DNA of 64,000 bases, from assembly GCF_005576615.1 (NCBI RefSeq), contig NZ_CP040330.1, positions 62,001-126,000 on the forward strand, in the 5' to 3' direction. Origin of the DNA: Natrinema versiforme (lineage in GTDB: Archaea > Halobacteriota > Halobacteria > Halobacteriales > Natrialbaceae). The notes beneath the pieces were generated by a model. That model was not told the DNA's origin. It saw only the letters and a list, made by a program, of their open reading frames with translations, and did no database searches. This document shows positions 1 through 64,000 of the stretch, piece by piece. Each line of letters starts with the position of its first letter. The first letter of the stretch is position 1. The position numbers were made by a program, and so were the translations under genes.

Positions 1-534
1 GCGCCCGTTGCGCTCGTCGTGGCGGTCGCCGTCGCCGTCACCGGCTCGCTGCTGGGGTGGGTCGCACAGACCCGGTACGTCGACGCGATCACAGGTGACG
101 ACCCCGCGGCCGCGTGGCCGTGGACCCCGCCGGGCAATCCGATACTGGATGTTGTCGTGTTCGCGATGTGGCTCCTGTTGGGTGGGACGAACGCCGCCGC
201 GGGCGACTGGCTGCAGTCGATCGTGTGGTTCGGACTGGCGATATTCTGGGTCTGTGGCGGCCTCGCCGAGGGCCGCTGGCGCGTGGGATCGCTCGGCGAC
301 GCGCCCGAAGTCCGCATCTACGACGCCGGCCTCGTCAAACGACGGCCGTACACGCGCTCGCTCGTCCCGTGGACCGACATCTCGCACGTGCGGCTGCGCG
401 AGGACGAACTCGTGGTGGATCGCGGCTTCTTCGACGTTCGCTTCGACCGCGACGAACTCGAGGACCTCGAGGCGCTTCAGACCGAAATCGAGGGCCGCCT
501 GCCGGACGACGCACCCGGCGTTTGGACACGGTAA
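1..534 (+). CDS. membrane protein with PH-like C-terminal part, 5' partial
   Basis: The reading frame is open from the first base, so the true N terminus probably lies upstream; an internal GTG at 19 is possible but it starts inside a hydrophobic run. Seen: three or so hydrophobic segments in the first 90 residues, including one around a WLLLGG run, followed by a soluble charged stretch with alternating strands ending at VWTR. The membrane-then-small-beta-domain layout resembles bacterial/archaeal PH-like membrane proteins, but I cannot name a family. It converges with the YigZ-family gene, leaving a gap of 40 bp. Function unknown. Confidence 0.6.
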   Translation, partial: APVALVVAVAVAVTGSLLGWVAQTRYVDAITGDDPAAAWPWTPPGNPILDVVVFAMWLLLGGTNAAAGDWLQSIVWFGLAIFWVCGGLAEGRWRVGSLGDAPEVRIYDAGLVKRRPYTRSLVPWTDISHVRLREDELVVDRGFFDVRFDRDELEDLEALQTEIEGRLPDDAPGVWTR

Positions 535-574
535 CGGTCCGCCAGCGGCCGCCGTCTTTCAGCCGTCGGCCGCC

Positions 575-1192
575 TCACTCGAGGTCGGCGCGGTCGCTCG
601 TCGCGCTCCGAATCCGGTCCCGGAGCGCCTCGCCGTCGGCGAGTGGCACACGCACGTCGAAACTGACCGCGGCCGCGTAGTCGGCTTCGAACTCGTAGCC
701 CTCGCTTTCTAGAATCGACCGCACGGTCCCCGAATCGTCGTACTCGACGGTGATCCGCAGTTGCTCGTGGGGGTGTTCCTCGACGATACCGGCTTTCTCG
801 ACCGCCTCTTTCACCGCGCGGGAGTACGCCCGGACGAGGCCGCCGACGCCGAGGTTCGTCCCGCCGTAGTAGCGGGTCACGACGACCGCGCAGTTCTCGA
901 GGTCCTGCTGGGTCAGGACGTTCAGCGCCGGCTTGCCGGCCGAGCCGGAGGGCTCGCCGTCGTCGCTCGAGTACTCCCGGAGGAAGTGGCCCTCGGTCCC
1001 GTCGTCGCCGGTCCGCACGCGGTAGGCGGGGACGTTGTGGGTGGCATCGGCGTACTCCTCGCGGACGGTTTCGACGAACGATTCGGCGGCGTCGACTGAT
1101 TCGACGGGCCGAACGTGGCCGAGGAACTCGGACCCCTGGACGACGAACTCGGCGGTGGCGGATTCCGAGACGGTTCGGTACGCGTCGCTCAC
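575..1192 (-). CDS. YigZ/IMPACT (UPF0029) family protein
   Basis: A 205-aa protein, the usual length for the YigZ family. Seen: the family hallmark RYYGGTNLGVGGLVRAY at about residues 107-123, preceded by DDGEPSGSAGKP (77-88) and the NVPAYR segment near residue 53. The C-terminal part (about 140-205) fits the second, EF-G domain V-like fold of the family. Family members in yeast and animals (IMPACT/Yih1) modulate the Gcn2 stress kinase; the prokaryotic role is poorly defined and may involve nucleic acid or ribosome contact, so no reaction is assigned. The gene is monocistronic. Confidence 0.9.
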   Translation of the reverse strand: MSDAYRTVSESATAEFVVQGSEFLGHVRPVESVDAAESFVETVREEYADATHNVPAYRVRTGDDGTEGHFLREYSSDDGEPSGSAGKPALNVLTQQDLENCAVVVTRYYGGTNLGVGGLVRAYSRAVKEAVEKAGIVEEHPHEQLRITVEYDDSGTVRSILESEGYEFEADYAAAVSFDVRVPLADGEALRDRIRSATSDRADLE

Positions 1193-1384
1193 GCCCGCTC
1201 ACGCTCCGCGTCTCGTCGGCCGTGTCGCCGGTCTCGGTGCTCGAGGCTGGCCATAGCGATGGTCGGTGCTACCTCGGCCGGCGAAAAGAGCCCGTCGGTC
1301 CCCGCGGTTCGGTCGTCGGGGACGGTTGCAGGACGTTTCGCCCCGACCCGTACGCTATTACTGTTCCATGTGTTATCTGCACAC

Positions 1385-1795
1385 ATGGACGGCGAGACTA
1401 TCGACGCCGAACTGGCGGACGAACTCCGCAGCGTTTGCCGGACGACGGTCGGAGACGAACTGCGCAGTATCACCTACTTCACCGAGGCCGACGTCGAGCA
1501 ATTGTATCTGCGGTCGGACTTGGAGCAGACCGCCGACCTCATCGGCTTCGCCGAACACGAGCGGCTGGGCTTTCGCTCCCAGTCGGCCTACCGGAACACG
1601 CAACTCGGCGAGTATCAGGCAACGATCCGCATGTTCGAGAACGGCTACCTGTCGCGGGTCATCCGCGGCCCACACGGCGTCTGGGTGACGACCGACGACA
1701 TGTCCATGGAGCGCTTCGAGGAACTCACGACCGCCCTCGAGTCGATCCTCGACGACTTCGCGGACACCGTCGTCATCGACGGGGGCGGGGACTGA
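1385..1795 (+). CDS. conserved haloarchaeal protein, 136 aa, function unknown
   Basis: I chose the ATG at 1385 rather than the longer frame that runs back over the preceding gene, because the protein from here starts with the acidic MDGETIDAELADEL and lacks the low-complexity upstream part. Acidic soluble protein with no membrane segment or signal peptide. The mixed alpha/beta pattern, with an Ala/Asp-rich helix and a strand-rich middle (YLSRVIRGPHGVWVTTDD), is typical of small conserved haloarchaeal proteins of unknown function. It converges with the ACT-domain gene, with only 18 bp between the stops. No enzymatic motif is visible. Confidence 0.75.
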   Translation: MDGETIDAELADELRSVCRTTVGDELRSITYFTEADVEQLYLRSDLEQTADLIGFAEHERLGFRSQSAYRNTQLGEYQATIRMFENGYLSRVIRGPHGVWVTTDDMSMERFEELTTALESILDDFADTVVIDGGGD

Positions 1796-1813
1796 CCCCG
1801 GCCCGAACGCCGG

Positions 1814-2317
1814 TCACTGGATTTCGATCTTCCGGACGAACTCGAGGTCGCGGATCGCGGTGATCGTCTCGCCGGGGAGTTCCTCGTCGGTGATCAGGTA
1901 GAGCCGGGGCTCATCCGTGAACTCGGGGTCCTCGCTGATCGTCTGGCGGATCGAGATGCCGTGATCAGCCAGCGTCCCGGTGACCTGCGCGACGATCCCT
2001 TCCCGCTCGGCGTCGATCACCTCGATCGAGAGCACCGTCAGGTCCAAGACCGGCGCTAAATCCATCAGGCTCGGCACCTGCGAGATGTTCTGGAAGATGC
2101 GGCGCAGTTCGTCGTCCTCGAGGATGACATCGGTCGTCGAGTCGACGACCCGTCGGTCGACACCGATCTCGCGGGCGATCCCCGTGTTCGGGATCTCGAT
2201 CCCGCCGGAGACGACCCGCCCGTCGTCGTTGACGGAGAACCCCCGCTCGAGCAGCAGCCGGATCACCGCCTGCTGGCTCGGCGATCCCTCGAATTTCTCC
2301 ATGATCTCGTCGAACAT
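1814..2317 (-). CDS. ACT-domain amino-acid-binding regulator
   Basis: 167 aa from an ATG at 2317. A much longer frame upstream is an artefact of GC-rich sequence, as it overlaps the divergent gene at 2463. The N-terminal half (1-70) has a helix-turn-helix-like pattern (SQQAVIRLLLERGF, then IAREIGVDRRVVDST). The C-terminal half (about 95-165) is an ACT domain with the typical VLSIEVIDAEREGIVAQVT...ADHGISIRQT pattern of ligand-binding dimers. Such HTH-ACT proteins in archaea are thought to sense amino acids and control their metabolism, by analogy with other ACT regulators. It is divergent from the zinc-ribbon gene, sharing a 145-bp promoter region. Confidence 0.85.
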   Translation of the reverse strand: MFDEIMEKFEGSPSQQAVIRLLLERGFSVNDDGRVVSGGIEIPNTGIAREIGVDRRVVDSTTDVILEDDELRRIFQNISQVPSLMDLAPVLDLTVLSIEVIDAEREGIVAQVTGTLADHGISIRQTISEDPEFTDEPRLYLITDEELPGETITAIRDLEFVRKIEIQ

Positions 2318-2462
2318 TCGTTGCCGAGTGTACGGCCGCACCGGTATAATGTCCGGTGATCGGTCTCGAGCGGCGATTCCCCGATCCCTCGCAGCCCCGA
2401 GCGATCCGTGCGACACTCCGTCTGACGGATGCTTTTTTACCGTCCCCGTGAGAGCCGACACT

Positions 2463-3245
2463 ATGCGCGAACTCCGGAGCTGTGACTTCTGTGACGCCGA
2501 GGCCGTCGGCGCGTTCGAGATTGTCCCGCCCGAACTCGAGCCGACCGAGGCCGAACAGCGCCGCGTCGTCCCCTGTGCCGACTGCAAAGATCGACTCGAG
2601 ACGCTGCTCGAACCGCTGCTCGCCCGCGCTGGGGCCGAGAGCGGGGCCGGGGCCGGACCCGCCGACGGCGACCCCGACTCGACCGGCGACGACGAGACCG
2701 ACGGTTCGGGAGCCGTCGTCGCTACCGCCGACGAATCGACGGAGAAACGACCGCGGACGACCAGCCCGAACGCGACCGTCTCGGAGACGCCCGCGGAGTC
2801 CGAAGACGGGACGACATCCCAGCCCGCCGACGAGGCCGATCCCGATTCCGACTCCGAATCGGACGCAGAGCCGGGACTCGAGGGCGGCATCACCTTCGAA
2901 CGCGACGAGCGAACGGACGACGCCGCCGCTGGGTCGGCGGGCGAAGACGGCGACGAACCGGCGGACGGAGCGACGTCGAAAGAGGCGGCGGAGACGGGAG
3001 ACGCGTCGAACGCAGCGGCCGCGGACGACGCCGAGTCGACTGGCTCGAGCAATCGCCCGCCGACGGCGTACAACAAGGTCGTCCGACTCCTTCGCAACCG
3101 CGAGTTCCCGATGAAACGGACCGCCGTCGAAGAGTTGGCCGCGGGCGCCTACGACCTCGAGAGTCACGAGGTCGAGGCGATCGTCGACTACGCCGTCGAG
3201 GACGGCGAGTTCGTCGAGAAAGGGGGACTGCTCCGCCGTCCCTGA
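2463..3245 (+). CDS. acidic zinc-ribbon-like protein with long disordered linker
   Basis: 260 aa from the first ATG after the divergent promoter. Seen: a CDFC pair at residues 8-11 and a CADC pair near residue 39, spaced as in a treble-clef or zinc-ribbon module. About 150 residues of Asp/Glu/Ser/Thr-rich low complexity follow, then a compact C-terminal domain (about 200-260, starting at PPTAYNKVVRLLRNREFPM) that looks like a small winged helix. A nucleic-acid-binding role is inferred only from this architecture. It is followed in the same frame, after the TGA, by a further open stretch described separately. Confidence 0.75.
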   Translation: MRELRSCDFCDAEAVGAFEIVPPELEPTEAEQRRVVPCADCKDRLETLLEPLLARAGAESGAGAGPADGDPDSTGDDETDGSGAVVATADESTEKRPRTTSPNATVSETPAESEDGTTSQPADEADPDSDSESDAEPGLEGGITFERDERTDDAAAGSAGEDGDEPADGATSKEAAETGDASNAAAADDAESTGSSNRPPTAYNKVVRLLRNREFPMKRTAVEELAAGAYDLESHEVEAIVDYAVEDGEFVEKGGLLRRP

Positions 3246-3416
3246 ATCGCGACCGGTCCGACCGCCGGCGCGACCGACTGCGCACGGTTCGTCCGCTACG
3301 GAGCGTCGGCGCTGTGGTGGCTGCTCGAGGAGGGCGATATCGCGGCCCACGACGGTACCGGACGGCTGACGCGCGACGACCCGGCCGAGTACCGGTGGCC
3401 GGTCGTCGACGACTAG
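3246..3416 (+). pseudogene. open stretch in frame after the preceding stop, possible gene remnant
   Basis: Directly after the TGA at 3243-3245 the same frame stays open for 56 codons and ends in TAG at 3414-3416. It reads like protein (for example RFVRYGASALWWLLEEGDIA and [15 protein letters not shown]) but has no ATG or GTG near its beginning. Its stop overlaps the hisB stop codon from the other strand. It may be a remnant of a separate small gene, or a C-terminal extension lost by a nonsense change, though the preceding gene already ends in a complete-looking domain. Chance open frames are common at this GC. Confidence 0.35.
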
Positions 3417-4000
3417 AGGGTTCCCTTCGTACTGGGCGTCCCGTCCCGCCGCTCGTCGAGCCGCGTCGCGTCGTCGAGGCTTCGTGCGAGCGCCTTGAAC
3501 AGCGCCTCGACCTCGTGGTGGGCATTCTCACCGTCGACCTCGAGGTGCAGCGTCAGACCGGCGTTCATCGCGAGCGATTCCCCGAAGTGACGCGCCATGT
3601 CGCTGGTGAACTCGCCGATTTCCGCCTGCGAGAACTCCCCGTCGAAATAGAACCGCGGTCGCCCGCTCACGTCGACGACCGCGCCCGCGACGGCCTCGTC
3701 CAGCGGCACCCGCCGGTCCGCGTACCGGACGATCCCCGAGCGATCGCCCAGCGCCTCGTCGACGGCCTCCCCGAGCACGATCGCGACATCCTCGACCGTG
3801 TGGTGGTCGTCGATCTCGAGGTCGCCGTCGCAGTCGACCTCGAGGTCGAACAGGCCGTGTTTGGCGAACGACGTCAGCATGTGATCGAAGAAGCCGATCC
3901 CGGTGTCGATCGCGGCCGCGCCGCTCCCGTCGATCTCGAGCGTACACTCGATTGCCGTCTCGGCCGTCTCGCGCGTGACCGTTGCCGTTCGCTCGCTCAT
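3413..4000 (-). CDS. hisB: imidazoleglycerol-phosphate dehydratase
   Basis: Catalyses dehydration of imidazole glycerol phosphate to imidazole acetol phosphate in histidine synthesis. 195 aa, a normal length for a monofunctional HisB. Seen: GFFDHML at about 36-42, the metal-binding DDHHTVED at 64-71, and the second His-rich motif [12 protein letters not shown] near the C terminus; these supply the manganese ligands in the family. Start taken at the ATG giving [14 protein letters not shown]; an upstream in-frame ATG would add about 40 residues not typical of HisB. The other his genes in this window (hisA, hisI, hisG) are distant, so hisB is transcribed alone. Confidence 0.97.
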
Positions 4001-4221
4001 GCTGGACCCATGCCGCCCCCGGTACAAGGGGATTCCGCTCGCCGCCGGCAGCGATTCGATGATCGAGGTCGACCATCGAATTCGCCTCGTTCGGGCAAAA
4101 ACTACGAAAACGGAGTACAAAGAGCTATAAAATGTCTAACGGTATCTGCGGGCGTTTAAAAACGTCATTTCGATCCCATTACGGGGGTGAAACGGACCGA
4201 AACCACGCCAATCTTCAGCCG

Positions 4222-4229
4222 ATTATATG
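4222..4229 (+). promoter_or_regulatory. candidate TATA element
   Basis: The sequence attatatg stands about 50 bp ahead of the start at 4275, in AT-richer DNA, and could place a transcript start about 25 bp downstream, leaving a short leader with a gaggtg ribosome-binding-like motif near 4260. Other AT-rich boxes occur near 4127 and 4155, so the assignment is uncertain. Confidence 0.35.
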
Positions 4230-4274
4230 ATGGGTAGGGTGAATGTCGTAGTTGAGAAGAGGTGTCCCGATCCC

Positions 4275-4535
4275 ATGTCCAACCCCTCCCCCGTTTCGAA
4301 CGAATCGATCCCCCCGTCGAGCCCTGAGACGGAGCCCCAGCGCACCCGCCGCGTCGTCCGCTCGATCAAAGGCCCTGCCCAGTTCCTGTCGTTCTGGGTC
4401 GCCATCGCTCTGCCCTTCGTGCACCTCCCCCTCCTCGCACAGGGACTCGGCGATCCGACCGTCACGCTGACCTTCGGGGTCCTGTTGCTGGCTAACGTCT
4501 TCGCCCTCTACGCCGGCCACGGCTACGATAGCTGA
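4275..4535 (+). CDS. small membrane protein, 86 aa
   Basis: Chosen start is the ATG giving MSNPSPVSNES; a longer frame from 4227 exists, but a gaggtg motif lies about 10 bp upstream of the chosen ATG. Seen: a Pro/Ser-rich polar N terminus of about 40 residues, then two predicted membrane segments (about 38-60 and 63-80) separated by a short GLGDPT turn, and a short polar end. Arg-rich residues before the first segment suggest the N terminus is cytoplasmic. No family recognised. It precedes trkH by 107 bp and might be co-transcribed with it, but there is no evidence that they work together. Confidence 0.6.
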   Translation: MSNPSPVSNESIPPSSPETEPQRTRRVVRSIKGPAQFLSFWVAIALPFVHLPLLAQGLGDPTVTLTFGVLLLANVFALYAGHGYDS

Positions 4536-4642
4536 GTCCGCCGCGTCGAATTCGAGCCCCGTCCCCCGGATTTCGACTGTTCCGTCCGGACCGTTTTCTT
4601 CCGAACTGTTATCCCGTCTCGCAGTACACGTGCAGACAGTCG

Positions 4643-6139
4643 ATGACGATTCGCGTCGATTGGCGCTCGAGTTGTAGCCTCACCGGGACGGTCCTGAAGT
4701 GGCTCGCCGTCCCACTGGGTGGACCGCTCGCCCTCGCTCTCGTCGACGGCGACGATCCGGTCCCGTTTTTCCTCACCATCGTCGTCACCGTCGTCTTCGG
4801 GACCGCCCTCGAGAGACTGACCGCCGATCGCGAGATTCAACAACGGGAGGCGTTCCTGATGGTCGCCCTGACGTGGCTCGGGGTCGCGCTGGTCGGCGCG
4901 ATCCCGTTTCTCGTCGCGGGCGACGGGGTGCTCGCACGACCCGTCAACGCCGTCTTCGAGAGCACCAGCGGCGTAACGACGACGGGCGCGACCGTCATCG
5001 AGGACTTCGGCGCACACTCGCGGGCGATCATGCTCTGGCGGGCGGTCCTCCAGTGGCTCGGCGGCCTCGGGATCCTGATCGTCGCCATCGGCCTGTTCTC
5101 GCACCTGCTCGTCGGCGGTGCCCAGCTGATGGAGACCGAATCGCAGACCCAGAACGTCCACAAGCTCCGCCCCCATCTCGACGAGACCGCACGGCTTATC
5201 TGGGGGTTGTACATCGGCCTGACGGTCCTCACGACGCTCGCGCTCTTCGCGCTCTCCCTCGTCGGTCTCGCGCCGGAGATGGACCTCTACAACGCCGTCG
5301 CGCACGCGCTTACCAGCGTCTCCACCGCCGGATTCTCGCCCCAACCCGACAGCATCGGCGCGTTCTCCGCGTCGGTCCAGTGGACGCTGATCCCGGTCAT
5401 GTTCCTCGGCGCGACCAACTTCGTGCTCCTCTATGCCGTGACCCAAGGCGATATCCGCCGGCCGCTCGAGTCCGACGAATTCCGGTTCTACGCCGGCCTC
5501 CTCGCGTCGATTACGGCGATCGTCGTTGCCATGCTCGTGCTCGACCCCGATCTCGCGATGGGGCTCGAGCCGACGGTCCGTCACGGGCTGTTCAACGTGG
5601 TCTCGATGCTGACGACGACGGGCTACGCCTCGGTCAACTTCGATCTCTGGTCGCCCGGCGCGAAGCACATGCTGTTCCTCTGTATGTTCACCGGCGGGAT
5701 GGCCGGATCGACGACGTGTTCGATCAAGTCGCTCCGCTGGCTGGTCATTCTGAAGGGGTTCCGCCGGACCCTGTTCACCGCCGTTCATCCGAACGCCGTG
5801 CGGCCGCTCCGGCTCGACGACTCGGTGGTCGACGAGGAGACGATCGGCGACGTCTTCACGTACGTCACCCTCGCGCTGGTCATCTTCTTCCTGCTCACGG
5901 TCGTGATCGTCGTCGACGCTGCCCGCGTCGGGAACCCGGTCGACGAGTTCGACGCCCTCGGCGCGGCCGCCTCGATCTTCCTCAACATCGGCCCCGCGTT
6001 CGGCGTCGCCGGCCCGTTCGACAACTACCTGGCCTTTTCGCCGCTGACCCGTGCGATCATGATCGTCATGATGTGGATCGGCCGCATCGAGATCATCCCC
6101 GTTCTCGTGCTGTTGACGCCGGAGTTCTGGCGTTCCTAA
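4643..6139 (+). CDS. trkH: TrkH/KtrB-family potassium uptake protein
   Basis: Integral membrane subunit for potassium uptake, central to salt-in osmoadaptation. 498 aa with four repeated membrane-pore-membrane units. The four selectivity-filter loops are visible: TTTGAT (112-117), STAGFS (227-232), TTTGYA (324-329) and NIGPAFG (448-454), each keeping the filter glycine. TrkH normally partners with a cytoplasmic NAD-binding TrkA ring; no TrkA gene is next to it here. TrkA-C-like domains do occur in the permease at 7498-9354, but that is a separate transporter. It converges with a small membrane gene across a repeat-bearing spacer. Confidence 0.93.
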   Translation: MTIRVDWRSSCSLTGTVLKWLAVPLGGPLALALVDGDDPVPFFLTIVVTVVFGTALERLTADREIQQREAFLMVALTWLGVALVGAIPFLVAGDGVLARPVNAVFESTSGVTTTGATVIEDFGAHSRAIMLWRAVLQWLGGLGILIVAIGLFSHLLVGGAQLMETESQTQNVHKLRPHLDETARLIWGLYIGLTVLTTLALFALSLVGLAPEMDLYNAVAHALTSVSTAGFSPQPDSIGAFSASVQWTLIPVMFLGATNFVLLYAVTQGDIRRPLESDEFRFYAGLLASITAIVVAMLVLDPDLAMGLEPTVRHGLFNVVSMLTTTGYASVNFDLWSPGAKHMLFLCMFTGGMAGSTTCSIKSLRWLVILKGFRRTLFTAVHPNAVRPLRLDDSVVDEETIGDVFTYVTLALVIFFLLTVVIVVDAARVGNPVDEFDALGAAASIFLNIGPAFGVAGPFDNYLAFSPLTRAIMIVMMWIGRIEIIPVLVLLTPEFWRS

Positions 6140-6279
6140 CAAACTTTTGCGCTGCGTGCGGTCGCTTCGCGACCGCACTCGGCAAAACTTTGATGAAAAG
6201 CACTCCTCCCTCCCTTACAGGTCGGTCGTCGGCCCGCTCGCTCAGCCTGCGGCTTCGCTCACGGCGGATTTCGGTGAAC
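6140..6279 (-). repeat. dispersed structured repeat, family 2, copy 1
   Basis: Read on the minus strand, this spacer matches the + strand at 52776-52933. Shared parts in order are gttcaccg, a gcgagcgggc-gacgac block, ggagga followed by gctttt, gttttgccgag-type sequence, a hairpin, then cgcagcg-aaaa next to the trkH stop. The hairpin here is gtgcggtcgc-ttc-gcgaccgcac (6156-6178, 10-bp arms), different in sequence from the one in the other copy. It lies between convergent genes. It could act as a terminator or 3' UTR structure. Confidence 0.6.
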
Positions 6280-6362
6280 TGCCTGCCTTTCCCCGAGTCG
6301 CACGGCTCTCGCAGTGCTCGACCCGTGCTCCCGGCCACCGAACGTAGCCTGTTCTCAGTCGC

Positions 6363-6536
6363 TTATGCCGTCCCGGACAGCGCACCGTCGTTCGAGTCGC
6401 CGTCGGGACAGAGGAACAGTCCGACTGCGAGTCCGAGAATCGCGGCGAGCGGGCCGACGAATACCATCGCCGGCAGGAGGGCGAACACGGCAGCCATCCG
6501 GACGTGATCGGCCCAGTGGTAGTCGCGGTCGGCCAT
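6363..6536 (-). CDS. small membrane protein, 57 aa
   Basis: Start taken at the ATG giving MADRDYHWADHVRM; the frame extends 14 codons further upstream but without a better start. Seen: one long hydrophobic region of about 30 residues (AAVFALLPAMVF through GLAVGLFL), enough for one or two membrane passes, then an acidic C terminus (PDGDSNDGALSGTA). It is too short for a family call. It lies just downstream of hisA's 3' end on the same strand (hisA ends at 6625) and converges with trkH. Confidence 0.55.
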   Translation of the reverse strand: MADRDYHWADHVRMAAVFALLPAMVFVGPLAAILGLAVGLFLCPDGDSNDGALSGTA

Positions 6537-6624
6537 CGGTTTTCGATTCGATAGTCGATATCTCCAATTTATCGTCACTCGAGGGGACGACTCGCCGGAT
6601 CGAGACGGTGGGAGACCGGCGCGA

Positions 6625-7380
6625 TTACTCGCCCGCGTCGACCGCAGCCTGCGCTTCCGCGAGCGTGAAGTTGCCCTCGTACAGCGCGCTGCCGACGACG
6701 ACGGCCGCCGCGCCGGCCGCCTCGAGGTCGCGCACGTCCGCGAGCGTCGCCACCCCGCCGCTGGCGATCACGGGGATCTCGGTCGCATCGACCAGTTCGC
6801 GGACGGGATCGGTCGCGACGCCCTCGAGTCGGCCCTCGACGTCGACGTTGGTGAAGAGAATCGCGGCGGCCCCCAGTTCCGCGTATCGCTCGGCGGCCTC
6901 GACCGGCGAAATCCCGGCGCCTTCGGTCCAGCCCTCGACGACGACCTCGCCGTCTTTCGCGTCGAGGCTGACGACCACGCTGTCGGGGTGCGTTTCACTG
7001 ATTTCCGCGACGATCTCCGGATTCTCGACCGCCGCAGTGCCGAGGATGACGCGGTCGACGCCGCGCTCGAGGAGGTCCGTGGCGTCCTCGGCCGTACGGA
7101 TTCCCCCGCCGAGTTGCGTCGGCACGTCGACGGCGTCGATCACCGCCTCGATGGCGTCGGCGTTCGCCCGCTCGCCCTCGAACGCGCCGTCGAGGTCGAC
7201 GAGGTGGAGCGTTTCCGCGCCGGCCTCGATCCACCGTTGGGCGGCCTCGACGGGATCACCGTAGCTCTTCTCCGTCCCGCGCTCTCCCTGCACGAGTTGG
7301 ACGACTTCGCCATCTTGAATGTCGACCGCCGGAATCACCTCGAACGCCCCGAACTCGCCGCTCGTGTCGTCGCTGGTCAT
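6625..7380 (-). CDS. hisA: ProFAR isomerase, histidine biosynthesis
   Basis: Isomerises N'-(5-phosphoribosyl)formimino-AICAR-phosphate to the ribulosyl form in histidine synthesis; a TIM-barrel enzyme. 251 aa from the ATG giving MTSDDTSGEF; an alternative ATG 18 codons upstream adds a non-family extension. Seen: the first-strand Asp motif VIPAVDIQDG (Asp20), QLGGGIRT in the first half and VIASGGVATLADV in the second, the paired phosphate-binding glycine motifs of HisA/HisF barrels. The second general acid/base Asp is expected in the SLDAKDGEV region (D within VVVSLDAKDG). It is divergent from the SLC13-type permease. Confidence 0.95.
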   Translation of the reverse strand: MTSDDTSGEFGAFEVIPAVDIQDGEVVQLVQGERGTEKSYGDPVEAAQRWIEAGAETLHLVDLDGAFEGERANADAIEAVIDAVDVPTQLGGGIRTAEDATDLLERGVDRVILGTAAVENPEIVAEISETHPDSVVVSLDAKDGEVVVEGWTEGAGISPVEAAERYAELGAAAILFTNVDVEGRLEGVATDPVRELVDATEIPVIASGGVATLADVRDLEAAGAAAVVVGSALYEGNFTLAEAQAAVDAGE

Positions 7381-7497
7381 ACCCGTGTCCGCGAGGCCGA
7401 CGCGAGTAAAGGCGACGGTTTCGCCGACCGACATCGCCGCGACACTGTCCCCTATCTCAACAGAATTGTTACATGTGCAGTCGATGTGGGTCGTCTC

Positions 7498-9354
7498 ATG
7501 GCGCTGTCGGCGTGCGATTTCCTCGCGCAAGCGATCGCGACCCAGTCCGACGTGACGACCGACATGCTCGTCGTCTTCGGCGTCGTCGCCGTCGCGCTTG
7601 TCCTCTTTCTCACCGAGCGCCTGCCGATCGACGTGACCGCGATCCTGTTGATCGTGATCCTCGTCGTCCTCGAGCCGTGGACCGGCGTCGATCCCGAGAC
7701 GGGCATCTCCGGGTTCGCGAACGAGGCGACGATCACCGTGCTGGCGATGTTGATCCTGAGCGGCGGCATCAGTCGGACGGGGATCGTCCAGGAACTCGGG
7801 CGCCGAATGGCGGATTTCGCGGGCGACAGCCTCCGAAAGCAGCTGTTCGCGGTCGTCGCCGCGACCAGTCCCGTCTCCGGCTTCCTGAACAACACGCCGG
7901 TCGTCGCGCTCTTGGTGCCGGTCGTCACCGATGTCGCGAACAGGGGGAACACGTCGCCCTCGAAACTGCTCATCCCGCTTTCCTACGCCTCGCAGATGGG
8001 CGGCATGCTCACGCTTATCGGCACCTCGACGAACATCCTCGCGAGCGATGTCAGTGCCCGTCTCGGCTCCGAGTATCCCGAACTCCACCGGTTCTCGATG
8101 TTCGAGTTCACCCAACTCGGTGCCATCGTCGTCGTCGTCGGCTCGCTGTACCTGATCTTCGTCGGCCACTACCTCCTGCCCGAGCGGGTCCCACCGCGTG
8201 CCGACTACCTCGAGTCTTACGCGGTCGGCGATTACGTGGCCGACGTGGCCGTCGTCCCCGGCTCCCCGCTGGTCGGCGAGACGGTCCGCGACGCGAGCGA
8301 GATGCTCGGCCCCGACATCGACGTCGTGCAGGTGGTCCGCGACGAGGTGCGCTCGGTCGCCCCGCGACAGGCGACTTCCCTTCGGGAGGGCGACGTGCTC
8401 GTCGTCCGGACGGACCGGGACGCGATCACGACGCTCGAGGACGCCGAGGGGGTCGAACCCGTCGGCCGACCGAACGGTGCGGCGGACCTCTCGACTTCTG
8501 ACGGCGTGCTCACGGAACTGGTCGTCTCGCTCGACTCGCGGCTCGTGGGCGAGCGCCTCGACCTCGAGGCGTTCCGCGAGGAGTACGACGCCGCCGTCCT
8601 CGGACTGCGGAGCCGCGGCGAACTCGTCGGCGAGCGCATCGTCGGACGACGGCTCGGCGTCGGCGATACGCTGCTCGTACAGGCCCCGCCGGATACACTC
8701 GACCGACTCGCTCGCGGGGAGGACGTGATCGTCGCCCGCGAACCGCCCTGCCCCGACTACCGGACCGACAAGGCACCGATCGCCGTCGCCATCATGCTCG
8801 GCGTCGTCGCCGTCGCCGCCCTCGAGATCTACCCGATCCTCATCGCCGCACTCGCCGGCGTCGTCGCGATGGTCGTCACGGGCGTCCTCGAGCCGAACGA
8901 GCTCTACGACGCCGTCGAGTGGGACATCATCTTCCTGCTCGCGGGGGTGATCCCGCTGGGGGTCGCCCTCGAGGGGTCGGGCGCGGCCGGCTACCTCGCG
9001 TGGCTGGTCGTCCAGTCGGCGGGCTTTCTGCCGCCGATCGCGGTGCTGTGGCTGTTCTACATCCTGACCGGGCTGCTCACGGAAGTCATCAGTAACAACG
9101 CGAGCGTCGTGCTGCTCATCCCGGTCGCGGCGGCCGCCGCGGCGGGCATCGGCGCGAACCCGTTCGCGTTCGTGCTGGCGGTGACCTTCGCCGCGAGCAC
9201 CGCCTTTCTGGGCCCGATCGGCTACCAGACGAACCTGTTCGTCTACGGCCCCGGCGGCTACCGCTTCGGCGACTACGCGCGGATCGGCGCGCCGCTACAG
9301 TTCGTGCTCTCGATCGTGACCGTCCTCGGCATCGCGTTCTTCTGGGGCGTCTGA
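7498..9354 (+). CDS. SLC13/ArsB-type permease with two TrkA-C (RCK_C) domains
   Basis: 618-aa membrane transporter. Seen: about five N-terminal membrane segments (to about 230) with the family motif SGFLNNTPVVALLVPVV near residue 120 and GTSTNILAS near 180, then a soluble insert of about 180 residues holding two TrkA-C-like domains (VVPGSPLVGETVRD and VSLDSRLVGERLDL mark their starts). A second membrane half follows, containing LTEVISNNASVVLLIPVA and GPIGYQTNLFVYGPG. This layout is typical of DASS-superfamily permeases annotated as sodium/sulfate or anion symporters; the substrate cannot be read from sequence. The ATG at 7498 is the first start beyond the divergent hisA promoter. Confidence 0.88.
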   Translation: MALSACDFLAQAIATQSDVTTDMLVVFGVVAVALVLFLTERLPIDVTAILLIVILVVLEPWTGVDPETGISGFANEATITVLAMLILSGGISRTGIVQELGRRMADFAGDSLRKQLFAVVAATSPVSGFLNNTPVVALLVPVVTDVANRGNTSPSKLLIPLSYASQMGGMLTLIGTSTNILASDVSARLGSEYPELHRFSMFEFTQLGAIVVVVGSLYLIFVGHYLLPERVPPRADYLESYAVGDYVADVAVVPGSPLVGETVRDASEMLGPDIDVVQVVRDEVRSVAPRQATSLREGDVLVVRTDRDAITTLEDAEGVEPVGRPNGAADLSTSDGVLTELVVSLDSRLVGERLDLEAFREEYDAAVLGLRSRGELVGERIVGRRLGVGDTLLVQAPPDTLDRLARGEDVIVAREPPCPDYRTDKAPIAVAIMLGVVAVAALEIYPILIAALAGVVAMVVTGVLEPNELYDAVEWDIIFLLAGVIPLGVALEGSGAAGYLAWLVVQSAGFLPPIAVLWLFYILTGLLTEVISNNASVVLLIPVAAAAAAGIGANPFAFVLAVTFAASTAFLGPIGYQTNLFVYGPGGYRFGDYARIGAPLQFVLSIVTVLGIAFFWGV

Positions 9355-9432
9355 GCCCCGCCCCGATCCATGCGGCCGCCTCCCGCTCGTTGATCGAACC
9401 GCACTTCCGGACGTGCGTCGGATTCACCGACA

Positions 9433-10101
9433 ATGACGATACTCGAGACGCGGAGCCTGACGCGGGTCGTCGACGGCGACCGGATCGTCGACGACGTCTC
9501 CGTCGCGGTGGCCGAATCCGAGGTGCTGGTCGTGGTCGGTCCCTCGGGCGCGGGCAAGTCGTCGCTGCTCCGACTGCTCAACCGACTCGACGAACCCACG
9601 GAGGGAACGGTGCTACTCGAGGGGACGGACTACCGGTCGATCCCGCCGCAGACGCTCCGACAGCGAGTCGGCCTCGTACCGCAGGACCCCGCGCTGGTTC
9701 CCGGAACCGTCTCGGAAAACGTCGCCCGAAGCGCCCTGCTCCGCGACGAGCCGGTCGACGACGCCGCCGTCGGCCGACTGCTCGAGCGCCTCGGCCTCGA
9801 GGGGTACGCCGAGCGCGACGTTGCGGACCTCTCGGGCGGCGAGCAACAGCGCGTCGCCATCGCTCGGACCCTCTACAACGAGCCCGACGTACTTCTGCTC
9901 GACGAGCCGACCTCGCACCTCGATTCCGCGTCCGAGGAGCGCGTCGAGACCCTCCTCGCGGAGCTCATCCGCGACCTCGATCTCACCGTCGTGATGGTCA
10001 CCCACGACGAGCCACAGGCCCGGCGACTCGCCGACCGGGTGCTGTCGCTCCGCGACGGACGCGTCGATCGCCTCGGGCCGGTCGCGGAGGTGCTCGCTTG
10101 A
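9433..10101 (+). CDS. fetA: FetA-like ABC transporter ATPase
   Basis: ATP-binding subunit of a two-gene ABC exporter. 222 aa with all core motifs: Walker A GPSGAGKSS (36-44), Q-loop Gln84, signature LSGGEQQ (133-139), Walker B LLLDEPT (Asp157, Glu158) and H-loop His191. Its stop shares a base with the start of the following UPF0014 permease (TGATG), so they are translationally coupled. The ATPase plus UPF0014 pair corresponds to bacterial FetAB (YbbLM), linked to iron export and oxidative-stress resistance. Assignment of iron as substrate here is by family only. Confidence 0.85.
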   Translation: MTILETRSLTRVVDGDRIVDDVSVAVAESEVLVVVGPSGAGKSSLLRLLNRLDEPTEGTVLLEGTDYRSIPPQTLRQRVGLVPQDPALVPGTVSENVARSALLRDEPVDDAAVGRLLERLGLEGYAERDVADLSGGEQQRVAIARTLYNEPDVLLLDEPTSHLDSASEERVETLLAELIRDLDLTVVMVTHDEPQARRLADRVLSLRDGRVDRLGPVAEVLA

Positions 10102-10922
10102 TGGCGGCGCTGTCGTCGGCCGCCGAGTTCGGCGCGCAGTTTGCCGACCCCGTCCTCCGCAGGGGACTCGGACAGGTCGCCGTCGCGGCCGTCCTCGCCG
10201 CGCTCGTGGTCGGCCTCTCGCATCTCCGCGGGCTCTCGCTCGAGCGGGAACTCGGCGTCGCGCTCGTCCGCGGGTTCGTCCAGATCGTGGCGATGGGGTC
10301 GATCGTCGGCCTCCTGCTCACCGCCGAGTTCGTGTGGAGCATCGTCATCCTCCTCGGAATGATGACCGGCGCGACCTGGATCTCGAAGAACCGCGGCGAG
10401 GGGCTTCCGGGAGTGATCCGGGTCTCGTTCGTCGCGATCGTCGTCGGCTCGGGGCTGGTCATCTCCACGATGGCACTCGCGGGGGCGATCGAGACTACCG
10501 TGCGCAATCTGGTCCCCGTCGGGAGCATGATCATCGCCAACGCGATGAAGGCGAACTCGCTCGCGCTGGACCGGTTCAAAAACGAGATCGAGGACAACCG
10601 GACCGAGATCGAGGCCGGCCTCGCGCTCGGCGCGCCGCCTCATGCAGTCGTCTCGAGACACATCAAGACCGGCGTTCGGGCGTCGCTGATCCCGACCATC
10701 GACTCGCTGAAGAGCCTCGGTTGGGTCTGGATCCCGGGCATCATGGCGGGGATGATCCTCGGCGGCGAGAACCCGCTGTATGCCGCGCTCTACCAGTTCG
10801 TCATCATGGCGATGATATTCGCCGCGGGCGGGCTGACGAGTATGACCAGCAGCCTGCTGATCGGCAAGTACGTCTTCACCGACGCCGAGCAGCTAAAGCG
10901 GATCGACGGGGAATCCGCGTAG
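10101..10922 (+). CDS. fetB: UPF0014/FetB-like ABC permease
   Basis: Membrane subunit of the FetAB-like system. 273 aa with about seven hydrophobic segments. Family features seen: VALVRGFVQIVAMGSIVGLL near residues 50-70, a MTGATWISKNR region, PVGSMIIANAMKANSLALDR near 135-155, and the coupling helix-like stretch EAGLALGAPPHAV followed by SLIPTIDSLKSLGWVWIPGIMAGMILGG. These are hallmarks of UPF0014. The start overlaps the stop of the ATPase gene. Bacterial relatives are reported as iron exporters. Confidence 0.88.
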   Translation: MAALSSAAEFGAQFADPVLRRGLGQVAVAAVLAALVVGLSHLRGLSLERELGVALVRGFVQIVAMGSIVGLLLTAEFVWSIVILLGMMTGATWISKNRGEGLPGVIRVSFVAIVVGSGLVISTMALAGAIETTVRNLVPVGSMIIANAMKANSLALDRFKNEIEDNRTEIEAGLALGAPPHAVVSRHIKTGVRASLIPTIDSLKSLGWVWIPGIMAGMILGGENPLYAALYQFVIMAMIFAAGGLTSMTSSLLIGKYVFTDAEQLKRIDGESA

Positions 10923-11025
10923 ACTCCGCCAACCCGTCGACCCGAGCGAGGCCGGTCGCGGCGCTCGTCTCACGATCCGGAACGAATAGGCGTATTTTTA
11001 GTATCGGATCGCGTGACTACCGAGC

Positions 11026-12210
11026 GTGAACGCGGAACCGCTGCTCATTGTCGGCATTCTGACTGCAATCTTCGTCGGCTACAACATCGGCGGCTCGACG
11101 ACCGGTCCTGCGTTCGGTCCGGCCGTCGGTGCGAACGTGATCACGAAGGTGATGGCCGCCGGCTTGATGTCGATCTTCTTCTTTCTCGGAGCCTATACGA
11201 TCGGTCCGAAGGTGGTCATGACGCTCGGCGAGAAACTCGTTACCGACACCTCTATCTTCACGCTGCGCTCGAACGTCGCCGTGCTCTTTTTCATCGGCGG
11301 CGCGCTGTTCGTCGGTAACTACGCCGGCGTCCCCGCCTCGACGTCGATGACCGCCGTCGGCGCGATCGCCGCGCTGGGCTTTGCGACCGGCGAACTCAAC
11401 TGGAACGAGCTCGGCGAGATCGCCGTCTGGTGGATCGTCGCGCCGATCCTCGGGTTCTGGGTGGCCGGCGTGGTCGGTCGGTACTTCTATCCACAGATCA
11501 ACGCCTGGATCGCTATCGAAAGCAAGCAGGGCGGTCGACCGATGGTCTCGATCGATCGATCCGGGGTCGTCCCGCGACTCCGGTTCGGCGCCGACGCCGA
11601 CCGCCGGGAGATCACCGGCGCGCTCGTCGTCGTCGGGATCGGCTGTCTCATGGGCTTCGCCTCGGGGACGAGTAACATCGCCAACGCGATCGCGCCGATC
11701 TACGGCACCGGTGACATCGATATGATCCCGCTGATCCTGATCGGCTCGGCGGCGGTCGCGGTCGGCTGCTTTACGATCGCTCGCCGCACCCTCGATACGC
11801 TGGGCAACGACATCACGAACCTCCCGTTGACCGCGGCGATCGTCGTCGCCGTCATCAGTTCCGGGATCGTCATCGGCCTCTCGTCGATCGGGATCCCCGC
11901 GAGTTTCGTCGTCATCGCGACGATGAGCATCGTCGGGCTGGGCTGGGGGCGAGCCACGCGGACGACGACCCTCTCGGGCGTTCGCGCCGGCGAGGAGACC
12001 CGCGTCTCCGTCGGCGCGTTGACCGCCGAGGAGGAGGGTGAACGCTCCCCCGAGATCGGCGAGGAGGACGTCGAGGACATCCCGAAGGCCTCGGACCTGT
12101 TCGACCCCTCGACGACGGCCCGCGTGATCCTCATGCAGAACGTCGTGCCGGCCATCTCGACGATCGGGGCCTACCTCACGTTCCGGTTCGTACCGATCTT
12201 CGGCTTCTGA
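11026..12210 (+). CDS. PiT-family inorganic phosphate transporter (first copy)
   Basis: 394 aa, GTG start. Sodium- or proton-coupled phosphate permease of the SLC20/PiT type. Seen: an N-terminal half with GYNIGGSTTGPAFG near residue 18 and VPASTSMTAVGAIAALG near 105, then the repeated half with the more canonical GTSNIANAIAPIYG near 215 and GIPASFVVIATMSIVGLGWG near 290. A hydrophilic acidic segment (about 325-360) precedes a final membrane helix. A paralogue of nearly the same length is at 12954-14144. The TATA-like tattttta near 10992 lies about 34 bp before the start, suggesting a short leader. Confidence 0.92.
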   Translation: MNAEPLLIVGILTAIFVGYNIGGSTTGPAFGPAVGANVITKVMAAGLMSIFFFLGAYTIGPKVVMTLGEKLVTDTSIFTLRSNVAVLFFIGGALFVGNYAGVPASTSMTAVGAIAALGFATGELNWNELGEIAVWWIVAPILGFWVAGVVGRYFYPQINAWIAIESKQGGRPMVSIDRSGVVPRLRFGADADRREITGALVVVGIGCLMGFASGTSNIANAIAPIYGTGDIDMIPLILIGSAAVAVGCFTIARRTLDTLGNDITNLPLTAAIVVAVISSGIVIGLSSIGIPASFVVIATMSIVGLGWGRATRTTTLSGVRAGEETRVSVGALTAEEEGERSPEIGEEDVEDIPKASDLFDPSTTARVILMQNVVPAISTIGAYLTFRFVPIFGF

Positions 12211-12275
12211 TCGGATCGGTGTTCGACTGGACGATGGCCTCTCTATCGTCCGGTTGACGCCTTTCTCACCCAAAG

Positions 12276-12593
12276 TTACAGATATACGTCGTATGCCTTT
12301 GCTGCAGTTATGGCTACGCATGCAGCGACAGCCCCGGAAATTAATGCTTCCTCAACAACGAACATGGAAAGCAGAATACATAATACCAGAACTACTGGTA
12401 GCTCTATCAAGGGTCTCAGTGACAGCCTATCGACGAAATATACCGACAGACCGACTCCGAGACCGAAAATACTGGCGAGATAGCTTACATGCATTCCGTT
12501 CGTAACCCAAACAAAGGAAATCACGACCGTCACTAGCAGAAACAGAACCACTTCTGTCCACCCCTCACGCCGAATTGATTTCTCATCAGACAT
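12276..12593 (-). CDS. small membrane protein in an AT-rich islet, 105 aa
   Basis: No family recognised. Seen: a charged N terminus (MSDEKSIRREGW), then four hydrophobic segments (about 15-32, 36-53, 62-80 and 84-98) with a short DVYL end. Codon use is noticeably less GC-rich than in the flanking phosphate transporters, and the DNA around it (12260-12800) is AT-rich for this window, which suggests recent acquisition or loose selection. It lies antisense to and between the two PiT genes. Similar small four-helix proteins are common in haloarchaea without known function. Confidence 0.65.
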   Translation of the reverse strand: MSDEKSIRREGWTEVVLFLLVTVVISFVWVTNGMHVSYLASIFGLGVGLSVYFVDRLSLRPLIELPVVLVLCILLSMFVVEEALISGAVAACVAITAAKAYDVYL

Positions 12594-12953
12594 TATGTGG
12601 GAACTACAAATGCGATACGAAAAATATTTCTATTCTATCAGCAGAGAATTTAATAAATAGCTACGTCGACTGACCGCCTCTCTGTACGGTCTCATCCTCC
12701 TGTTCCTTCCACTCATTCGGTACCAAATGCGGTCCTCGGTTCAGTGTCCCAGAAGGTGGTCTGATTTACAGTAATTATAGGGTGCAGTATAAATTTAGAA
12801 TTATTGATAATAATAACGCTCGTCCGGAAGCGTTGCTCGGAACGCTCGAGTTCACCTCGAGCGTGGTCCTTCTCGACAGAACCGACGGCCCGCATCTATC
12901 GCAGCCGATGACAGTCATATCGGCTTCCCGAAACGTCTTTTCGGGCGGGTAGA
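12594..12953. other. AT-rich intergenic spacer, no supported gene
   Basis: About 360 bp between the small membrane gene and the second PiT gene. It holds runs such as aatttaataaatag and attattgataataat, unlike the rest of the window. A 60-codon minus-strand frame (12713-12895) has no recognisable content and I do not call it. The last 50 bp carry two hairpins listed separately. Confidence 0.6.
12904..12945 (+). promoter_or_regulatory. two adjacent hairpins ahead of the second PiT gene
   Basis: Seen: gccgat (12904-12909) pairs with atcggc (12919-12924), and cccgaaa (12927-12933) pairs with tttcggg (12939-12945). The second hairpin ends 8 bp before the ATG at 12954, so if transcribed it would sit over the ribosome entry site. 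A control role is inference. Confidence 0.35.
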
Positions 12954-14144
12954 ATGGCTTCGGGTATGGTTTCCGCGATTCTCCTCGTCGGGATCGTCGT
13001 GGCCGTCTTCGTCGGGTTCAACATCGGCGGTTCCTCGACTGGGATCGCGTGGGGTCCGGCCGTCGGCGCGGGCGTCATCGGCAAGACATCGGCCGCGGCG
13101 CTCATGTCGATTTTCGTCTTCATCGGCGGCTGGACCGTCGGCCGGAACGTCATCGACACGATGGGCGGCGACATCGTCCCGGCGGAGGTCTTCACGCTGC
13201 AGGCCAGCATCGTCGTCCTGTTTTTCATCGGGCTGGGGATGCTGCTCGCGAACCTCTTCGGCGTCCCCGTTCCGACGTCGATGACGGCGGTCGGCGCGAT
13301 CGCCGGCCTCGGGCTGGCGACCGAAACGCTGGACATGGTCGTGATGGGCCGGATCGTCTCGTGGTGGGTCGTCACCCCGATCATCGCCTTCTGGATCGGC
13401 GGGATCGTCGGTCGCTACGTCTACCCGCATCTCGACCGCTACTTCGAGATCCGCCAGTCCGAGGGCCCGCTGCTCACCCTCGAGCGCTCCGGTCTCGTTC
13501 CCACCCCGGCGATGGGCCCGGGGACGACGGGGAAGGAGCTTACGACGACGATCCTGATCGTCGTCATCGCGTGTTACATGGCCTTCGGCGCGGGCGCGAG
13601 CAACGTCGCGAACGCGGTCGCGCCGCTGGTCGGCAGCGGCGCGCTCGACGTCGGCGGCTACGACGGCACGGACCTCGGCATCGCCATCGGCGCGCTCGCG
13701 ATCAGCCTCGGCGGCTTCACGATCGCCCGCCGGACGATGGAGGCCGTCGGCAACGACCTCACCGAACTCCCGCTGCTGGCGGCGCTGATCGTCGCCGTCA
13801 CCGCCGCCTCGATCACCACCTTCCTCTCGGCGATCGGCATCCCGATCAGCCTCGTGATGGCGACCGTAATGACCATCGTCGGGCTGGGCTGGGGCCGGGC
13901 CAGCCGCACCGCCAGCATCGCCGGGCTCGCACGCGGCGAGGACACGCTCGAGCTCTCGACGAACGTCCTGACACAGGAGACGCCCGACGTGCCCAAAATC
14001 GGCCAGGAAGAACCGGACGATGTCCTCGAGGCGGACGATCTAGTCAGACCGGACGCCGTCGCGCGGTTCGTCGCGTTCTGGATCATCGGCCCCTCGGCCT
14101 CGGCCGGGCTGGCGTACGGGTTCTTCCTCTTCGTGCCGCTGTAA
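12954..14144 (+). CDS. PiT-family inorganic phosphate transporter (second copy)
   Basis: 396 aa, paralogous along its length to the protein at 11026-12210. The same signatures are present: FVGFNIGGSSTGIAWG in the first half, VPVPTSMTAVGAIAGLG, then GAGASNVANAVAPLVG (about 205-220) and GIPISLVMATVMTIVGLGWG. The cytoplasmic acidic stretch before the last helix is also shared (IGQEEPDDVLEADDLV compared with IGEEDVEDIPKASDLF). Two starts, at 12954 and 12966, are possible; the first is used. Tandem paralogues on one strand suggest duplication, later split by the AT-rich islet. Confidence 0.92.
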   Translation: MASGMVSAILLVGIVVAVFVGFNIGGSSTGIAWGPAVGAGVIGKTSAAALMSIFVFIGGWTVGRNVIDTMGGDIVPAEVFTLQASIVVLFFIGLGMLLANLFGVPVPTSMTAVGAIAGLGLATETLDMVVMGRIVSWWVVTPIIAFWIGGIVGRYVYPHLDRYFEIRQSEGPLLTLERSGLVPTPAMGPGTTGKELTTTILIVVIACYMAFGAGASNVANAVAPLVGSGALDVGGYDGTDLGIAIGALAISLGGFTIARRTMEAVGNDLTELPLLAALIVAVTAASITTFLSAIGIPISLVMATVMTIVGLGWGRASRTASIAGLARGEDTLELSTNVLTQETPDVPKIGQEEPDDVLEADDLVRPDAVARFVAFWIIGPSASAGLAYGFFLFVPL

Positions 14145-14387
14145 CGAGTCCTGGAACCGAGCGGCCAGCGTCTGGCCTACAGCCCGACGAGACCGCCGAT
14201 TTCGGCTTCGGCAACAAACGCGACGCTGCGTCGAACAGGTTCGGACGTTTCTTTTTCCTCTCCCGTTCGATCCCCGTTCTTGTCACGAATCACCGCGTTC
14301 TTTCCTTCGAATTGGCCAATTCTGGCTCAAAGACAATTTAGGACTGAACAGCAAGCTATACCAGTGCGGCCCTCGAATCGCCGAGTG

Positions 14388-14777
14388 ATGCCCACGGTAG
14401 AATACCTCAACTACGAAGTACTGGACGACCAGGGCTGGGACATGGACGACGACGACCTCTTCGGGCAGGCCGCAGACGCCGGCCTCGACGAGGAGGACTA
14501 CGGCACGCTCGACGTCGCCGAGGGCGAATACATCCTCGAGGCGGCCGAGGCTCAGGGCTACGATTGGCCGTTCTCGTGTCGCGCCGGTGCCTGTGCGAAC
14601 TGTGCAGCGATCGTCTTCGAGGGCGAGATCGACATGGACATGCAGCAGATCCTCTCGGACGAGGAGGTCGAGGAGAAGAACGTCCGTCTGACCTGTATCG
14701 GATCGGCCGAGACCGACGAGGTCAAGATCGTCTACAACGCAAAGCACCTCGACTACCTGCAGAACCGCGTCATTTAA
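14388..14777 (+). CDS. halophilic plant-type [2Fe-2S] ferredoxin
   Basis: Electron carrier; in haloarchaea this ferredoxin serves 2-oxoacid:ferredoxin oxidoreductases. 129 aa, matching the classical halobacterial ferredoxin of about 128 residues. Seen: the cluster motif CRAGACANC (Cys at +0, +5, +8) and the fourth cysteine in RLTCIGS, with the halophile-specific acidic N-terminal insertion ([20 protein letters not shown]) before the beta-grasp fold. The start giving [14 protein letters not shown] matches the family; a longer frame to 14280 has non-family sequence. A strong hairpin terminator follows 31 bp after the stop. Confidence 0.96.
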
Positions 14778-14808
14778 ACTGACACCGGCGCTTCGTGCGC
14801 TGTTGCCG

Positions 14809-14835
14809 GCGATCCCGACTTCGGGATCGCGTTTT
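14809..14835 (+). terminator. hairpin with T-run after the ferredoxin gene
   Basis: gcgatcccga (14809-14818) and tcgggatcgc (14821-14830) are perfect 10-bp arms with a two-base loop, followed by gtttt. Its position 31 bp after the stop supports a 3' end or terminator role. Confidence 0.6.
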
Positions 14836-15240
14836 CACTCTCGTTACTGACGTGTCCGCGACCGGCGCGTTCTCGAGGCTGACCGCGGTGCCGGTGCTCG
14901 GCGACTGTCGAGAACGGCCTCGAGACGTTCCGGACAGCGTTCTCACTGTGCAGACGGTCGCCGTCCGCGATCACGTCCCCGTCTCGTTCCGGCAGGAATC
15001 CCTCGACGAAACAGCAATCCGACTCCTCGGTCCGTCGATCGAACGCACCGTAAACGCCGTTCCGTCTCGCTGTTTCCGAACCGGTTCGCTCACGCGTGAG
15101 ACAAACGCGGGATCGGGTGGTCGATTCGTTCGATATAGAGTTGTGAATTCACTCAATTGACGAGGACCGACTGGTTGCCAGATAGTCCGATAATATTCCA
15201 CTGGTTACCATTTCAATGGCATAACCCGCTACCGGACCGA
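14836..15240. other. intergenic spacer, nothing firm
   Basis: About 400 bp between the ferredoxin terminator and the arsR promoter. Short open frames on both strands (for example minus 14774-14974 and plus 14795-15160) lack coding character or recognisable content. The sequence becomes AT-richer after about 15130. Confidence 0.5.
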
Positions 15241-15242
15241 AG

Positions 15243-15265
15243 ATATTAATTGAACTACTACTCAA
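15243..15265 (+). promoter_or_regulatory. arsR promoter with candidate operator
   Basis: atattaat (15243-15250) is a TATA-like box about 27-33 bp before the arsR ATG, implying an almost leaderless transcript. A ttga (15250-15253) and tcaa (15262-15265) pair forms a small dyad between box and start, where an ArsR repressor could block initiation. The dyad is weak, so the operator call is tentative. Confidence 0.4.
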
Positions 15266-15275
15266 CTCGAGGCTG

Positions 15276-15671
15276 ATGGGACAAGCCACGGACCGATTAC
15301 AACGCTATCTCGAGGATGAACTCGACGCGTGTCGCGAGGAGGACGTCGAACGGCGGCTGGGTGAACTCGAGACGCTCGAGGCGGCGATCGGCGCGGAGCG
15401 GGTCGAGACGGAGCTCGACGTGCTCTCGGCGCTGGCAAACGAGACGCGGTACACGCTCGTCCGCGTCCTCGTCGCGGCCGAGGCGGAACTCTGTGTCTGC
15501 GAGCTACAGGCGGTCGTCGACGTGACCGAGAGCGGGCTCAGTCACGCGCTCTCGCAACTCGTCGACGCCGGACTCGTCGACGGCCGGAAGGACGGCCGCT
15601 GGAAGAAGTACCGGGCGACCAACCGTGCCGTCGCCCTCGTGACCGTCCTCGAAGGGACTGTTCATGAGTAA
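15276..15671 (+). CDS. arsR: ArsR-family metalloregulator
   Basis: Transcriptional repressor released by arsenite/antimonite. 131 aa: a charged N-terminal extension of about 45 residues, then an ArsR winged helix. Seen: LDVLSALANETRYTLVRVL (helix 1-2), the metal-sensing motif ELCVCEL with Cys73 and Cys75, the recognition helix VTESGLSHALSQLVDAGLV and the wing GRKDGRWKKYRAT. The ELCVC motif matches the arsenic-binding site of classical ArsR. It overlaps the acr3 gene by 8 bp, so the regulator is the first gene of the ars operon and likely autoregulates. Confidence 0.94.
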   Translation: MGQATDRLQRYLEDELDACREEDVERRLGELETLEAAIGAERVETELDVLSALANETRYTLVRVLVAAEAELCVCELQAVVDVTESGLSHALSQLVDAGLVDGRKDGRWKKYRATNRAVALVTVLEGTVHE

Positions 15672-16824
15672 CGCGACCCACGAGCACGGGCCGGACTGCG
15701 GCTGCGAGAGCTGCGGTGACCCGAGTTCGATGGACTTTCTGGACAAGTATCTCACCGTGTGGATCTTCGCGGCGATGGCTGTCGGCGTCGGCCTCGGCTC
15801 GTTCGTCCCGCCGGTGACCGAGCCGATCCGAGACCTCCACCTCGTGGAGATCGGGCTCGTGGCGATGATGTATCCGCCGTTGGCGAAGGCGGATTACTCG
15901 CGGCTCCCGACAGTGTTCAGCAACTGGCGCGTGCTCGGGCTGAGCCTCGTCCAGAACTGGCTGATCGGCCCGACGCTGATGTTCGGGCTCGCGGTGTTCT
16001 TCTTCAGCGGGCTCGTCCCCGGCCTGCCGGCCCGCCCCGAGTACTTCCTCGGACTCGTGTTCATCGGGATGGCCCGGTGTATCGCGATGGTGCTCGTCTG
16101 GAACGAACTCGCGGAGGGGTCGACCGAGTACGTGACCGGTCTCGTAGCGTTCAACAGTCTCTTCCAGATCGTCACCTACGGGGTGTACGTCTGGTTCTTC
16201 GGCCTCTTCCTCCCGCCGCTGCTCGGCATGGAGTCGCTCGTCGCCGGGATCACGACCTTCGACGTCTCGCCCGTGCAGGTCTTCAGAGCCATCGTCGTCT
16301 TCCTCGGCATTCCCTTCGCCGGCGGATTGCTCACTCGCTACGTCGGCACCCGAACGAGAGGCGAGGAGTGGTACGACGAGGCGTTCATCCCGACGATCGA
16401 TCCCCTGACGCTGGTCGCCCTGCTGTTTACCGTCATCGTCATGTTCGCCACGCAGGGCGAGAACATCGTCGCCGCGCCGGGCGACGTCCTGCTGATCGCG
16501 GTGCCGCTGACGATCTACTTCGTCGTCATGTTCTTCGTGAGCTTCGGGATGGGTCGCGGTATCGGTGCCGATTACTCGACGACGACCGCGATCGGCTTCA
16601 CCGCGGCTTCGAACAACTTCGAACTGGCAATCGCCGTCGCCGTGGCGGTGTTCGGCGTCGGTTCCGGTGTCGCCTTCGCGACCGTCGTCGGCCCGCTCAT
16701 CGAGGTCCCCGTGTTGCTCGCGCTGGTTAACGTCGCGCTGTACTTCCAGCGCCGCTTCGACTGGCGTGGCTTCGACACCGGCAACCTCGAGCCGACGACG
16801 GCCGACTCACCGACCGACGACTAA
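15664..16824 (+). CDS. acr3: ACR3-family arsenite efflux permease
   Basis: Extrudes arsenite (and possibly antimonite) across the membrane. 386 aa with about ten hydrophobic segments. Seen: the conserved ARCIAMVLVWNELAEG motif containing the cysteine essential in characterised ACR3 proteins, and TAASNNFELAIAVAVAVFG with the conserved Glu. An extra N-terminal tail carries His6, His8, Cys12, Cys14 and Cys17 (HEHGPDCGCESCG) before the first membrane helix, which could bind metalloid or receive it from a partner. It is translationally coupled to arsR by an 8-bp overlap, and arsC follows 19 bp downstream. Confidence 0.95.
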   Translation: MSNATHEHGPDCGCESCGDPSSMDFLDKYLTVWIFAAMAVGVGLGSFVPPVTEPIRDLHLVEIGLVAMMYPPLAKADYSRLPTVFSNWRVLGLSLVQNWLIGPTLMFGLAVFFFSGLVPGLPARPEYFLGLVFIGMARCIAMVLVWNELAEGSTEYVTGLVAFNSLFQIVTYGVYVWFFGLFLPPLLGMESLVAGITTFDVSPVQVFRAIVVFLGIPFAGGLLTRYVGTRTRGEEWYDEAFIPTIDPLTLVALLFTVIVMFATQGENIVAAPGDVLLIAVPLTIYFVVMFFVSFGMGRGIGADYSTTTAIGFTAASNNFELAIAVAVAVFGVGSGVAFATVVGPLIEVPVLLALVNVALYFQRRFDWRGFDTGNLEPTTADSPTDD

Positions 16825-16843
16825 CGAGACACGACCCACGATC

Positions 16844-17290
16844 ATGGCAACGGAACCCACCGCAGACGACTCGATTCGTATCGCCTTCATGTGCGTCCAA
16901 AATGCAGGCCGCTCCCAGATGGCCACCGCGTTCGCCGAGCGCGAACGCGACCGGCGCGGCCTCGAGGACGGCGTCGAAATCCGCACCGGCGGGACCCGTC
17001 CCGCCGACAGCGTCCACGAGGAAGTGATCGAGGTGATGGACGAGGCGGGGTTCGATATCACCGACCGAACGCCGCGGGAGATCTCGCTCGAGGAACTCCG
17101 GTCGTGTGCCACCGTCGCGACGATGGGCTGTTCGACGCTCGACGTCGGCGAGGTCGGCGACGACGTCGATATCCGCGACTGGGCGCTCGAGGATCCCGAC
17201 GGGAGCGACCTCGAGGACGTCCGCGAGACCCGCGACGAGATCGAGCGGCGGGTCGTGGCGCTGTTCGACGAGTTCAGCGATCCCGCGTAA
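16844..17290 (+). CDS. arsC: arsenate reductase, low-molecular-weight phosphatase type
   Basis: Reduces arsenate to arsenite, which ACR3 then exports. 148 aa, ATG after the acr3 stop. Seen: the P-loop CVQNAGR (Cys17-Arg23, CX5R), further cysteines Cys88 and Cys95 spaced so that they could relay disulfides as in thioredoxin-linked ArsC, and the DP acid motif (Asp117-Pro118) in WALEDPDG. The order arsR-acr3-arsC on one strand with tight spacing defines an operon. Whether thioredoxin or another thiol regenerates the enzyme cannot be read from sequence. Confidence 0.93.
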   Translation: MATEPTADDSIRIAFMCVQNAGRSQMATAFAERERDRRGLEDGVEIRTGGTRPADSVHEEVIEVMDEAGFDITDRTPREISLEELRSCATVATMGCSTLDVGEVGDDVDIRDWALEDPDGSDLEDVRETRDEIERRVVALFDEFSDPA

Positions 17291-17313
17291 CCCGAACGCT
17301 CCCGTCGTTCGGT

Positions 17314-17820
17314 TCAGGTCGGTACGTAATCGCCGAACGAGCGGTCGTGAGTGACGAGTTCGTGGACGCCGACGAGGACGACGACGGCGACGACGATCAG
17401 CGCGCCGTCGGCGAGCGAGGGGAGCAGGCCGAGCGCGACGATCAGCGTCGTCGCGCAGGCGGGCGGGTGGACCGTCTCGGTCGCGAGCATCCCGCCCGAA
17501 GTGAGGACGACGGCGACCACGCCGCTGGCGACGAAGCGGAGCTGTGCAGTCGCGAGCATCGGCGCGGCCGTGGTCACGCTCACGCCGAGTTCGGGCGCGA
17601 TAGCGTGATATGCCACCAGTCCGGCCGCGACGCCGATGACGTGACCGCCGATCACGCGTCGAGGCGCGGTCACCTCCCCCTCACGGACCGTCGCGAGCAG
17701 GAAAGCGGAGGGGCCGAGACTCGGGAAGATAAACGCCTGCCCGGTCACCCAGGCCAGCAGTCCCGGAACCGCGAGTAAAACGCCGACGTACAGGGTCGAG
17801 AACGCCGCACCCTCCCTCAT
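17314..17820 (-). CDS. HPP-family integral membrane protein
   Basis: 168 aa from the ATG giving MREGAAFSTLYVG; an in-frame ATG 18 codons upstream is less likely. Seen: four hydrophobic segments and the family-defining VHPPACATTLIVALG (HPP motif) in the third quarter, plus FPSLGPSAFLLA in the first. HPP proteins are membrane proteins; plant and cyanobacterial members have been linked to nitrite transport, but archaeal function is undetermined. It converges on arsC with a 23-bp gap between the stops. No operon partner. Confidence 0.85.
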   Translation of the reverse strand: MREGAAFSTLYVGVLLAVPGLLAWVTGQAFIFPSLGPSAFLLATVREGEVTAPRRVIGGHVIGVAAGLVAYHAIAPELGVSVTTAAPMLATAQLRFVASGVVAVVLTSGGMLATETVHPPACATTLIVALGLLPSLADGALIVVAVVVLVGVHELVTHDRSFGDYVPT

Positions 17821-18086
17821 TATCGTCGCTTTGGCGGGACGGCCTGATATGCCGTTCGCTGTCACGATTTCCACCGATTCGGTCGATTAATCGCCCGAAG
17901 TCGACCGATCGCCGCCACAACCGGTCGCAGCGTTCACTTTTAGCGGTATCTCCCGTGACACGCCGGTACTCCCGGGAGTCAGCCGCCGTTGAGTCCCTCG
18001 AGTCCGAGGCCGACACGGCTCACCCGCCGACGCCGGCGGGTCGGGAGGCCGAAAACGTAACGGTACCGCGCTTCGGAGGAACGGTC

Positions 18087-19118
18087 GTGACGATCGCTGG
18101 TGCCGTCGCGACGGGTCCGGACCTCCTTCGACTCGTCGCCGTTCCCGTCTTCGCGTTGGTCGCCTACCGCGACATCGAGACCCGGCGCGTCTCGAGTACC
18201 GTCTGGATCCCCCTCGCGCTCCTCGGAGCCGTCCTCCTCTGCTGGGACGCCCGACTGGCGTGGGCCGCCGGCGGGAACGCGTGGACCTTCGAGTTCCTCA
18301 TTCCGACGGCGATCAGCCTCGGGTTGGTCGTGCCGATCGCCTACCTGTTCTGGTGGGTCGGCGGCTTCGGCGGGGCCGATGCGAAGGCCCTGCTCGTCCT
18401 CGCCGTGCTCTTTCCGACGTTCCCCGAGTACGCGCTGGGATCGCGGACGCTCCCGCTCGCCGGGGCGACGGACATCGGGACGTTCTCGTTTACCATCCTG
18501 ACGAACGCCGTCCTCGTGGGCGTCGCGCTGCCGGTTGCCCTCGCCGTCCGCAACGCCGCCGCGGGCCGGGTCGCCCCGGTCATGTTCGTCGGCTGGCCGA
18601 TTTCGTGGGCTCGGATTCCGGAGACCCACGGCCGCCTGCTCTCGACGCCGACGGGGCTCTCTCGAGGGGGTCTCGACCTCGACGCACTGCGGATGTACCT
18701 GCGCTGGCGGGGCCTCTCGCTGGCCGATGTCCGCAACGTGCCCGCGCGCTACCGGAATCCGGACACGCTCCCTGCTGAGCCGAACCCGCCGACCGATGGC
18801 GCGGTGACCGCGGATGCGCCTCGGAGCGACGGCGGCGAGATTGAGTCGGCTGCCGCCGATGAAACCCCTGCGGCGGAGTCGGAACCGGAATCGCAACCAG
18901 CCGACTACGACGACCCGTGGGGAGCCGACGCGTTCCTCGCGGACATCGACGGTTCGGCCTACGGCACGACCCCCGAGACGCTGCGCGAGGGCCTCGAGGT
19001 GCTCGCCGAGGAGGAGACGGTCTGGATCTCGCCGGGAACGCCGTTCCTCGTCCCGGTGTTCGCCGGACTGGTAATCGCGCTGGTCTACGGCGACCTGCTG
19101 CTGGGAACGTTGTTCTGA
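18087..19118 (+). CDS. A24-type prepilin/preflagellin peptidase with long C-terminal extension
   Basis: Aspartic membrane peptidase that trims class III signal peptides of pilins and archaellins. 343 aa from a GTG preceded by ggagga at 18075-18080 (6-bp spacing); the frame runs back to 17955 but the added 44 residues are polar and a TATA-like cttttag near 17940 would put the transcript start after that codon. Seen: the catalytic Asp pair in YRDIETRR (Asp29) and GGADAK (Asp98), with about six membrane segments. After residue 180 comes a soluble part, an acidic low-complexity linker (about 225-275) and a final hydrophobic helix (VFAGLVIALVYGDLLLGTLF). The extension makes it longer than typical FlaK/PibD proteins. 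Confidence 0.85.
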   Translation: MTIAGAVATGPDLLRLVAVPVFALVAYRDIETRRVSSTVWIPLALLGAVLLCWDARLAWAAGGNAWTFEFLIPTAISLGLVVPIAYLFWWVGGFGGADAKALLVLAVLFPTFPEYALGSRTLPLAGATDIGTFSFTILTNAVLVGVALPVALAVRNAAAGRVAPVMFVGWPISWARIPETHGRLLSTPTGLSRGGLDLDALRMYLRWRGLSLADVRNVPARYRNPDTLPAEPNPPTDGAVTADAPRSDGGEIESAAADETPAAESEPESQPADYDDPWGADAFLADIDGSAYGTTPETLREGLEVLAEEETVWISPGTPFLVPVFAGLVIALVYGDLLLGTLF

Positions 19119-19214
19119 CAGTCGCTGTACGTGCCTTTTCACGTTCGAGCTATCCGCGGAGCCCGCGGTAAATTTCGGCCAGCGATATCCTATCCCGTCC
19201 GATCAACCGAGTGT

Positions 19215-19466
19215 GGTGGCGCGCGCTGTGCCGTGGTGAGGGTGCGAGGCCGAGCAAAGCGAGGCCTCGAAAAACGAGCGGTGACCGCAGGGAACCGCGA
19301 GTAGATACCGAACCACGGCACGACGCTGCGCGAGGTCTTCGCGAATGGAGTGAGCGAAGGCTTGGAAGACTCAGAGAGTCTTCCAGTGGATGAGCGAGCG
19401 AACGAAGTGAGCAAGCGAATCGGCTGGGGAGGGCGTGGCGATTCCTTGCCGCCACGATAGCAGGAC
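19215..19466 (+). repeat. dispersed structured repeat, family 1, copy A
   Basis: Shares its 5' block ggtggcgcgcgct, the inner gcgcgagg, and its 3' block (gaatcgg, tggggagggcgtggcgatt, gccacgatagcag) with copies at 33436 and 45202. The hairpin after the 5' block pairs gtgccgtggt (19228-19237) with accacggcac (19312-19321); its sequence differs from the other copies. This copy carries about 50 extra bases with its own 9-bp perfect hairpin (ggaagactc 19364-19372 with gagtcttcc 19376-19384). It sits between convergent genes. No protein is encoded. Confidence 0.75.
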
Positions 19467-19521
19467 GCTCGTTTTCGTCCTCAGCGCCCGCTCCGTTCGA
19501 GGGTTCCGTTCAACAGAATCG

Positions 19522-19749
19522 CTACAGCGTCCGCTCGTACAGCGGCACGACGACGGTCCAGAAGAGCACGAAGGCGACGCCGACGCCGATCAGCGCCAGC
19601 CACGGGTCGCCCCTGCCGGTCGGCACTCCGCTCGAGAGGAGGACGAACGTCCCGGCGAACAGCAGACAGCAGACGAGGACGCTCCCGACCTCGAGGACTG
19701 TGGCGACGGGGTGGGCGCGAAGTTGAGCGACGATGCCGGCGAGGGTCAT
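19522..19749 (-). CDS. small membrane protein, 75 aa
   Basis: Start taken at the ATG giving MTLAGIVAQLRAHPV; a frame 19 codons longer lacks support. Seen: two hydrophobic segments (about 16-38 and 47-68) separated by SSGVPTGRGDP, with the short end VPLYERTL. The two-helix hairpin pattern is common in haloarchaeal orphan membrane proteins. No family recognised. Its 3' end faces the repeat copy A; upstream lies a gene on the same strand 72 bp away, so the two may share a transcript. Confidence 0.6.
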   Translation of the reverse strand: MTLAGIVAQLRAHPVATVLEVGSVLVCCLLFAGTFVLLSSGVPTGRGDPWLALIGVGVAFVLFWTVVVPLYERTL

Positions 19750-19821
19750 ACCCGAGACTCGTCCGGTGATCGTAAAAACGTCACGGCGGCCTGCGACGGC
19801 AGCCAACGGCGGTCGGCGGGG

Positions 19822-20127
19822 TCAGTCCACGACGTACGACTGGTGGTCGCCGCGGGTCCGCGTGTCGACGAACTGGTGGCGCGTCCCGCCGTCCAGATCG
19901 CCCGCGAACGACGGGTTCTCGCCGCCGGTTCCGTACACCTCGTTGGCCCCGCGAAGGTCGTGATCGACGAGCAGTTCGCGGACCGCCCGTGGAACCGACT
20001 CGCCCGCCTCGAGGTCGAGGATCTGGTGGCGATCGGTGAAACTCTTCGCGAGGAAGGCGTCGCTGACGGCGTCGTATCCGCGGAGCCTCGTTGCGAGGTC
20101 CTCGAGGGTCGCCTCTCGATCGCTCAT
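19822..20127 (-). CDS. conserved haloarchaeal protein, 101 aa, function unknown
   Basis: Start taken at the ATG giving MSDREATLEDLATRL. A small soluble acidic protein: helices in the first 65 residues (DLATRLRGYDAVSDAF, VPRAVRELLVDHDL), then a strand/loop-rich end with FAGDLDGGTRHQFVDTRTRG. No catalytic motif, Cys cluster or membrane segment is visible. It is followed on the same strand by the small membrane gene and preceded, 95 bp away, by the HIT gene, so it may be part of a loose three-gene unit. I do not recognise the family. Confidence 0.65.
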   Translation of the reverse strand: MSDREATLEDLATRLRGYDAVSDAFLAKSFTDRHQILDLEAGESVPRAVRELLVDHDLRGANEVYGTGGENPSFAGDLDGGTRHQFVDTRTRGDHQSYVVD

Positions 20128-20222
20128 GTCTCCCCGATCACGACGGCGGCGCAAGGATCTCGCTGCGAACATCTTCGCCGATGTCGGCCGTCGATCGAGT
20201 CCAACTCGAGTCTCCGGGCGAC

Positions 20223-20642
20223 TCAGACTCGAGACTCGATGTCGTCGGCGATGTCGTCGAGTTCGTCGTCGGCGAGGCTGGGTCGGTCGCCCGCGACGGC
20301 GTGGATGGGGCCGCCGCCGTCGCCCTCGAAGCGCGGGATGATGTGACAGTGGACGTGTGGGACCTCCTGTCCGGCCTCCTCGCCGTTGTTGAACGCGACG
20401 GTGGTCGCGTCGGCGTCGACCGATTCCTCGACGGCGGGGACCATGCGATGAATCGTCGCGTAGAGGTCCGTCGCGACGTCGTCGGGCACGTCGTTAAGCT
20501 GCTCGTATTCCGATTTCGGGATCACGAGCGTGTGGCCCGGCGCGAGCGGATTCGCGTCCAGAAAGGCGACCGTCTCCTCGTCCTCGTACACGATTCGCGC
20601 GGGGATCTCTCCCTCCACGATCTGGCTGAAGATCGTACTCAT
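20223..20642 (-). CDS. HIT-family nucleotide hydrolase/transferase
   Basis: 139 aa, standard for a single-domain histidine triad protein. Seen: the N-terminal FSQIVEGEIPARIVYEDEETVAFLD pattern typical of Hint-like members, PLAPGHTLVIPK near residue 35, and the triad HVHCHII (His96, His98, His100) that forms the nucleophile and phosphate pocket. Members hydrolyse AMP-N or dinucleotide substrates; the cellular substrate here is unknown. The start at 20642 gives the canonical MSTIFSQIVEGEI. The upstream neighbour on the same strand is the truncated glycosylase fragment. Confidence 0.93.
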   Translation of the reverse strand: MSTIFSQIVEGEIPARIVYEDEETVAFLDANPLAPGHTLVIPKSEYEQLNDVPDDVATDLYATIHRMVPAVEESVDADATTVAFNNGEEAGQEVPHVHCHIIPRFEGDGGGPIHAVAGDRPSLADDELDDIADDIESRV

Positions 20643-20708
20643 ACTCGAGTGTGCGTCGTCTCGTCGTATGAAAGTTACCCGACGATTCGGAGCGGTTGCG
20701 GGGATCAG

Positions 20709-20978
20709 CTACTCGTGCTCGCCGGGAGCACACAGGTCGTCGAGCGTCTCCCCGATCGCCTCGAGGTATTCTTCCGGCTCGTACCCCAGCCGGCCGATCC
20801 AGACGTCCTGATAGGACGGATGCAGGATCGGCACGAGGTGAACGTCGAGCCGTTCACACCACACCGGCTCGAGGACGCTGTCGATAAAGCCCTCGAGTTC
20901 TCGATCCTCAGCGGCGAGCACTGTTTTCGTCGCGTGCTTGCCGGTCGCGAGCACACACGGGGATACGTCTGCGACGAG
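20709..20978 (-). pseudogene. uracil-DNA glycosylase family, C-terminal fragment cut by IS insertion
   Basis: The minus-strand frame is open from about 20978 to the stop at 20709 (89 codons), beginning mid-protein with VADVSPCVLATGKHATKTVL. Seen: the glycosylase-superfamily C-terminal motif LVPILHPSYQDVW (HPS loop that contacts the DNA minor groove) and the preceding ATGKHA strand. The N-terminal half, with the catalytic water-activating motif, is missing; the frame hits TAA at 20979-20981, a few bases before the left hairpin of the tnpB element. I did not find the missing half beyond the element. The fragment is presumed inactive. Confidence 0.75.
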
Positions 20979-20998
20979 TTATAAAATCAAAGAGAATA

Positions 20999-21018
20999 CC
21001 CGCGCCTTCAGGCGCGGG
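20999..21018 (+). repeat. left-end hairpin of the tnpB element
   Basis: A perfect 8-bp stem cccgcgcc/ggcgcggg with a ttca loop, 115 bp before tnpB. It nearly equals the right-end hairpin, differing by one base in the stem. Confidence 0.8.
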
Positions 21019-21133
21019 ATGAATCCGACAACTCTGACACACTCCACCATCGATAGCAGGCTTGGATATTCCACCGTTCTCAACCAGAAATTTTACTTAA
21101 GACGTAACTATAACCAGTTATAGAGCGTTCCAA

Positions 21134-22447
21134 ATGCTGGAAGTCCACCGAACTCACCAAGCGAAAATCCTCAACCACGGTCAGGTAGAGGAGTCGCTTG
21201 ACAGGCACGGGTGGTCGGCCAGCAAGCTCTGGAACGTCGCTAACTACCACTCCCGCGAAGTATGGGATGAAACGGGCGAAATCCCCGACCACGGAGACCT
21301 CAAAGATGAGTTGAAGACTCACAACAAGTACAAAGGACTGCATAGTCAGTCCAGTCAGCGCGTTCTGGAGGAACTCGCTGAAGCCTTCAACTCGTGGTAC
21401 GGCTCCGACGATGACAGAGACAACCCACCCGGCTACCGCAAGGAAAACTACTACGACACGGAAGGTCGTCGCGTCCACGAAGAACACCCACGTAGCACGG
21501 TGACGTGGAAACAGAAAGGCATCCGCCACGACTCGAAAAACAACCGCGTTCGACTCTCAAAAGGCCGCAATCACAAGGAATACCCCCGAGCAAGAGAGTA
21601 CATTCTCGTTGAGTACGAAACCGCGCCTGGCGTCTCCGTCGAAAAACTGCAACAGGTTCGCGCCGTCTACGACCAATCACAAGAACGGTGGGAATTACAC
21701 CTCGTCTGCAAAGACGAAGTTGAGACTCCCGACGCGCCCGGCAACGAGACAGCGGGAATCGACCTTGGAATCTGTAACTTCGCCGCGGTTGCGTACAGCA
21801 CCGAAGAAGCCGACCTGTATCCCGGCAATCGCTTGAAGCAGGACGGCTACTACTTTCCGAAGGAAATTGCCAAGTGTGACGACTCAGGCGGCGAAGAAGC
21901 CACGTGACTCCATCACAAATGGTCGGAACGTCGAACCCACTTCTTCCACAGTCTCGCCAAACATATCGTTCAACGGTGTGTTGAAAAACAAGTTGGTCGT
22001 ATCAACGTCGGGGACTTGGAGGGCGTCCGAGAGGACGAAGACGGTGGCTCGAAGAACTGGGGGCGGCACGGCAATCTTGACCTACATGGGTGGGCGTTCG
22101 ACCGCTTCACGGACATTCTCGAATACAAGGCGAAAGTGGAGGGCATCGAAGTCGTAGAAGTGTCCGAGCGCGATACGAGTAAAACGTGTTGTGTATGCGG
22201 TAGAGAGGACGATACTCAGCGTGTTGAACGCGGCCTGTACGCGTGCGAAGAGTGTGATGCGGCGTTCAACGCAGACGTGAACGGGGCGGAGAACATTCGT
22301 CTCAACATCAACAAAAGTAACTCTGAGTCATCACCCGATTTGGGTGAGGATAGGAGTACCGGCTGGTTGGCACAGCCCGGTGTCTACCTTCATGACTTGT
22401 CCAGCGGATTCCAACCGCAGGAACAAGTGGTAGACTGCAAACCGTAA
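21134..22447 (+). pseudogene. tnpB: TnpB RNA-guided nuclease gene with one in-frame stop
   Basis: The frame runs 438 codons from MLEVHRTHQAKIL to the stop at 22447, with a single internal TGA at 21905-21907 (codon 258) where CGA (Arg) would fit the following LHHKWSERR. Upstream and downstream parts are in the same frame. Seen: RuvC Asp in GIDLGICNFAA, Glu in VGDLEGVRED, the zinc ribbon CVCGRED...CEECD, and the last RuvC Asp in NADVNGAENI. All catalytic residues survive, so the loss is a recent C-to-T-type change. A truncated product or readthrough is possible. TnpB proteins cleave DNA guided by omega RNA. Confidence 0.85.
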
Positions 22448-22480
22448 TATCCCAATCCAGCGGTGCGGTGCCGTGGGATT

Positions 22481-22500
22481 CCCGCGTCTTCAGGCGCGGG
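22481..22500 (+). repeat. right-end hairpin of the tnpB element
   Basis: cccgcgtcttcaggcgcggg, the same fold as the left-end hairpin with one G-T pair, 33 bp after the tnpB stop. In related elements this 3' region belongs to the guide RNA. Confidence 0.75.
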
Positions 22501-22596
22501 AGGATGTCAAGCGAATCGGTTCGCGCGGCCCGTCGTGCGGTCGCGTCGCACGCGAGGGGACAGGTTTACGTTCGATGGGCGGGTAACAGCGGGCTA

Positions 22597-22827
22597 ATGA
22601 CATCGATCGGTCCGGAATTACTCGCGGAATCACTCCAACTGCTCCTCTATACCGTCGTCGCCGGTGCGTTGACGGTCGGCGGCGTCCTCGTCGAACAGGC
22701 GAGCCTGCAACACTACGGGGCCGGCGAGGCGATGATCGCGCTGTGGCTGGCCGCCCTCGGCGGCGTCATGCTCTATGCCGGCGCGTACGGACTGGGGTAC
22801 CAGAAGGTCCTCTCACAGTACGTCTGA
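22597..22827 (+). CDS. small membrane protein, 76 aa
   Basis: Start taken at the ATG giving MTSIGPELLAESLQ; a longer frame to 22468 crosses the insertion-element end. Seen: two hydrophobic segments (about 13-32 and 44-66) around EQASLQHYGAGEA, ending in YQKVLSQYV. The pattern resembles small haloarchaeal two-helix membrane proteins. It lies between the insertion element and ileS on the same strand, 109 bp before the ileS start. No family or function recognised. Confidence 0.65.
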   Translation: MTSIGPELLAESLQLLLYTVVAGALTVGGVLVEQASLQHYGAGEAMIALWLAALGGVMLYAGAYGLGYQKVLSQYV

Positions 22828-22936
22828 GCGGGCGCAATCGGCGTTCGAGTTCTCGAGTACGACTTCTGGGCGGTGGCGACGCCGAGCGGTTCGCAATATC
22901 GATTCCTCTTTACTCTCGGAGGCGATTGGGTCCGGT

Positions 22937-25900
22937 ATGAGCAGGTTCGACGAGGTCGACGACCAGTACGACCCACATGAACTCGAGCAGCGGGTCTTCG
23001 AGTACTGGGACGACGTCGACGCCTACGAGCAGACGGTCGAGCACCGATCGGACGGCGAGTCCTACTTCTTCGTCGACGGCCCGCCGTACACGTCGGGATC
23101 GGCGCACATGGGGACCACGTGGAACAAGTCGCTGAAGGACGTCTACCTGCGCTTCCTGCGGATGCAGGGGTACGACGTCACCGATCGGCCGGGCTACGAC
23201 ATGCACGGGCTCCCCATCGAGACCCGCGTCGAGGAGCGACTGGGCTTCGAGAACAAGAAGGACATCGAGGAGTTCGGCGAGGAGAACTTCATTCAGGAGT
23301 GTAAGGACTACGCCGAGGAGCAACTCGAGGGCCTGCAGTCGGACTTTCAGGACTTCGGCGTCTGGATGGACTGGGACGACCCCTACAAGACGGTCGAACC
23401 CGAGTACATGGAAGCGGCGTGGTGGGGCTTTTCGAAGGCCGCCGACCGCGGCTTAGTCGAGAAGGGCCACCGCTCGATCTCGCAGTGTCCCCGCTGTGAG
23501 ACCGCCATCGCGAACAACGAGGTCGAGTACGAGGACGTCGAGGACCCCTCGATCTACGTCAAATTCGACCTCGCCGAGCGCGAGGGCAAACTCGTCATCT
23601 GGACGACGACCCCGTGGACGGTCCCGGCGAACACCTTCGTCGCCGTCGACGAGGAGGGCGACTACGTCGGCGTCCGCGCGGAGAAAGACGGCGAGGAGGA
23701 ACTGCTGTACGTCGCCGAGGCCAAACACGAGGAGGTCCTGCGTGAGGGCCGCTACGACGACTACGAGGTCGTCGAGGAGCACACGGGCGAGGACCTGCTC
23801 GGCTGGTCCTACGAGCACCCGCTCGCCGAGGAGGTTCCCGACCACGTCGACGCCGAGGGCGCGTTCGAGGTCTACGCGGCCGACTACGTCGACACGGACG
23901 GCGACGGCACCGGACTCGTCCACTCCGCGCCCGGCCACGGTGAGGTGGACTTCGAGCGCGGCCGCGAACTCGGCTTCCCGATCTTCTGTCCCGTCGGCGG
24001 CGACGGCGTCTACACCGAGGAAGCCGGCAAGTACGAAGGGCAGTTCGTCAAGGACGCCGACCCGGAGATCACGGCCGACCTCGAGGACAACGGCGCGTTG
24101 CTCGCGTCGGGGACCGTCCAGCACAGCTACGGTCACTGCTGGCGCTGTGACACGGGTATCCTCCAGATCGTCACCGACCAGTGGTTCATCACGATCACCG
24201 ACGTCAAGGACGAACTCCTCGAGAACATCGAGGACAGCGAGTGGCACCCCGAGTGGGCCCGCGACAACCGCTTCCGGGACTTCGTCGAGGAGGCCCCCGA
24301 CTGGAACGTCTCGCGACAGCGCTACTGGGGTATCCCCCTCCCGGTGTGGACCCCCGAAGACCGCGACGACGATGAAGACATGATCGTCGTCGGCGACCGC
24401 GAGGAACTCGCCGAGCGCGTCGATCAGGATATCGACCCCGACGCGGTCGACCTCCACAAGGACACCGTCGACGACTTGACGATCACCGAGGACGGGACGA
24501 CCTACACACGCGTCCAGGACGTGTTCGACGTCTGGCTCGACTCCTCGGTCGCGTCGTGGGGGACGCTCAACTACCCCGCCGACGACAGCGAGTTCGACGA
24601 ACTCTGGCCCGCCGACTTCATCCTCGAGGCCCACGACCAGACGCGGGGCTGGTTCTGGTCCCAGTTGGGGATGGGCACCGCCGCGCTCGGCGAGAGTCCC
24701 TATCAGGAAGTGCTGATGCACGGCCACGCGCTCATGCCCGACGGCCGCGCGATGAGCAAGTCCAAGGACATCCTGATCGATCCCCACGAGGCGATCGACC
24801 GCCACGGCCGGGACACCATGCGGCTGTTCCTCCTGTCGAACAACCCGCAGGGCGAGGACATGCGCTTCGACTGGGACGGGATGCAGACGATGGAGAACCA
24901 CCTCCGGACTCTGTGGAACGTCTTCCGATTCCCGCTGCCGTACATGCGCTTGGACGAGTTCGACCCGCAGGAGACCACCTTGGACGATGTCGACTCGGAC
25001 CTCGAGCTCATCGACGAGTGGGTGCTCGCCCGCCTCCAGTCGACGAAAGCCGAGATGACCGAGCACTTCGAGGACTTCCGCCAGGACAAGGCGATCGACG
25101 CGCTCCTCGAGTTCGTCGTCGAAGACGTCTCGCGGTTCTACGTGCAGGCGGTCCGCGAACGCATGTGGGCCGAGGAGGACAGCGGCTCGAAGCAGGCGGC
25201 TTACGCGACGATCTACCGGGTCCTCCGGGAGAGCGTCGCGCTGCTCGCGCCGTACGCACCGTTCATCAGCGAGGAGATCTATGGCACGCTGACCGGCGAG
25301 AACGGGTTCGACACCGTCCACATGGAGGACTGGCCCGAAGTCGACGAGTACTGGCAGGACGAACAGCTCGAGGTCGACGTTGCCCTCCTCCGCGCGATCG
25401 AGGAGGCCGGCGCGAACGCCCGCCAGCAGGCCGGCCGCAAGCTCCGCTGGCCCGTCCCGCGCGTCGTCGTCGCCGCCGACGACGACCGGGTCGTCGAGGC
25501 CGTCGAGCGCCACACCGGGCTGCTCGAGGACCGGCTCAACGCCCGCGAGATCGAACTCGTCTCGCCCGAGGACCGCTGGGGCGAACTGCAGTACAGCGCC
25601 GAAGCGGACATGAGCGAACTCGGGCCGGCCTTCGGCGACCGCGCCGGGCAGGTCATGAACGCGCTCAATGAGGCCCGCATCGACGAGCCGAGCCTCGAGG
25701 CGATCGAGGACGCCGTCGCGGACGCGCTCGAGGACGGCGAGGAGATCACCGACGAGATGGTTTCCTTCGTCACCCAGACGCCCGACGACGTCGCCGGCAC
25801 CGCCTTCGGCACCGACGGCGACGACCGCGGCGTGGCCTACGTCGACGCCTCGCTCACCGACGACATCGAGAGCGAAGGCTACGCCCGCGAGGTCATCCGC

Positions 25901-26143
25901 CGGGTCCAAGAGATGCGCAAGGACCTCGATCTCGACGTGGAGGAGCGGATCGCGCTCGACCTCGAGATCGACGACGACCGCATCGCCGACCTCGTCGCCG
26001 ACCACGAGGACCTGATCAGCGAGGAAGTCCGCGCCGACGAGCGCCGCGCGGTCGAGGACGGCCATCGCAAGGAGTGGGATGTCGAAGGCGTGACGATGGA
26101 AATCGCGATCGAGCCGCTGGCGGCGGCGGAAGCATCTGACTAG
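22937..26143 (+). CDS. ileS: isoleucyl-tRNA synthetase
   Basis: Charges tRNA-Ile; class I synthetase with an editing domain. 1068 aa, typical of the archaeal form. Seen: the HIGH-type motif at 48-60 (GPPYTSGSAHMGT), the CP1 editing insertion with TTTPWTVPANT, the KMSKS-type signature MSKSK at 606-610, the WFWSQL region near 575, and anticodon-binding helices with ISQCPRC and HCWRC zinc-like Cys pairs in the body. The ATG giving MSRFDEVDDQYDP matches the family start; a longer frame to 22775 does not. The 3' end of this gene (IAIEPLAAAEASD) is duplicated downstream in tandem. Confidence 0.97.
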   Translation: MSRFDEVDDQYDPHELEQRVFEYWDDVDAYEQTVEHRSDGESYFFVDGPPYTSGSAHMGTTWNKSLKDVYLRFLRMQGYDVTDRPGYDMHGLPIETRVEERLGFENKKDIEEFGEENFIQECKDYAEEQLEGLQSDFQDFGVWMDWDDPYKTVEPEYMEAAWWGFSKAADRGLVEKGHRSISQCPRCETAIANNEVEYEDVEDPSIYVKFDLAEREGKLVIWTTTPWTVPANTFVAVDEEGDYVGVRAEKDGEEELLYVAEAKHEEVLREGRYDDYEVVEEHTGEDLLGWSYEHPLAEEVPDHVDAEGAFEVYAADYVDTDGDGTGLVHSAPGHGEVDFERGRELGFPIFCPVGGDGVYTEEAGKYEGQFVKDADPEITADLEDNGALLASGTVQHSYGHCWRCDTGILQIVTDQWFITITDVKDELLENIEDSEWHPEWARDNRFRDFVEEAPDWNVSRQRYWGIPLPVWTPEDRDDDEDMIVVGDREELAERVDQDIDPDAVDLHKDTVDDLTITEDGTTYTRVQDVFDVWLDSSVASWGTLNYPADDSEFDELWPADFILEAHDQTRGWFWSQLGMGTAALGESPYQEVLMHGHALMPDGRAMSKSKDILIDPHEAIDRHGRDTMRLFLLSNNPQGEDMRFDWDGMQTMENHLRTLWNVFRFPLPYMRLDEFDPQETTLDDVDSDLELIDEWVLARLQSTKAEMTEHFEDFRQDKAIDALLEFVVEDVSRFYVQAVRERMWAEEDSGSKQAAYATIYRVLRESVALLAPYAPFISEEIYGTLTGENGFDTVHMEDWPEVDEYWQDEQLEVDVALLRAIEEAGANARQQAGRKLRWPVPRVVVAADDDRVVEAVERHTGLLEDRLNAREIELVSPEDRWGELQYSAEADMSELGPAFGDRAGQVMNALNEARIDEPSLEAIEDAVADALEDGEEITDEMVSFVTQTPDDVAGTAFGTDGDDRGVAYVDASLTDDIESEGYAREVIRRVQEMRKDLDLDVEERIALDLEIDDDRIADLVADHEDLISEEVRADERRAVEDGHRKEWDVEGVTMEIAIEPLAAAEASD

Positions 26144-26421
26144 TCCGCCGAACGTAGTGAGGCGGCTTTTTGGACCAGATTTTTGCGCGAGAGGTGACGA
26201 CCGGAGGGAGTCACCCGAGCGGAAAAAGGTGGATGCCGAGATCGCGATCGAGCCGCTGGCAGCGGCGGAAGCATCTGACTAGTCCGCCGAACGTAGTGAG
26301 GCGGCTTTTTGGACCAGATTTTTGCGCGAGAGGTGACGACCGGAGGGAGTCACCCGAGCGGAAAAAGGTGGATGCCGAGATCGCGATCGAGCCGCTGGCG
26401 GCGGTTGAAGCGTCGGACTGA
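26102..26421 (+). repeat. 139-bp tandem duplication of the ileS 3' end
   Basis: The block beginning atcgcgatcgagccgctgg starts at 26102, 26241 and 26380, a strict 139-bp period, giving two full units and a partial third. Each repeats the last ileS codons, the stop, a ccgcc/ggcgg hairpin followed by cttttt, an aggtgac/gtcaccc hairpin and gcggaaaaaggtgg. 139 is not a multiple of three, so later copies are out of frame with ileS. The first two units are almost identical; the third copy of the ileS tail differs (gcggttgaagcgtcggactga). Confidence 0.9.
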
Positions 26422-26532
26422 CTCGCCGCGATACTCTCGTTTTTCGTTTGGTCTCGTCTACGCTTGTTTCTTCAAAACGTGACAGTGACGCTGCCATAAA
26501 CGTCTTGAGCGCTGACTGGCCAGCATTGGCTA

Positions 26533-28620
26533 GTGAAATCCCGGGTCGCCGTCTTCGCGTTCGTCGTCTTGCTCGCTACCAGTCTACCCGCCGGCGCTGT
26601 CACCCTCGAGTCGGGGAGCGCCATCGAACCCTCGGCGACTGCTGATTCCGCGTCGGGGTCCGAACTCGGGTCGAGCCGGTCTCTCGCGTCGGTCGGGACG
26701 AGTGTCGGCGCTGACGACGTCTTCCACCGGACGACCGTCCTCCGGCATCGGCCGGACGACCCCGAGACGTTCGGGACGGAGATGACCTTCCGGGTCCCCG
26801 ATCCCGTCACGGAGTTCGAGATCGAACTCGAGCGGGGCGCGACCGTCGAGTCCGTCGCGGGCTTCGAGCGGACGGGCGAGCGGACCTTCCAGTGGGACGA
26901 GGAAACCGCCGAGCCGACGATCCGGTACGCGATGCCGGCGGATCAGCGCGGCGGCGGCGAGCAGCGGGGGACCGACTCGAGCGCGGGGTACACGTTCGTC
27001 GACACCGGCGAGTGGGGCGTCGTGGGGGTCCCCGACGTCGCGATCTCGCTGCGTCGGACCGAGCCGGTCGGCATCGAGGAGACGGTGACCGTCGACGGCC
27101 TGGGCGCGACCGGCGGCGACATCGCGTTCTTCGGCGAGGTACAGGAGTACGAACGCGACGTCGACGGGGAGACGTTCCGGCTGGCCGTGCCCGAGGTCGT
27201 GGATCTCGAGGAGTCGCCGGACGCGATCCTCACGGCCCTCGCGGACGCGAGCGGGCGGCTTGAGGTCGGCATGCGAAGCGACGAGGTGTTTATGGTCGCA
27301 GTTCCGAGCGATGTCGACTGGGGCTCGAATCGGGGGATTCAGTACGGCCAGTCGGACGCGTGGGTCGTCGAGGACGCCACGCTCGACGAGCGGAACCCGG
27401 TCTGGTTCCACGAGTACGTCCACGTCCGCCAGCGCTTCTCGGCGACGGCGGTCGCCACCGCGCCCGAGGCCGACTGGATCGTCGAGGGGCAGGCCGACTA
27501 CTACGCGGGCCTGCTCGCCCTCGAGAGCGGGCGCACCGAGTTCGGCGAGTTCAGCACCCTCCTCGAGCGGGGCCAGCGATCGCGCTACACCGACGGGGTT
27601 CTCACCGACAGGTCGACGTGGGACGATCCGGAGACCGACTACGCGAAAGGGGCACTCGTCGCCGGCGAGATCGACCGCCGGCTCCGGCTCGCCACCGACG
27701 GCGATCGCACGCTCGAGGACGTGTTCCGGACGCTGAACGCACGGGAGGAGACGGTGACCCAGACGGACTTCCTGCGAGCGGTCGAGGACGCCGGCGGGGC
27801 GGAGGTCCGCGCCGCCGCGGAGCGGTACACGCAAACCGAGGCGACGCCGGAGATGTGGAACCGAAGCCAGCACGAGGCCGCCTTCGGGCAGTCGGTCGCG
27901 GCCTTCGAGTACGAAACCGAGGCCGAATCGCTCACGGTGGCCGGACAGGAGTGGCCCCGCTGGAGCACGTCGGACCTCGGCCGCACCGACGGCGAGGATC
28001 GCGCCGTCATCGCGGTCCCGGCGGGCGAGTCCGTGACGATCCCGACGACGGTCGAAAACACCGGCAAACGGGCGGGAACCTACGACGCGACGCTACAGGC
28101 CGGCGGACGGGTGGTCGATAGCCGACGGGGGACCCTCGAGCCCGGAGCGACGGCGACCCACGCCCTCTCATGGACGCCGTCCGAGCCGGGCGAGTACACG
28201 ATTCGGATCGGCTCGGAGCGACTGACCGCCGTCGTCAGGTCGTCCGGGAGCGTGGCCGTTACCGACGTGCAGCACGCGCCCGACGGTATCGACGCCGGCG
28301 AGTCGGTGACCGCGACCGCGACGATCGAGGCCGCCGGCGATCGACCGGGGGCGGCCGTCCTCGCGTTCCGGACCGTCGACGGCGTCGTCGCCGAGCGCCC
28401 GGTCGCGATTCGGCCCGGCGAGACGACGACGGTCGACGCCGAGATCCGGTTCGACGAGGACGGTCGGTACGAGATCGCGGTCCACGACCGGGTGACGACC
28501 ATCGATGTCGGCGGCGGCGCGGTCGCGGGCCTCGAGGCGGTCCCCGGCTTCGGCGTCCCGGCGGCGCTGGTCGCCGTCGCGGCGGCGCTGCTGGGTGCAC
28601 TGGTGGCTCGTCACCGGTGA
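26533..28620 (+). CDS. secreted metalloprotease-like protein with PGF-CTERM anchor
   Basis: 695 aa, GTG start followed by a signal peptide (KSRVAVFAFVVLLATSLPAGA). Seen: a zinc-protease core HEYVH at 293-297 and the downstream acidic ligand Glu318 in WIVEGQADYYAG, the gluzincin arrangement. Before it is a beta-rich domain; after it, a helical part, then two Ig-like domains (about 500-650: a NEW/CARDB-like VENTGKRAGTYDATL). The C terminus PGFGVPAALVAVAAALLGALVARHR-type segment (written here as PGFGVPAALV and a basic end, about 671-695) is a PGF-CTERM signal cut by archaeosortase A with lipid attachment. Likely cell-surface. Substrate unknown. Confidence 0.82.
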   Translation: MKSRVAVFAFVVLLATSLPAGAVTLESGSAIEPSATADSASGSELGSSRSLASVGTSVGADDVFHRTTVLRHRPDDPETFGTEMTFRVPDPVTEFEIELERGATVESVAGFERTGERTFQWDEETAEPTIRYAMPADQRGGGEQRGTDSSAGYTFVDTGEWGVVGVPDVAISLRRTEPVGIEETVTVDGLGATGGDIAFFGEVQEYERDVDGETFRLAVPEVVDLEESPDAILTALADASGRLEVGMRSDEVFMVAVPSDVDWGSNRGIQYGQSDAWVVEDATLDERNPVWFHEYVHVRQRFSATAVATAPEADWIVEGQADYYAGLLALESGRTEFGEFSTLLERGQRSRYTDGVLTDRSTWDDPETDYAKGALVAGEIDRRLRLATDGDRTLEDVFRTLNAREETVTQTDFLRAVEDAGGAEVRAAAERYTQTEATPEMWNRSQHEAAFGQSVAAFEYETEAESLTVAGQEWPRWSTSDLGRTDGEDRAVIAVPAGESVTIPTTVENTGKRAGTYDATLQAGGRVVDSRRGTLEPGATATHALSWTPSEPGEYTIRIGSERLTAVVRSSGSVAVTDVQHAPDGIDAGESVTATATIEAAGDRPGAAVLAFRTVDGVVAERPVAIRPGETTTVDAEIRFDEDGRYEIAVHDRVTTIDVGGGAVAGLEAVPGFGVPAALVAVAAALLGALVARHR

Positions 28621-28714
28621 CGGTTGGGGAGGTGCGCGGATTCGTAGCTCTCCCGTCAACCCCGATGAGAAGTCGAATCTGCTGAGAACGGTCTCGGAAT
28701 CAGACTCCCGCCGA

Positions 28715-29254
28715 TCACTCGAGGTCGACGCGGAACCGGCAGGCGTCGGCACCGTCGTCGACGCAGGCGGTTTTCGTCACGGGCGCGTCCGCGTCGAACG
28801 CGGCGACGGTGCCCTCGAGGATGCCGTGGGCGAGCCCGCAGTATCGCTGCTCGCGGTGGGTGTCATACGTGACGATCGCGTGGTCGTCCTCGCGAGTACA
28901 GGAGAGGTCCGGGAGTTCGGTGTTATCCGTGGCGGTCTCGATGTTGTCGTAGACGTCCTCGAAGCCGGTGAGCAGTTCGGGAAGCTCCCAGTCGCGCCGG
29001 ATGTGGGCGCTGAACGTCGAGAGCAGTTCGGGGGCGAGCGTCTTGCCGAAGTCGCGCTCGATTGCCTGTCTGTCTTGGGTGGCCATCGTCGAGAGCGTCT
29101 CGAGGATGGCATCGACCTCCTCGTCGTCGTAGTTCGAGACGGGGAGATATAGCTGCGGCTCGAGGCCGGACTGCTCGACGATCGTGTCCCAGGTGCCGTC
29201 GTCGGTCCGCTCGACGACGTATTCCTTGAGGGTCTTGTGGACGATTCCGTGCAT
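28715..29254 (-). CDS. H-NOX (heme NO-binding, HNOB) family protein
   Basis: 179 aa from the ATG giving MHGIVHKTLKEYVVE, the standard H-NOX start and length. The N-terminal helices and the C-terminal GLAHGILEGTVAAFDADAP segment match the fold. In classical H-NOX proteins a proximal histidine near residue 102 binds heme iron; here the aligned position is Tyr102 in GFEDVYDNIE, with the nearest His at 84. A Cys pair ends the protein (ACVDDGADACRF). It may bind heme differently or have lost it. It lies 104 bp downstream of prs on the same strand. Confidence 0.75.
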   Translation of the reverse strand: MHGIVHKTLKEYVVERTDDGTWDTIVEQSGLEPQLYLPVSNYDDEEVDAILETLSTMATQDRQAIERDFGKTLAPELLSTFSAHIRRDWELPELLTGFEDVYDNIETATDNTELPDLSCTREDDHAIVTYDTHREQRYCGLAHGILEGTVAAFDADAPVTKTACVDDGADACRFRVDLE

Positions 29255-29358
29255 CTGGCTGCTGTGGTCCGTTGTCCGCGGCTTCTCGTGTGGCCGAGCC
29301 GGTCTCGTGCCACGCGCTAACAACTAAGCCAGTGTATGGATACTACTTAATCGTTTAG

Positions 29359-30216
29359 TTACAGGTGTGCCGCGAGCGTCGGTGCGACCGAGACGGTCTC
29401 GACGCCGCGCTCGATGGTATCGGTGCCGTAGATCGCCTCGACGCCGGCCCGCGAGAGCTTCGTGACGGCGTCGCGGGCGAGCAGCGGGTGGACACAGGTG
29501 ACGAAGACGCGACCGACGTCCCGATCGCGGAGGACGGCGACGGCCTCGCTCATCGTCGACCCCGTCGCGATGATGTCGTCGACGACGACGACGTCGCGGC
29601 CGGCCACGTCGACGTCGCTCGGCGAGATTTCGACCTCGGTGCCGGAGTGGCGGGTCTTCTCGAAGTAGTCGGTCTCGCCCGCACCGTAGGTGTCTCGGAC
29701 CGTCTCGGCGAGTTCGATGGCTCCCGCATCGGGCGAGAGAAAGACGGGGTCAGCAAGGGTTTCAGGCAGGGGCTCGGCCAGTCTCCCGGCCGCATCGACG
29801 GCGGTCGCCGTCGGCTCGAAGAAGTCACAGACGCCCTCTTCGTGAGGATTGACCGTCAGCACACGGTCCGCGCCGGTCGAAATCGCGCGGGCGACCGCAC
29901 GCGCGGAGACGGGATGGCCCGGCTCGAAGGCGTCGTCCTGTCGCCCGTAGCCCATGTACGGCAGGACGGTGACAATCTCCTCGACACCAGCCTCGCGGAC
30001 GGCGTCCTGTAGCTGAAGCACCTCGAGGTGGGCGTCGCTCGAGACGGTCGAGGCGACGATCACCGCTCGGTCCGGCTCGGCCTCGGCGACGCCGGGGACG
30101 GCCGCGAGCAGTTCGCCGTCGGGAAAGCGGTCGTACTCGACGGCGGCGAGCGGTTCCTCGAGGTCGCGTGCGAGCGCCGCGGCGAGAGCCTGCGACGCCG
30201 ATCCGCTGACGATCAT
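29359..30216 (-). CDS. prs: ribose-phosphate diphosphokinase (PRPP synthetase)
   Basis: Makes PRPP from ribose 5-phosphate and ATP, the shared precursor for histidine, purine and pyrimidine synthesis. 285 aa from the ATG giving MIVSGSASQALAAALA, the shorter archaeal type. Seen: VLPYMGYGRQDDAF (catalytic flexible-loop region), TVNPHEEGVCDFF, and the PRPP loop VVVVDDIIATGSTM near 210-223. The longer upstream frame is not family-like. It is monocistronic or coupled to the downstream H-NOX gene. Confidence 0.95.
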   Translation of the reverse strand: MIVSGSASQALAAALARDLEEPLAAVEYDRFPDGELLAAVPGVAEAEPDRAVIVASTVSSDAHLEVLQLQDAVREAGVEEIVTVLPYMGYGRQDDAFEPGHPVSARAVARAISTGADRVLTVNPHEEGVCDFFEPTATAVDAAGRLAEPLPETLADPVFLSPDAGAIELAETVRDTYGAGETDYFEKTRHSGTEVEISPSDVDVAGRDVVVVDDIIATGSTMSEAVAVLRDRDVGRVFVTCVHPLLARDAVTKLSRAGVEAIYGTDTIERGVETVSVAPTLAAHL

Positions 30217-30409
30217 AGTCGGTTCGACAGCGCGGGGGCTAAACCAGTTTTCGTTCTCGGACCGAGAGCAGTGGCTCGTCCGTCGGTTTCGTCTCCCGCG
30301 AAAATCTCCTCGTAGCTTCACCTTGTGACCAGAAGTACTTAAACGACTACTCGACGCGACTCGAAGCGAGTCCGTTTGTGATCGTGTCGGTCCTCGCCGA
30401 CTCGCTCGT

Positions 30410-30934
30410 TCACTCCTCGGCGTCGTCTAAGGTCGCATCGCCGTCGCCGCAGGGACCGCCGTCAGTGGTGCTCGGGACCGTCAGTTCGCCGTTGCGACCG
30501 ATCATCGCGAAGACGTTGACACAGTCCGGATTGTTCCACCGCGCCGGCGTTACCTGCGTCGGCTCGCCGCCGTCGAGTCGGAACATGACGCTGAACGATC
30601 CCGGTTCGGTCGGCCAGTTTCGCTCGAGTTCCGCGCCATCGTTCTCGGCGAGTTCGTTGGTCGACCAGTGCTCGGGCCCGTCGCCGAACTCGACGATGAC
30701 GTCGATCGTGTGCGCCTCGTCGTCTACGTTCTCGAGGGAGATCTCTCCGAGCAGCGTGCCGCTGGCTGCCTCGGTGGTTTCGCTCCCGGTTTCCGGGTCC
30801 GCGCTCTCGTCCCCGTCCCCGTTCCCGTTTCCGCCGTCTCCGTTTCCGTCGTCACCGCCCATACAGCCGGCGACCGCGCCGGTGAGCGCGGTGCCGGTCG
30901 CGGCCAGTAGTCGTCGCCGCGGTAGCTCGTTCAT
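30410..30934 (-). CDS. Tat lipoprotein, conserved haloarchaeal type
   Basis: 174 aa with a twin-arginine signal and lipobox: PRRRLLAATGTALTGAVAGC (Cys24 is the predicted lipidated residue). A Gly/Asn/Asp-rich linker (about 25-58) follows, then a beta-sandwich-like domain (GEISLENVDDEAHTIDVIVEFGD through FSVMFRLDGGEP) and a Cys pair (DCVNVF, GGPCGDGD). Probably anchored outside the membrane. Similar cupredoxin-less lipoproteins are widespread in haloarchaea; no function assigned. Confidence 0.75.
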   Translation of the reverse strand: MNELPRRRLLAATGTALTGAVAGCMGGDDGNGDGGNGNGDGDESADPETGSETTEAASGTLLGEISLENVDDEAHTIDVIVEFGDGPEHWSTNELAENDGAELERNWPTEPGSFSVMFRLDGGEPTQVTPARWNNPDCVNVFAMIGRNGELTVPSTTDGGPCGDGDATLDDAEE

Positions 30935-31009
30935 GTACTGAAAGCGAGTGATCCTGGCTAAATAAACGTCCGTCAGACATCGGCCGCAATCTCGGTCTCG
31001 TACTCGAGA

Positions 31010-31885
31010 TCAGCGTTCTGCCCGCCGCGGTGGGACGGCGAGGCCCGTGACGCCGGTGATCCCCAGCGTTCGCGTCCGCCACTCCCCCTCGCTCACCGAG
31101 CAGAACGTCCCCGACTCCGTGACGGCGTACACCGTGTCGCCGTAGCCGACGCCCACGATCCGGCCCCTCGAGCGGTCCCCCGACCGCTCCCGCCACTCGT
31201 CGTCGTCGGCTGCGTACTCGTAGACCGCGTCGCCGGCGACCGCGTGGGCGCGGACGAGCTGACCGGGCTCCGAGCGCGGGTCCGCCGCGACGGCGTCGAA
31301 CTGCCCCTCGAGGATCTCCATCCAGCCGTTGCCGAGCTTGTAGAGGCCGTCGGCCGTGGCCGCGAGCGGGACGCCGGCGGCCGAGACGTCCCGCACGTCC
31401 GTCAGCCCGGCGTGATCGAGCCCGCCGTCGTGGGCGCGGTAGACGCCGCTGTCGGTGCCGACGAGGTCGCCGTCGATCGCCCGCACCGCGGCGACGGTCT
31501 CGTCCTCGAGGGGGGTCCACTCCTCGGACCCGGCCGCTCGACACGCGAGGCGACCGTCCGGGTCGGCGGCGATCAGATCGCCATCGTCGTCGTAGCCGAC
31601 GGCGACCGCCGGACCGAAGCCCGTTTCGACGAAGGGGTCGTCGCCCGCGTCGTCGGTGTCGGCTCCGTCCTCGAGCGTGCGTATCCGAACGTCCTCGTCG
31701 GTCGCGACGGCGACGGCGTCGCGGGTCGCTGCGATATCCCGGGCCTCACAGCGCTCGCAGAGGCCGAACTCGCCGACGGTGTCGCCGGCGACGCGGACGC
31801 GGACGACGCCGATCGCGCTCGCGACGTAGGCGGTGATCGCCCCCTCGCGGTCGCCGTAGACGCGTTTCTCTTCGATCGAGTCCAT
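31010..31885 (-). CDS. HVO_0234-type beta-propeller protein
   Basis: 291 aa from the ATG giving MDSIEEKRVYGDREG. The sequence is a string of about 40-residue blades with repeated patterns such as VAVATDEDVRIRTL, DLVGTDSGVYRAHDG, PLAATADGLYKLG and DTVYAVTESGTFCSV, as in a beta-propeller. A CERC pair near residue 43 could bind metal. It matches the haloarchaeal family named after HVO_0234 by context: divergent from glmM, with a 95-bp shared promoter region. No enzymatic residues are visible. Function unknown, perhaps scaffolding. Confidence 0.75.
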   Translation of the reverse strand: MDSIEEKRVYGDREGAITAYVASAIGVVRVRVAGDTVGEFGLCERCEARDIAATRDAVAVATDEDVRIRTLEDGADTDDAGDDPFVETGFGPAVAVGYDDDGDLIAADPDGRLACRAAGSEEWTPLEDETVAAVRAIDGDLVGTDSGVYRAHDGGLDHAGLTDVRDVSAAGVPLAATADGLYKLGNGWMEILEGQFDAVAADPRSEPGQLVRAHAVAGDAVYEYAADDDEWRERSGDRSRGRIVGVGYGDTVYAVTESGTFCSVSEGEWRTRTLGITGVTGLAVPPRRAER

Positions 31886-31980
31886 ACGGGAACGTTGCGG
31901 GGGCGGGCCGAAAACGTTCCGTCCCGCGTCGGAATCGGGTTGCGGAATCCCTTTGAGGAGTCCGGTTAGACTAGCGCGTG

Positions 31981-33357
31981 ATGCAAGTCTTCGGATCGAG
32001 CGGGACGCGGGGCGTCGCCAACGAGGAGTTGACGCCCGCGTTCGTCCTGCGCGTCGCGAAAGCGGCGGGGACGATCTGGCGCGACGGCCGCGGTGGGGGC
32101 CGAGTCGCGATCGCTCGCGACACGCGCCACACGGGACGGATGCTGGCCGATGCGGCCGCCAGCGGACTGGCGAGTACCGGCACCGACGTCGACCGTCTCG
32201 GGATCGTCCCCACGCCGGGGGCACAGGCCTACGCCGAACGGGAAGGGGTCCCAGTGATCGTCATCACGGCCTCGCACAACCCGCCACCGTACAACGGCGT
32301 CAAACTAATCGGCAGCGACGGCGTCGAGCTCTCGATCGCCGCCCTCGAGACGATCGAAGAGACGCTGCTCGCGGAGTCCTTCGCCGTCGCCCCGTGGGAC
32401 GAGACGGGGCGCGTCCGCGAGATCGACGGCGTTCGACGGGAGTACGTGGACGAACTGCTCGCGGCCGCGGATCGGGAGACGATCGCCGACGCCAATCTCA
32501 CCGTGGCGCTCGACCCGGGCCACGGCGCGGGGTCGCTGACCAGTCCCGAATTCTTCCGGGAACTCGGCTGTCGCGTCGTCACCGTCAACGGTCAACCCGA
32601 CGGCCACTTCCCCGGCCGCGACCCCGAGCCGGTCCCCGACAACCTCACCGATCTCGGCCGGCTCGTCCGCGCGACCGACGCCGATGTCGGCATCGCCCAC
32701 GACGGCGACGCCGATCGGGCCATCTTCTTCGACGAAACCGGCGAGTACGTCGAGGGCGACGCCACCTTCGCCGCGCTCGCCGCCGCCGAACTCGAGGCCG
32801 GAGACACCACCGTCTCCGCCGTCAACGTCTCCCAGCGGCTCGTGGACGTGGTTGACGAGGTCGGGGCCGAACTCGAGCTCACCCCCATCGGCTCGACGAA
32901 CATCATCACGCGTATCGAGGAACTCGAGGCCGACGGCCAGCGGGTGCCGATCGCGGGCGAGGGCAACGGCGGGATCTTCTTCCCCGACTACCGGCTCTCG
33001 CGGGACGGGGCCTTCACGGCCGCGCGATTCCTCGAACTGGTCGCCCAGCGGCCAGTCAGCGAGATCGTCGCGCCCTACGACGGCTACGTGAACGTGCGGC
33101 GCAACGTCGAGTACGAGTCGACGGCCGAACGCGACGCGATGCTCGACGCCGCGGCCAATCAGGCCCACGCCGCAGATGCCGAACTCAACACCCGCGACGG
33201 CTACCGGCTGGACCACGGCGACGCGTGGGTGCTCGCCCGCCCCTCCGGGACCGAACCGCTGGTCCGGATCTACGCCGAGGCCCGCGACGGCGACCGCGCC
33301 GCGGAACTCGCCGGCGACATGTACGACGCGCTCGCCGCCGCGAAGGCCGACGTTTGA
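31981..33357 (+). CDS. glmM: phosphoglucosamine mutase
   Basis: Interconverts glucosamine 6-phosphate and 1-phosphate for UDP-GlcNAc and surface glycan synthesis. 458 aa from the ATG (a GTG one codon upstream is possible). Seen: the N-terminal FGSSGTRG substrate motif, the phosphoserine loop TASHNPPP (Ser98), the metal loop HDGDADRAIFF, the sugar-binding GEGNGGIFFPDY and the phosphate-binding RPSGTEPLVRIYAEA. These identify the alpha-D-phosphohexomutase family; the GlmM choice over PGM/PMM follows archaeal naming. Confidence in the exact sugar is moderate. Confidence 0.88.
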   Translation: MQVFGSSGTRGVANEELTPAFVLRVAKAAGTIWRDGRGGGRVAIARDTRHTGRMLADAAASGLASTGTDVDRLGIVPTPGAQAYAEREGVPVIVITASHNPPPYNGVKLIGSDGVELSIAALETIEETLLAESFAVAPWDETGRVREIDGVRREYVDELLAAADRETIADANLTVALDPGHGAGSLTSPEFFRELGCRVVTVNGQPDGHFPGRDPEPVPDNLTDLGRLVRATDADVGIAHDGDADRAIFFDETGEYVEGDATFAALAAAELEAGDTTVSAVNVSQRLVDVVDEVGAELELTPIGSTNIITRIEELEADGQRVPIAGEGNGGIFFPDYRLSRDGAFTAARFLELVAQRPVSEIVAPYDGYVNVRRNVEYESTAERDAMLDAAANQAHAADAELNTRDGYRLDHGDAWVLARPSGTEPLVRIYAEARDGDRAAELAGDMYDALAAAKADV

Positions 33358-33435
33358 ACCCGGGTTCTGCTGACAGATCCGAGCCGCGAACCGTACGGCC
33401 ATCATGTCTCGCTCCGTCCCGTGCAGTCGGCATGC

Positions 33436-33570
33436 GGTGGCGCGCGCTATCGCTCGTCCGAACGAGAGTGAGGACGACCGATGACACTGCGCGAGGGATG
33501 AGCGAGGACATAGTCCGAGCGAATCGGTTGGGGAGGGCGTGGCGATTCCTTGTTGCCACGATAGCAGGAC
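33436..33570 (+). repeat. dispersed structured repeat, family 1, copy B
   Basis: Same 5' block ggtggcgcgcgct and same 3' block ending gccacgatagcaggac as copy A. The hairpin pairs atcg with cgat and tcgtcc (33454-33459) with ggacga (33472-33477), a different sequence from copies A and C. It lies between glmM and uspA, which converge, with its 3' end 66 bp from the uspA stop. This is the minimal form without the extra hairpin of copy A. Confidence 0.75.
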
Positions 33571-33636
33571 GGTCTTTCCTGTTCGTCTCTTTTCGAAGCC
33601 TATTGTCCAGATTCCGGATCAGTTACGACCGGTCTA

Positions 33637-34032
33637 TCACGGAACGATCGTCACCGGAATCTCCGCACGCCGCGTGACTGCCTCCGCGACGCTGCCGAGC
33701 AACACCCGCGAGACGCCGGCTTTCCCCTCGCTGCCCATGACGATCGCGTCGACGCTCTCTTCGGCCGCGTACTCGAGGATCGCGTCCGCCGCCCCGCTCC
33801 CCGTGACGACGGCCGTCTCGACCGCCTCGTCGTACTCGTCGGCGAGCGCGCGAACGTCGGCGAAGAAAGCTGGCTCGTCGTCCCCCGCGACGACGCTGCC
33901 GTAGTCCGCCTCGAGGTCGTCGACCGCGTGGACGACCGTCATGCGATCGGCCGGCACCCACTCGAGGGCGTGCTCGAGTGCCGCTCGCGCCGGATCGGAG
34001 CCGTCCATCGGGACGAGGACGTGTCTGGTCAT
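33637..34032 (-). CDS. universal stress protein UspA family
   Basis: 131 aa, single domain. Seen: the N-terminal VLVPMDGSDPARAALEHAL strand-helix and the ATP-binding loop pattern MGSEGKAGVSRVLLGSVAEAV (GX2GX9GS), followed by the closing strand EIPVTIVP. The ATP-binding class of Usp dimers is implied. Such proteins respond to stress but the specific role is unknown. The start is the ATG giving MTRHVLVPMDG. It converges with glmM across repeat copy B. Confidence 0.92.
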   Translation of the reverse strand: MTRHVLVPMDGSDPARAALEHALEWVPADRMTVVHAVDDLEADYGSVVAGDDEPAFFADVRALADEYDEAVETAVVTGSGAADAILEYAAEESVDAIVMGSEGKAGVSRVLLGSVAEAVTRRAEIPVTIVP

Positions 34033-34100
34033 ACGCGACCATTCGGAGAGTAGCGGCTAAAACCCGGGGTCGGTGGCGTCTCCTGTTCGGGCTCCCGGAC

Positions 34101-35279
34101 TCAGACCGGATCTTCGGTCTCGAGCGCGTCCTCGAGTCGCTCCCGTTCGGTCCGGAGGGCCTCGAGTTCGTCCGCGACGCGACCGTCGGTCAGGCGCTCG
34201 CGCTCGGCGGGGCTGAGTTGGGCGACCGCCTGCGCGGCGGTCTGCAGGCGGTCGTAGTCGGGATCGGTCGCGAGCAGGCGAACCTCGCGCAGCGCCGCGA
34301 CGGTGTCTTCGTCGGCGATCCGGGTGACGAACGGGCGGTACTCCCGCGCCCGACGGCGCAGTGCGCCGGCCGGCTCAGGGGGCCAGTCGATCGTCAGCGG
34401 CTCGGCGTCGATCCCGTCGAGATACGTCTGCTGAGTCGCCACATTGCGCTTGAGTTCGTCCGCGCTGTCGACGTAGTGCGAGAGCTTCGACCGGGAGTAG
34501 TCGGCGTACTCGAGCAGTTCGGGGATCGTGTACTCGCCGGCCGAATTCTCGCGCACGTAGCCCGCCAGATCCTCGGGCGGCCGCTCATAATTCACGAACG
34601 GATACCACTGACTGCGCTCGAGCAGGTCGAACACCTCGCGCGCGCTGGCCTCGAGTCGGTACGCCGCGAACGCCTCGCGGACGGCCTCGTTGTAGGTCTC
34701 GATCGGCGCTCGCAGGCGCTCGACCGGCGCGTCGAGATCCGCGTTCGCCAACTCGAGCAGCCGTTCGCGCTCGTCGATCTCGTCGCCCAGTCCCCGCAGG
34801 CGTTTGGCGGCCGCTTTTCGGGCCTCAGCCAACTCCTCGCGGGCGGCCTCGCGGTCCTCGAGCAGGTCGGCGTACTCGGCGGCCGGCTCGAGGCACTCGC
34901 GGGCGCGCTCGAAGTCCGATTCGCTGAGCCGGCGCTTGTCAATCGCCTCGAGGGCGTCCTCGAAGGCCTCGTACTCGGGGAGATCCTCGGACAGCCCGGA
35001 GACGAGCCCGTCGAACTTCCCCTCGAGTTCGATGTAGGCCTGGAAGTTCTCCTTGCCGGTCCCGGTCGCGCGGTCGACGTAGTCCTCGAGGAGGGTCGTC
35101 GCGTTCCGGTAGGCCGCCGTCACTTCCTCGACGGTCTCTTCGCCGTGGTCCGCGATCCGTTCGTCGGCCGTCGCGAGTCGCTTCCGGGCGGCTTCGAGGG
35201 ACTCGAGTGGCGTCGGCTCGCCGGTACGCCGGTCGGGAGCGCTCGAGCCGGCGTCGGCGGGAGGGGCGCGTTCGCTCAT
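34101..35279 (-). CDS. long coiled-coil protein, DUF7118-like
   Basis: 392 aa, highly charged and almost entirely helical. Long Glu/Ala/Arg/Leu-rich coiled-coil stretches run from about residue 25 to 175 (for example LEDREAAREELAEARKAA) and again near the C terminus (EELEALRTERERLEDALE). A less helical centre contains SQWYPFVNYERPPEDLAGYV and YTIPELLEYADYSRSKLSHYV. No Walker or zinc-hook motif is seen, so it is not an SMC/Rad50 ATPase. It starts 1 bp after hisI stops, on the same strand, so translation is probably coupled. The DUF name is tentative. Confidence 0.8.
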   Translation of the reverse strand: MSERAPPADAGSSAPDRRTGEPTPLESLEAARKRLATADERIADHGEETVEEVTAAYRNATTLLEDYVDRATGTGKENFQAYIELEGKFDGLVSGLSEDLPEYEAFEDALEAIDKRRLSESDFERARECLEPAAEYADLLEDREAAREELAEARKAAAKRLRGLGDEIDERERLLELANADLDAPVERLRAPIETYNEAVREAFAAYRLEASAREVFDLLERSQWYPFVNYERPPEDLAGYVRENSAGEYTIPELLEYADYSRSKLSHYVDSADELKRNVATQQTYLDGIDAEPLTIDWPPEPAGALRRRAREYRPFVTRIADEDTVAALREVRLLATDPDYDRLQTAAQAVAQLSPAERERLTDGRVADELEALRTERERLEDALETEDPV

Positions 35280-35280
35280 C

Positions 35281-35649
35281 TCACTCGTAGACTGCGTCGG
35301 GATCGAACACCTGTTCGCCGACGTTCTCGCCGTCGATCGTCCGGTAGAAACACGACCGGTGGCCGGTGTGACACGCGCCGCCCTCCTGGTCGACCAGATA
35401 GAGGAGCGTATCGGCGTCGCAGTCCACCCGGACCTCTTCGACGGCTTGGACGTGGCCGCTCGTCGCGCCCTTCTCCCAGAGCTCGTCCCGACTCCGGGAG
35501 TAGTAGTGCGCTCGACCGGTCTCGCGCGTCCGCTCGAGGGCGTCCGGCGAGACGTACGCGAGCATCAGTACCTCGCCGGTGTCGGCGTCCTGTGCCACGG
35601 CGGGGACGAGTCCGTCCTCGCCGAAGTCGACCGAAACGTCGTCGTCCAT
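35281..35649 (-). CDS. hisI: phosphoribosyl-AMP cyclohydrolase
   Basis: Opens the adenine ring of PR-AMP, the third step of histidine synthesis. 122 aa, the usual size of the single-domain archaeal HisI. Seen: [26 protein letters not shown], the [11 protein letters not shown] motif, the metal site [11 protein letters not shown] and the Cys-containing zinc site [12 protein letters not shown]. Start at the ATG giving [14 protein letters not shown] coiled-coil gene follows with one base between; a functional connection is not apparent. The pyrophosphohydrolase step (hisE) is not in this window. Confidence 0.95.
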
Positions 35650-36052
35650 ACTCGCGGTATCGGTCGGCCGAGCGATAGGTCTTTTGCCGCTGGTGGCGGC
35701 ACGCATCGCTGCTCGAAAACGGCGGAATCAAAAAAAGTCGGAGCGGTGTTAGCGGCCGGTCCAACTCCAGCGGCCGAGGAGGAATCGGACGGCCGCGTAC
35801 ACTCGGAACCTGCGACGTCCTCGAGGGCGCTCTTCGTCGGTTGCTGTACTGGACCGCGGTACGGAATCGCCATGTCTCTCGCCTCCTACGGGAAATAGGC
35901 TCCCGGAGGCAGTAAAGCGCGCTCATGAACGGACTGACTGCCTGAGTGAGGAGACCGAGTACGATTTTGGAATAGCACTCGTTTCGAATCCGTCCTCTAC
36001 TGACCTATAGCGGTGCTTTTAGTAATGATCGGCCCTAGATGTACAACTAACA
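35650..36052. other. intergenic region between hisI and vapB
   Basis: About 400 bp between divergent genes. A 100-residue minus-strand frame (35565-35873) overlaps hisI and lacks coding character, so no gene is called. The last 60 bp before 36053 contain cttttagtaat near 36015, a likely TATA element for vapB, with a very short or absent leader. Confidence 0.5.
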
Positions 36053-36349
36053 ATGAGTAGTAATACGCACACTCCAGAAGTTGTACGCGTCTCCCAGAAG
36101 GGCCAGACGACGATTCCGAAGGCACTCCGAGAGAAGTTCGGCATCGAGACGCCGGGCGAGGTGTTCGTCTACGAGGAGGGCGAACGGATCGTCATCGAAC
36201 CCGTCCCATCACCCGAGGAACTCCACGGGATTCACGCCGGCGGGCGCGAATCCGGAACGGTTACCGATCGAGTCCGAGAACTCAAAGACGCCGACCATCG
36301 CCGCGAGGAGGAGACCCTCGAACGCCTCCGGCCGGATAGTGACGAATGA
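36053..36349 (+). CDS. vapB: AbrB/SpoVT-type antitoxin (VapB)
   Basis: 98 aa. Seen: an N-terminal swapped-hairpin AbrB domain VRVSQKGQTTIPKALREKFG (residues 11-30), GEVFVYEEGERIVIEPV, and an acidic, Glu/Arg-rich C-terminal tail (TDRVRELKDADHRREEETLERL) suited to bind and block the toxin. It overlaps the PIN-domain gene by four bases (ATGA), the classic toxin-antitoxin arrangement, so the pair is autoregulated by analogy. The toxin partner is next. Confidence 0.9.
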   Translation: MSSNTHTPEVVRVSQKGQTTIPKALREKFGIETPGEVFVYEEGERIVIEPVPSPEELHGIHAGGRESGTVTDRVRELKDADHRREEETLERLRPDSDE

Positions 36350-36786
36350 GCGATTGCTACGTTTTCGATACCGAGGCGATTATCGCGTATCTTTACGGCG
36401 AACCCGGCCACGAAACCGTTGCGACGGTCCTTTCTGCTGTCTTCGACGGCGATGCTGACGGCTTTCTCGCGGAGCCAAATGCCACCGAAGTATTCTATCT
36501 CGTCGCCCGTTTCGAAGGGACGGAAACCGAAACGCCGACCACCGACTCGTTTCGCATCGCCGATCGAGATCTCCGCGCGATCGAGCGCCGAGGACTGACC
36601 GTTACGTCTGCTGACTGGCGACTCACCGGGCGGGTCAAAGCTGACGGTCACATTTCACTGGCCGACGCGGCTGCTGTTGCACTCGCATATGAACGAGATG
36701 CGACGCTTCTCGTCGGTGGTGACGACGATTTCGACGAACTCCCTCTCGAAGTATCGTGCAAACGATTCCGCGACCACGGCGTATAG
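36346..36786 (+). CDS. vapC: PIN-domain ribonuclease toxin (VapC)
   Basis: 146 aa PIN nuclease. Seen: the metal-binding acids Asp8 in YVFDTEAIIAYL, Glu48 in NATEVFYL, Asp107 in HISLADAAAVALA, and an Asp cluster at 126-128 followed by Asp130 in LLVGGDDDFDEL. The order fits the PIN fold. VapC toxins cleave tRNA or rRNA sites; the target here is not inferable. It is coupled to vapB by a four-base overlap. No mobile-element signals surround the pair, and it may be a stable chromosomal module. Confidence 0.92.
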   Translation: MSDCYVFDTEAIIAYLYGEPGHETVATVLSAVFDGDADGFLAEPNATEVFYLVARFEGTETETPTTDSFRIADRDLRAIERRGLTVTSADWRLTGRVKADGHISLADAAAVALAYERDATLLVGGDDDFDELPLEVSCKRFRDHGV

Positions 36787-36873
36787 CCCCTGATTCTGAG
36801 ACATGACGGGACACCGCTTCGGATCGAGACGAAAAATAGCGCTCCGTCAGTCGGTTCGACTCCTCGAGGCCGA

Positions 36874-38460
36874 TCAGGCCTGTCCGTTCAGCGTGATGTC
36901 GCTGACGCCGATGACGCGCTCGTCGTCCTCGAGTTCCGCTTTGGCTTCGGCGGGAACTTCGCTGTCGACGTTGTAGACGGTGAGCGCTTCGCCGCCGATG
37001 GTCTCGCGGGCGTTGAACATGCCGGCGATGTTGACGCCGTGGTTGCCCATGACGGAGCCGATGAGGCCGATGACGCCGGGCTCGTCGGTGTTTCGCGTGA
37101 CGACCATCCGGCCGTGGGGGATGGCGTCGACGCGGTAGCCGTCGATGCGGACGATGCGCGGGTCGTCGCCCGCGAAGAGGGTTCCGTCGACGGAGACCTC
37201 GTCGTCGTCGTTGCTGACGGTCACGGAGATCAGGCTCTGGAAATCCTCGGCCTGTCGGGTCTTGGATTCGGTGACGTCGACGCCGCGGTCCTCGGCGATC
37301 TGGGGCGCGTTGACGGCGTTGACCTGCCACTCGAGGGGCTGGAAGACGCCCTTGAGCGCGCTCGCGGTGACGAACTCGACGTCCTCGTCGGCGATGTCGC
37401 CCTCGTAGGTGACCTCGACGGTCTCGATGCGGCCCTCGAGCAGTTGGGCGGCGACCTTGCCGGCGGTTTCGGCGAGGTCGATGTAGGGCTCGACGCGGGG
37501 GAACGCGCTCTCGTCGATCGAGGGCGCGTTGAGCGCGTTCGCGACCGGCTCGCCGACCAGCGCGGCGTTGACCTGCTCGGCGGTGGAGGTGGCGACGTTC
37601 TCCTGTGCGGCCTCCGTCGAGGCCCCGAGGTGGGGCGTGACGATGATGTCGTCGTGCTCGAGCAGCGGCGAGTCCGCGGCGAGCGGTTCCTCGGCGAAGA
37701 CGTCGAGCGCCGCGCCGGCGAGGGTGCCGTCCTCGACTTTCGCCGCGAGGGCGTCCTCGTCGACGACGCCGCCGCGGGCGCAGTTGATCAGGTAGCCGTC
37801 GCCCAGCAGATCGAGTTCGTCCTCACCGATCAGCCCCTCCGTTTCGGGGGTCAGCGGCGTGTGAACGGTCACGAAGTCGGCGGCCTCGAGACACGGCTCG
37901 AACTCGACGAGTTCGGCGCCGATGCGCTCGGCGCGCTCCTCGCTGATGTAGGGGTCGTAGGCGACGATGTCCATGCCCAGCGAGTCGAGTTTCTTGGCGA
38001 CCTCCTGCCCGACGCGGCCGAGGCCGACGACGCCCAGCGTCTTGCCGTCGAGTTCGGCGCCGAGGTAGTCGCTTTTCGCCCACTCGCCGTTCTTCAGGCG
38101 GATGTGGGCCTGTGGGATCGAGCGCGCGGCTGCGAACGTCATCGCGACGGTGTGTTCGGCCGCCGCGCGAACGTTCCCCTCGGGAGCGTTGGCGACGATG
38201 ACGCCGTTGTCTTTCGCGGCGTCGATGTCGATGTTGTCGACGCCGATCCCCGCTCGGCCGACGATGACCAGTTCCTCGGCGGCGTCGAGGACGTCTTCGG
38301 TGACCTCCGTCCCCGAGCGAACGATCATGCCGTTCGCGTCGGCAACCGCCTCGAGGAGGTCGTCGTCCTCGAGTTCGTAGCCCGTCTCGACCTCGTGGCC
38401 GGCGTCTCTGAGTACGTCCAGACCCGCATCGGCGATGGGATCCGTGACGAGAACCTTCAT
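36874..38460 (-). CDS. serA: D-3-phosphoglycerate dehydrogenase, serine biosynthesis
   Basis: Oxidises 3-phosphoglycerate, first step of serine synthesis. 528 aa from the ATG giving MKVLVTDPIADAGLD. Seen: NAD-binding Rossmann motif VVGLGRVGQEVAKKL, the active-site RGGVVDEDAL and HLGASTEAAQENV with the catalytic His. An intervening domain at about 320-440 and a C-terminal ACT domain (VTRNTDEPGVIGLIGSVMGNH) follow, as in long SerA proteins feedback-regulated by serine. serB lies on the opposite strand 1.2 kb away. Confidence 0.96.
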   Translation of the reverse strand: MKVLVTDPIADAGLDVLRDAGHEVETGYELEDDDLLEAVADANGMIVRSGTEVTEDVLDAAEELVIVGRAGIGVDNIDIDAAKDNGVIVANAPEGNVRAAAEHTVAMTFAAARSIPQAHIRLKNGEWAKSDYLGAELDGKTLGVVGLGRVGQEVAKKLDSLGMDIVAYDPYISEERAERIGAELVEFEPCLEAADFVTVHTPLTPETEGLIGEDELDLLGDGYLINCARGGVVDEDALAAKVEDGTLAGAALDVFAEEPLAADSPLLEHDDIIVTPHLGASTEAAQENVATSTAEQVNAALVGEPVANALNAPSIDESAFPRVEPYIDLAETAGKVAAQLLEGRIETVEVTYEGDIADEDVEFVTASALKGVFQPLEWQVNAVNAPQIAEDRGVDVTESKTRQAEDFQSLISVTVSNDDDEVSVDGTLFAGDDPRIVRIDGYRVDAIPHGRMVVTRNTDEPGVIGLIGSVMGNHGVNIAGMFNARETIGGEALTVYNVDSEVPAEAKAELEDDERVIGVSDITLNGQA

Positions 38461-38813
38461 GCGCGAGACAACCGTGTGGAGCATGTAAACCCTTCCGTTG
38501 TGGTCGGAGGTGGCAAAAAATACCGCGGTCGACCGCGTGTCCGTTTCCGGACTGACAGCTCCGTGCCGTTCTCCCGGCGTCGTCCGTCTCGTGTTGCTGA
38601 CACGAGCGGTCGATCCGTGCTCGAGCCGACGGCGGTCGCCGGGCAGTTCGGAGCCGTGTGCCAGCGGGTGGGCCCGTCGCTGTCGATCGGGCGTCGCGGA
38701 TCGTCTTCCCAGTGAGATCCCGACCGGTGACGATCGTCAAGACCCCGGTCGACGAAAGTGCGTAGTCGTTTCAGCACCGGATCTCGAGCGCCCATCTCAG
38801 CCGACCGCCGGCC
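38461..38813. other. intergenic region, nothing firm
   Basis: About 350 bp upstream of serA and downstream of the membrane protein at 38814. It contains ggtggcaaaaaataccgcgg near 38507. Overlapping long frames are GC-driven. No RNA or repeat was recognised. Confidence 0.4.
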
Positions 38814-39491
38814 TTAGCGGTCATCGGCCAGCAGTCGCGGGACGGCGGCGACGGCGGCTCCGATCGCGACGAAGACAACGACGGTCCCGCCAATCGTCAG
38901 AAAGAAGGACACGTCGGTCGGCACGGTGATCGGCTCCGGATTAGTCCCTTCGGGCGTCCACGTGGCGATCAGCGAGAGGCCGACCGCTATCGCGAGGTAG
39001 CTCAGTCCGAACGAGCCGAGCGCGAGGCCGGCGTCCGAACGCGTCTCGAGGCGGACGGAGCGAACGAGCAGATAGCCGGCGACCAGCAACACGACGACCG
39101 GAACGAGCGCGGTAACGTGGCTGAGGAAGCCTTGACCCATTCTAAATCCGAAGCCGATCGATTCGCCGCCCTGTTCGATCGGTGCACCGTGGCTCCCCAG
39201 CGTCACGAGCCCCGCGAGGATCCACCGGCTCGGCTCGTCGTCCGCTCCCGTTCCCGACACTGCGATCAGTACGCTCACGAAGTGATAGGCCACCGCGTAG
39301 ACGACCGCGAAGGCACTCACGCCCGACGCGAGCCCGGCTTTCCACGGCGAAACGGCCAGTTTTCGCCGCCTGCGACGCGGACCGTCGGTCGGATCGTCGC
39401 CATTTCCGCCGTCCCCGCCGTCCTCGCTCTCGTCGGGTTCCCGTTCGTCCTCGAGCGAGGGCCCCGTCTCGTACTGCTGATTCGATGACAT
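38814..39491 (-). CDS. haloarchaeal multi-pass membrane protein, 225 aa
   Basis: Start taken at the ATG giving MSSNQQYETGPSLED. Seen: an acidic N-terminal tail (about 1-45, DESEDGGDGGNGDDPTDG followed by Arg-rich RRRRRK), then five hydrophobic segments (about 50-72, 80-100, 120-145, 155-175 and 188-215). The overall layout resembles the protein at 41055-41906 (acidic tail, then membrane bundle) and they may be distant relatives. No transport or enzyme motif. Divergent from serB, sharing a 153-bp promoter region. Confidence 0.7.
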   Translation of the reverse strand: MSSNQQYETGPSLEDEREPDESEDGGDGGNGDDPTDGPRRRRRKLAVSPWKAGLASGVSAFAVVYAVAYHFVSVLIAVSGTGADDEPSRWILAGLVTLGSHGAPIEQGGESIGFGFRMGQGFLSHVTALVPVVVLLVAGYLLVRSVRLETRSDAGLALGSFGLSYLAIAVGLSLIATWTPEGTNPEPITVPTDVSFFLTIGGTVVVFVAIGAAVAAVPRLLADDR

Positions 39492-39644
39492 GTGCCCGGC
39501 AACGAACGACGACCGGGAATACGTTTCGGTCGTTCGACGCGTGGAACCAGCACCGTCTCGAGCGACCGTCCGCGGCCTCGACGGCGAGCCGTCGCGGAAC
39601 CGAAACCTGAACTGGTTTATCCGGGGACCGACAATCGGTGCGCA

Positions 39645-40289
39645 ATGACAGTCGTCGCTTTCGACTTCGACGGGACGCTTTCCGACTCCGAAATGACCGT
39701 GCTGCTCGGCGACCGCCGCGGCGTCGCCGCGGACATGGACGAGATCACCGAGCGCGCGATGAACGACGAGATCGAGTACGCCGAGAGCCTGCGCAAGCGC
39801 GCGGCCCTGCTCGAGGGGCTCCCGGAGGCTGAGGCCGAGGCGGCCTTCGACGAGGTCGTCCTCCGCGAGGGTGCGGCCGACCTCATCGCGGAACTGAACG
39901 ACGCCGGCGTCACCACCGCCATCCTCACGGGCGGGTTCGAACGCGGCGTCGCGGCCGCTCTCGAGCGCGAGGGCGTTGCCGTCGATCACATCGTCTCGAA
40001 CCGACTCCCGATGAAAGCGGACGAACTCACGGGCGCGGTCGAGGGACCGCTGATCGAGGGCACCAAGGACGACGCGCTCGAGGACCTCGCCGACGACGTC
40101 GGCGTCGACCTCGCGGACACCGTGGCGGTCGGCGACGGCGCGAACGACCTGCCGATGCTCGAGGTCGCAGGACTGGCGATCGGCTTCGAGCCGAAGCCGG
40201 CGGTCGAACCCCACTGTGACGTCGTCGTCACGTCGATGGCCGAGGCCCGCGAGACGTTGGTCGACGACGGCGTGCTCGCCCACCACTGA
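39645..40289 (+). CDS. serB: phosphoserine phosphatase
   Basis: Dephosphorylates phosphoserine, last step of serine synthesis. 214 aa HAD-family protein. Seen: motif I DFDGTLSD (Asp7, Asp9), motif II in AILTGGFERGVAAAL, motif III Lys region with IEGTKDDALEDL, and motif IV VAVGDGANDLPMLEVAG with the Asp pair, the SerB signature. Start at the ATG giving MTVVAFDFDG; a TATA-like tttatccg lies about 27 bp upstream, suggesting a leaderless transcript. With serA it supports serine synthesis, while the transaminase step is not obvious here. Confidence 0.94.
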   Translation: MTVVAFDFDGTLSDSEMTVLLGDRRGVAADMDEITERAMNDEIEYAESLRKRAALLEGLPEAEAEAAFDEVVLREGAADLIAELNDAGVTTAILTGGFERGVAAALEREGVAVDHIVSNRLPMKADELTGAVEGPLIEGTKDDALEDLADDVGVDLADTVAVGDGANDLPMLEVAGLAIGFEPKPAVEPHCDVVVTSMAEARETLVDDGVLAHH

Positions 40290-40486
40290 GCCGTCGGCGA
40301 TACGCACGATTTATCGTTCGTAACCGGCTGTTGTCGGTTCGCATCTCTCGCCCGATTCCGGACAGTCGGTCGCTATTCACCGTTCTCGTTAATCGAGCCG
40401 AACCGTCAATTTCCGGCGACTCTCAGGCCTAACGACCCATTTCTCCACCGAGAGAGTTTTAACTCATAGCCGAGTAAGTGCTCTTG

Positions 40487-40867
40487 ATGATGTGGCAAGA
40501 CTTCGTATTCATGCTCGGAAGCGGCCTCTCGATCGTCTTTCTCGCGCCGACCCTGCGCGACTCGAGTGCGCGGGTCCCGCTCGGCACGAGCCTCCCGTCG
40601 ATGGGGATCGGGTTCATTTACAGTATGACCTTCTTCACGCTCGGGATGACCTTCTCCGCGACGGGCGCGTTCGCCGCCGGGTCGATGTGGTCGCTGATCG
40701 CCCTGTTCCGGTCGCCCCAGGGCATCTCGATGAAACTCGTCGCCCGCGAAAACCTCGCGCTGTTCGTCTCCGACGTGCAGTACTGGCTCGCCCGCCGACG
40801 GTCGGACACGACTCACGCCGAACAGTACGCCCCGTTCGAGCACAGTCCCGACCAGCAGCAGTACTAA
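40487..40867 (+). CDS. small haloarchaeal membrane protein, 126 aa
   Basis: Start at the first of two adjacent ATG codons giving MMWQDFVFMLGSG. Seen: about three hydrophobic segments (7-22, 40-58 and 62-78), with Arg/Asp-rich loop LRDSSARVPLGTSLP, then a polar C-terminal tail SDVQYWLARRRSDTTHAEQYAPFEHSP. A TATA-like gttttaa near 40456 is 30 bp upstream. Family not recognised; similar proteins with this GIGFIYSMTFFTLGMTFSATG core appear conserved in haloarchaea from memory, without known role. Confidence 0.65.
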   Translation: MMWQDFVFMLGSGLSIVFLAPTLRDSSARVPLGTSLPSMGIGFIYSMTFFTLGMTFSATGAFAAGSMWSLIALFRSPQGISMKLVARENLALFVSDVQYWLARRRSDTTHAEQYAPFEHSPDQQQY

Positions 40868-41054
40868 TCTTCCGGCGCGCAGTCTGAATTCGTTCCCGTT
40901 CCCGTTCTTCTCGACAGCGGACCGCTCGATAATCGTCCGACGATCGCTCTCAGCGGTGCGATTCGGACGCGGATCCGTTCTCAGCGTCGGTCGCGGCGAA
41001 AAATGAATCGTCCTGCGACACTGTCCGTCTCGAGAGCAACGTCTCCTCGTCCCG

Positions 41055-41906
41055 TTACTGGACCTTCGCCATCACGGTCTCGAGCGCGTCACGAGGCTGG
41101 GTGAGCAGGCCACCGACGGCACCGAGGATCGCCGGCACGATGATTCCCGCAAAGAGGATCGCGTCGGTGGTCGACGGGCCGAACTCGACGCCGGAGGGAA
41201 CCGAGTCTCCCGCGTCGTTGAGGTAGTCTCCCTGCTCGAGTCCGAGAACACCGGACGTCTCGCTACCGATGAGCGAGGTGACGGTCGGTACCTCGGAGTA
41301 GGCGTGGGTCATCAGGAACGCCGCGAGAGCGGCGAAGACGAGGTACGGGAGGGTGACGGTGACGCCGGCTTTGACGGCGTCGACGGCGTTGTCAGCGTCT
41401 GTATACTTGGCGACTCCGTACCCCGCAGCGACGATACTGCCGATCGTTCCAAGGAACAGGACCAGTGTCGCCAACTCGAACGCACCGTTGAGGCCGTAAA
41501 TCACGCCGTTAGCACTATTTATGATGGGACTCGCGAACGCAGCACCGTGATTCGGCGCGTCACCGAGCGTCGCGACTTCACCATCAACTTCGAAGCCCGT
41601 CCCGAACACGCTTAGATAACTCCAGCCGGCTGCTTTCCAAGAGGCGACCATGTCTGTCACGACTACAGATGCATCCTCTCCTGTCCCAACCGACTGTGCG
41701 ATCGGGGATGTCTGTGCCGTGACGATCATTGTCATGAGCAAATGTGCGAGATACGTGGCGACCACGCTGATAGCACCGAACACTGCCCCCTCCTTGAGCG
41801 GTAGACCGGACCCGTCGTCTAGTGCTCCCTGTCGCTGTGCCTGCGACTGCTGTTGTTGCCCTGCCGGTTCGTCGTCGTAATCCAGTTGCTTCCCGTCTGA
41901 CATCAT
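41055..41906 (-). CDS. haloarchaeal multi-pass membrane protein, 283 aa
   Basis: Start at the ATG pair giving MMSDGKQLDYDDEP; a longer frame adds 16 residues. Seen: a Gln-rich polar tail (AGQQQQSQAQRQG), then membrane segments at about 35-60 (VFGAISVVATYLAHLLMTMIV), 130-160, 170-190 and 250-275. A long extracytoplasmic loop (VTDMVASWKAAGWSYLSVFGTG) follows the first. The codon use and the Gln tail are less acidic than neighbours. Layout parallels the protein at 38814-39491. Function unknown. Confidence 0.7.
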   Translation of the reverse strand: MMSDGKQLDYDDEPAGQQQQSQAQRQGALDDGSGLPLKEGAVFGAISVVATYLAHLLMTMIVTAQTSPIAQSVGTGEDASVVVTDMVASWKAAGWSYLSVFGTGFEVDGEVATLGDAPNHGAAFASPIINSANGVIYGLNGAFELATLVLFLGTIGSIVAAGYGVAKYTDADNAVDAVKAGVTVTLPYLVFAALAAFLMTHAYSEVPTVTSLIGSETSGVLGLEQGDYLNDAGDSVPSGVEFGPSTTDAILFAGIIVPAILGAVGGLLTQPRDALETVMAKVQ

Positions 41907-42040
41907 CGAATCATCAAACAGAGAGATATTATACCTTTCGGCACTATTTTTCACGAATCTCGGTTATCGACCGTGAAACGCCGTTTAGAAGCGTCTTCCG
42001 ACCTACCTAATATCCATAATATATAGCCAACACTAACGCA

Positions 42041-43252
42041 TTACTTCGAAAAGAGGCTCGTGTGGACCGGGGCGAACTCACCGGAGTCGTCGGTCTCGGG
42101 TTCGGTGTCGGTGATCGCGCGGCCGGCGAGTCCCGTCCCGAGCAGGTCGGCGACCGGTGGCCCGACTTTTTCGGGTTCGACGAGGAACGCGTCGTGGCCG
42201 TGGTCGGATTCGACGACGTGGTGGGCGACGTCGACCGTGGCCTCGCGACAGGCCTCGGCCAGCGCCTCGGCCTGTTCGGTCGTGAAGTGCCAGTCGCCGG
42301 TAAACGAGAGGAGCAGGAGTTCGCCCTCGAAGGCGGCCAGCGCGTCGGCGTCGGACTCGTAGCCCGCCGAGAGGTCGAAGTCGTCCATCGCACGGGTCAT
42401 GTAGAGGTAGCTGTTCGCGTCGAACCGATCGGTGAACTTGTCGGCCTGATAGTCCAGATAGGACTCGACCTCCCGGTAGGGGAAGAAGGCGGCCGCGGGG
42501 TCGGGCGGCTCCTCGCGAACGGCCTCTCGTCCCGCGGAGCGGCGGCCGAACTTGCGGCCCATCGAGGCCTTCGAGAGGTACATGATGTGGCCGATCTGGC
42601 GCGCTCGAGCCAACCCCTCCTTGGGTCCGGGCCCGGGCCCGTCGTAGTAGTGGCCGCCGTTCCAGTTGGGGTCGCCCGTGATCGCCCGCCGGGCGACGGT
42701 GTCGAGCGCGAGACACTGGGCGTCGAGCCGGGCGGCGCTGGCGACCACGCCGGCGCGTTCGACGTCGTCGGGGAAGCGCTGCAGCCAATCGAGGACGTTC
42801 ATGCCGCCGACGCTGCCGCCGACGACGGCGTGGAGCCGGCCGACGCCGAGTTCGTCCAGCAGTTTCCGCTGGGCGCGGGTCCAGTCGCCGACCGTGACCG
42901 GCGGGAAGTTGGTGCCGTAGGGCTCGCCGGTCTCGGGATTCTCGCTCGAGGGTCCCGTCGTTCCGTAACACGACCCCGGCGCGTTCGCACAGATGACGTA
43001 GTATTCGGTCGTGTCGATCGCCTTCCCGGGGCCGACCACGTCGCCCCACCACGCGCGGGCCTGCCCGGCCGTCTCGCCGCCCGCGTCCGGCCGGCGGGCG
43101 ACGTGGGCGCTGCCGGTCAGCGCGTGACAGACCAGGACCGCGTTGTCGCCGGTGAACTCGCCGTAGGTCTCGTAGGCCACTTCGAGGTTCGGAATCGACT
43201 CCCCCGAGAGGAACTGGAACTCGCCCAGATCGGTCGTGTTCTTCGTCGTCAC
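42041..43252 (-). CDS. metX: homoserine O-acetyltransferase
   Basis: Acetylates homoserine for methionine synthesis. 403 aa alpha/beta-hydrolase. Seen: HALTGSAH (oxyanion region), nucleophile elbow GGSVGGM with Ser147, the acid in FTGDWHFTT and catalytic His in [13 protein letters not shown], plus [13 protein letters not shown] typical of MetX. Whether acetyl or succinyl is used depends on active-site residues I cannot decide here; acetyl is inferred from the downstream partner's family. It overlaps the metY gene by four bases (its start lies inside the metY end), so the two are co-translated. Confidence 0.94.
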
Positions 43253-44595
43253 GGACGCTCACCCTCGTCCCGACAGGCCCGCGTCGCCGCCGCGATAGCT
43301 TGCTCGAGGTCGGCCAGAACATCCTCGGGGTCCTCGATTCCGACCGACATCCGGATCAAGTCTTCCGTCACGCCCGCCTCCTCGCGCTCTTCGGGCGAGA
43401 GCTGACCGTGAGTGGTGCTCGCGGGATGGATCACGAGCGTCTTCGCGTCGCCGATGTTCGCGAGGAACTGCGCGACCTCGACGTTCTCACAGAACGCCTT
43501 GCCCGCCTCGAATCCCGCCTCGAGGCCGAACGCGACCATGCCGCCGAAGTCCTCGAGATATCGCGTCGCGTTGTCGTGCGTGGGATGATCTTCGAGTCCC
43601 GGATGCGTGACCCACGCGACATCGTCGTGGTCGGCGAGGTACTCCGCGACGATCGCGGCGTTCTCGCAGTGCTTCTCGACGCGCAGGGGCATCGACTCGA
43701 GGCCCTGGAGGGTCTGCCACGCGTCGAACGGCGACTGCTGATTGCCCAGACTGCGCAGCGAGCGGAATCTGGCCGCGGCGGCGAAGGGTGCCTCGGGGAA
43801 GTCCCGCGAGAAGTCGACGTCGTGGTAGGCGTGGTTCGGCCCCGCGATCTCGTCGTAGCCGTGCTCGCCCCACGGGAAGGTGCCGCCGTCGACGAGGACG
43901 CCGCCGACGGTCGTCCCGGAGCCGTGGAGCCACTTGGTCGTCGACTCCCAGACCACGTCGGCTCCGTGCTCGAGCGGCCGGCAGAGGGCGGGGGTCGCGA
44001 AGGTGTTGTCCACCACGAGCGGCACGCCGTTGTCGTGGGCGATCTCGGCGACTCGCTCGAAGTCCGGCGTCACGAGCGAGGGGTTGCCGATCGTCTCGAC
44101 GTGGACGAAGGCGGTGTCCTCGTCGATCGCCTCCTCGTAGGCGTCGTACTCCAGCGTCGGGACGAATTTCGGTTCGATGTCCCGGCGGGTCGCGGTCTTC
44201 GAGAAGTAGGCGGTCGTCCCGCCGTAGGTGTCCGTCGAGCAGACCACGTTGTCGCCCGCTTCGGCGAGGATCAGGACCGCGGAGTCCAGCGCGGCCATGC
44301 CGCTGCCCGTCGCGACCGCGCCCGCGCCGCCCTCGAGATCGGCGAGGCGATCCTCGAGCGTCGTGACGGTCGGGTTGGCGATGCGAGAGTAGATGTAGCC
44401 GTCGTCCTCGAGCGCGTAGCGGTCGGCCGCGGTATCGGCGTCCTCGAAGACGTAGGAGGTCGTCTGGTAGAGCGGCGGTGCCATCGCGCCGGTCTCCGGA
44501 TCGGGGGACTGGCCGGCGTGGACGCTGCGCGTTCCGAGTCCGCGCTCGACCCGCTCGCCGTCCGCATCGTGCCCGTCGCTCGCGTCGTCGCTCAT
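43249..44595 (-). CDS. metY: O-acetylhomoserine sulfhydrylase
   Basis: PLP enzyme that joins acetylhomoserine with sulfide to make homocysteine. 448 aa of the Cys/Met metabolism family. Seen: [64 protein letters not shown] and the PLP lysine Lys221 in [12 protein letters not shown]. An extended, acidic first 18 residues are haloarchaeal. It is the first gene of a two-gene operon with metX. A TATA-like element just upstream of its start lies in the 170-bp region shared with the gene at 44768. Confidence 0.94.
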
Positions 44596-44767
44596 GTTTA
44601 GTATGCATACTACTCCACGTTCATATGCACCGCAGTAACGGCAAAAACCGCAGACTAGAGAATATCATGCACGGATAACTCAGCCGCTCGAGCCGGAACC
44701 GACGGTTCTCACGACCGCTTCGCTTGCAGGCTCAAACGCTATTGTCGGACGACGGCGCTAATTGCGT

Positions 44768-45106
44768 GTGCAGACAGTCTTCCATCTCATCGCCGACGAA
44801 CCCGAACAGCAACAGACCGCGCTCACGATCGCCGAGAACCTCACGAAGGACGACTCCGTCGAGATCGACGACATCGCCATCGTCGCACAGGCCGACGGCA
44901 TCGAGCCGCTGACGGCCGGCGGCGACGGCAGCGACATGGTCGAATCACTGCTCGAGACCGGCATCTCGGTCAAGGCCTGCGGGAACACGCTCGACCTGAA
45001 AGACCTCGCGGAGTCCGACCTCGTCGAGGGCGTCGAGACCGTCCCGTCCGGCGGCGGCGAACTCACGCGCTTGCAGAGCGAGGGCTACGCCTACATCCGT
45101 CCGTAG
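44768..45106 (+). CDS. DsrE-family sulfur-carrier-like protein
   Basis: 112 aa, GTG start giving MQTVFHLIADEPEQQQ; a TTG two codons earlier is possible. Seen: an alternating strand/helix pattern with VFHLIADEPEQQQTALTIAENL, IDDIAIVAQADGIEPL and a single cysteine in ISVKACGNTLDLKDL at the position of the conserved DsrE Cys. DsrE/F/H-like proteins relay sulfur or bind nucleotides; haloarchaeal members are uncharacterised. The cysteine supports a sulfur-transfer role. Located next to the sulfur-assimilating metY, but divergent. Confidence 0.75.
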   Translation: MQTVFHLIADEPEQQQTALTIAENLTKDDSVEIDDIAIVAQADGIEPLTAGGDGSDMVESLLETGISVKACGNTLDLKDLAESDLVEGVETVPSGGGELTRLQSEGYAYIRP

Positions 45107-45201
45107 GTCCGTCTCCAACCCGAGAGCCGTTTTCGAAACCCAACTGATCCGGTTCGGTACGGGCGAACACTGTCCTATTCCAGTCTGGTCAATCGATACA
45201 C

Positions 45202-45335
45202 GATGGCGCGCTGTGGCCGGCCGAGCGAAAGCGAGGACGGCCGACATATTGCGCGAGGGATGAACGAACGACCAGCGGGAGTGAGTGAATCGGTTGGGGA
45301 GGGCGTGGCGATTGCCTGCTGCCACGATAGCAGAC
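45202..45335 (+). repeat. dispersed structured repeat, family 1, copy C
   Basis: 5' block gatggcgcgct and 3' block gaatcggttggggagggcg, gtggcgattgcctgctgccac, gatagcag. The hairpin pairs tgt with aca and ggccg with cggcc (45212-45246, one bulged G), again a different sequence from copies A and B. It lies between the convergent DsrE gene and a lipoprotein gene, its 3' end 45 bp from the latter's stop. Confidence 0.75.
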
Positions 45336-45380
45336 CACTCGTCTTCGTCGGAACCACTCCGGAAACCCAGTCAGTCGATT

Positions 45381-46037
45381 TCACTCGTGCTCGAGCGACT
45401 CGAGCATCGTCCGCACGGCCTCGGATTCGGTCTCGAAGCCGTTGACCTGCGGCGAGACCGCGACGCAGATCACGAAATCGTCGCCGTGGGCGACGGGGTC
45501 GCTGACTTTCACGGAGACGTCGAGCGTGGTCCCGGTCTCGATCAGTCGAGCGCTCGCCTCGTACCGGGCGAGCGTCGTCTCGGTCCCCAGCATCGAAATC
45601 GACCGCTCGTCGACGAACTGGACGTCCTCGAGTCGGTCGTACCGCTCCTGAATCATTGCGACGAGGTCGTCCGTCGAGTACTCGCCGACGGGATTGAACG
45701 TCTTCCCCAGTACGGTCACCTGCGGCGTCGTGAGGACGGCGACGACCGCCGCCTGTACGCGCGTCAGCCCGACCCTATCGAGTGCGATCGCCCGGTCGTA
45801 CTCGGCGTACCAGTTCCGGGCCTCGATCGAGCGCTCGATGCCAAAGCGGCTGACGGTCCGCTCGACGACGACCTCCTCGACGGTGTGTTCCTCGTAGCCG
45901 GTCTCCTCGAGCGCCGCCCGCGAGACGGTCCCGACGGTCGACGAGAGCGAGTCCTCGGCGACCCCGGTACAGCCGGCGACGATCCCCGTCCCGGCGGTCG
46001 CTCCCGCGGCGAGTAACTCGCGGCGCGTGACTGTCAT
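45381..46037 (-). CDS. Tat lipoprotein, DUF6517-like
   Basis: 218 aa from the ATG giving MTVTRRELLAAGATAG. Seen: a twin-arginine signal RRELLAAGATAGTGIVAGC with lipobox Cys23, then a domain of long amphipathic strands and helices (VERTVSRFGIERSIEARNWYAEYDRAI, GKTFNPVGEYSTDDLV, ISMLGTETTLARYEASARLIETGTTLDVSVKVSD). The pattern, including a repeated beta-half, matches the haloarchaeal DUF6517 family as I remember it. Anchored outside the cell; role unknown. Divergent from the MFS gene. Confidence 0.7.
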   Translation of the reverse strand: MTVTRRELLAAGATAGTGIVAGCTGVAEDSLSSTVGTVSRAALEETGYEEHTVEEVVVERTVSRFGIERSIEARNWYAEYDRAIALDRVGLTRVQAAVVAVLTTPQVTVLGKTFNPVGEYSTDDLVAMIQERYDRLEDVQFVDERSISMLGTETTLARYEASARLIETGTTLDVSVKVSDPVAHGDDFVICVAVSPQVNGFETESEAVRTMLESLEHE

Positions 46038-46176
46038 CGATAGCCACAGGTCGCCGGCGAACGAAAACGCGTCGATTCCGCGCGTCTCCGCGATCGGCGC
46101 TGACGGTATTGGCGGACGGAGTCGGGGACCGCCCGAGACGAACGGCTTCATACTCCCGCAGTCCCAAGGGGCGCTC

Positions 46177-47409
46177 GTGCACTCGAGTGACCGGGACCGG
46201 ATCGTACTCGCCGCCCTCGTCTTCGCGGTATTGTTCTCGCAGGTGCTACTCTATCCGGGTGTCGCAACGCTCGTGGACGCGCTGGGTGCCGACGCGGCGA
46301 CGTCGGCGTTCGCGGCGACGCCGCTCGACGCGAGCATGTGGTTTCTGGTCGCCGAATTCGCCGCCTACGTCGCGTTCGTCGGCGTCTGGGGCGTCGCGAG
46401 CGACGCGACCGGCCGGCGCACGCCGTTTATCGTGGTCGGCGCGCTGGCCGGCGCGGTCGGCTACGCCGTTCTTGCCGCCGCCCCGGCGCTCGGATCGGTC
46501 CCCTTCGGCGGCGTCCTCCTCCTGCGCGTCTTTCAGGGGGCGATGACCATCGGCGCGTTCTCCCTGACGATGACCATGCTGATGGACCTTGAGGGGGGCC
46601 ACGGCCGGAACATGGGCGCGGCGGGGATCGCCATCGGACTCGGCGCGGCGCTCGGCGCGCCGATCGGCGGCCAACTGACGGAGTTCAGCCCGCTCGCGCC
46701 GCTGCTCGTCGCCGCCGGCCTGCTGGTCTGTGTCGGTGCGCTCGTCTCGCTGGTCGAGGACCGCGCGGTCGACGACCGCCGGAGCGCTCGAGCGCTCGTG
46801 GACGGCATCCGCCGGCAACCGACCCTCTCGATCCCGTACGCGTTCGGCTTCGTCGACCGGCTCACGGCGGGCTTTTTCGCGCTGGTGGGAACCCTCTACT
46901 TTCAGGAGACGTTCGGGCTCGACGCCGGGACGACCGGCCTCATGCTGGCGTGCTTTTTCGCGCCCTTCGCCCTGTTGCAGTATCCGATGGGTGCCCTCTC
47001 GGACCGGATCGGCCGCACCGTTCCGATCGTCGTCGGCTCGATCTGTTACGGCGGCGGTATCCTCCTCGTCGGCGCCTCGCCGTCGGTTCCGACCGCCGCG
47101 ATCGCGATGGGCGGCGTCGGCGTCCTCGGCGCGCTGGTCGCCCCCGCGACGATGGCGCTCGTCACCGATCTCGCCGACGAGAGCGAGCGCGGGATCGCCA
47201 TGGCCGGGTTCAACGTCGCCGGGAGCCTCGGCTTCCTCGGCGGCTTCCTCATCGGCGGCACCGTCGCCGGCACCTACGGCTACGACCTAGCGTTCCTCGT
47301 CGTCGGTGGCCTCGAGATCGCCATCGCCGTCGTCACAGTACCCGTCTTCCTGCGCCTCTCGCTCGAGCCGACTGAGCGGTTTCGATCGGGCGACAGCCGG
47401 GATACCTAA
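46177..47409 (+). CDS. MFS transporter
   Basis: 410 aa with 12 hydrophobic segments, GTG start giving MHSSDRDRIVLAALVF. Seen: the loop 2-3 motif GVASDATGRRTP (GxxxDxxGRR type), its counterpart GALSDRIGRTVP after helix 8, and proline/glycine-rich GAALGAPIGGQLTEF typical of drug:H+ antiporters. Substrate unknown. Start chosen after a gap to the divergent lipoprotein. No obvious neighbour shares an operon. Confidence 0.88.
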   Translation: MHSSDRDRIVLAALVFAVLFSQVLLYPGVATLVDALGADAATSAFAATPLDASMWFLVAEFAAYVAFVGVWGVASDATGRRTPFIVVGALAGAVGYAVLAAAPALGSVPFGGVLLLRVFQGAMTIGAFSLTMTMLMDLEGGHGRNMGAAGIAIGLGAALGAPIGGQLTEFSPLAPLLVAAGLLVCVGALVSLVEDRAVDDRRSARALVDGIRRQPTLSIPYAFGFVDRLTAGFFALVGTLYFQETFGLDAGTTGLMLACFFAPFALLQYPMGALSDRIGRTVPIVVGSICYGGGILLVGASPSVPTAAIAMGGVGVLGALVAPATMALVTDLADESERGIAMAGFNVAGSLGFLGGFLIGGTVAGTYGYDLAFLVVGGLEIAIAVVTVPVFLRLSLEPTERFRSGDSRDT

Positions 47410-47523
47410 TCCCTCTGTAACAGGTCTGGCAGCGGTGACTCTCCTATCTTGTGGTATGGATTCGCATAACGTTGTATCGGGAGAAGGTATCAATTTTTAT
47501 GTGCACAGGGCCAACCTCCGGTG

Positions 47524-47994
47524 ATGGCACGAGATAATCCGGTTTCGCGGCGGACAGCACTGAAGCTCACCGGTGCGGCAGCGTCGACGGCGCTCATCGC
47601 CGGTTGTAGCAGCGATGACGGCAACGGCAACGGTAACGGAAACGGCGGCGGCGCAAGCGAGTACGAAGCCGAGCCGGAGGACGAGATTCACTTCGAAGCG
47701 ACGACCGGTGACTGGACGGGTATCAAGCCGTCGGAGATCGAGGGCTCGTCGAACCCGACGCTCATCCTCGAGGAAGGCGAGACCTATTATATCGGCTGGA
47801 CAGAGGGCAACAATACGGAACACAACATCGAAATCTGGGACGAGAACGACGAGGTCGTCGAAGAGTACGAGACCGAGGAGGTCTCCGAGCCCGACGACGA
47901 CCAGATTCTCGAGGTCACGGCGACTTCCGATATGGTCGCGTACGTCTGCGATCCGCACTCCTCCCAGATGCACGGCGAAATTCAGGTCGAATAA
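47524..47994 (+). CDS. halocyanin-like Tat lipoprotein, blue-copper domain
   Basis: Likely an extracytoplasmic electron carrier. 156 aa from ATG 47524 (a GTG one codon upstream is possible). Seen: twin-arginine signal SRRTALKLTGAAASTALIAGC (lipobox Cys28 quoted as IAGC), an acidic/Gly linker, then a cupredoxin with ligands His100 (TEHNIEIWDEN), Cys142, His145 and Met149 in YVCDPHSSQM, the type I copper pattern CX2HX3M. Halocyanins in haloarchaea feed respiratory oxidases. A TATA-like ttttatg lies about 30 bp upstream. Confidence 0.88.
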   Translation: MARDNPVSRRTALKLTGAAASTALIAGCSSDDGNGNGNGNGGGASEYEAEPEDEIHFEATTGDWTGIKPSEIEGSSNPTLILEEGETYYIGWTEGNNTEHNIEIWDENDEVVEEYETEEVSEPDDDQILEVTATSDMVAYVCDPHSSQMHGEIQVE

Positions 47995-48391
47995 CTGACT
48001 GCGGATTCTTCCGTTTTCGAGAGTCGCCCCGCTGTTGATCGACCGGCGGTCTCGACCGCGAGCGAAACTGCCGATCGCTGCTGACTATTTCCGTTTTGGG
48101 ACTCGGTATTCGACTCCTGTCTATCCCGATTCCTGTCGAGTCACGGTCGATCGAATAAAGTGCTGTACTTATATAATTCACCGAACAGAGCCCCCTCTGA
48201 CCCTCTCGATGAGACTCTTGCTCGTCGCCGGTGTGTACCTCGCCGGGAGTAGGGCACCGAGACCGACCGCGCGACGGAGTCAGGAGCGACGACCGTCGTC
48301 GAAGCTGGCGCGGGTCCCGAATTCGCCGGTGGTGCGGTATCAAAAGTACCATACCGTCTCGCGACGCAGTGGACCGCATTCAGGTGGTTCC
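47995..48391. other. intergenic region, nothing firm
   Basis: About 400 bp before the aminotransferase gene. A long frame through it continues into that gene but has no coding character, so I do not use it. acttatataattc near 48168 is TATA-like, but about 220 bp from the start codon. No hairpin or repeat stands out. Confidence 0.4.
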
Positions 48392-49504
48392 ATGACCGAG
48401 AAACGCGAATACAAAGACGACTACCCCGACAAGACGCTGTATATCCCGGGTCCGACCGAGGTACGCGAGGACGTTATCGAGGCGATGGGCGAGCCCATGT
48501 TCGGCCACCGCATGGACCGGATGACCGACCTCTATACGACCATCGTCGAGGACACGAAGGAGTTCCTCGGCACCGACAACGACGTCGTCATCCTCACGGG
48601 GTCGGGGACCGAGTTCTGGGAGGCCTCGACGCTCAACCTCGTCGACGAGAACATCCTCGTGCCGACCTGCGGGAGCTTCAGCGAGCGCCACGCCAACGTG
48701 GCCGAGCGACTGGGCAAGAACGTTGACCGGCTCGAGTACGACTGGGGACAGGCCATCAAGCCAGAAGACATCCGCGAGACGCTTGAGGAGAGCGACAACC
48801 ACTACGATGTCGTCGCGACCGTCATGAACGAGTCCTCGACGGGCGTGCGCAACCCGATCGAGGAGATCGGCGACGTTATCGCCGAGTATCCGGACACCTA
48901 CTTCGTCGTCGACGCGGTCTCCTCGCTGGGCGGGGACGCCGTCGACATCGACGAGCACAACATCGACGTGATCTTCGCCTCGAGTCAGAAGGCATTCGCG
49001 ATGCCGCCGGGACTGGCCGTCTGCGTCGTCAGCGACGACGCCTACGACCGCGAACTCGAGAAAGACTCCGCGTCGTGGTACGGCGGCTTCCAGCGCACGA
49101 TCGACTACTACGACCGCAAAGGTCAGACCCACTCCACGCCGGCGATTCCGATCATGCTGGCCTATCGCAAACAGATGAAACACATGCTCGAGGAGGGCCA
49201 CGAGGCCCGAGACGAGCGCCACCGGGAGATGGCCGAGTACACCCGCGAGTGGGCTCGTGAGCACTTCGACATGTTCCCCGAGGAGGGGTACGAATCGCAG
49301 ACGGTGAGCTGTATCGAGAACACGCAGGACATCGATGTCGCCGCGACCATCGACGCCGTCAGCGAGGAGTACGACTTCGTCTTCTCGAACGGCTACGGCT
49401 CGCAACTCGGCGAGGAGACGTTCCGCATCGGCCACATGGGCGAACACGACCTCGAGTCGATCAAGGAACTGACCGACGCGATCGAGGACGTCGCCGGGCT
49501 GTAG
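48392..49504 (+). CDS. class V aminotransferase (alanine-glyoxylate/serine-pyruvate type)
   Basis: 370-aa PLP enzyme of the AGXT/SPT subgroup. Seen: LYIPGPTEVREDVIEAM at the N terminus, the PLP pocket ILTGSGTEFWEAS, NESSTGVRNPIEEIG, FVVDAVSSLGGD, and the PLP lysine Lys200 in FASSQKAFAMPPG. A C-terminal YGSQLGEETFRIGHMGEH matches the family. Serine-glyoxylate or alanine-glyoxylate use, or a role in the missing phosphoserine transamination step, are all possible; sequence alone does not decide. The ATG giving MTEKREYKDDYPD fits the family. Confidence 0.88.
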   Translation: MTEKREYKDDYPDKTLYIPGPTEVREDVIEAMGEPMFGHRMDRMTDLYTTIVEDTKEFLGTDNDVVILTGSGTEFWEASTLNLVDENILVPTCGSFSERHANVAERLGKNVDRLEYDWGQAIKPEDIRETLEESDNHYDVVATVMNESSTGVRNPIEEIGDVIAEYPDTYFVVDAVSSLGGDAVDIDEHNIDVIFASSQKAFAMPPGLAVCVVSDDAYDRELEKDSASWYGGFQRTIDYYDRKGQTHSTPAIPIMLAYRKQMKHMLEEGHEARDERHREMAEYTREWAREHFDMFPEEGYESQTVSCIENTQDIDVAATIDAVSEEYDFVFSNGYGSQLGEETFRIGHMGEHDLESIKELTDAIEDVAGL

Positions 49505-49621
49505 AACCCCGACGTCGAACGATAGCGACGACGGTGTACTCGAAACACGGTCGGCCGAAGCGCGTCGACGCTGCGGAAGTAGTTATTTGTTTTCGGACGG
49601 GAACGTTGGCAGTAAAGCAGT

Positions 49622-50965
49622 ATGAAAGGGTCCAAGTACACCTTCGAGACGGGGTCCAGACCGGCCGACGAGATCGCGGCCGAGATCGAAGCCGTCATCG
49701 ACCGGCTCGACGACGACGGCTATGTCAACAGCTGTCTGGACAACATCTACTGGCGACCCGGCGGAAGCACCTATAGCGGGGCGTGGGACGACAACGCCCC
49801 GCCGGGAGAGATCGAGGCGCCGCAGGTGGCGAAAACGTCGACAGAAGACCACAGTTACAGCGGCGAGGCGCGGCTGTACCGCCGGTTCGACGGCGAGTAC
49901 GTTGCCGTCGACGTCTTCAGAACGCTCGCGCGCAGTTTCTGGGCAATCGCGGACTACCTGGCCGCCAACTACGGCCTCGTCCCGGCCCTCAACAACGGGA
50001 GCTACCGACTGTTCCCTGCGGATCGACAGCTTCCTGGCTGTCACGAACTCCCGCCGGAGGACCCGCAGTCGGAGCGAGAAGCGACGCTGTTCGCCGTCCT
50101 GCGAGACGGGCGTGACGACCTCTCGCTCGAGGAGGCCGCGACGGTGCTGGACGTCGATGAGTACTACCACCTGTTCGCGACGAAAGTACCCGACGCGGTC
50201 GAGGATTCGGAGATCGATCGGCGAGTCATCGAGTGGCTCGAGAGCGACGATCCGGACCTGCGGGCGCGGGCCGTCCGATGGATCGGCACCGTCGCGACAC
50301 GGCCGACGAATCGCTCGTGGGGGACCACACCTCTTGGCAAAACCGTGTCGAGTCATACTCCGGACGACATCCCCTCGCTCGACGGGACCGATACGTTCGA
50401 ACGGTTCGTCCGCACGCTTCCGGCGGTCGATACGGCGACACAGCGGCTGGTCGCGCGTACGCTCTGGGAACCGTGGCTACTGAGTACCGACAGATCCCCG
50501 AAGCCGGACCACGTGAGTGTCCTCGCGGGACATCTCGACGCCGAGTTGCCGGAGGTACGGGTAGGGGCACTCCACGGTGCCAGTCGCGTCCTCGGCGAAC
50601 TCGTCGTCACCGCCGAGAACAGCGCCGACGGTCCCGACTCCCTCGAGGCGCTGGCCCCCGCAATCGAGGCGTTCTACGACGCGTACGTCGCCGCGCTGTC
50701 CGACGAGCATCCGATCGTGCGAGCGCGGGCCGCCGACCTGATGGTGTCCGTTCTCGCGGGAGAGCGCGGCGACGGTGTGATGCTCATCGCCGAGCGGCTA
50801 CTGAACGCAGTCCCTCTCGAGACGCGAACGGAGATGGTCCGCGGTCTCGCCCGACTGAACGAAGAGCGGGAATCAGTCGCGACCCGGATTACCGACCGAA
50901 ACGTCGAGCGCCTGGCCGAGCGCGTGTTTGACGAGGACGCGACCGGAGAGCGCTCGAACGAATAG
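49622..50965 (+). CDS. unrecognised protein, 447 aa, HEAT-like C-terminal half
   Basis: I do not recognise the family. Seen: an N-terminal mixed region with WRPGGSTYSGAW and a Tyr/Phe-rich YRRFDGEYVAVDVFRTLARSFWAI, one Cys near 40 and another near 140. From about residue 170 it becomes all-helical with HEAT-like repeats (LESDDPDLRARAVRWIGTVA and LSDEHPIVRARAADLMVSVLAG). No signal peptide, membrane segment or catalytic motif. Codon use is similar to neighbours. Could be a protein-interaction scaffold, inferred from repeats only. No operon partner on the same strand. Confidence 0.7.
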   Translation: MKGSKYTFETGSRPADEIAAEIEAVIDRLDDDGYVNSCLDNIYWRPGGSTYSGAWDDNAPPGEIEAPQVAKTSTEDHSYSGEARLYRRFDGEYVAVDVFRTLARSFWAIADYLAANYGLVPALNNGSYRLFPADRQLPGCHELPPEDPQSEREATLFAVLRDGRDDLSLEEAATVLDVDEYYHLFATKVPDAVEDSEIDRRVIEWLESDDPDLRARAVRWIGTVATRPTNRSWGTTPLGKTVSSHTPDDIPSLDGTDTFERFVRTLPAVDTATQRLVARTLWEPWLLSTDRSPKPDHVSVLAGHLDAELPEVRVGALHGASRVLGELVVTAENSADGPDSLEALAPAIEAFYDAYVAALSDEHPIVRARAADLMVSVLAGERGDGVMLIAERLLNAVPLETRTEMVRGLARLNEERESVATRITDRNVERLAERVFDEDATGERSNE

Positions 50966-51167
50966 ACAGAACGTCACTACTCGTGGCGAGCAACCGGGCA
51001 CAGTCGGTGACCGGCCGTCATCGAACGTCCCGCCTACCCTGCGACTCTCGCGGTTCCGAACGATCGAGCCGAGTCTCGGCGTCTTCGGTCGACCGCTGAG
51101 GGGAAGCTGAGCGACGGAGCCACCGATCGAAGCGCGACGAGTCAGTTCGCGCGATCGGCACCGCCGG

Positions 51168-52517
51168 TCATTCGAACAGCCCGAAGAGCCACTCGAAGAC
51201 GCCGGCGATCAGGTCGACAAACCACTGGACGATCGACCGGAATCCGCCGACGGGACCGTCGCTCCACTCCCTGCCCTCAGTCGCACGCTCGTCGCCGAGG
51301 GCCGCGCGGGCGTTCACGAGCCCGTCTCCTTCTGCGCAGGTTCCGAGCACCGTCTCCGCCGTCTCGCCGAGGATCTTCCGGACCGGGTCGGTCGGTCCCG
51401 GGCCGTCCTCCTCGCGAGTCTCCCAGACGAGCGCCGCGACGCCGGTAACGAACGGGGTGGCGACGCTCGTGCCGCTGGCCTCGGCGTACTCGTTGTCGAC
51501 GGTGCTCGAGGTGATGGCCGTCCCCGGTGCTAGCAGGTCGACGGCCGAGCCGACGCTGCTGTAGGATGCCAGCCGGTCGTTTTCGTCCATCGCGGTCACC
51601 GCGACGACGTTCTCGTGGGTCGCCGGATAGGTCATCGTCTCCGCGGCACACGAGTCGCTGCCGTCGTTGCCGTCATTCCCGGCCGCACAGAGCAGGAGGT
51701 GGCCATCCGAGTGTGCGGCGTCGATCGCCCGGGCGAGCGTGGCACTCTCGGCGTCGCCGCCGAGGCTCATCGAGATGATCTCGATGTCGTTCGACATGCA
51801 CCAGTCGATCCCGGCGATCAGTTCGCTGTACCGGCCGGAGCCGTCGTCGCCGAGCACCTTCACCGCGTACAGATTCGCCGCTGGAGCGACGCCCACGACG
51901 CCGCGGTCGTTGTCGTCGGCACCGGCGACCCCGGCGACGTGGGTCCCGTGGCCGTGGCGGTCCTCGTAGTCCCCGGCCGTTCCGTCGGCGGTGAAGTTCC
52001 GACCGCCGGCGACCGACAGGCTGCAGTGGTCCGACTGAATTCCCGTGTCGAGAATTCCCACGTCGACGCCCGATCCGTCCGGTTCGACGGCGTCGGCACC
52101 GATCCGTTCGACGCCCCACGACGCTCGTTGGTCGGGATGGGTCGCACAATCCGACCCGCCGGGCGGATCGAAGAGGTTCGGCAGGGACGGCGACCAGTCC
52201 GACGGAATTCCCGTCTCGTCGTCCTCTTCGACGGTCGCTACGCGACGATCCTGACGCAGTTGGTCCAGTCCGGTCGACGGCACCTCCGCGACGACGAACT
52301 CGAAGTTGTCGAACTCGAGGACCGTCGTGCCGTCGACGGCCTCGATCACGTCAAGAAGTTCGCCGAGTTCGTCCAGCAACCCCGTCTTCGGATGTATGAA
52401 TACCCGCTCGGTGTCGGTGGCGATACCGTCCTCCGCTGCCGACGCCGGCATCCCAAGCAGCCCCGCCGCGGCACCGGCTCCGATCCCACCGAGTACCCGT
52501 CGCCGGCTGAGTTTCAT
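51168..52517 (-). CDS. subtilisin-like serine protease (halolysin type), Tat-exported
   Basis: 449 aa from the ATG giving MKLSRRRVLGG. Seen: twin-arginine signal (SRRRVLGGIGAGAAAGLLGM), an I9-like propeptide (about 30-100), and the catalytic triad Asp157 (GILDTGI), His190 (HGHGTHVAG) and Ser351 (SGTSVATP), with oxyanion Asn281. A Cys pair and a short amphipathic tail (FRSIVQWFVDLIAGVFEWLF) end the protein and could attach it to the membrane. Related haloarchaeal secreted proteases are called halolysins. Highly acidic, as expected for extracellular function. A repeat-bearing 420-bp region lies upstream. Confidence 0.9.
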   Translation of the reverse strand: MKLSRRRVLGGIGAGAAAGLLGMPASAAEDGIATDTERVFIHPKTGLLDELGELLDVIEAVDGTTVLEFDNFEFVVAEVPSTGLDQLRQDRRVATVEEDDETGIPSDWSPSLPNLFDPPGGSDCATHPDQRASWGVERIGADAVEPDGSGVDVGILDTGIQSDHCSLSVAGGRNFTADGTAGDYEDRHGHGTHVAGVAGADDNDRGVVGVAPAANLYAVKVLGDDGSGRYSELIAGIDWCMSNDIEIISMSLGGDAESATLARAIDAAHSDGHLLLCAAGNDGNDGSDSCAAETMTYPATHENVVAVTAMDENDRLASYSSVGSAVDLLAPGTAITSSTVDNEYAEASGTSVATPFVTGVAALVWETREEDGPGPTDPVRKILGETAETVLGTCAEGDGLVNARAALGDERATEGREWSDGPVGGFRSIVQWFVDLIAGVFEWLFGLFE

Positions 52518-52775
52518 GCGCAGGTGGATGAACAAGGGCGGAATAAGTCTTCTGTGTCGACTGACAGTCAGTAGATACGATGGATTGCGCTTTCTCGAGC
52601 GCCATCGGGTTGTATTCGCTCGGACACGAGCCTCGAGAACGCGGATATGAACCTAGTTCATGCGTCCCGTCGGCGAGTGAGCGGTTCGGAGAACCCGAGC
52701 GGTGCGCGGTTCGGAGCCCGTAGGGCGAGAACCGCGGAAAGCGAACGGGGAACGAAGTGGCCCATGAGCACCGCC

Positions 52776-52933
52776 GTTCACCGCGAGCAGCCGACAGGCT
52801 GCGAGCGGGCTGACGACTGACCCAGAATGAACGTAGTGAATGGCGGGGAAGGAGGAACGCTTTTGATCGAAATTTTACCGAGAGCGCGGCGCTGCCGCGC
52901 TCTCGGTAAAATTTCGCAGCGTAAAATTTCGTT
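52776..52933 (+). repeat. dispersed structured repeat, family 2, copy 2
   Basis: The same ordered blocks as the minus strand at 6140-6279: gttcaccg, gcgagcgggctgacgactga, ggaggaacgctttt, cgaaattttaccgag, a hairpin, then cgcagcgtaaaa at the end of the eIF1A gene. The hairpin here is a 22-bp perfect palindrome (52869-52915), unrelated in sequence to the one of copy 1. In both copies the element ends right at the stop of the adjacent gene and runs antisense to it. Confidence 0.65.
52869..52915. terminator. 22-bp perfect hairpin downstream of the eIF1A gene
   Basis: Left arm gaaattttaccgagagcgcg (first 20 of 22 bases, from 52869) pairs fully with the right arm 52894-52915 across a 3-base loop gct. 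It starts 18 bp after the eIF1A stop (minus strand), where it could stop or protect transcripts. There is no long T-run beyond it. Confidence 0.55.
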
Positions 52934-53224
52934 TTATGGAATATGGCCTTCGTCGCGCAACTGGTCCGCTTCGCTCTTCTCGTAGCGCCACGTGATGTCG
53001 GCTTTCTCGTCTTGCCAGTCCCAGGGCTCGACGAGGACGACGTCGTCCTCACGGATCCAGATGCGTTTCTGCATCTTGCCGGGAATGCGAGCGGTGCGCT
53101 CTGTCCCGTCAGCACAGCGTACTTTGACCCGATTCGCCCCGAGCATGTTCGTGACGGTCGCGAAGACCTCGTCGTCCTCGGGCATCCGGAGGTTCTTCCG
53201 ACCACCCTCACCGTCGTCGCTCAT
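52934..53224 (-). CDS. eif1A: translation initiation factor eIF1A (aIF-1A)
   Basis: Binds the small ribosomal subunit A-site region during initiation. 96 aa, normal. Seen: the OB-fold pattern [32 protein letters not shown], the basic [16 protein letters not shown] and [24 protein letters not shown], all hallmark eIF1A sequence. Start at the ATG giving [15 protein letters not shown]. Followed by the family 2 repeat element at its 3' end; the next gene on the strand is the subtilase, 400 bp away. Confidence 0.96.
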
Positions 53225-53360
53225 GGCCGTGGATTGGCGGTCGAGCGGTTTAACCCTTTACTGATTCGATCGGCCGAATCACGTCCTGCTGGGGCGCATG
53301 TGACCGCGGTGAGACCCCGAAACCATGCCGTTTATTTCGCTCGGCTCTGGAATCCCGCGT

Positions 53361-53540
53361 ATGTTGAAAAACCTCGGTGCACTCGGTATCGCCGGTATCG
53401 TGATCCTGCTCGCCGGTATCGGTCTCATCGCGTCTCAGAATCCCCTGATCGCAGCGGGAATGGCGCTCATCGTCGCCGGCCTCGGGCTGGTCGTCAAGTC
53501 CCTGATTTCGGGGATGCTCCAGAGTTTCGGCATGTTTTGA
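53361..53540 (+). CDS. small two-helix membrane protein, 59 aa
   Basis: I chose the ATG at 53361, because a TATA-like tttatttc at 53331 lies about 30 bp upstream; a frame 12 codons longer is possible. Seen: two hydrophobic stretches (about 5-25 and 28-50) separated by SQNP, Gly/Ala/Ile-rich (GIAGIVILLAGIGLIASQNP). This is typical of a haloarchaeal family of very small membrane proteins. It diverges from eIF1A. Function unknown. Confidence 0.7.
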   Translation: MLKNLGALGIAGIVILLAGIGLIASQNPLIAAGMALIVAGLGLVVKSLISGMLQSFGMF

Positions 53541-53607
53541 CCGCTCGCTCGTCTGCCCCGGGGTACTGAGGCTCAAGCGTTTTGCGCCTGCGTCTCGTTG
53601 TCTCCGT

Positions 53608-53868
53608 ATGGGACACACGCTCCAGTACTACGATCTCGTGTTGATCGCGATCGCGACGAGTCTGGGGACCGGAGCCGTCGTCGGCTACGCGACGCCCGTC
53701 CCGCTCCCGGTTGCGATCGTCGGCCTCGGGATCGTCGCGATCGCCTTTATCGGCCACGCGCTGTTCGTCAACGGGCCGGTCGACGATACCGAGGATCTGA
53801 GCGAGGAGGTCGCACTTGAGGACGTGCCGACGGTGCTGTCGCCGGTCGAGTCGGGACCCGAACCGTAA
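53608..53868 (+). CDS. small membrane protein, 86 aa
   Basis: ATG giving MGHTLQYYDLVLIAIATS. Seen: two hydrophobic segments (about 9-28 and 33-54) with a proline-rich turn (YATPVPLPVAI), then an acidic cytoplasmic-looking tail (VDDTEDLSEEVALEDVPTV). A small conserved-looking haloarchaeal protein, family not recognised. It follows another small membrane gene by 67 bp on the same strand and converges with the DUF460 gene with only 9 bp between the stops. Confidence 0.7.
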   Translation: MGHTLQYYDLVLIAIATSLGTGAVVGYATPVPLPVAIVGLGIVAIAFIGHALFVNGPVDDTEDLSEEVALEDVPTVLSPVESGPEP

Positions 53869-53877
53869 CCGATCGAT

Positions 53878-55851
53878 CTATACTTCGTTGTCGCCAGCTC
53901 GGTGTTCGCTGATGAGCTGGTCGACCATCGCCGCTTTGCGATCCCGTTTCCGGTCTTCGGCTCGCTCGTGCCAGTCGTCGATGGCCGCCTCGACGTCGGC
54001 CTCGCGAGCGACGGCGAGTTCGTCGACCTCCTGCATGGCGACGTCGTCCGCGGGGCCGACCGGAATCTCGCTCTCGAAGAGGATTTCGTCGGCGATTTCG
54101 GAGAGGCCGCCGTCTTTGAGAATCACGCGGGGGTCGAACTCCGCGAGCAGTTCGGCCGTCGAACGGCCCGCACCGCTGGCGTCGCGGATGTAGACCACGT
54201 CGCCGCTGGCGATGCCGTACTGCTCGTCGGCCTCGCGGATCGCGCCCTTCGTAAACTTCTCGACGACCTTGACCGGGACCAGCCCCTCCTTCTCCGCGGA
54301 GACGTCGCTGAAGTTCGAGTGATCGAGCTTCCAGAGGGCTTTCATCCGCTCGACTTTCCGCTCGAGCGTCTCGACCTCCTCGCGGGCCTCGTCGCGCTCG
54401 CGTTCGAGTCGGTTCGCCTTCCGCTCGAGGCGGCTCACCTCGCGGTCCCGGCGGACCTCCTTGCGCTCTTCGCGACGGGCGACCCCCAGTTCGGTCTCGA
54501 GTTCGTCGATCCGGTCGTCGCGGTCCTCGACGCGGCCCTCGAGGCGCTCGACGTGTGACTGCAGCCGCTCGACCTGTCGCTCGAGGTCCTTGATCCGTTT
54601 TTCCTCCTCGCTCAGTTCGCGGGGCTGGTGCTCGGTGGATTCCTCTTGGGATTCGTCGTCGTCGTTCAGGTCGGTGAGGACGGCCTCGACGCTCTCCTCG
54701 CCGGCGACGACGCGGGCGGTGACCTCGCCGCGGTCGATCCCCGGCGGGAGTTTGTCGGCGATCCGCGCGAACTGGTCCTCGTGAGCGTCGAGGGCGTACA
54801 GCGCGGCGGCCATCGCGTCGCGCTGATGGTCGTTATCGTAGGGGTGCTCGCGCGTGCGGTGTTGTTTCTCGTCGACCGGCAGATCGGTTTCGGGGGCCCA
54901 GCCCGCGGCGTCGAAGCTCCGGCGGAACTTCTCGACGGTCTCGGGCATCGGCGTCACGTCCGCCGCGACGATGACGGGCCGGCCGCGCTCGACGATCCAC
55001 TCGATTACGTCGGCGGTGTCGCTGGTGCGGGAACTCCAGACGTCTAACACCTCGCCCTCGAGGCCGACGATGGCGACGGCGGTCGTCGTCCCGGGATCGA
55101 TCCCGACGATGACGTGATCGCGGCGCTTGACCAGCGGCCGGAACTCGATGCCGTCGCGGCGCTGGCGCTCGATCTCGACGCGGACGTCGCCCGACCGATT
55201 GCGCGAGACGGGGATGTCGCTCGGCCGGGCTTGGACGGTGAAGATGGCGTTTGCGAGGCCGCCGTAGGACTCTCGGGCGTCCTTCTCGAACTCGAGGTTC
55301 GCGTCCTCGAGTTCGGACTCGACCTCGCGGGCCCGTTTCCGGACCGAGCCGTGGATGCGGCGGGTGTAGCGGTCCTCGCTCCAGCCGCCGCTGCCGGTCG
55401 AGCGCCCGCGTGCGACCTTGACTTCGGTCGTGTCGGTAAAGGCCGAGACCTCGTGGCCGACGTTGTGGGCGGCCAGTCGGGCCGCGGCCTCGGCCTCCTG
55501 CATCGGGTCCTTTCCGTACGGGATGTTGTGTCGCTTCGCGACGCGGGAGAGCGGCTCGGGCTGTTCGGCACCCGTCACTTGGACGAGCATGGTCCCGGCG
55601 GGCAGCGAGCCGAGGAAGTGGATGAGCTGGTCCTTGTCGGCGGCCAACTCGTACATGTTGTCCGTCGCGATGATCGCCGGCTCCTCGTCGTCGATCAGTC
55701 GCCTGAGCTTTCGGTGGCTGACGACGTCCCGGGTGACGTCTTCCCCGTCGTAGACGGCCAGTGCGTACGATGGCGCATCGCCGCGCACGTCACCACTTTG
55801 GATGTCGACGCCGAAGACGACTGCATCGAGCGCACTCGTTCGCGTACTCAC
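53878..55851 (-). CDS. DUF460 protein with RNase H-like fold and coiled coil
   Basis: 657 aa. Seen: an N-terminal region (about 1-130) with two short conserved blocks, then an RNase H/Holliday-resolvase-like motif HVIVGIDPGTTTAVAIVG (about 245-262) followed by VIVAADVTPMPETVEKFRR. A long coiled coil at about 425-530 (Glu/Arg-rich, for example LERKANRLERERDEAREEVE) and a C-terminal domain (VSAEKEGLVPVKVVEKFTK onward) follow. Archaea-specific DUF460 proteins are thought to act on nucleic acid, from the RNase H-like domain; no activity is proven here. The ATG at 55851 gives MSTRTSALDAVVFGVDIQ. Confidence 0.85.
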   Translation of the reverse strand: MSTRTSALDAVVFGVDIQSGDVRGDAPSYALAVYDGEDVTRDVVSHRKLRRLIDDEEPAIIATDNMYELAADKDQLIHFLGSLPAGTMLVQVTGAEQPEPLSRVAKRHNIPYGKDPMQEAEAAARLAAHNVGHEVSAFTDTTEVKVARGRSTGSGGWSEDRYTRRIHGSVRKRAREVESELEDANLEFEKDARESYGGLANAIFTVQARPSDIPVSRNRSGDVRVEIERQRRDGIEFRPLVKRRDHVIVGIDPGTTTAVAIVGLEGEVLDVWSSRTSDTADVIEWIVERGRPVIVAADVTPMPETVEKFRRSFDAAGWAPETDLPVDEKQHRTREHPYDNDHQRDAMAAALYALDAHEDQFARIADKLPPGIDRGEVTARVVAGEESVEAVLTDLNDDDESQEESTEHQPRELSEEEKRIKDLERQVERLQSHVERLEGRVEDRDDRIDELETELGVARREERKEVRRDREVSRLERKANRLERERDEAREEVETLERKVERMKALWKLDHSNFSDVSAEKEGLVPVKVVEKFTKGAIREADEQYGIASGDVVYIRDASGAGRSTAELLAEFDPRVILKDGGLSEIADEILFESEIPVGPADDVAMQEVDELAVAREADVEAAIDDWHERAEDRKRDRKAAMVDQLISEHRAGDNEV

Positions 55852-55971
55852 AGAGAGCTATAGGAACGAGACGGCTATAAATCCGACGCGGGTTCGCACG
55901 CCGCTCGAATCGCGGACCGCCGGCGCTCGAACGAGATCGCGACCGTGGTCACGGCGACGGGGACCCGTCGA

Positions 55972-56916
55972 TCACTGCTCGTCGTCGTCCGGATACGGAA
56001 TCTCGAGGTACTGTCCGTCTTGGGGAACGAACACGTCGTCCGCATCACCCGCGAAGACCTCGCGGGCCTGTCGTTCGTGGTCCTCGGTCCGCCCGGCGTA
56101 GCGCGAGGAGAGGTGCATCAGCGCGAGCCGGTCCGCCCCGGCTCGGTTCGCGATTTCGGCGGCTTGGCGGGCCGTCGAGTGGGCGGTATCGGTGGCGCGG
56201 TCGGCGCGGTCATCGGCGAAGGTGGCGTCGTGGATCAGCAGGTCCGGCCCGTCGGCGGCTGCGATCGTCGCCTCGGCGGGGCGAGTGTCGCCGGTGTAGA
56301 CGATCGACCGGCCCGGGCGGGGGTCGCCGACGACCTGCTCGGGGTCGACCACGGTACCGTCCTCGAGTTCGACGGGTTCGCCCTCGTGGAGTTTCGAGAA
56401 CTTCGGTCCCACCGGCACGCCTAATTCCTCAGCGCGTTCGCGATCGAACCGGCCCTTGCGGTCGTCTTCGACGAGTGCGTAGCCGACCGAGCGGGTGTCG
56501 TGGTCGGTCTCGAACGCGCGGACCTCGTACTCCTCGGCGCGGTAGGCAACGTCGCCGCCGCCGACTTCGCTGATCCGCACGGGAAACGAGGGACGATTCC
56601 CGAGGGCGTTGACCAGCGATTTGAGCTGTTGGCGCGTGCCGTGGGGCGTGTGGATCGCCAGCGGTTCCTCGCGGTCGTTGAAGGCCATCGTCTGGAGCAG
56701 CCCCGGAATCCCGAGGACGTGATCGCCGTGGAGGTGCGTGACGAACAGGTGGGAGACCGAAAAGCCGGTGCCAAAGCGCATCATCTGACGCTGGGTCCCC
56801 TCGCCGGCGTCGAACAGCAACCCCTCGCCCTCGCGGGCGACGAAGACGCTGCTCGGATTCCGTTCGGTCGTCGGAATCGCCCCGGCCGTCCCCAGAAACG
56901 TCACGCGCAGTGCCAT
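55972..56916 (-). CDS. rnz: ribonuclease Z (tRNA 3' processing)
   Basis: Removes tRNA 3' trailers. 314 aa, the short RNase Z form. Seen: FLGTAGAIPTTERNPSS at the N terminus, the zinc-binding THLHGDH (60-66), GLLQTMAFNDREEPL (exosite region typical of RNase Z), the motif VYTGDTRP, LLIHDATFADD, and the late His cluster LMHLSSRYA. Zinc hydrolase of the metallo-beta-lactamase fold. ATG giving MALRVTFLGTAGAIP. Confidence 0.95.
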   Translation of the reverse strand: MALRVTFLGTAGAIPTTERNPSSVFVAREGEGLLFDAGEGTQRQMMRFGTGFSVSHLFVTHLHGDHVLGIPGLLQTMAFNDREEPLAIHTPHGTRQQLKSLVNALGNRPSFPVRISEVGGGDVAYRAEEYEVRAFETDHDTRSVGYALVEDDRKGRFDRERAEELGVPVGPKFSKLHEGEPVELEDGTVVDPEQVVGDPRPGRSIVYTGDTRPAEATIAAADGPDLLIHDATFADDRADRATDTAHSTARQAAEIANRAGADRLALMHLSSRYAGRTEDHERQAREVFAGDADDVFVPQDGQYLEIPYPDDDEQ

Positions 56917-57198
56917 CGGTACCCCTTCGGCGGGCCGCGGCTAAACCGGCTTCGGATCGCTCGAGCCGTATTTCCGGTCCGGAACCGACTCCAGTCCGTG
57001 GGAATCGTCGCCGTCAGTGTTCGAGTCGGTCGTTCGGTTCGAATTTCTATCGGTTCAGCTGGGGCGACGAACAGGGTTCGTGAACTGTGGTAAGTGGCGA
57101 CTATTCACGTAAACTGTCTCGGAACGATCTACCGGCCTGCGAACGGACTGTGCGTTTTACGTCGGTCCAGTCCCAACACGGGAACGACAACACCCCCA

Positions 57199-58326
57199 AT
57201 GAGTTCGAGACTGACGTTCGGCACGCTCAAGCGGATCGTCGCCATCCTGATCGCGATCGCGATCGTGCTCGCCGCCGGTATCGTCGTCGGGCAGGCCCCC
57301 GCCATCTTCGGCGTCGAAGAGGACCCCGAGGCGTCGATCACGTTCGAGGACCAGCAGGGCGACGGCACTACTGTCACGATTCGGGAGGTCTCCCTCTCCG
57401 ACGGCGGCTACGTCGTGCTCACCGACGGCGGCGACGAGCCGCTCGCGGTCTCCGAGCGACTCGAGGCGGGGACCCACGAGAACGTCACCGTCGAGCGCAA
57501 GGACGATTCCACCCGTGAACTGGTCGGCCAGCTCACGGCGACGGTCCACCGGGACACCTCCGACGACGAGGGCTACGCGTACGAGGCGACCGACGGCGAG
57601 GAAGACCAACCCTACCTCGAGAACGGGGTTCCGGTCAGCGACACCGCGACGGTGACGACCACCGAGGAAGACGCGCTCGGCGACTCGTTCCTCGTCGAAT
57701 CGATCGACGCGCCCGCGACGGCGACGACCAACGAGACGGTTCAGGTGAACGCGACGATCCGCAACCCGACCGAGTTCCAGACCCAGCAGTCGGTGACGGT
57801 CCGCATCGACGGGGCCGTCTTCGAGCGACAGGTGCTGGAACTCGAGGGCGGCGAGTCCCGGACCGTGACCTTCGAGACGGACACGAGCGGCGCGCCGCCG
57901 GGCAACCGGACGATCGGTATCTACACCGACGGCGACGGCGCAGTCTCGGACATCGACCTCGAGTTCCACACCGATCCGAGCGTCTCGGTCACCGATGCCT
58001 CCGACGGGACCGTGACGGCCGCCGCGGCGATCCCCGAGCGGGGATTCGTGGCCGTCGAGCAGAACGGTACGACGGTCGGTACGAGCGACCAACTTGCGCC
58101 CGGCGAACACGAGAACGTGACCGTCGCGCTGTCCGACGACGCGTCGATCGCCGAGGACGACGAACTCACCGCCGCTCTCTACGCGGGCTCGCCGGGCGAA
58201 GCCGACGCCGCGTCGCCGATCGAGTTCGAGGGCGAGCCGGTCGAAACGACGTTCACGATCGCGGACGCGAGCGCGGACGACTCGACAGACGGGAGCGGCG
58301 ACGGAAACGAGTCGACCGGCGAGTAA
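57199..58326 (+). CDS. membrane-anchored surface protein with DUF7282-like repeats
   Basis: 375 aa. Start at the ATG giving MSSRLTFGTLKRIVAI after a possible longer frame. Seen: an N-terminal helix (IVAILIAIAIVLAAGIVVG, about 13-31) that anchors or exports the protein. Two related beta domains carry YVVLTDGGDE...LEAGTHENVTV and GFVAVEQNGTTV...LAPGEHENVTVAL, and between them a CARDB-like segment (VQVNATIRNPTEFQTQQSVTV). The C terminus is Ser/Asp/Thr/Gly-rich. Probably exposed on the cell surface. No enzymatic motif. Confidence 0.75.
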   Translation: MSSRLTFGTLKRIVAILIAIAIVLAAGIVVGQAPAIFGVEEDPEASITFEDQQGDGTTVTIREVSLSDGGYVVLTDGGDEPLAVSERLEAGTHENVTVERKDDSTRELVGQLTATVHRDTSDDEGYAYEATDGEEDQPYLENGVPVSDTATVTTTEEDALGDSFLVESIDAPATATTNETVQVNATIRNPTEFQTQQSVTVRIDGAVFERQVLELEGGESRTVTFETDTSGAPPGNRTIGIYTDGDGAVSDIDLEFHTDPSVSVTDASDGTVTAAAAIPERGFVAVEQNGTTVGTSDQLAPGEHENVTVALSDDASIAEDDELTAALYAGSPGEADAASPIEFEGEPVETTFTIADASADDSTDGSGDGNESTGE

Positions 58327-58389
58327 TCCCCCGCCTCGAGCGACGACTAACCGACCGATTCTTACCCGCCCCGCACCTATCGGCTGGCG

Positions 58390-59448
58390 ATGGACGCGCC
58401 GCTGTGGACCGAAACCCACGCCCCGGAGCTGGCCGAGTTGCCACAGGACGACGCTCGCGAGTACTTGGAGCGAGCCGTCGAGGAGCCGATCAACCTCCTC
58501 CTGCAGGGACCGCCCGGGAGCGGGAAGACGGCCGCAGCGCGCGCACTGGCCCGCGAGGCCCACGGGGTTTCCGAATCGTCGCTCGACGATTCGGAAGCAC
58601 GCCGGACCTCGTCCGGCGGTGGTCCGGACAACGACTTCGTCGAGATCAACGTCGCCGACTTCTTCGGCCGGACCAAGACCGAGATCAAGAACGACCCCCG
58701 GTTCGAGCACTTCCTCGTCGGCCGCTCGTCGATGTCCAAACGGGACATGATCAACCACGTCCTCAAGGAGTCCGCGAGCTACGCCCCGGTCTCGGGCGGC
58801 TACACAACTATCCTGCTCGACAACGCCGAGGACGTCCGCGAGGACTTCCAGCAGGCCCTGCGCCGGATCATGGAACAACACCACCGGACGACGCAGTTTA
58901 TCGTCGCGACCCGCCAGCCGACCAAGCTCATCCCACCGATCCGCTCGCGGTGTTTCCCCGTCTCCTTCCCCTCGCCCAGCAGCGACGAGATCGTCGCCGT
59001 CCTCGAGCGCATCGTCGAGCGCGAGGGCGTCGACTACGACGACGACGGCCTCGAGTTCGTCGCGGGCTACGCGAACGGGAACCTCCGACAGGCGATTCTG
59101 GCGGCCCAGACGACCGTCGAGGACGAGGGGGAACTCACGATGAGCGCGGCCTACGAGACCATCGGCGAGGTCGGACTGGACGACGAGATCGAGTCGATGT
59201 TGGACGACGCCGAGGCCGGCGACTTTACCGACGCCCGCTCGACGCTTGACGACCTGCTGGTCGACGAGGGATTAGACGGCAACGAGGTGCTCGAGGAGGT
59301 CCTCCGCATCGCCCGCAAGCGGTATCAGGGCGACCGGCTCGCGCGGATTCACCGGCTGGCCGCCGATGTCGACTTCGAGATGCACGAGGGGACGAGCGAC
59401 CGCGTTCACGTCTCGCACTTGCTGGCGGAACTGGGCCGAGACGCCTGA
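58390..59448 (+). CDS. RFC small-subunit-like AAA ATPase
   Basis: Clamp-loader ATPase relative that places PCNA on DNA. 352 aa. Seen: Walker A GPPGSGKT (40-47), Walker B variant TILLDNAED (DNAE instead of the usual DEAD box), ALRRIMEQHHRTTQF, and SRC-type arginine finger in IRSRCFPV. Haloarchaea encode several RFC small subunits; which this is (rfcB/rfcC-like) I cannot decide. Residues 58-81 form an insertion encoded by two DNA hairpins. Start at the ATG giving MDAPLWTETHAPEL. Confidence 0.86.
   Translation: MDAPLWTETHAPELAELPQDDAREYLERAVEEPINLLLQGPPGSGKTAAARALAREAHGVSESSLDDSEARRTSSGGGPDNDFVEINVADFFGRTKTEIKNDPRFEHFLVGRSSMSKRDMINHVLKESASYAPVSGGYTTILLDNAEDVREDFQQALRRIMEQHHRTTQFIVATRQPTKLIPPIRSRCFPVSFPSPSSDEIVAVLERIVEREGVDYDDDGLEFVAGYANGNLRQAILAAQTTVEDEGELTMSAAYETIGEVGLDDEIESMLDDAEAGDFTDARSTLDDLLVDEGLDGNEVLEEVLRIARKRYQGDRLARIHRLAADVDFEMHEGTSDRVHVSHLLAELGRDA
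58569..58617. repeat. palindromic insertion inside the RFC-like gene
   Basis: Two hairpins in tandem: ttccgaatcgtc (58569-58580) with gacgattcggaa (58585-58596), and gccggac (58601-58607) with gtccggc (58611-58617). They encode SESSLDDSEARRTSSGG between the Walker A helix and NDFVEINVADFF, a spot where I would expect a short loop in RFC relatives. It keeps the reading frame, so it looks like an in-frame insertion element of palindromic type. Confidence 0.6.
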
Positions 59449-59547
59449 CTCCCGTTTTCGGGACTCCCGACACCGGTGACGGACGAGTCACCGGCCAATC
59501 TCTCGCCGACACCGACCGTTATCCCCCTCCCGTGAGAACGATCCGGC

Positions 59548-59985
59548 ATGCCGACGCTTCTCGAGACCCACATCAAGAACCGGTTTCGCGTCCAGCCGAA
59601 TCACGCGAACAACAACGACACGCTCCACGGCGGCAATCTGATGAAGTGGCTCGACGAGGTGAGCGCGATGTCGGCGATGCGCTTTGCCGGCGAGACCTGC
59701 GTCACTGCCCGCGTGAACGAACTCGACTTCGAGCGCCCGATCGAAATCGGCGACACCGCCCTCGTCGAGGCCTACGTCTACGACGCCGGCAAAACGAGCG
59801 TCCACGTCGCGTTACGCGCGTGGCGCGAGGAACCCCGGACGGGAGAGAGCGAGAAAACGACCGAGTCCACGTTCACGTTCGTCGCGATCGACGAGAACGG
59901 CGAGAAGGTCCCCGTTCCCGACCTCTCGATCGAGAGCGAGGAAGGGGAGCGGCTTCGGGACCGCGTCGATAAAATCGACCGCTGA
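59548..59985 (+). CDS. acyl-CoA thioesterase, hotdog fold
   Basis: 145 aa. Seen: the acyl-CoA thioesterase motif HANNNDTLHGGNLMKWLDEVSA with the catalytic Asp in the hotdog helix, GDTALVEAYVYDAGKTSVHV in the second strand pair, and TFTFVAIDENG. Members hydrolyse medium or long acyl-CoA; substrate unknown. ATG giving MPTLLETHIKNRFRV. It converges with trmG10 with an 8-bp gap between the stops. Confidence 0.88.
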   Translation: MPTLLETHIKNRFRVQPNHANNNDTLHGGNLMKWLDEVSAMSAMRFAGETCVTARVNELDFERPIEIGDTALVEAYVYDAGKTSVHVALRAWREEPRTGESEKTTESTFTFVAIDENGEKVPVPDLSIESEEGERLRDRVDKIDR

Positions 59986-59993
59986 TTCGCCGT

Positions 59994-61088
59994 CTACGCC
60001 GTTCGCCGCTCGAGGACCATCACGTACCGCGTCAGCGACCGATGGACGCGTCGCTCGAACGTCGACTCGAGTTCCCAGCCCGCCGCTCGCGCCTCGCTTC
60101 GCCACGATCGATCCGCGATCACGACCGCGCGCGGCGCGACCCGCCGGGCCTCGGCGAGCGCGCCCGAGACGAGGTCCTCGAGCCGGTGGGTCTCGATTTT
60201 CGACTGGCGGCCGTAGGGGGCGTCGAAGACCACGCCGTCGACCGCGTCGTCCGCCAGCGGTAGCTGGGTCGCGTCGCCGCGACCGACGTGCCACGAGCCC
60301 CGCGAAACGCCGGTCGGCGAGGGCTCGTCGGTCGCGAGGAAGTGCTCCAGATTCTCCTGCGCTCCGGCGGCCATCTTCGCCTGCGCGTCCGTGCCGACCA
60401 CGTCAGCGCCGACCAGCCCCGCCTCCACGAGTACGCCACCGGTGCCACACATCGGGTCCAGAATCGTCGCGCCCGGCCGAGCGCCCGCGACGTTCGCCAC
60501 GGCGCGCGCGAGCAGCGGATCCATGCTGCCGGGCTGGAAGAACGGTTTGTCCGTCGGTGCTCGAGTGCCGAAATCCCGAACGCTCTCGGCTGCGAGCCAG
60601 CCGAGCGCGCAGGCCGAAACGTGCTCGCCCGCAGACTCCTCGCCGTCCGCACGCTCCTCGTGCTCGAGAGAGCCCGCGTCCGAATCGGCCGCAAGTACAC
60701 CTTCCGAAAACGCGACCCGCAGGAGATGGTCCGGATCGTCGAGATCCACCGCGAACCCGCGGTCGACCAGCACTTGTCCCAGTTCGCGCTCCGCGCGCTC
60801 GGTGCTCACGCCGCTCGAGCCGTGGACGTCCGTCGCTCGCACCGCGACGGTTCCCTCCCGGTCGATCGAGGCGGCCTCGAGGACGGTGCGAGCGCTCGCG
60901 AGGTCGGCGTCGCCGCGGCCGAGAAGCTCGCTCGCGCGCCGGGTGTAGGCGAGTCCGCGGACGCGCTCGGGGACGATTCCGCCCGCAACGGCGAGCCCGG
61001 GTGCGATTCGGCGGATGCCGGTCGCCGCGCTGGCCGCCTCGCGGGCCGCGAACGCGTCGTCTTCGCCGCCGAACTCGAGCAGATACAC
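59994..61088 (-). CDS. trmG10: tRNA (guanine10-N2)-dimethyltransferase, Trm-G10 type
   Basis: Methylates G10 of tRNA. 364 aa. Seen: an N-terminal THUMP-like domain (about 1-140), then a Rossmann methyltransferase with SAM loop LDPMCGTGGVLVEAG (210-224) and catalytic block FDAPYGRQSKIETH. The usual catalytic tetrad in this group is DPPY; here it is DAPY. FFQPGSMDPLLARAVANV leads into the SAM domain as in the family. ATG giving MYLLEFGGEDDAF. Divergent from tbp across a 204-bp shared region. Confidence 0.85.
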   Translation of the reverse strand: MYLLEFGGEDDAFAAREAASAATGIRRIAPGLAVAGGIVPERVRGLAYTRRASELLGRGDADLASARTVLEAASIDREGTVAVRATDVHGSSGVSTERAERELGQVLVDRGFAVDLDDPDHLLRVAFSEGVLAADSDAGSLEHEERADGEESAGEHVSACALGWLAAESVRDFGTRAPTDKPFFQPGSMDPLLARAVANVAGARPGATILDPMCGTGGVLVEAGLVGADVVGTDAQAKMAAGAQENLEHFLATDEPSPTGVSRGSWHVGRGDATQLPLADDAVDGVVFDAPYGRQSKIETHRLEDLVSGALAEARRVAPRAVVIADRSWRSEARAAGWELESTFERRVHRSLTRYVMVLERRTA

Positions 61089-61256
61089 GGTCGAATCATC
61101 GCTTCGGACCGGCCATGAGCCTACCGCTTTCCGCGAACCGGCCGGTTATGCACGATACCAAATATCACACCTGCGACCCGTCTACCACCCGGAAATCGGC
61201 CGTCCCGGAAATCGCAGGGAGCGTATAAACCGGATATATCAGGTGGCGGTACTAAC

Positions 61257-61276
61257 CTTTATAAACCTTAAATACG
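61257..61276 (+). promoter_or_regulatory. tbp promoter with tandem TATA-like boxes
   Basis: ctttataaacc (61257-61267) and ccttaaatacg (61266-61276) stand 17-36 bp before the tbp ATG, spacing that predicts a leaderless transcript. A further gcgtataaacc-type box lies at 61221. Such stacked boxes may reflect autoregulation by TBP, which is inference. Confidence 0.55.
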
Positions 61277-61292
61277 TCTTTTTAAGCGACTA

Positions 61293-61853
61293 ATGACGGA
61301 TCCGAAGGACACCATCAACATCGAAAACGTGGTGGCGTCGACCGGCATCGGACAGGAACTCGACCTCCAGAGCGTTGCCATGGACCTCGAGGGGGCCGAC
61401 TACGACCCCGAGCAGTTCCCCGGTCTCGTCTACCGAACGCAGAATCCCAAATCCGCCGCCCTGATCTTCCGCTCCGGGAAGATCGTCTGTACCGGCGCGA
61501 AAAGCACTGACGACGTTCACGAGAGCCTGCGAATCGTCTTCGACAAGCTCCGCGAACTCCAAATTCAGGTCAACGAGGACCCCGAGATCGTCGTCCAGAA
61601 CATCGTCACCTCGGCCGATCTGGGCCGCAACCTCAACCTGAACGCGATCGCCATCGGGCTGGGCCTCGAGAACATCGAGTACGAGCCCGAGCAGTTCCCG
61701 GGTCTCGTCTATCGGCTCGACGAACCGGAAGTCGTCGCCCTGCTCTTCGGCTCCGGGAAGCTCGTCATCACCGGCGGCAAAAAGCCCGAAGACGCCGAAC
61801 ACGCGGTCGACAAGATCGTCTCCCGGCTCGAGGACCTCGGCCTGCTCGAGTAA
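61293..61853 (+). CDS. tbp: TATA-box-binding protein
   Basis: General transcription factor recognising TATA boxes. 186 aa, two direct repeats: first repeat INIENVVASTGIGQELDLQSVAM...QFPGLVYRTQNPKSAALIFRSGKIVCTGAK and second repeat VVQNIVTSADLGRNLNLNAIA...QFPGLVYRLDEPEVVALLFGSGKLVITGGK (each shown in pieces). Acidic, as in other halophiles. Haloarchaea often carry several tbp genes; this looks like the core chromosomal type. Start codon at 61293 just after the promoter. Confidence 0.97.
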   Translation: MTDPKDTINIENVVASTGIGQELDLQSVAMDLEGADYDPEQFPGLVYRTQNPKSAALIFRSGKIVCTGAKSTDDVHESLRIVFDKLRELQIQVNEDPEIVVQNIVTSADLGRNLNLNAIAIGLGLENIEYEPEQFPGLVYRLDEPEVVALLFGSGKLVITGGKKPEDAEHAVDKIVSRLEDLGLLE

Positions 61854-62212
61854 CGCCGCCCGTTTTCGGCCGCCTTCGACCGCCTCGAGCGGTGCCCGCG
61901 CCACCAGTCCGTTTTCCGCTCACGGACACGTCCTCGCGCCCACCGACAGCAGGCGCCGTGTCCGTGAGATCACATTGTTCGACCACCCGCCGATCGTGCG
62001 CCAGTAGCGACTTCTTACCCGTCCGCGCGAAGCGACCCGCGACTCGAGCGATCGCCGATCTCGCCGATTGTCACACACCCCGTCGTCCCTTTCACCGGAT
62101 TATCGACCGTTCAATCCCGCCCGAGCGGGGCCGACTCGCCTGAATCGAGCCAGACTCGTCAAAACGACCGTTCGCGTTTATCCGGGAACCCGTTCCTGAC
62201 TCTCACGTGTCC
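61854..62212. other. intergenic region, nothing firm
   Basis: About 360 bp between tbp and the DUF7344-like gene. An 83-codon plus frame (61892-62143) starts with GTG but reads as low-complexity Arg/Ser/Pro and I do not call it. No strong hairpin was recognised. Confidence 0.4.
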
Positions 62213-62632
62213 ATGACGATCCACCCAGATCGAACGACGCCGGTTTCGGATCGGTTTCACCTCGGGAGCGACGCCGCGATCGGCCGCCGCCCGCTCGCGC
62301 GGGAGACGATCCGGCACGTCGTCGACAGCGACCGCCGGCGCGAAGTGGTCCGCTGCGTACTCGCCGCCGACGATCCGATCGCGTTGCGAACGCTGGTCGG
62401 GCGACTCGCCGACGCCGAGCACGATCCGACGGTCGGGACGACGATCCACCGACTGCGCCAACGGATCCACACCTCGCTCTGTGAAACGCACCTCCCGCTG
62501 CTCGAGGAACACGATATCATCCACTTCGATCGGGTGCGGAGCCTCGTCGGCCCGGCGGCCAACTGCGCCGCGTTCGACTCCCTCCTCGAGTTCGAGTCCC
62601 TCGAGCGACCGATCGCCGCCCGACTCGAGTAG
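62213..62632 (+). CDS. DUF7344-like winged-helix protein
   Basis: 139 aa from the ATG giving MTIHPDRTTPVSD; a GTG two codons earlier is possible. Seen: RREVVRCVLAADDPIALRTLVGRLA in a winged-helix start, RQRIHTSLCETHLPLLEEHDIIHFD (the characteristic two-helix then IIHFD ending of this haloarchaeal family), and a short C-terminal LEFESLERPIA. A transcription-regulator role is inferred from the fold. It converges with hisG with 22 bp between the stops. Confidence 0.78.
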   Translation: MTIHPDRTTPVSDRFHLGSDAAIGRRPLARETIRHVVDSDRRREVVRCVLAADDPIALRTLVGRLADAEHDPTVGTTIHRLRQRIHTSLCETHLPLLEEHDIIHFDRVRSLVGPAANCAAFDSLLEFESLERPIAARLE

Positions 62633-62654
62633 CGCGGGCCGCGACCGCCCGCGA

Positions 62655-63512
62655 CTACTCGACGAGGCGCTCGATCTCGGTCACTAAAATATCGCTCGCG
62701 CCGGCGTTTTTCACCTCAGTAATCGTCTCGAAGACATCTCCCTCGTCGACGACGGCGTGGACCGCGACCTTCGCCCCGTCGTCCTCGTCGGCGATGTCCA
62801 TGATCGTCGGCCCGCCCAGCCCCGGGATGACATCGCGGACGGCCTCGAGTCGATCCCGCGGCACGTTCATCATCAGGTAGCGCTTGCCCTCGGCGTGTTT
62901 GACCGAGGAGAGCGCGGTCCGGACTTCGCCGATCTTCGGCTCGTCGAGGACGTCCTCGCGACCGAACAGGCGAACCGAACTCGAGAGGACCTCGTCGACG
63001 ACGGCTAGCCGGTTCATCTTCAGCGTGGTCCCGGTGCTCGTGATGTCGACGATGGCGTCGGCCATCTCCACGTGGGGCGTGAGTTCCGTCGCGCCCGAGA
63101 CCTCGACGATGTCGGGATCGACGCCGGTCTCGGCGAAGAAGTCCGCCGTGATGTTTGGGAACTCGGTTGCGACGGTCTTGCCCGCCAGATCCTCGACGCC
63201 GTCGATGCCGCCGTCTTCCGGGGCCGCGAGCACCAGCCGACAGCGCCCGAACTCGAGGTCGAGCAGTTCCGAGACGTTGTCGACGCGCGCTTCTTGCACC
63301 TGATCGAAGCCCGTGATCCCGAGGTCGGCCGCGCCGTCGGAGACGTACTCCGGGATGTCGGCCGCGCGGGCGAACAGCACGGTCACGTCGGGATCGACGG
63401 TGTCCGCGTAGAGCTTCCGGTCGGCCCCGTTCTCGAGGTGGAGCCCCGCCCGCTCGAGGAGGTCGATCGTCGGCTCGTGCAGGCGGCCCTTGTTGGGAAC
63501 GGCGATTCGCAT
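62655..63512 (-). CDS. hisG: ATP phosphoribosyltransferase, long-type (HisG)
   Basis: First committed step of histidine synthesis: condenses ATP and PRPP. 285 aa from the ATG giving [14 protein letters not shown], the long form with a C-terminal regulatory ACT-like domain. Seen: [66 protein letters not shown], and the C-terminal [26 protein letters not shown] histidine-feedback domain. Active site and effector site are both present. Divergent from a copper ATPase. Confidence 0.95.
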
Positions 63513-63631
63513 ATGCTGGCCCCTTGGCGGCGGCGGGGGAATTGTCTTTTCATCCGGGCGAGTCGCCGGTTCGGCCCGTTTCGGCGGCTGCCACCCCCAG
63601 TCCCTTGGGCCTCGGCGGCGTAGTGGTTCCG

Positions 63632-64000
63632 ATGGACGACCACGACCACCGATCCGAGGACGGCTCGGAGACGGCCGATACCGGTCCTGGCGACGATCGG
63701 ACCGATCGGACGAAGGAGTCGCTGCTCGAGGACGAGGCCGACGACGCCGAACGGGGGCGAGACGAGATCCGCGACCGGCACGAACAGGGGGAGGCCCGCG
63801 CCGGTCACGGTACACGCAGCCCGGACGGTCACGACGCCGGCGGTGCTCACGGTGATAGCGGTCACGAAGACGGCGGAGACGGCAGGCACGGCGACCACGG
63901 TGGCGGCATGCACGCCGGTCACGAAACGATGTTCCGACGGCGGTTTTTCGTCTCCGTGCTGCTCTCGGTTCCCGTCTTGCTCTACAGCGAGACGCTGCAG
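63632..64000 (+). CDS. copper-translocating P-type ATPase, N-terminal part (cut by window end)
   Basis: Open from the ATG at 63632 to the last base. The first 100 residues are His/Asp/Gly-rich (many GH, DH and HGDHGG motifs), a metal-binding tail. They are followed by [27 protein letters not shown], quoted here as [11 protein letters not shown] and [11 protein letters not shown], the start of the first membrane segment in copper ATPases of the CopA/CopB kind. The catalytic DKTGT and CPC motifs must lie beyond the window. Divergent from hisG. Confidence 0.75.

Follow-up and report, generated by a model that had tools for sequence, protein, structure and literature searches.

The window analysed here, a 64-kb stretch of DNA (C2:62001-126000 within a 4.67-Mb genome), carries three copies of a structured repeat, all found on the + strand at the places named in a preliminary description of this DNA (Table 1). 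Gene calls bear out that each copy lies between convergent genes: the + strand genes stop at 19118, 33357 and 45106, and the - strand genes on the other side end at 19522, 33637 and 45381. Exact ATCGGYTGGGGAGG occurs in the three copies and nowhere else in the window. A candidate fourth copy at 28619 was rejected, as it is merely GACGGTTGGGGAGG at a gene end with the remainder of the element missing. The stem said to differ between the copies and yet to pair in each was recovered in all three. In copy 1 (W1) GTGCCGTGGT (19228-19237) pairs with ACCACGGCAC (19312-19321), in copy 2 (W2) CGTCC with GGACG and ATCG with CGAT, and in copy 3 (W3) GGCCG with CGGCC and TGT with ACA. This variable stem, arm A, is enclosed by a helix overlooked in the preliminary description, P1, in which a CGCGCG strand preceding arm A is paired with the UGCGCG that precedes AGGGAUGAG. 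Copy 1 is longer because additional hairpin modules sit in its arm A and ahead of arm B; the module at 19333-19388 recurs in other copies, and N. versiforme lacks it at the corresponding site.

Table 1. Positions of the three copies and their parts in the window.
Feature	Position	Strand	Basis
Copy 1 (W1), long form with extra hairpin modules	19209..19466	+	sequence, model match; N. versiforme ortholog (L115/L221) without one module
Copy 1 P1 (19220-19225 with 19327-19332) around arm A (19228-19321)	19220..19332	+	sequence, fold, alignment-supported structure
Copy 1 optional hairpin module in the P1-arm B interval (TCTTCGC..GCGAAG; GGAAGACTC..GAGTCTTCC)	19333..19388	+	
Copy 1 arm B with tandem G-A steps	19389..19421	+	sequence, fold
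Copy 1 invariant G-rich strand, possible hairpin P3 (19435-19455), 3' end GATAGCAG	19422..19463	+	sequence
Copy 2 (W2), standard form	33430..33570	+	model match 147 bits
Copy 2 P1 (33441-33446 with 33488-33493) around arm A (33450-33481)	33441..33493	+	alignment-supported structure
Copy 2 arm B (GAU ga GC ga ... ga GC ga AUC)	33497..33525	+	alignment-supported structure
Copy 2 G-rich strand (33526-33537), possible hairpin P3 (33539-33559), 3' end	33526..33567	+	alignment
Copy 3 (W3)	45196..45336	+	sequence; model match 127 bits
Copy 3 P1 (45207-45211 with 45251-45255) around arm A (45212-45246)	45207..45255	+	sequence; structure from alignment
Copy 3 arm B	45259..45291	+	sequence
Copy 3 G-rich strand, possible hairpin P3 (45305-45325), 3' end	45292..45333	+	sequence

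The core of the element, ~140 nt long, consists of helix P1, two arms (A, which changes fast, and B), a GGYUGGGGAGG strand that is invariant, and possibly a hairpin on the 3' side. Its parts follow the order 5' TGCGGTGGC, P1, arm A, P1', AGG, optional hairpin modules, arm B and GGYUGGGGAGG. In the Natrialbaceae the G-rich strand leads into a GUGGC...GCCAC hairpin and then GAUAGCAG; other families have a different 3' part, often continuing into GACTGAAAGGGGC. Arm B is built of two-base-pair steps spaced by GA opposite GA, and the tandem GA/GA was invariant at both arm-B sites in 47 of 47 copies, with the intervening base pairs covarying. Some copies (L046, L051, L117, L122, L039) show a symmetric GAGGACCGCA / GAGGACCGCA internal loop instead of the GA/GA steps, resembling a module inside the GACTGAAAGGGGC family. 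A short ORF after GGGGAGG was rejected, as its frame is lost because the alternative 3' ends differ by one base. Downstream of the 3' end runs a pyrimidine-rich tail. Upstream, no conserved TATA-like promoter box was found; a weak T/A peak at -27 to -25 was detected in Natrialbaceae only, and the other families were without even this.

The GACTGAAAGGGGC string belongs to a second, related repeat with the order GACTGAAAGGGGC, an inner long stem and GGGGCTTTC, and with GACGTAAGCACCGCAG / GAGGAGCGCAGCGAG inside (L293-L322, L039; in the genome of the window L301, L311 and L319). It occurs alone, head-to-head, or fused downstream of the RNA-like core, and genome G041 holds 51 exact 13-mers of it vs. 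none in the reversed control. A leader common to the core and the GACTGAAAGGGGC elements was unsupported in fixed register. Another string, GTTCAGTACAGG, is over-represented in N. zhouii and in G303, and at the copy-2 site it flanks small inserts as inverted ends (CTGTTCAGTACAG ... CTGTACTGAACAG; L242 in G047, L256 in G252; L272-L292); it is possibly the end of another transposon or a separate repeat.

The conservation of the fold was assessed on covariation, using a parsimony-based null that preserves the tree and the substitution counts. Under this null 11 of the 32 pairs were significant at p<=0.01 (two in P1, five in arm A, four in arm B), and the summed G reached 665 vs. a null maximum of 206. 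None of these pairs falls in P3, so the 3' hairpin (gtggc/gccac) of the preliminary description is left without covariation support. In the alignment 92.3% of the paired cells could pair vs. 80.0% in shuffles, changes on both sides were present in 22 of 34 pairs, and the signal was lost when the partner column was slid by 1-3 columns. The top eight column pairs of an unsupervised MI-APC analysis all lay within the structure. Covariation thus significantly exceeds that expected from phylogeny, as is asked of a structured non-coding RNA. Moreover, G-U outnumbers A-C in the paired columns (120:21 overall, 47:0 in P1), which is the expectation for an RNA read from the given strand. Such patterns could also arise if template-switch correction of quasi-palindromes equalised the two DNA arms, leaving covariation that has nothing to do with RNA function. 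Arms change wholesale between copies and hairpin modules appear and disappear at the same site, much as this process would have it; yet it would erase the non-Watson-Crick GA/GA steps invariant in every training copy, it predicts no asymmetry of G-U over A-C, and the single-base compensations in P1 and arm B differ from hairpin replacement. We therefore regard it as very improbable.

Whether selection acts on copies once they are in place can be judged at orthologous sites, that is, loci whose flanking genes are also homologous, compared between species. There the 5' block is mostly 75-100% and the 3' block mostly 85-98% identical (two looser pairs at 66-74%), the adjacent 3' spacer falls to 38-85% identity, and the arms are altered. 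Across P1 and the basal arm B we counted 55 changed pairs, of which 33 were altered on one side and still paired, 20 were altered on both sides and 2 were broken; the comparisons behind these counts are not all independent, notably within W1 and W2. With 53 of 55 changed pairs still paired next to a diverging spacer, the copies are under selection after insertion, and this selection is retained at orthologous loci. For copy 3 all 141 nt are identical in N. versiforme (G229), where the flanking coding DNA is 93-97% identical. In Haloarcula five locus groups share both flanks across species, with 2-8 loci each, and the copies therefore persist in place. A short divergent variant (GGCGCGYGATGAA ... 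GAGGGGCGTCCGAGCGAAGCGAGGACGACGG) adjoins the same minus-strand gene in four Haloarcula genomes (L182-L187). Taken together, covariation, the invariant G-A steps, the G-U excess and the compensatory changes strongly support selection on a folded single strand, as the preliminary description had proposed. The core fold (P1, arm A, arm B and the invariant G-rich strand) is evidently kept by selection in each resident copy, and the selected form of it is most likely RNA.

The family proved far larger than the three copies first described. A covariance model (R1) trained on 47 copies gave 27 matches at E<=0.01 in the genome of the window, where copy 1 was split into two of them and the family amounts to ~25 copies; a search with the conserved blocks found 20 full-length places. 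The model search of haloarchaeal genomes that had been suggested yielded matches in 239 of 392 genomes of the order, and at genus level in 60 of 95, making the family class-wide; two congeners were without a match in this order-wide search, in which stricter filters applied. A strict DNA pattern recovered 93 stretches among named Natrialbaceae, at least 40 of them from N. zhouii. In 20 chosen genomes counted in full, with the best 150 candidates scored, the R1 matches per genome ranged from 3 to at least 148. In a phylum-wide sample of 295 genomes 29 were positive, every one within the same order, and none of the genomes outside it gave a match.

Comparison of the three sites among congeners showed that the copies come and go. 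Queries with the flanks revealed that in many congeners the two convergent genes nearly abut: at site 1 single matches span the join and the stops lie 0-10 nt apart, the interval at site 2 is about 25 nt, and that at site 3 is 13-56 nt. The sites are therefore polymorphic; the direction of the change, gain or loss, we infer. Any given copy is missing from most congeners, and two congeners gave no match under the stricter filters of the order-wide search, so no single copy is essential. Copies present in some species and absent in others evidently spread and vanish over evolution. Even at one site the optional modules vary: at the copy-2 site the distance from the 5' to the 3' block is 99, 99, 159, 212 and 280 nt in five species vs. 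95 nt here. At the same orthologous site N. versiforme (L246) carries an insertion of 3.8 kb, in which a TnpB-like gene and a fragment resembling a histidine kinase were identified by eye.

As regards genomic context, the convergent arrangement holds for the window and does not extend to the family as a rule. Among 89 copies with both flanks called, 37 were convergent vs. 21-27% of background intergenic regions and 13 were divergent vs. 24-29%, which makes convergence a preference. Such enrichment, the divergent depletion and the pyrimidine-rich tail would suit a cis-acting element at transcript ends, namely an RNA terminator, an insulator or a protector of mRNA 3' ends between genes. Of 27 cases with two copies within 400 nt of each other, 25 were tail-to-tail and none was in tandem, and tail-to-tail pairs would shield both sides. 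However, between co-directional genes the orientation was unbiased (21 sense, 18 antisense copies), and orthologous genes do without the element. Tail-to-tail pairs were also found in divergent and co-directional intervals, so that gene context does not explain the arrangement. A cis-acting role accounts for the convergent preference and not for the missing strand bias, and we consider it improbable. The tail-to-tail gaps are often near 80-100 nt, as though two full units abut (G303, G255, C2:586175-586509 and 3441834-3442234 in the genome of the window, L123, L056 and others).

The main rival to an RNA gene family is a mobile element of the non-autonomous kind (MITE-, PATE- or REPIN-like), whose fold would be recognised as RNA or ssDNA by a mobilising enzyme and whose copies would have no host function. 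Copy numbers from 0 to at least 148, the occurrence of both occupied and empty sites among congeners (with many of the empty spacers only about 0-56 nt long) and the tail-to-tail arrangement irrespective of gene context all fit this account, as does repeat similarity reaching about -50 and +50 past the core in N. zhouii. A mobilising enzyme was sought in turn. Reverse transcriptase (RVT_1) was absent from 12 of 12 genomes, which leaves retro-mobilisation or a SINE-like origin unsupported. Y1 transposase numbered 0 in N. zhouii, 0 in a genome with 101 copies and seven in a matchless genome; as its presence does not follow copy number, mobilisation of the REPIN/RAYT or IS605 type is likewise not supported. 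No recurring neighbour protein family was found beside the copies, TnpB included, and inspection by eye recognised neither a terminal inverted repeat nor a target duplication. Phages held no copy and viral contigs no full one, giving only chance-level matches to parts of the motif, and viral carriage was rejected. Structural selection persists on resident copies at orthologous sites. A mobile element accounts for dispersal and copy number and not for conservation after insertion, and we hold it to be rather unlikely. The MITE alternative raised in the preliminary description is right in part, as to dispersal, since copies are gained and lost between species; overall, the interpretation given there is partly supported.

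The reading we prefer, and consider slightly better than an even bet, is a multicopy, spreading family of structured non-coding RNAs read from the given strand. Because the stems change letters yet stay paired, it seems that every copy is preserved as a functioning folded RNA. The element is presumably transcribed, by its own promoter or by read-through, and would act as a small RNA that binds a protein or the ribosome. The arms may serve as exchangeable structural struts, and the invariant GGCGCGCGCUG, GCGAGGGAUGAG and GGYUGGGGAGG may form a recognition surface. We judge the likeliest mechanism to be that the small RNA serves as scaffold for a protein or attaches to the ribosome via its invariant single-stranded parts. 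The fuller proposal, a class-wide RNA gene family that is mobile-like in its placement and functional-RNA-like at each locus, with freely exchanged hairpin modules made of tandem G-A steps and a protein or ribosome partner, is plausible, if somewhat less than even in its chances. CCUCC is the end of 16S rRNA, and we conjecture that the exposed GGGGAGG pairs with it; by a similar conjecture the four GG runs could, in a cytoplasm rich in KCl, fold into a quadruplex stabilised by K+. A maintained RNA would fill a sizeable gap in archaeal RNA biology, being a fold of which a genome has as many as about 150 copies and which extends over much of the class. The family blurs the boundary between mobile repeat and RNA gene and offers a large natural variant set for the tandem G-A architecture in a KCl-rich cytoplasm. 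With the covariance model its expression and binding partners become directly testable in culturable Natrinema and Haloarcula.

In agreement with the preliminary description, no described family corresponding to this one was found in Rfam or in the papers covered. The window gave no Rfam match at gathering thresholds, and at relaxed thresholds the best matches over copy 2 were at chance level (mir-4856, 18.6 bits; sR16, 12.6 bits). In the open-access literature we found no description of the motifs or of such haloarchaeal repeats or sRNAs; most subscription papers lie beyond that scope, and a prior description is therefore possible.

Several known systems resemble the family in part. REP, BIME and REPIN sequences of bacteria are short structured intergenic repeats with many copies, enriched away from promoters and often in inverted pairs, and REPINs rely on the Y1 (RAYT) transposase. 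The family shares with them the short structured intergenic form, the many copies, the enrichment away from promoters and the frequent inverted pairs. In contrast to REPINs, Y1 presence is here independent of copy number, and in place of a single imperfect palindrome the core combines several helices, which covary strongly and include tandem G-A steps. The PATEs, MITEs and SMRs of Haloquadratum walsbyi, as far as the available part of their account goes (PMC3119063), are similarly non-coding, dispersed, haloarchaeal and devoid of a transposase gene. PATEs have IS605-type-like ends with near-terminal palindromes, and MITEs and SMRs have terminal inverted repeats; that part of the account reports neither covariation nor selection after insertion, unlike what we observe here (PMC3119063). 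A further difference from PATEs and other IS605-derived elements is that Y1 is absent from the high-copy genomes, the ends having been compared by eye only. Rfam families are likewise modelled by covariance models, yet none matched. Lists of candidate structured RNAs are not known to include such copy number, site gain and loss, swappable modules and tail-to-tail pairs. The candidates obtained by comparative genomics (e.g., PMC2864571) are, like the present family, defined by covariation before function. What sets the family apart from such lists in general is its copy number of up to about 150 per genome, its site turnover, its swappable modules and its tail-to-tail arrangement.

Follow-up and report, generated by a model that had tools for sequence, protein, structure and literature searches.

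The question raised by this locus is what kind of sequence lies against the ends of eIF1A and trkH in Natrinema versiforme, in two copies that keep the same blocks around different hairpins. In the window (the whole stretch of 64,000 nucleotides that was analysed), an earlier note had described ordered blocks shared between 52776-52933 on the + strand and 6140-6279 on the - strand, and direct reading finds them just as described: the central hairpins of the two copies differ yet stay paired, and each copy lies next to the stop codon of a gene to which it is antisense (eIF1A, 2 nt away; trkH, 0 nt away). The element turned out to be longer than these blocks, with a 5' module that extends to about position 52670 in the 52-kb copy and a different one that extends to about 6336 in the 6-kb copy; likewise, the palindrome seen in the 52-kb copy is there, but as a 23-bp perfect inverted repeat with a leftover 3' arm and not as one of 22 bp. 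The parts of the two copies and the genes beside them are:

52670..52774 (boundary approximate), + strand: variable 5' module A' of the 52-kb copy, CGGCGAGTGAGCGGTTCGGAGAACCCGAGCG and the hairpins that follow; similar sequence stands ahead of the eIF1A element in many species
52781..52810, + strand: stem-loop B of the 52-kb copy, CCGCGAGCAGCC...GGCTGCGAGCGGGC, from the aligned copies
52807..52860, + strand: stem C of the 52-kb copy, with tandem GA mismatches, ending in GAACGC right before TTTT, from the covariance model and covariation
52861..52876, + strand: double T-tract of the 52-kb copy, TTTTGATCGAAATTTT, the second T4 lying also within stem D; T4 invariant in 30 aligned copies
52868..52931, + strand: stem D of the 52-kb copy in rearranged form, a perfect palindrome of 23 bp (52868-52916) and behind it what is left of the original 3' arm, CAGCGTAAAATTTCG (52917-52931)
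52934..53224, - strand: D-side gene of the 52-kb copy, eIF1A (Pfam eIF-1a), stop codon 52934-52936
6281..6336, - strand: module A of the 6-kb copy, GGCCGGGAG-hairpin-CTCGGGGAAAGGCAGGC, from the aligned copies
6233..6267, - strand: stem-loop B of the 6-kb copy, from sequence reading and the aligned copies
6200..6235, - strand: stem C of the 6-kb copy, lacking the inner hairpin, GTGC then TTTT (6196-6199), from the covariance model over 6140-6235
6140..6192, - strand: stem D of the 6-kb copy, CAAAGTTTTGC-CGAG-GTGCGGTCGC-GAA-GCGACCGCAC-GCAGC-GCAAAAGTTTG, from sequence reading and the covariance model
4643..6139, + strand: D-side gene of the 6-kb copy, trkH (Pfam TrkH), stop codon 6137-6139

Read 5' to 3' on its structured strand, the element has a core of two stems: C, with repeated tandem GA mismatches and then TTTT, and D, the palindrome CGAAATTTTGC...GCAAAATTTCG. 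The 5' part is optional; it is module A, GGCCGGGAG-(hairpin)-CYCGGGGGAGGGCAGGC, or, in the eIF1A copies, a different module, A', in its place. Stem-loop B is CCGCGAGCGA-(variable)-GCGAGCGGGC, and stem C is GGGCCGACGACYGANNN-(variable hairpin)-NNNGARGGAGGAGTGC, in which one to three base pairs alternate with tandem GA/GA mismatches; directly behind it stands the first TTTT, invariant in the 30 aligned copies, and after a spacer, NATCRANN, comes a second TTTT. Stem D runs CRANNTTTTGC-CGAG-(variable hairpin)-CGCAG-M-GCAAAANNTYG and is usually followed, after 0-6 nt, by the stop codon of the gene on its side (the D-side gene). The variable hairpins are nearly perfect palindromes with loops of three bases, often GNA. 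In the 52-kb copy, positions 1-112 of the covariance model match 52807-52916.

Several smaller features of the anatomy deserve mention. Three positions vary together, one just behind the first TTTT and one on either side of the second T-tract, within stem D; among 82 copies they read G,A,T in 27, C,G,G in 15, G,C,G in 11 and A,T,C in 9, and two of these four sets break the stem D pair at that position. An optional two-hairpin insert, CTAAGCGGG...CCCGCGAGGTCC...GAGATTTT, is found within the 5' arm of stem D at various loci and in various species (L051, L060, L068, L069, L071, L080 and L083), and a second one, GTGGTTCG...CGTCATCACG...CGAACGACAG, stands ahead of the 3' arm of D in L031, L084, L103 and others. 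A classical kink-turn at the CGAG/CGCAG joint was considered and rejected, since one position that it requires can be A or C.

The two window copies belong to a repeat family, as had been suspected. Similarity searches with either copy lead to about 25 places in the genome, and a covariance model gives 28 strong matches, each of at least 41 bits (E of 2.2e-6 or less, the E-values being rough because the calibration was short); its seed of 30 copies comes partly from this genome, and those copies match by construction. The 52-kb copy scores 103 bits and the 6-kb copy 97.5 bits, which, together with the 28 matches, argues that the resemblance between the window copies is not due to chance. All 28 strong matches lie on the main chromosome (3.75 Mb) and none in the remaining 0.93 Mb. 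Near-identical copies are absent from the genome, the best paralogue being about 82% identical. Beyond this species, an exact pattern is present in 92 of 125 genomes of the taxonomic family (a reversed control gave no matches), and the model finds the element in 63 of 116 sampled genomes of the haloarchaeal class (30 of 45 genera); in a phylum-wide sample of 148, the 12 genomes that match all come from the same order. Salt-loving archaea carry up to about 28 copies of the element per genome.

That the pairing itself is kept is evident from the alignment, model and pairing check that the earlier note had called for: the variable pairing covaries, beyond mere conservation of sequence. When a 25-pair structure is laid over 30 copies, 96.3% of cells are paired and 13 pairs have changed on both sides (90 such cells), versus 2-4 doubly changed pairs and 3-12 cells in controls in which the partners were slid by 1-3 columns. 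RNAalifold, with no structure supplied, recovers the same stems, the GA-laced stem C included. In an alignment of 106 copies, which leans towards the model because it was fitted to it, pair 12-116 of stem C is C-G in 55, T-A in 41, T.G in 7 and C.A in 1. The two stems also differ in their strandedness: all 30 copies form a more stable stem C from the structured strand than from the complementary one, while stem D is equally stable on either strand and keeps its T4 tract on both. Pair 15-113 is T.G in 31 copies and C.A in 1; elsewhere in stem C, A.C cells are about as many as G.U cells. A wobble bias in the variable hairpins was considered as proof of RNA and rejected, there being few mismatches and too few clean events, and these long hairpins leave the choice between RNA and DNA undecided.

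The D end is the constant point of the element's position. For 65 of 93 copies, a convergent open reading frame, recognised by a simple test of codon usage, has its stop codon within 0-6 nt of this end, but the D side can also be the 3' end of the SRP RNA gene (about 10 nt away in L009, and likewise in L088, L100 and L136, the last in a genome of another family) or a tRNA gene (L131, L132), and for this reason we take the element to mark the ends of units and not of reading frames. The S8e and S6e groups are different, with the 5' end of a co-directed gene on the D side. Among the copies of this genome with readable neighbours, crude gene calls place none between two divergent genes. By Pfam, the D-side genes encode eIF1A, TrkH, an acyl-CoA dehydrogenase, the PolD subunits (DNA_pol_E_B, DP2), a phosphoribosyltransferase, an HD protein, an MMR_HSR1 GTPase, a TFIIS-like factor, GyrB, a PAN-like AAA ATPase, TbsP, DUF5611, AsnC, L10e, Cpn60/thermosome and DUF502.

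Two observations concern the sequence beyond the D end. The 72 stop codons that adjoin the element comprise 55 TAA, 13 TAG and 4 TGA, a TAA share that looks high for a GC-rich haloarchaeon, judged without a genome-wide baseline. Downstream of the D end in L125, L127 and L129, from genomes of different families, there is a shared sequence, GTACGCCCGGAACACTAAC...GTGCCGGGCG, which has no match in Rfam even at a loose threshold and is possibly an uncatalogued RNA.

Direction is seen best where the element occurs twice. At all 14 double-copy loci (fetched for their two close matches) the elements stand back to back with their D ends outward, and no non-overlapping inward-facing pair was noticed when the match lists were read by eye; in the seven double loci that were checked, 11 of the 14 D ends have the end of an open reading frame at a distance of -1 to 16 nt. 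At eIF1A, the halolysin gene on the A side is present in just 9 of 30 loci and the element persists where it is missing. The D-side genes are nearly always present there, so that the element belongs to the D-side gene. It is nevertheless structured on the strand that runs towards that gene, and the simplest reading of this combination would be a terminator facing incoming transcription. Such a reading has a weak point in copies such as the window's eIF1A copy and the one at gyrB-gyrA, where no A-side gene is directed at the element and incoming transcription could only be antisense or spurious.

The loci are fixed and the hairpins fluid. Among 60 regions from other species, fetched by the core motif alone, 48 share their D-side gene with a copy in this genome, across several genera, and the PAN-like and DUF5611 genes carry the element in other families too. 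At orthologous loci the adjoining 120 nt are 0.88 identical, while orthologous hairpins are barely more alike than unrelated ones (orthologous versus different loci: B 0.76 and 0.71, C 0.68 and 0.59, D 0.64 and 0.61). Across 29 genomes of the genus, most eIF1A loci carry the element, with different hairpins, some have only a remnant of D and some have nothing; between gyrB and gyrA the spacing is 16-30 nt in species without the element and about 200 nt in those with it, so it has been gained or lost there. Four copies have a perfect palindrome in which one D arm overwrites the other (23 bp in the window copy, 26 bp in L027, 21 bp in L074 and 19 bp in L102), and the window's 52-kb copy retains the old 3' arm behind the new one. 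To judge from their sequences, these overwritten arms may be the product of imperfect-palindrome correction by template switching, a process that could explain the “swapped hairpin” of the earlier note. Gene conversion within a genome was also considered as the source of shared modules and found no support: same-genome pairs from different loci are not more alike than different-genome pairs (B 0.69 versus 0.72, C 0.57 versus 0.59), with D slightly higher (0.67 versus 0.61).

We tentatively read the element as a positionally conserved, structured and directional transcription terminator or boundary, a reading that falls somewhat short of probable. A polymerase arriving from the A side, by read-through from a convergent or upstream neighbour or by antisense transcription, would make the structured strand A-B-C; the GA-laced stem C would fold right ahead of the U-tract (UUUU NAUCRANN UUUU), and transcription would end there, just short of the D-side gene. 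Palindrome D would mark the junction and, with T4 on both strands, may also help to end the D-side transcript. Pairing and core motifs would matter and the exact hairpin sequence would not: DNA palindrome correction and nested hairpin insertion would rewrite the hairpins, while selection would keep pairing and position. We infer transcription, termination, direction and protection of the D-side gene from position and structure only. What favours the terminator reading is that stem C meets an invariant TTTT, the compensatory changes and strand bias of stem C, the D end at stops, SRP RNA and tRNA genes, the back-to-back doubles and an element that outlasts halolysin; a T stretch near a TC dinucleotide is moreover the intergenic termination motif reported for Haloferax volcanii (PMC7237163). 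In the same species a hairpin terminated less well than a T stretch, which counts against the terminator reading (PMC7237163), as do the T4, short for a terminator, the copies with no A-side gene directed at them, the wobble in the variable hairpins, which gives RNA no favour, and the roughly even count of A.C and G.U cells in stem C outside pair 15-113. The wider proposal, that these are class-wide haloarchaeal structure-based terminators that bound a fixed set of housekeeping genes, directionally exclude foreign transcription and are rewritten by palindrome correction, is possible but doubtful. To our knowledge, archaea are thought to need no hairpins for termination, and this too counts against a terminator.

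The element could instead be the D-side gene's own 3' element, whose D hairpin on the gene strand, behind the stop, ends or stabilises the mRNA (as a bidirectional terminator or a REP-like 3' stabiliser). Its attachment to that gene, the 0-6 nt to the stop and a stem D equally stable, with T4 kept, on both strands all speak for this; we nevertheless consider it rather unlikely, given that the gene strand forms the weaker stem C in every one of the 30 copies and has no T-tract behind C or D, and that, at S8e and S6e, a co-directed gene has its 5' end on the D side. It is improbable that the element encodes a small RNA, whether one that acts in trans or a cis-antisense RNA directed at the adjoining gene's 3' end. 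The earlier note had suggested looking for antisense RNA, and the structured strand is indeed antisense to the adjoining gene, multi-copy, RNA-like in its structure and terminator-like at its end, but by inspection the aligned upstream sequences share no TATA-like or other promoter-like motif, back-to-back copies leave little room (about 105 nt separate the two model matches of L182, part of it stem-loop B), and loops and hairpins are not conserved. The lack of a visible shared promoter and the little room together make terminated read-through from the other side more likely.

A mobile repeat of the MITE, PATE or REPIN kind, with no function for the host and gathering at harmless gene ends, would explain the many copies, the presence or absence at gyrB-gyrA and palindromes like those of PATEs (PMC3119063). 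We regard it as quite improbable, and the known MITE that the earlier note allowed for is not upheld, because the loci are common to several genera; the compensatory changes, the divergence of even the best paralogues, the confinement of strong matches to the main chromosome and Y1 transposase loci without element motifs tell the same way. Finally, the element may act as DNA, as a cruciform or topological insulator between transcription units like the BIMEs of E. coli. Nearly perfect palindromes with small loops, often GNA, and correction-like arms would fit, as would the frequent position of REPs between convergent genes (PMC1525189), but only one strand shows the tandem GA of stem C and the T.G preference at pair 15-113, and the T-tract is placed as in a terminator, so that this chance seems very slight.

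How the element stands to known systems bears on the terminator reading as well. Like a bacterial intrinsic (rho-independent) terminator, it has a stem-loop and then a T-tract at the end of a transcription unit, stem C pairing up to GTGC right ahead of the invariant TTTT; unlike one, it has a T4 only, a stem broken by tandem GA mismatches, several stems over about 200 nt and a conserved core at fixed loci, and its termination is a deduction. The H. volcanii intergenic terminators likewise have a T stretch near TC and hairpins upstream of some 3' ends; the portion of that work on which we draw describes no repeat family or conserved multi-stem element (PMC7237163). With the REP/BIME and REPIN sequences of E. 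coli it shares repeated, extragenic palindromes at gene ends, often between convergent genes, and (by crude neighbour calls) the avoidance of divergent gaps. REPs and REPINs are short (20-40 bp), high in copy number and accompanied by a REP-associated Y1 transposase; the element is much longer (about 110-200 nt), has tens and not hundreds of copies and is fixed at its loci across genera. No link to Y1 was found: the search covered the Y1 transposase loci of this genome, and these carry none of the core motifs. The PATEs of Haloquadratum are also haloarchaeal, non-coding and palindrome-rich, with no target duplication seen, but they are mobile and have ends in common with IS605-type transposons (PMC3119063). 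The different loci in related genomes and recent insertions typical of MITEs and PATEs are not seen here, where presence and absence were found at gyrB-gyrA only, loci are common to several genera and no transposon link was found at the Y1 loci. Rfam gives no match above the gathering score in the window and, in related loci, just the neighbouring SRP RNA and tRNA genes; literature searches by sequence string and topic, covering few subscription journals, turned up no comparable haloarchaeal element.

In the prevailing view, archaea terminate transcription mainly by means of T-tracts and a cleavage factor. If the wider proposal is true, Archaea would have a dedicated boundary element that blocks antisense transcription. 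A conserved, structured element at the ends of genes such as eIF1A, SRP RNA, gyrB, the PolD subunits, the PAN-like ATPase, the thermosome and TFS would add to this picture a second layer of transcript boundaries, one based on structure; up to about 28 loci per genome make a ready test set. A position that is kept while nearly all hairpin sequence is turned over is a clean natural case of selection on pairing and not on sequence, and some copies look like intermediates of DNA palindrome correction.

One further resemblance lies within the window. The ileS-tail repeat, proposed as a third and shorter member, has a similar layout (hairpin, T5, spacer, T5, hairpin, A5), but the covariance model finds nothing there, so that it is a candidate member at most; it looks like a terminator-like sequence distantly related to the D module. 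A tandem duplication of about 139 bp has doubled the ileS 3' end together with this hairpin/T5/hairpin tail (window 26104-26376; tail repeat about 26143-26376).
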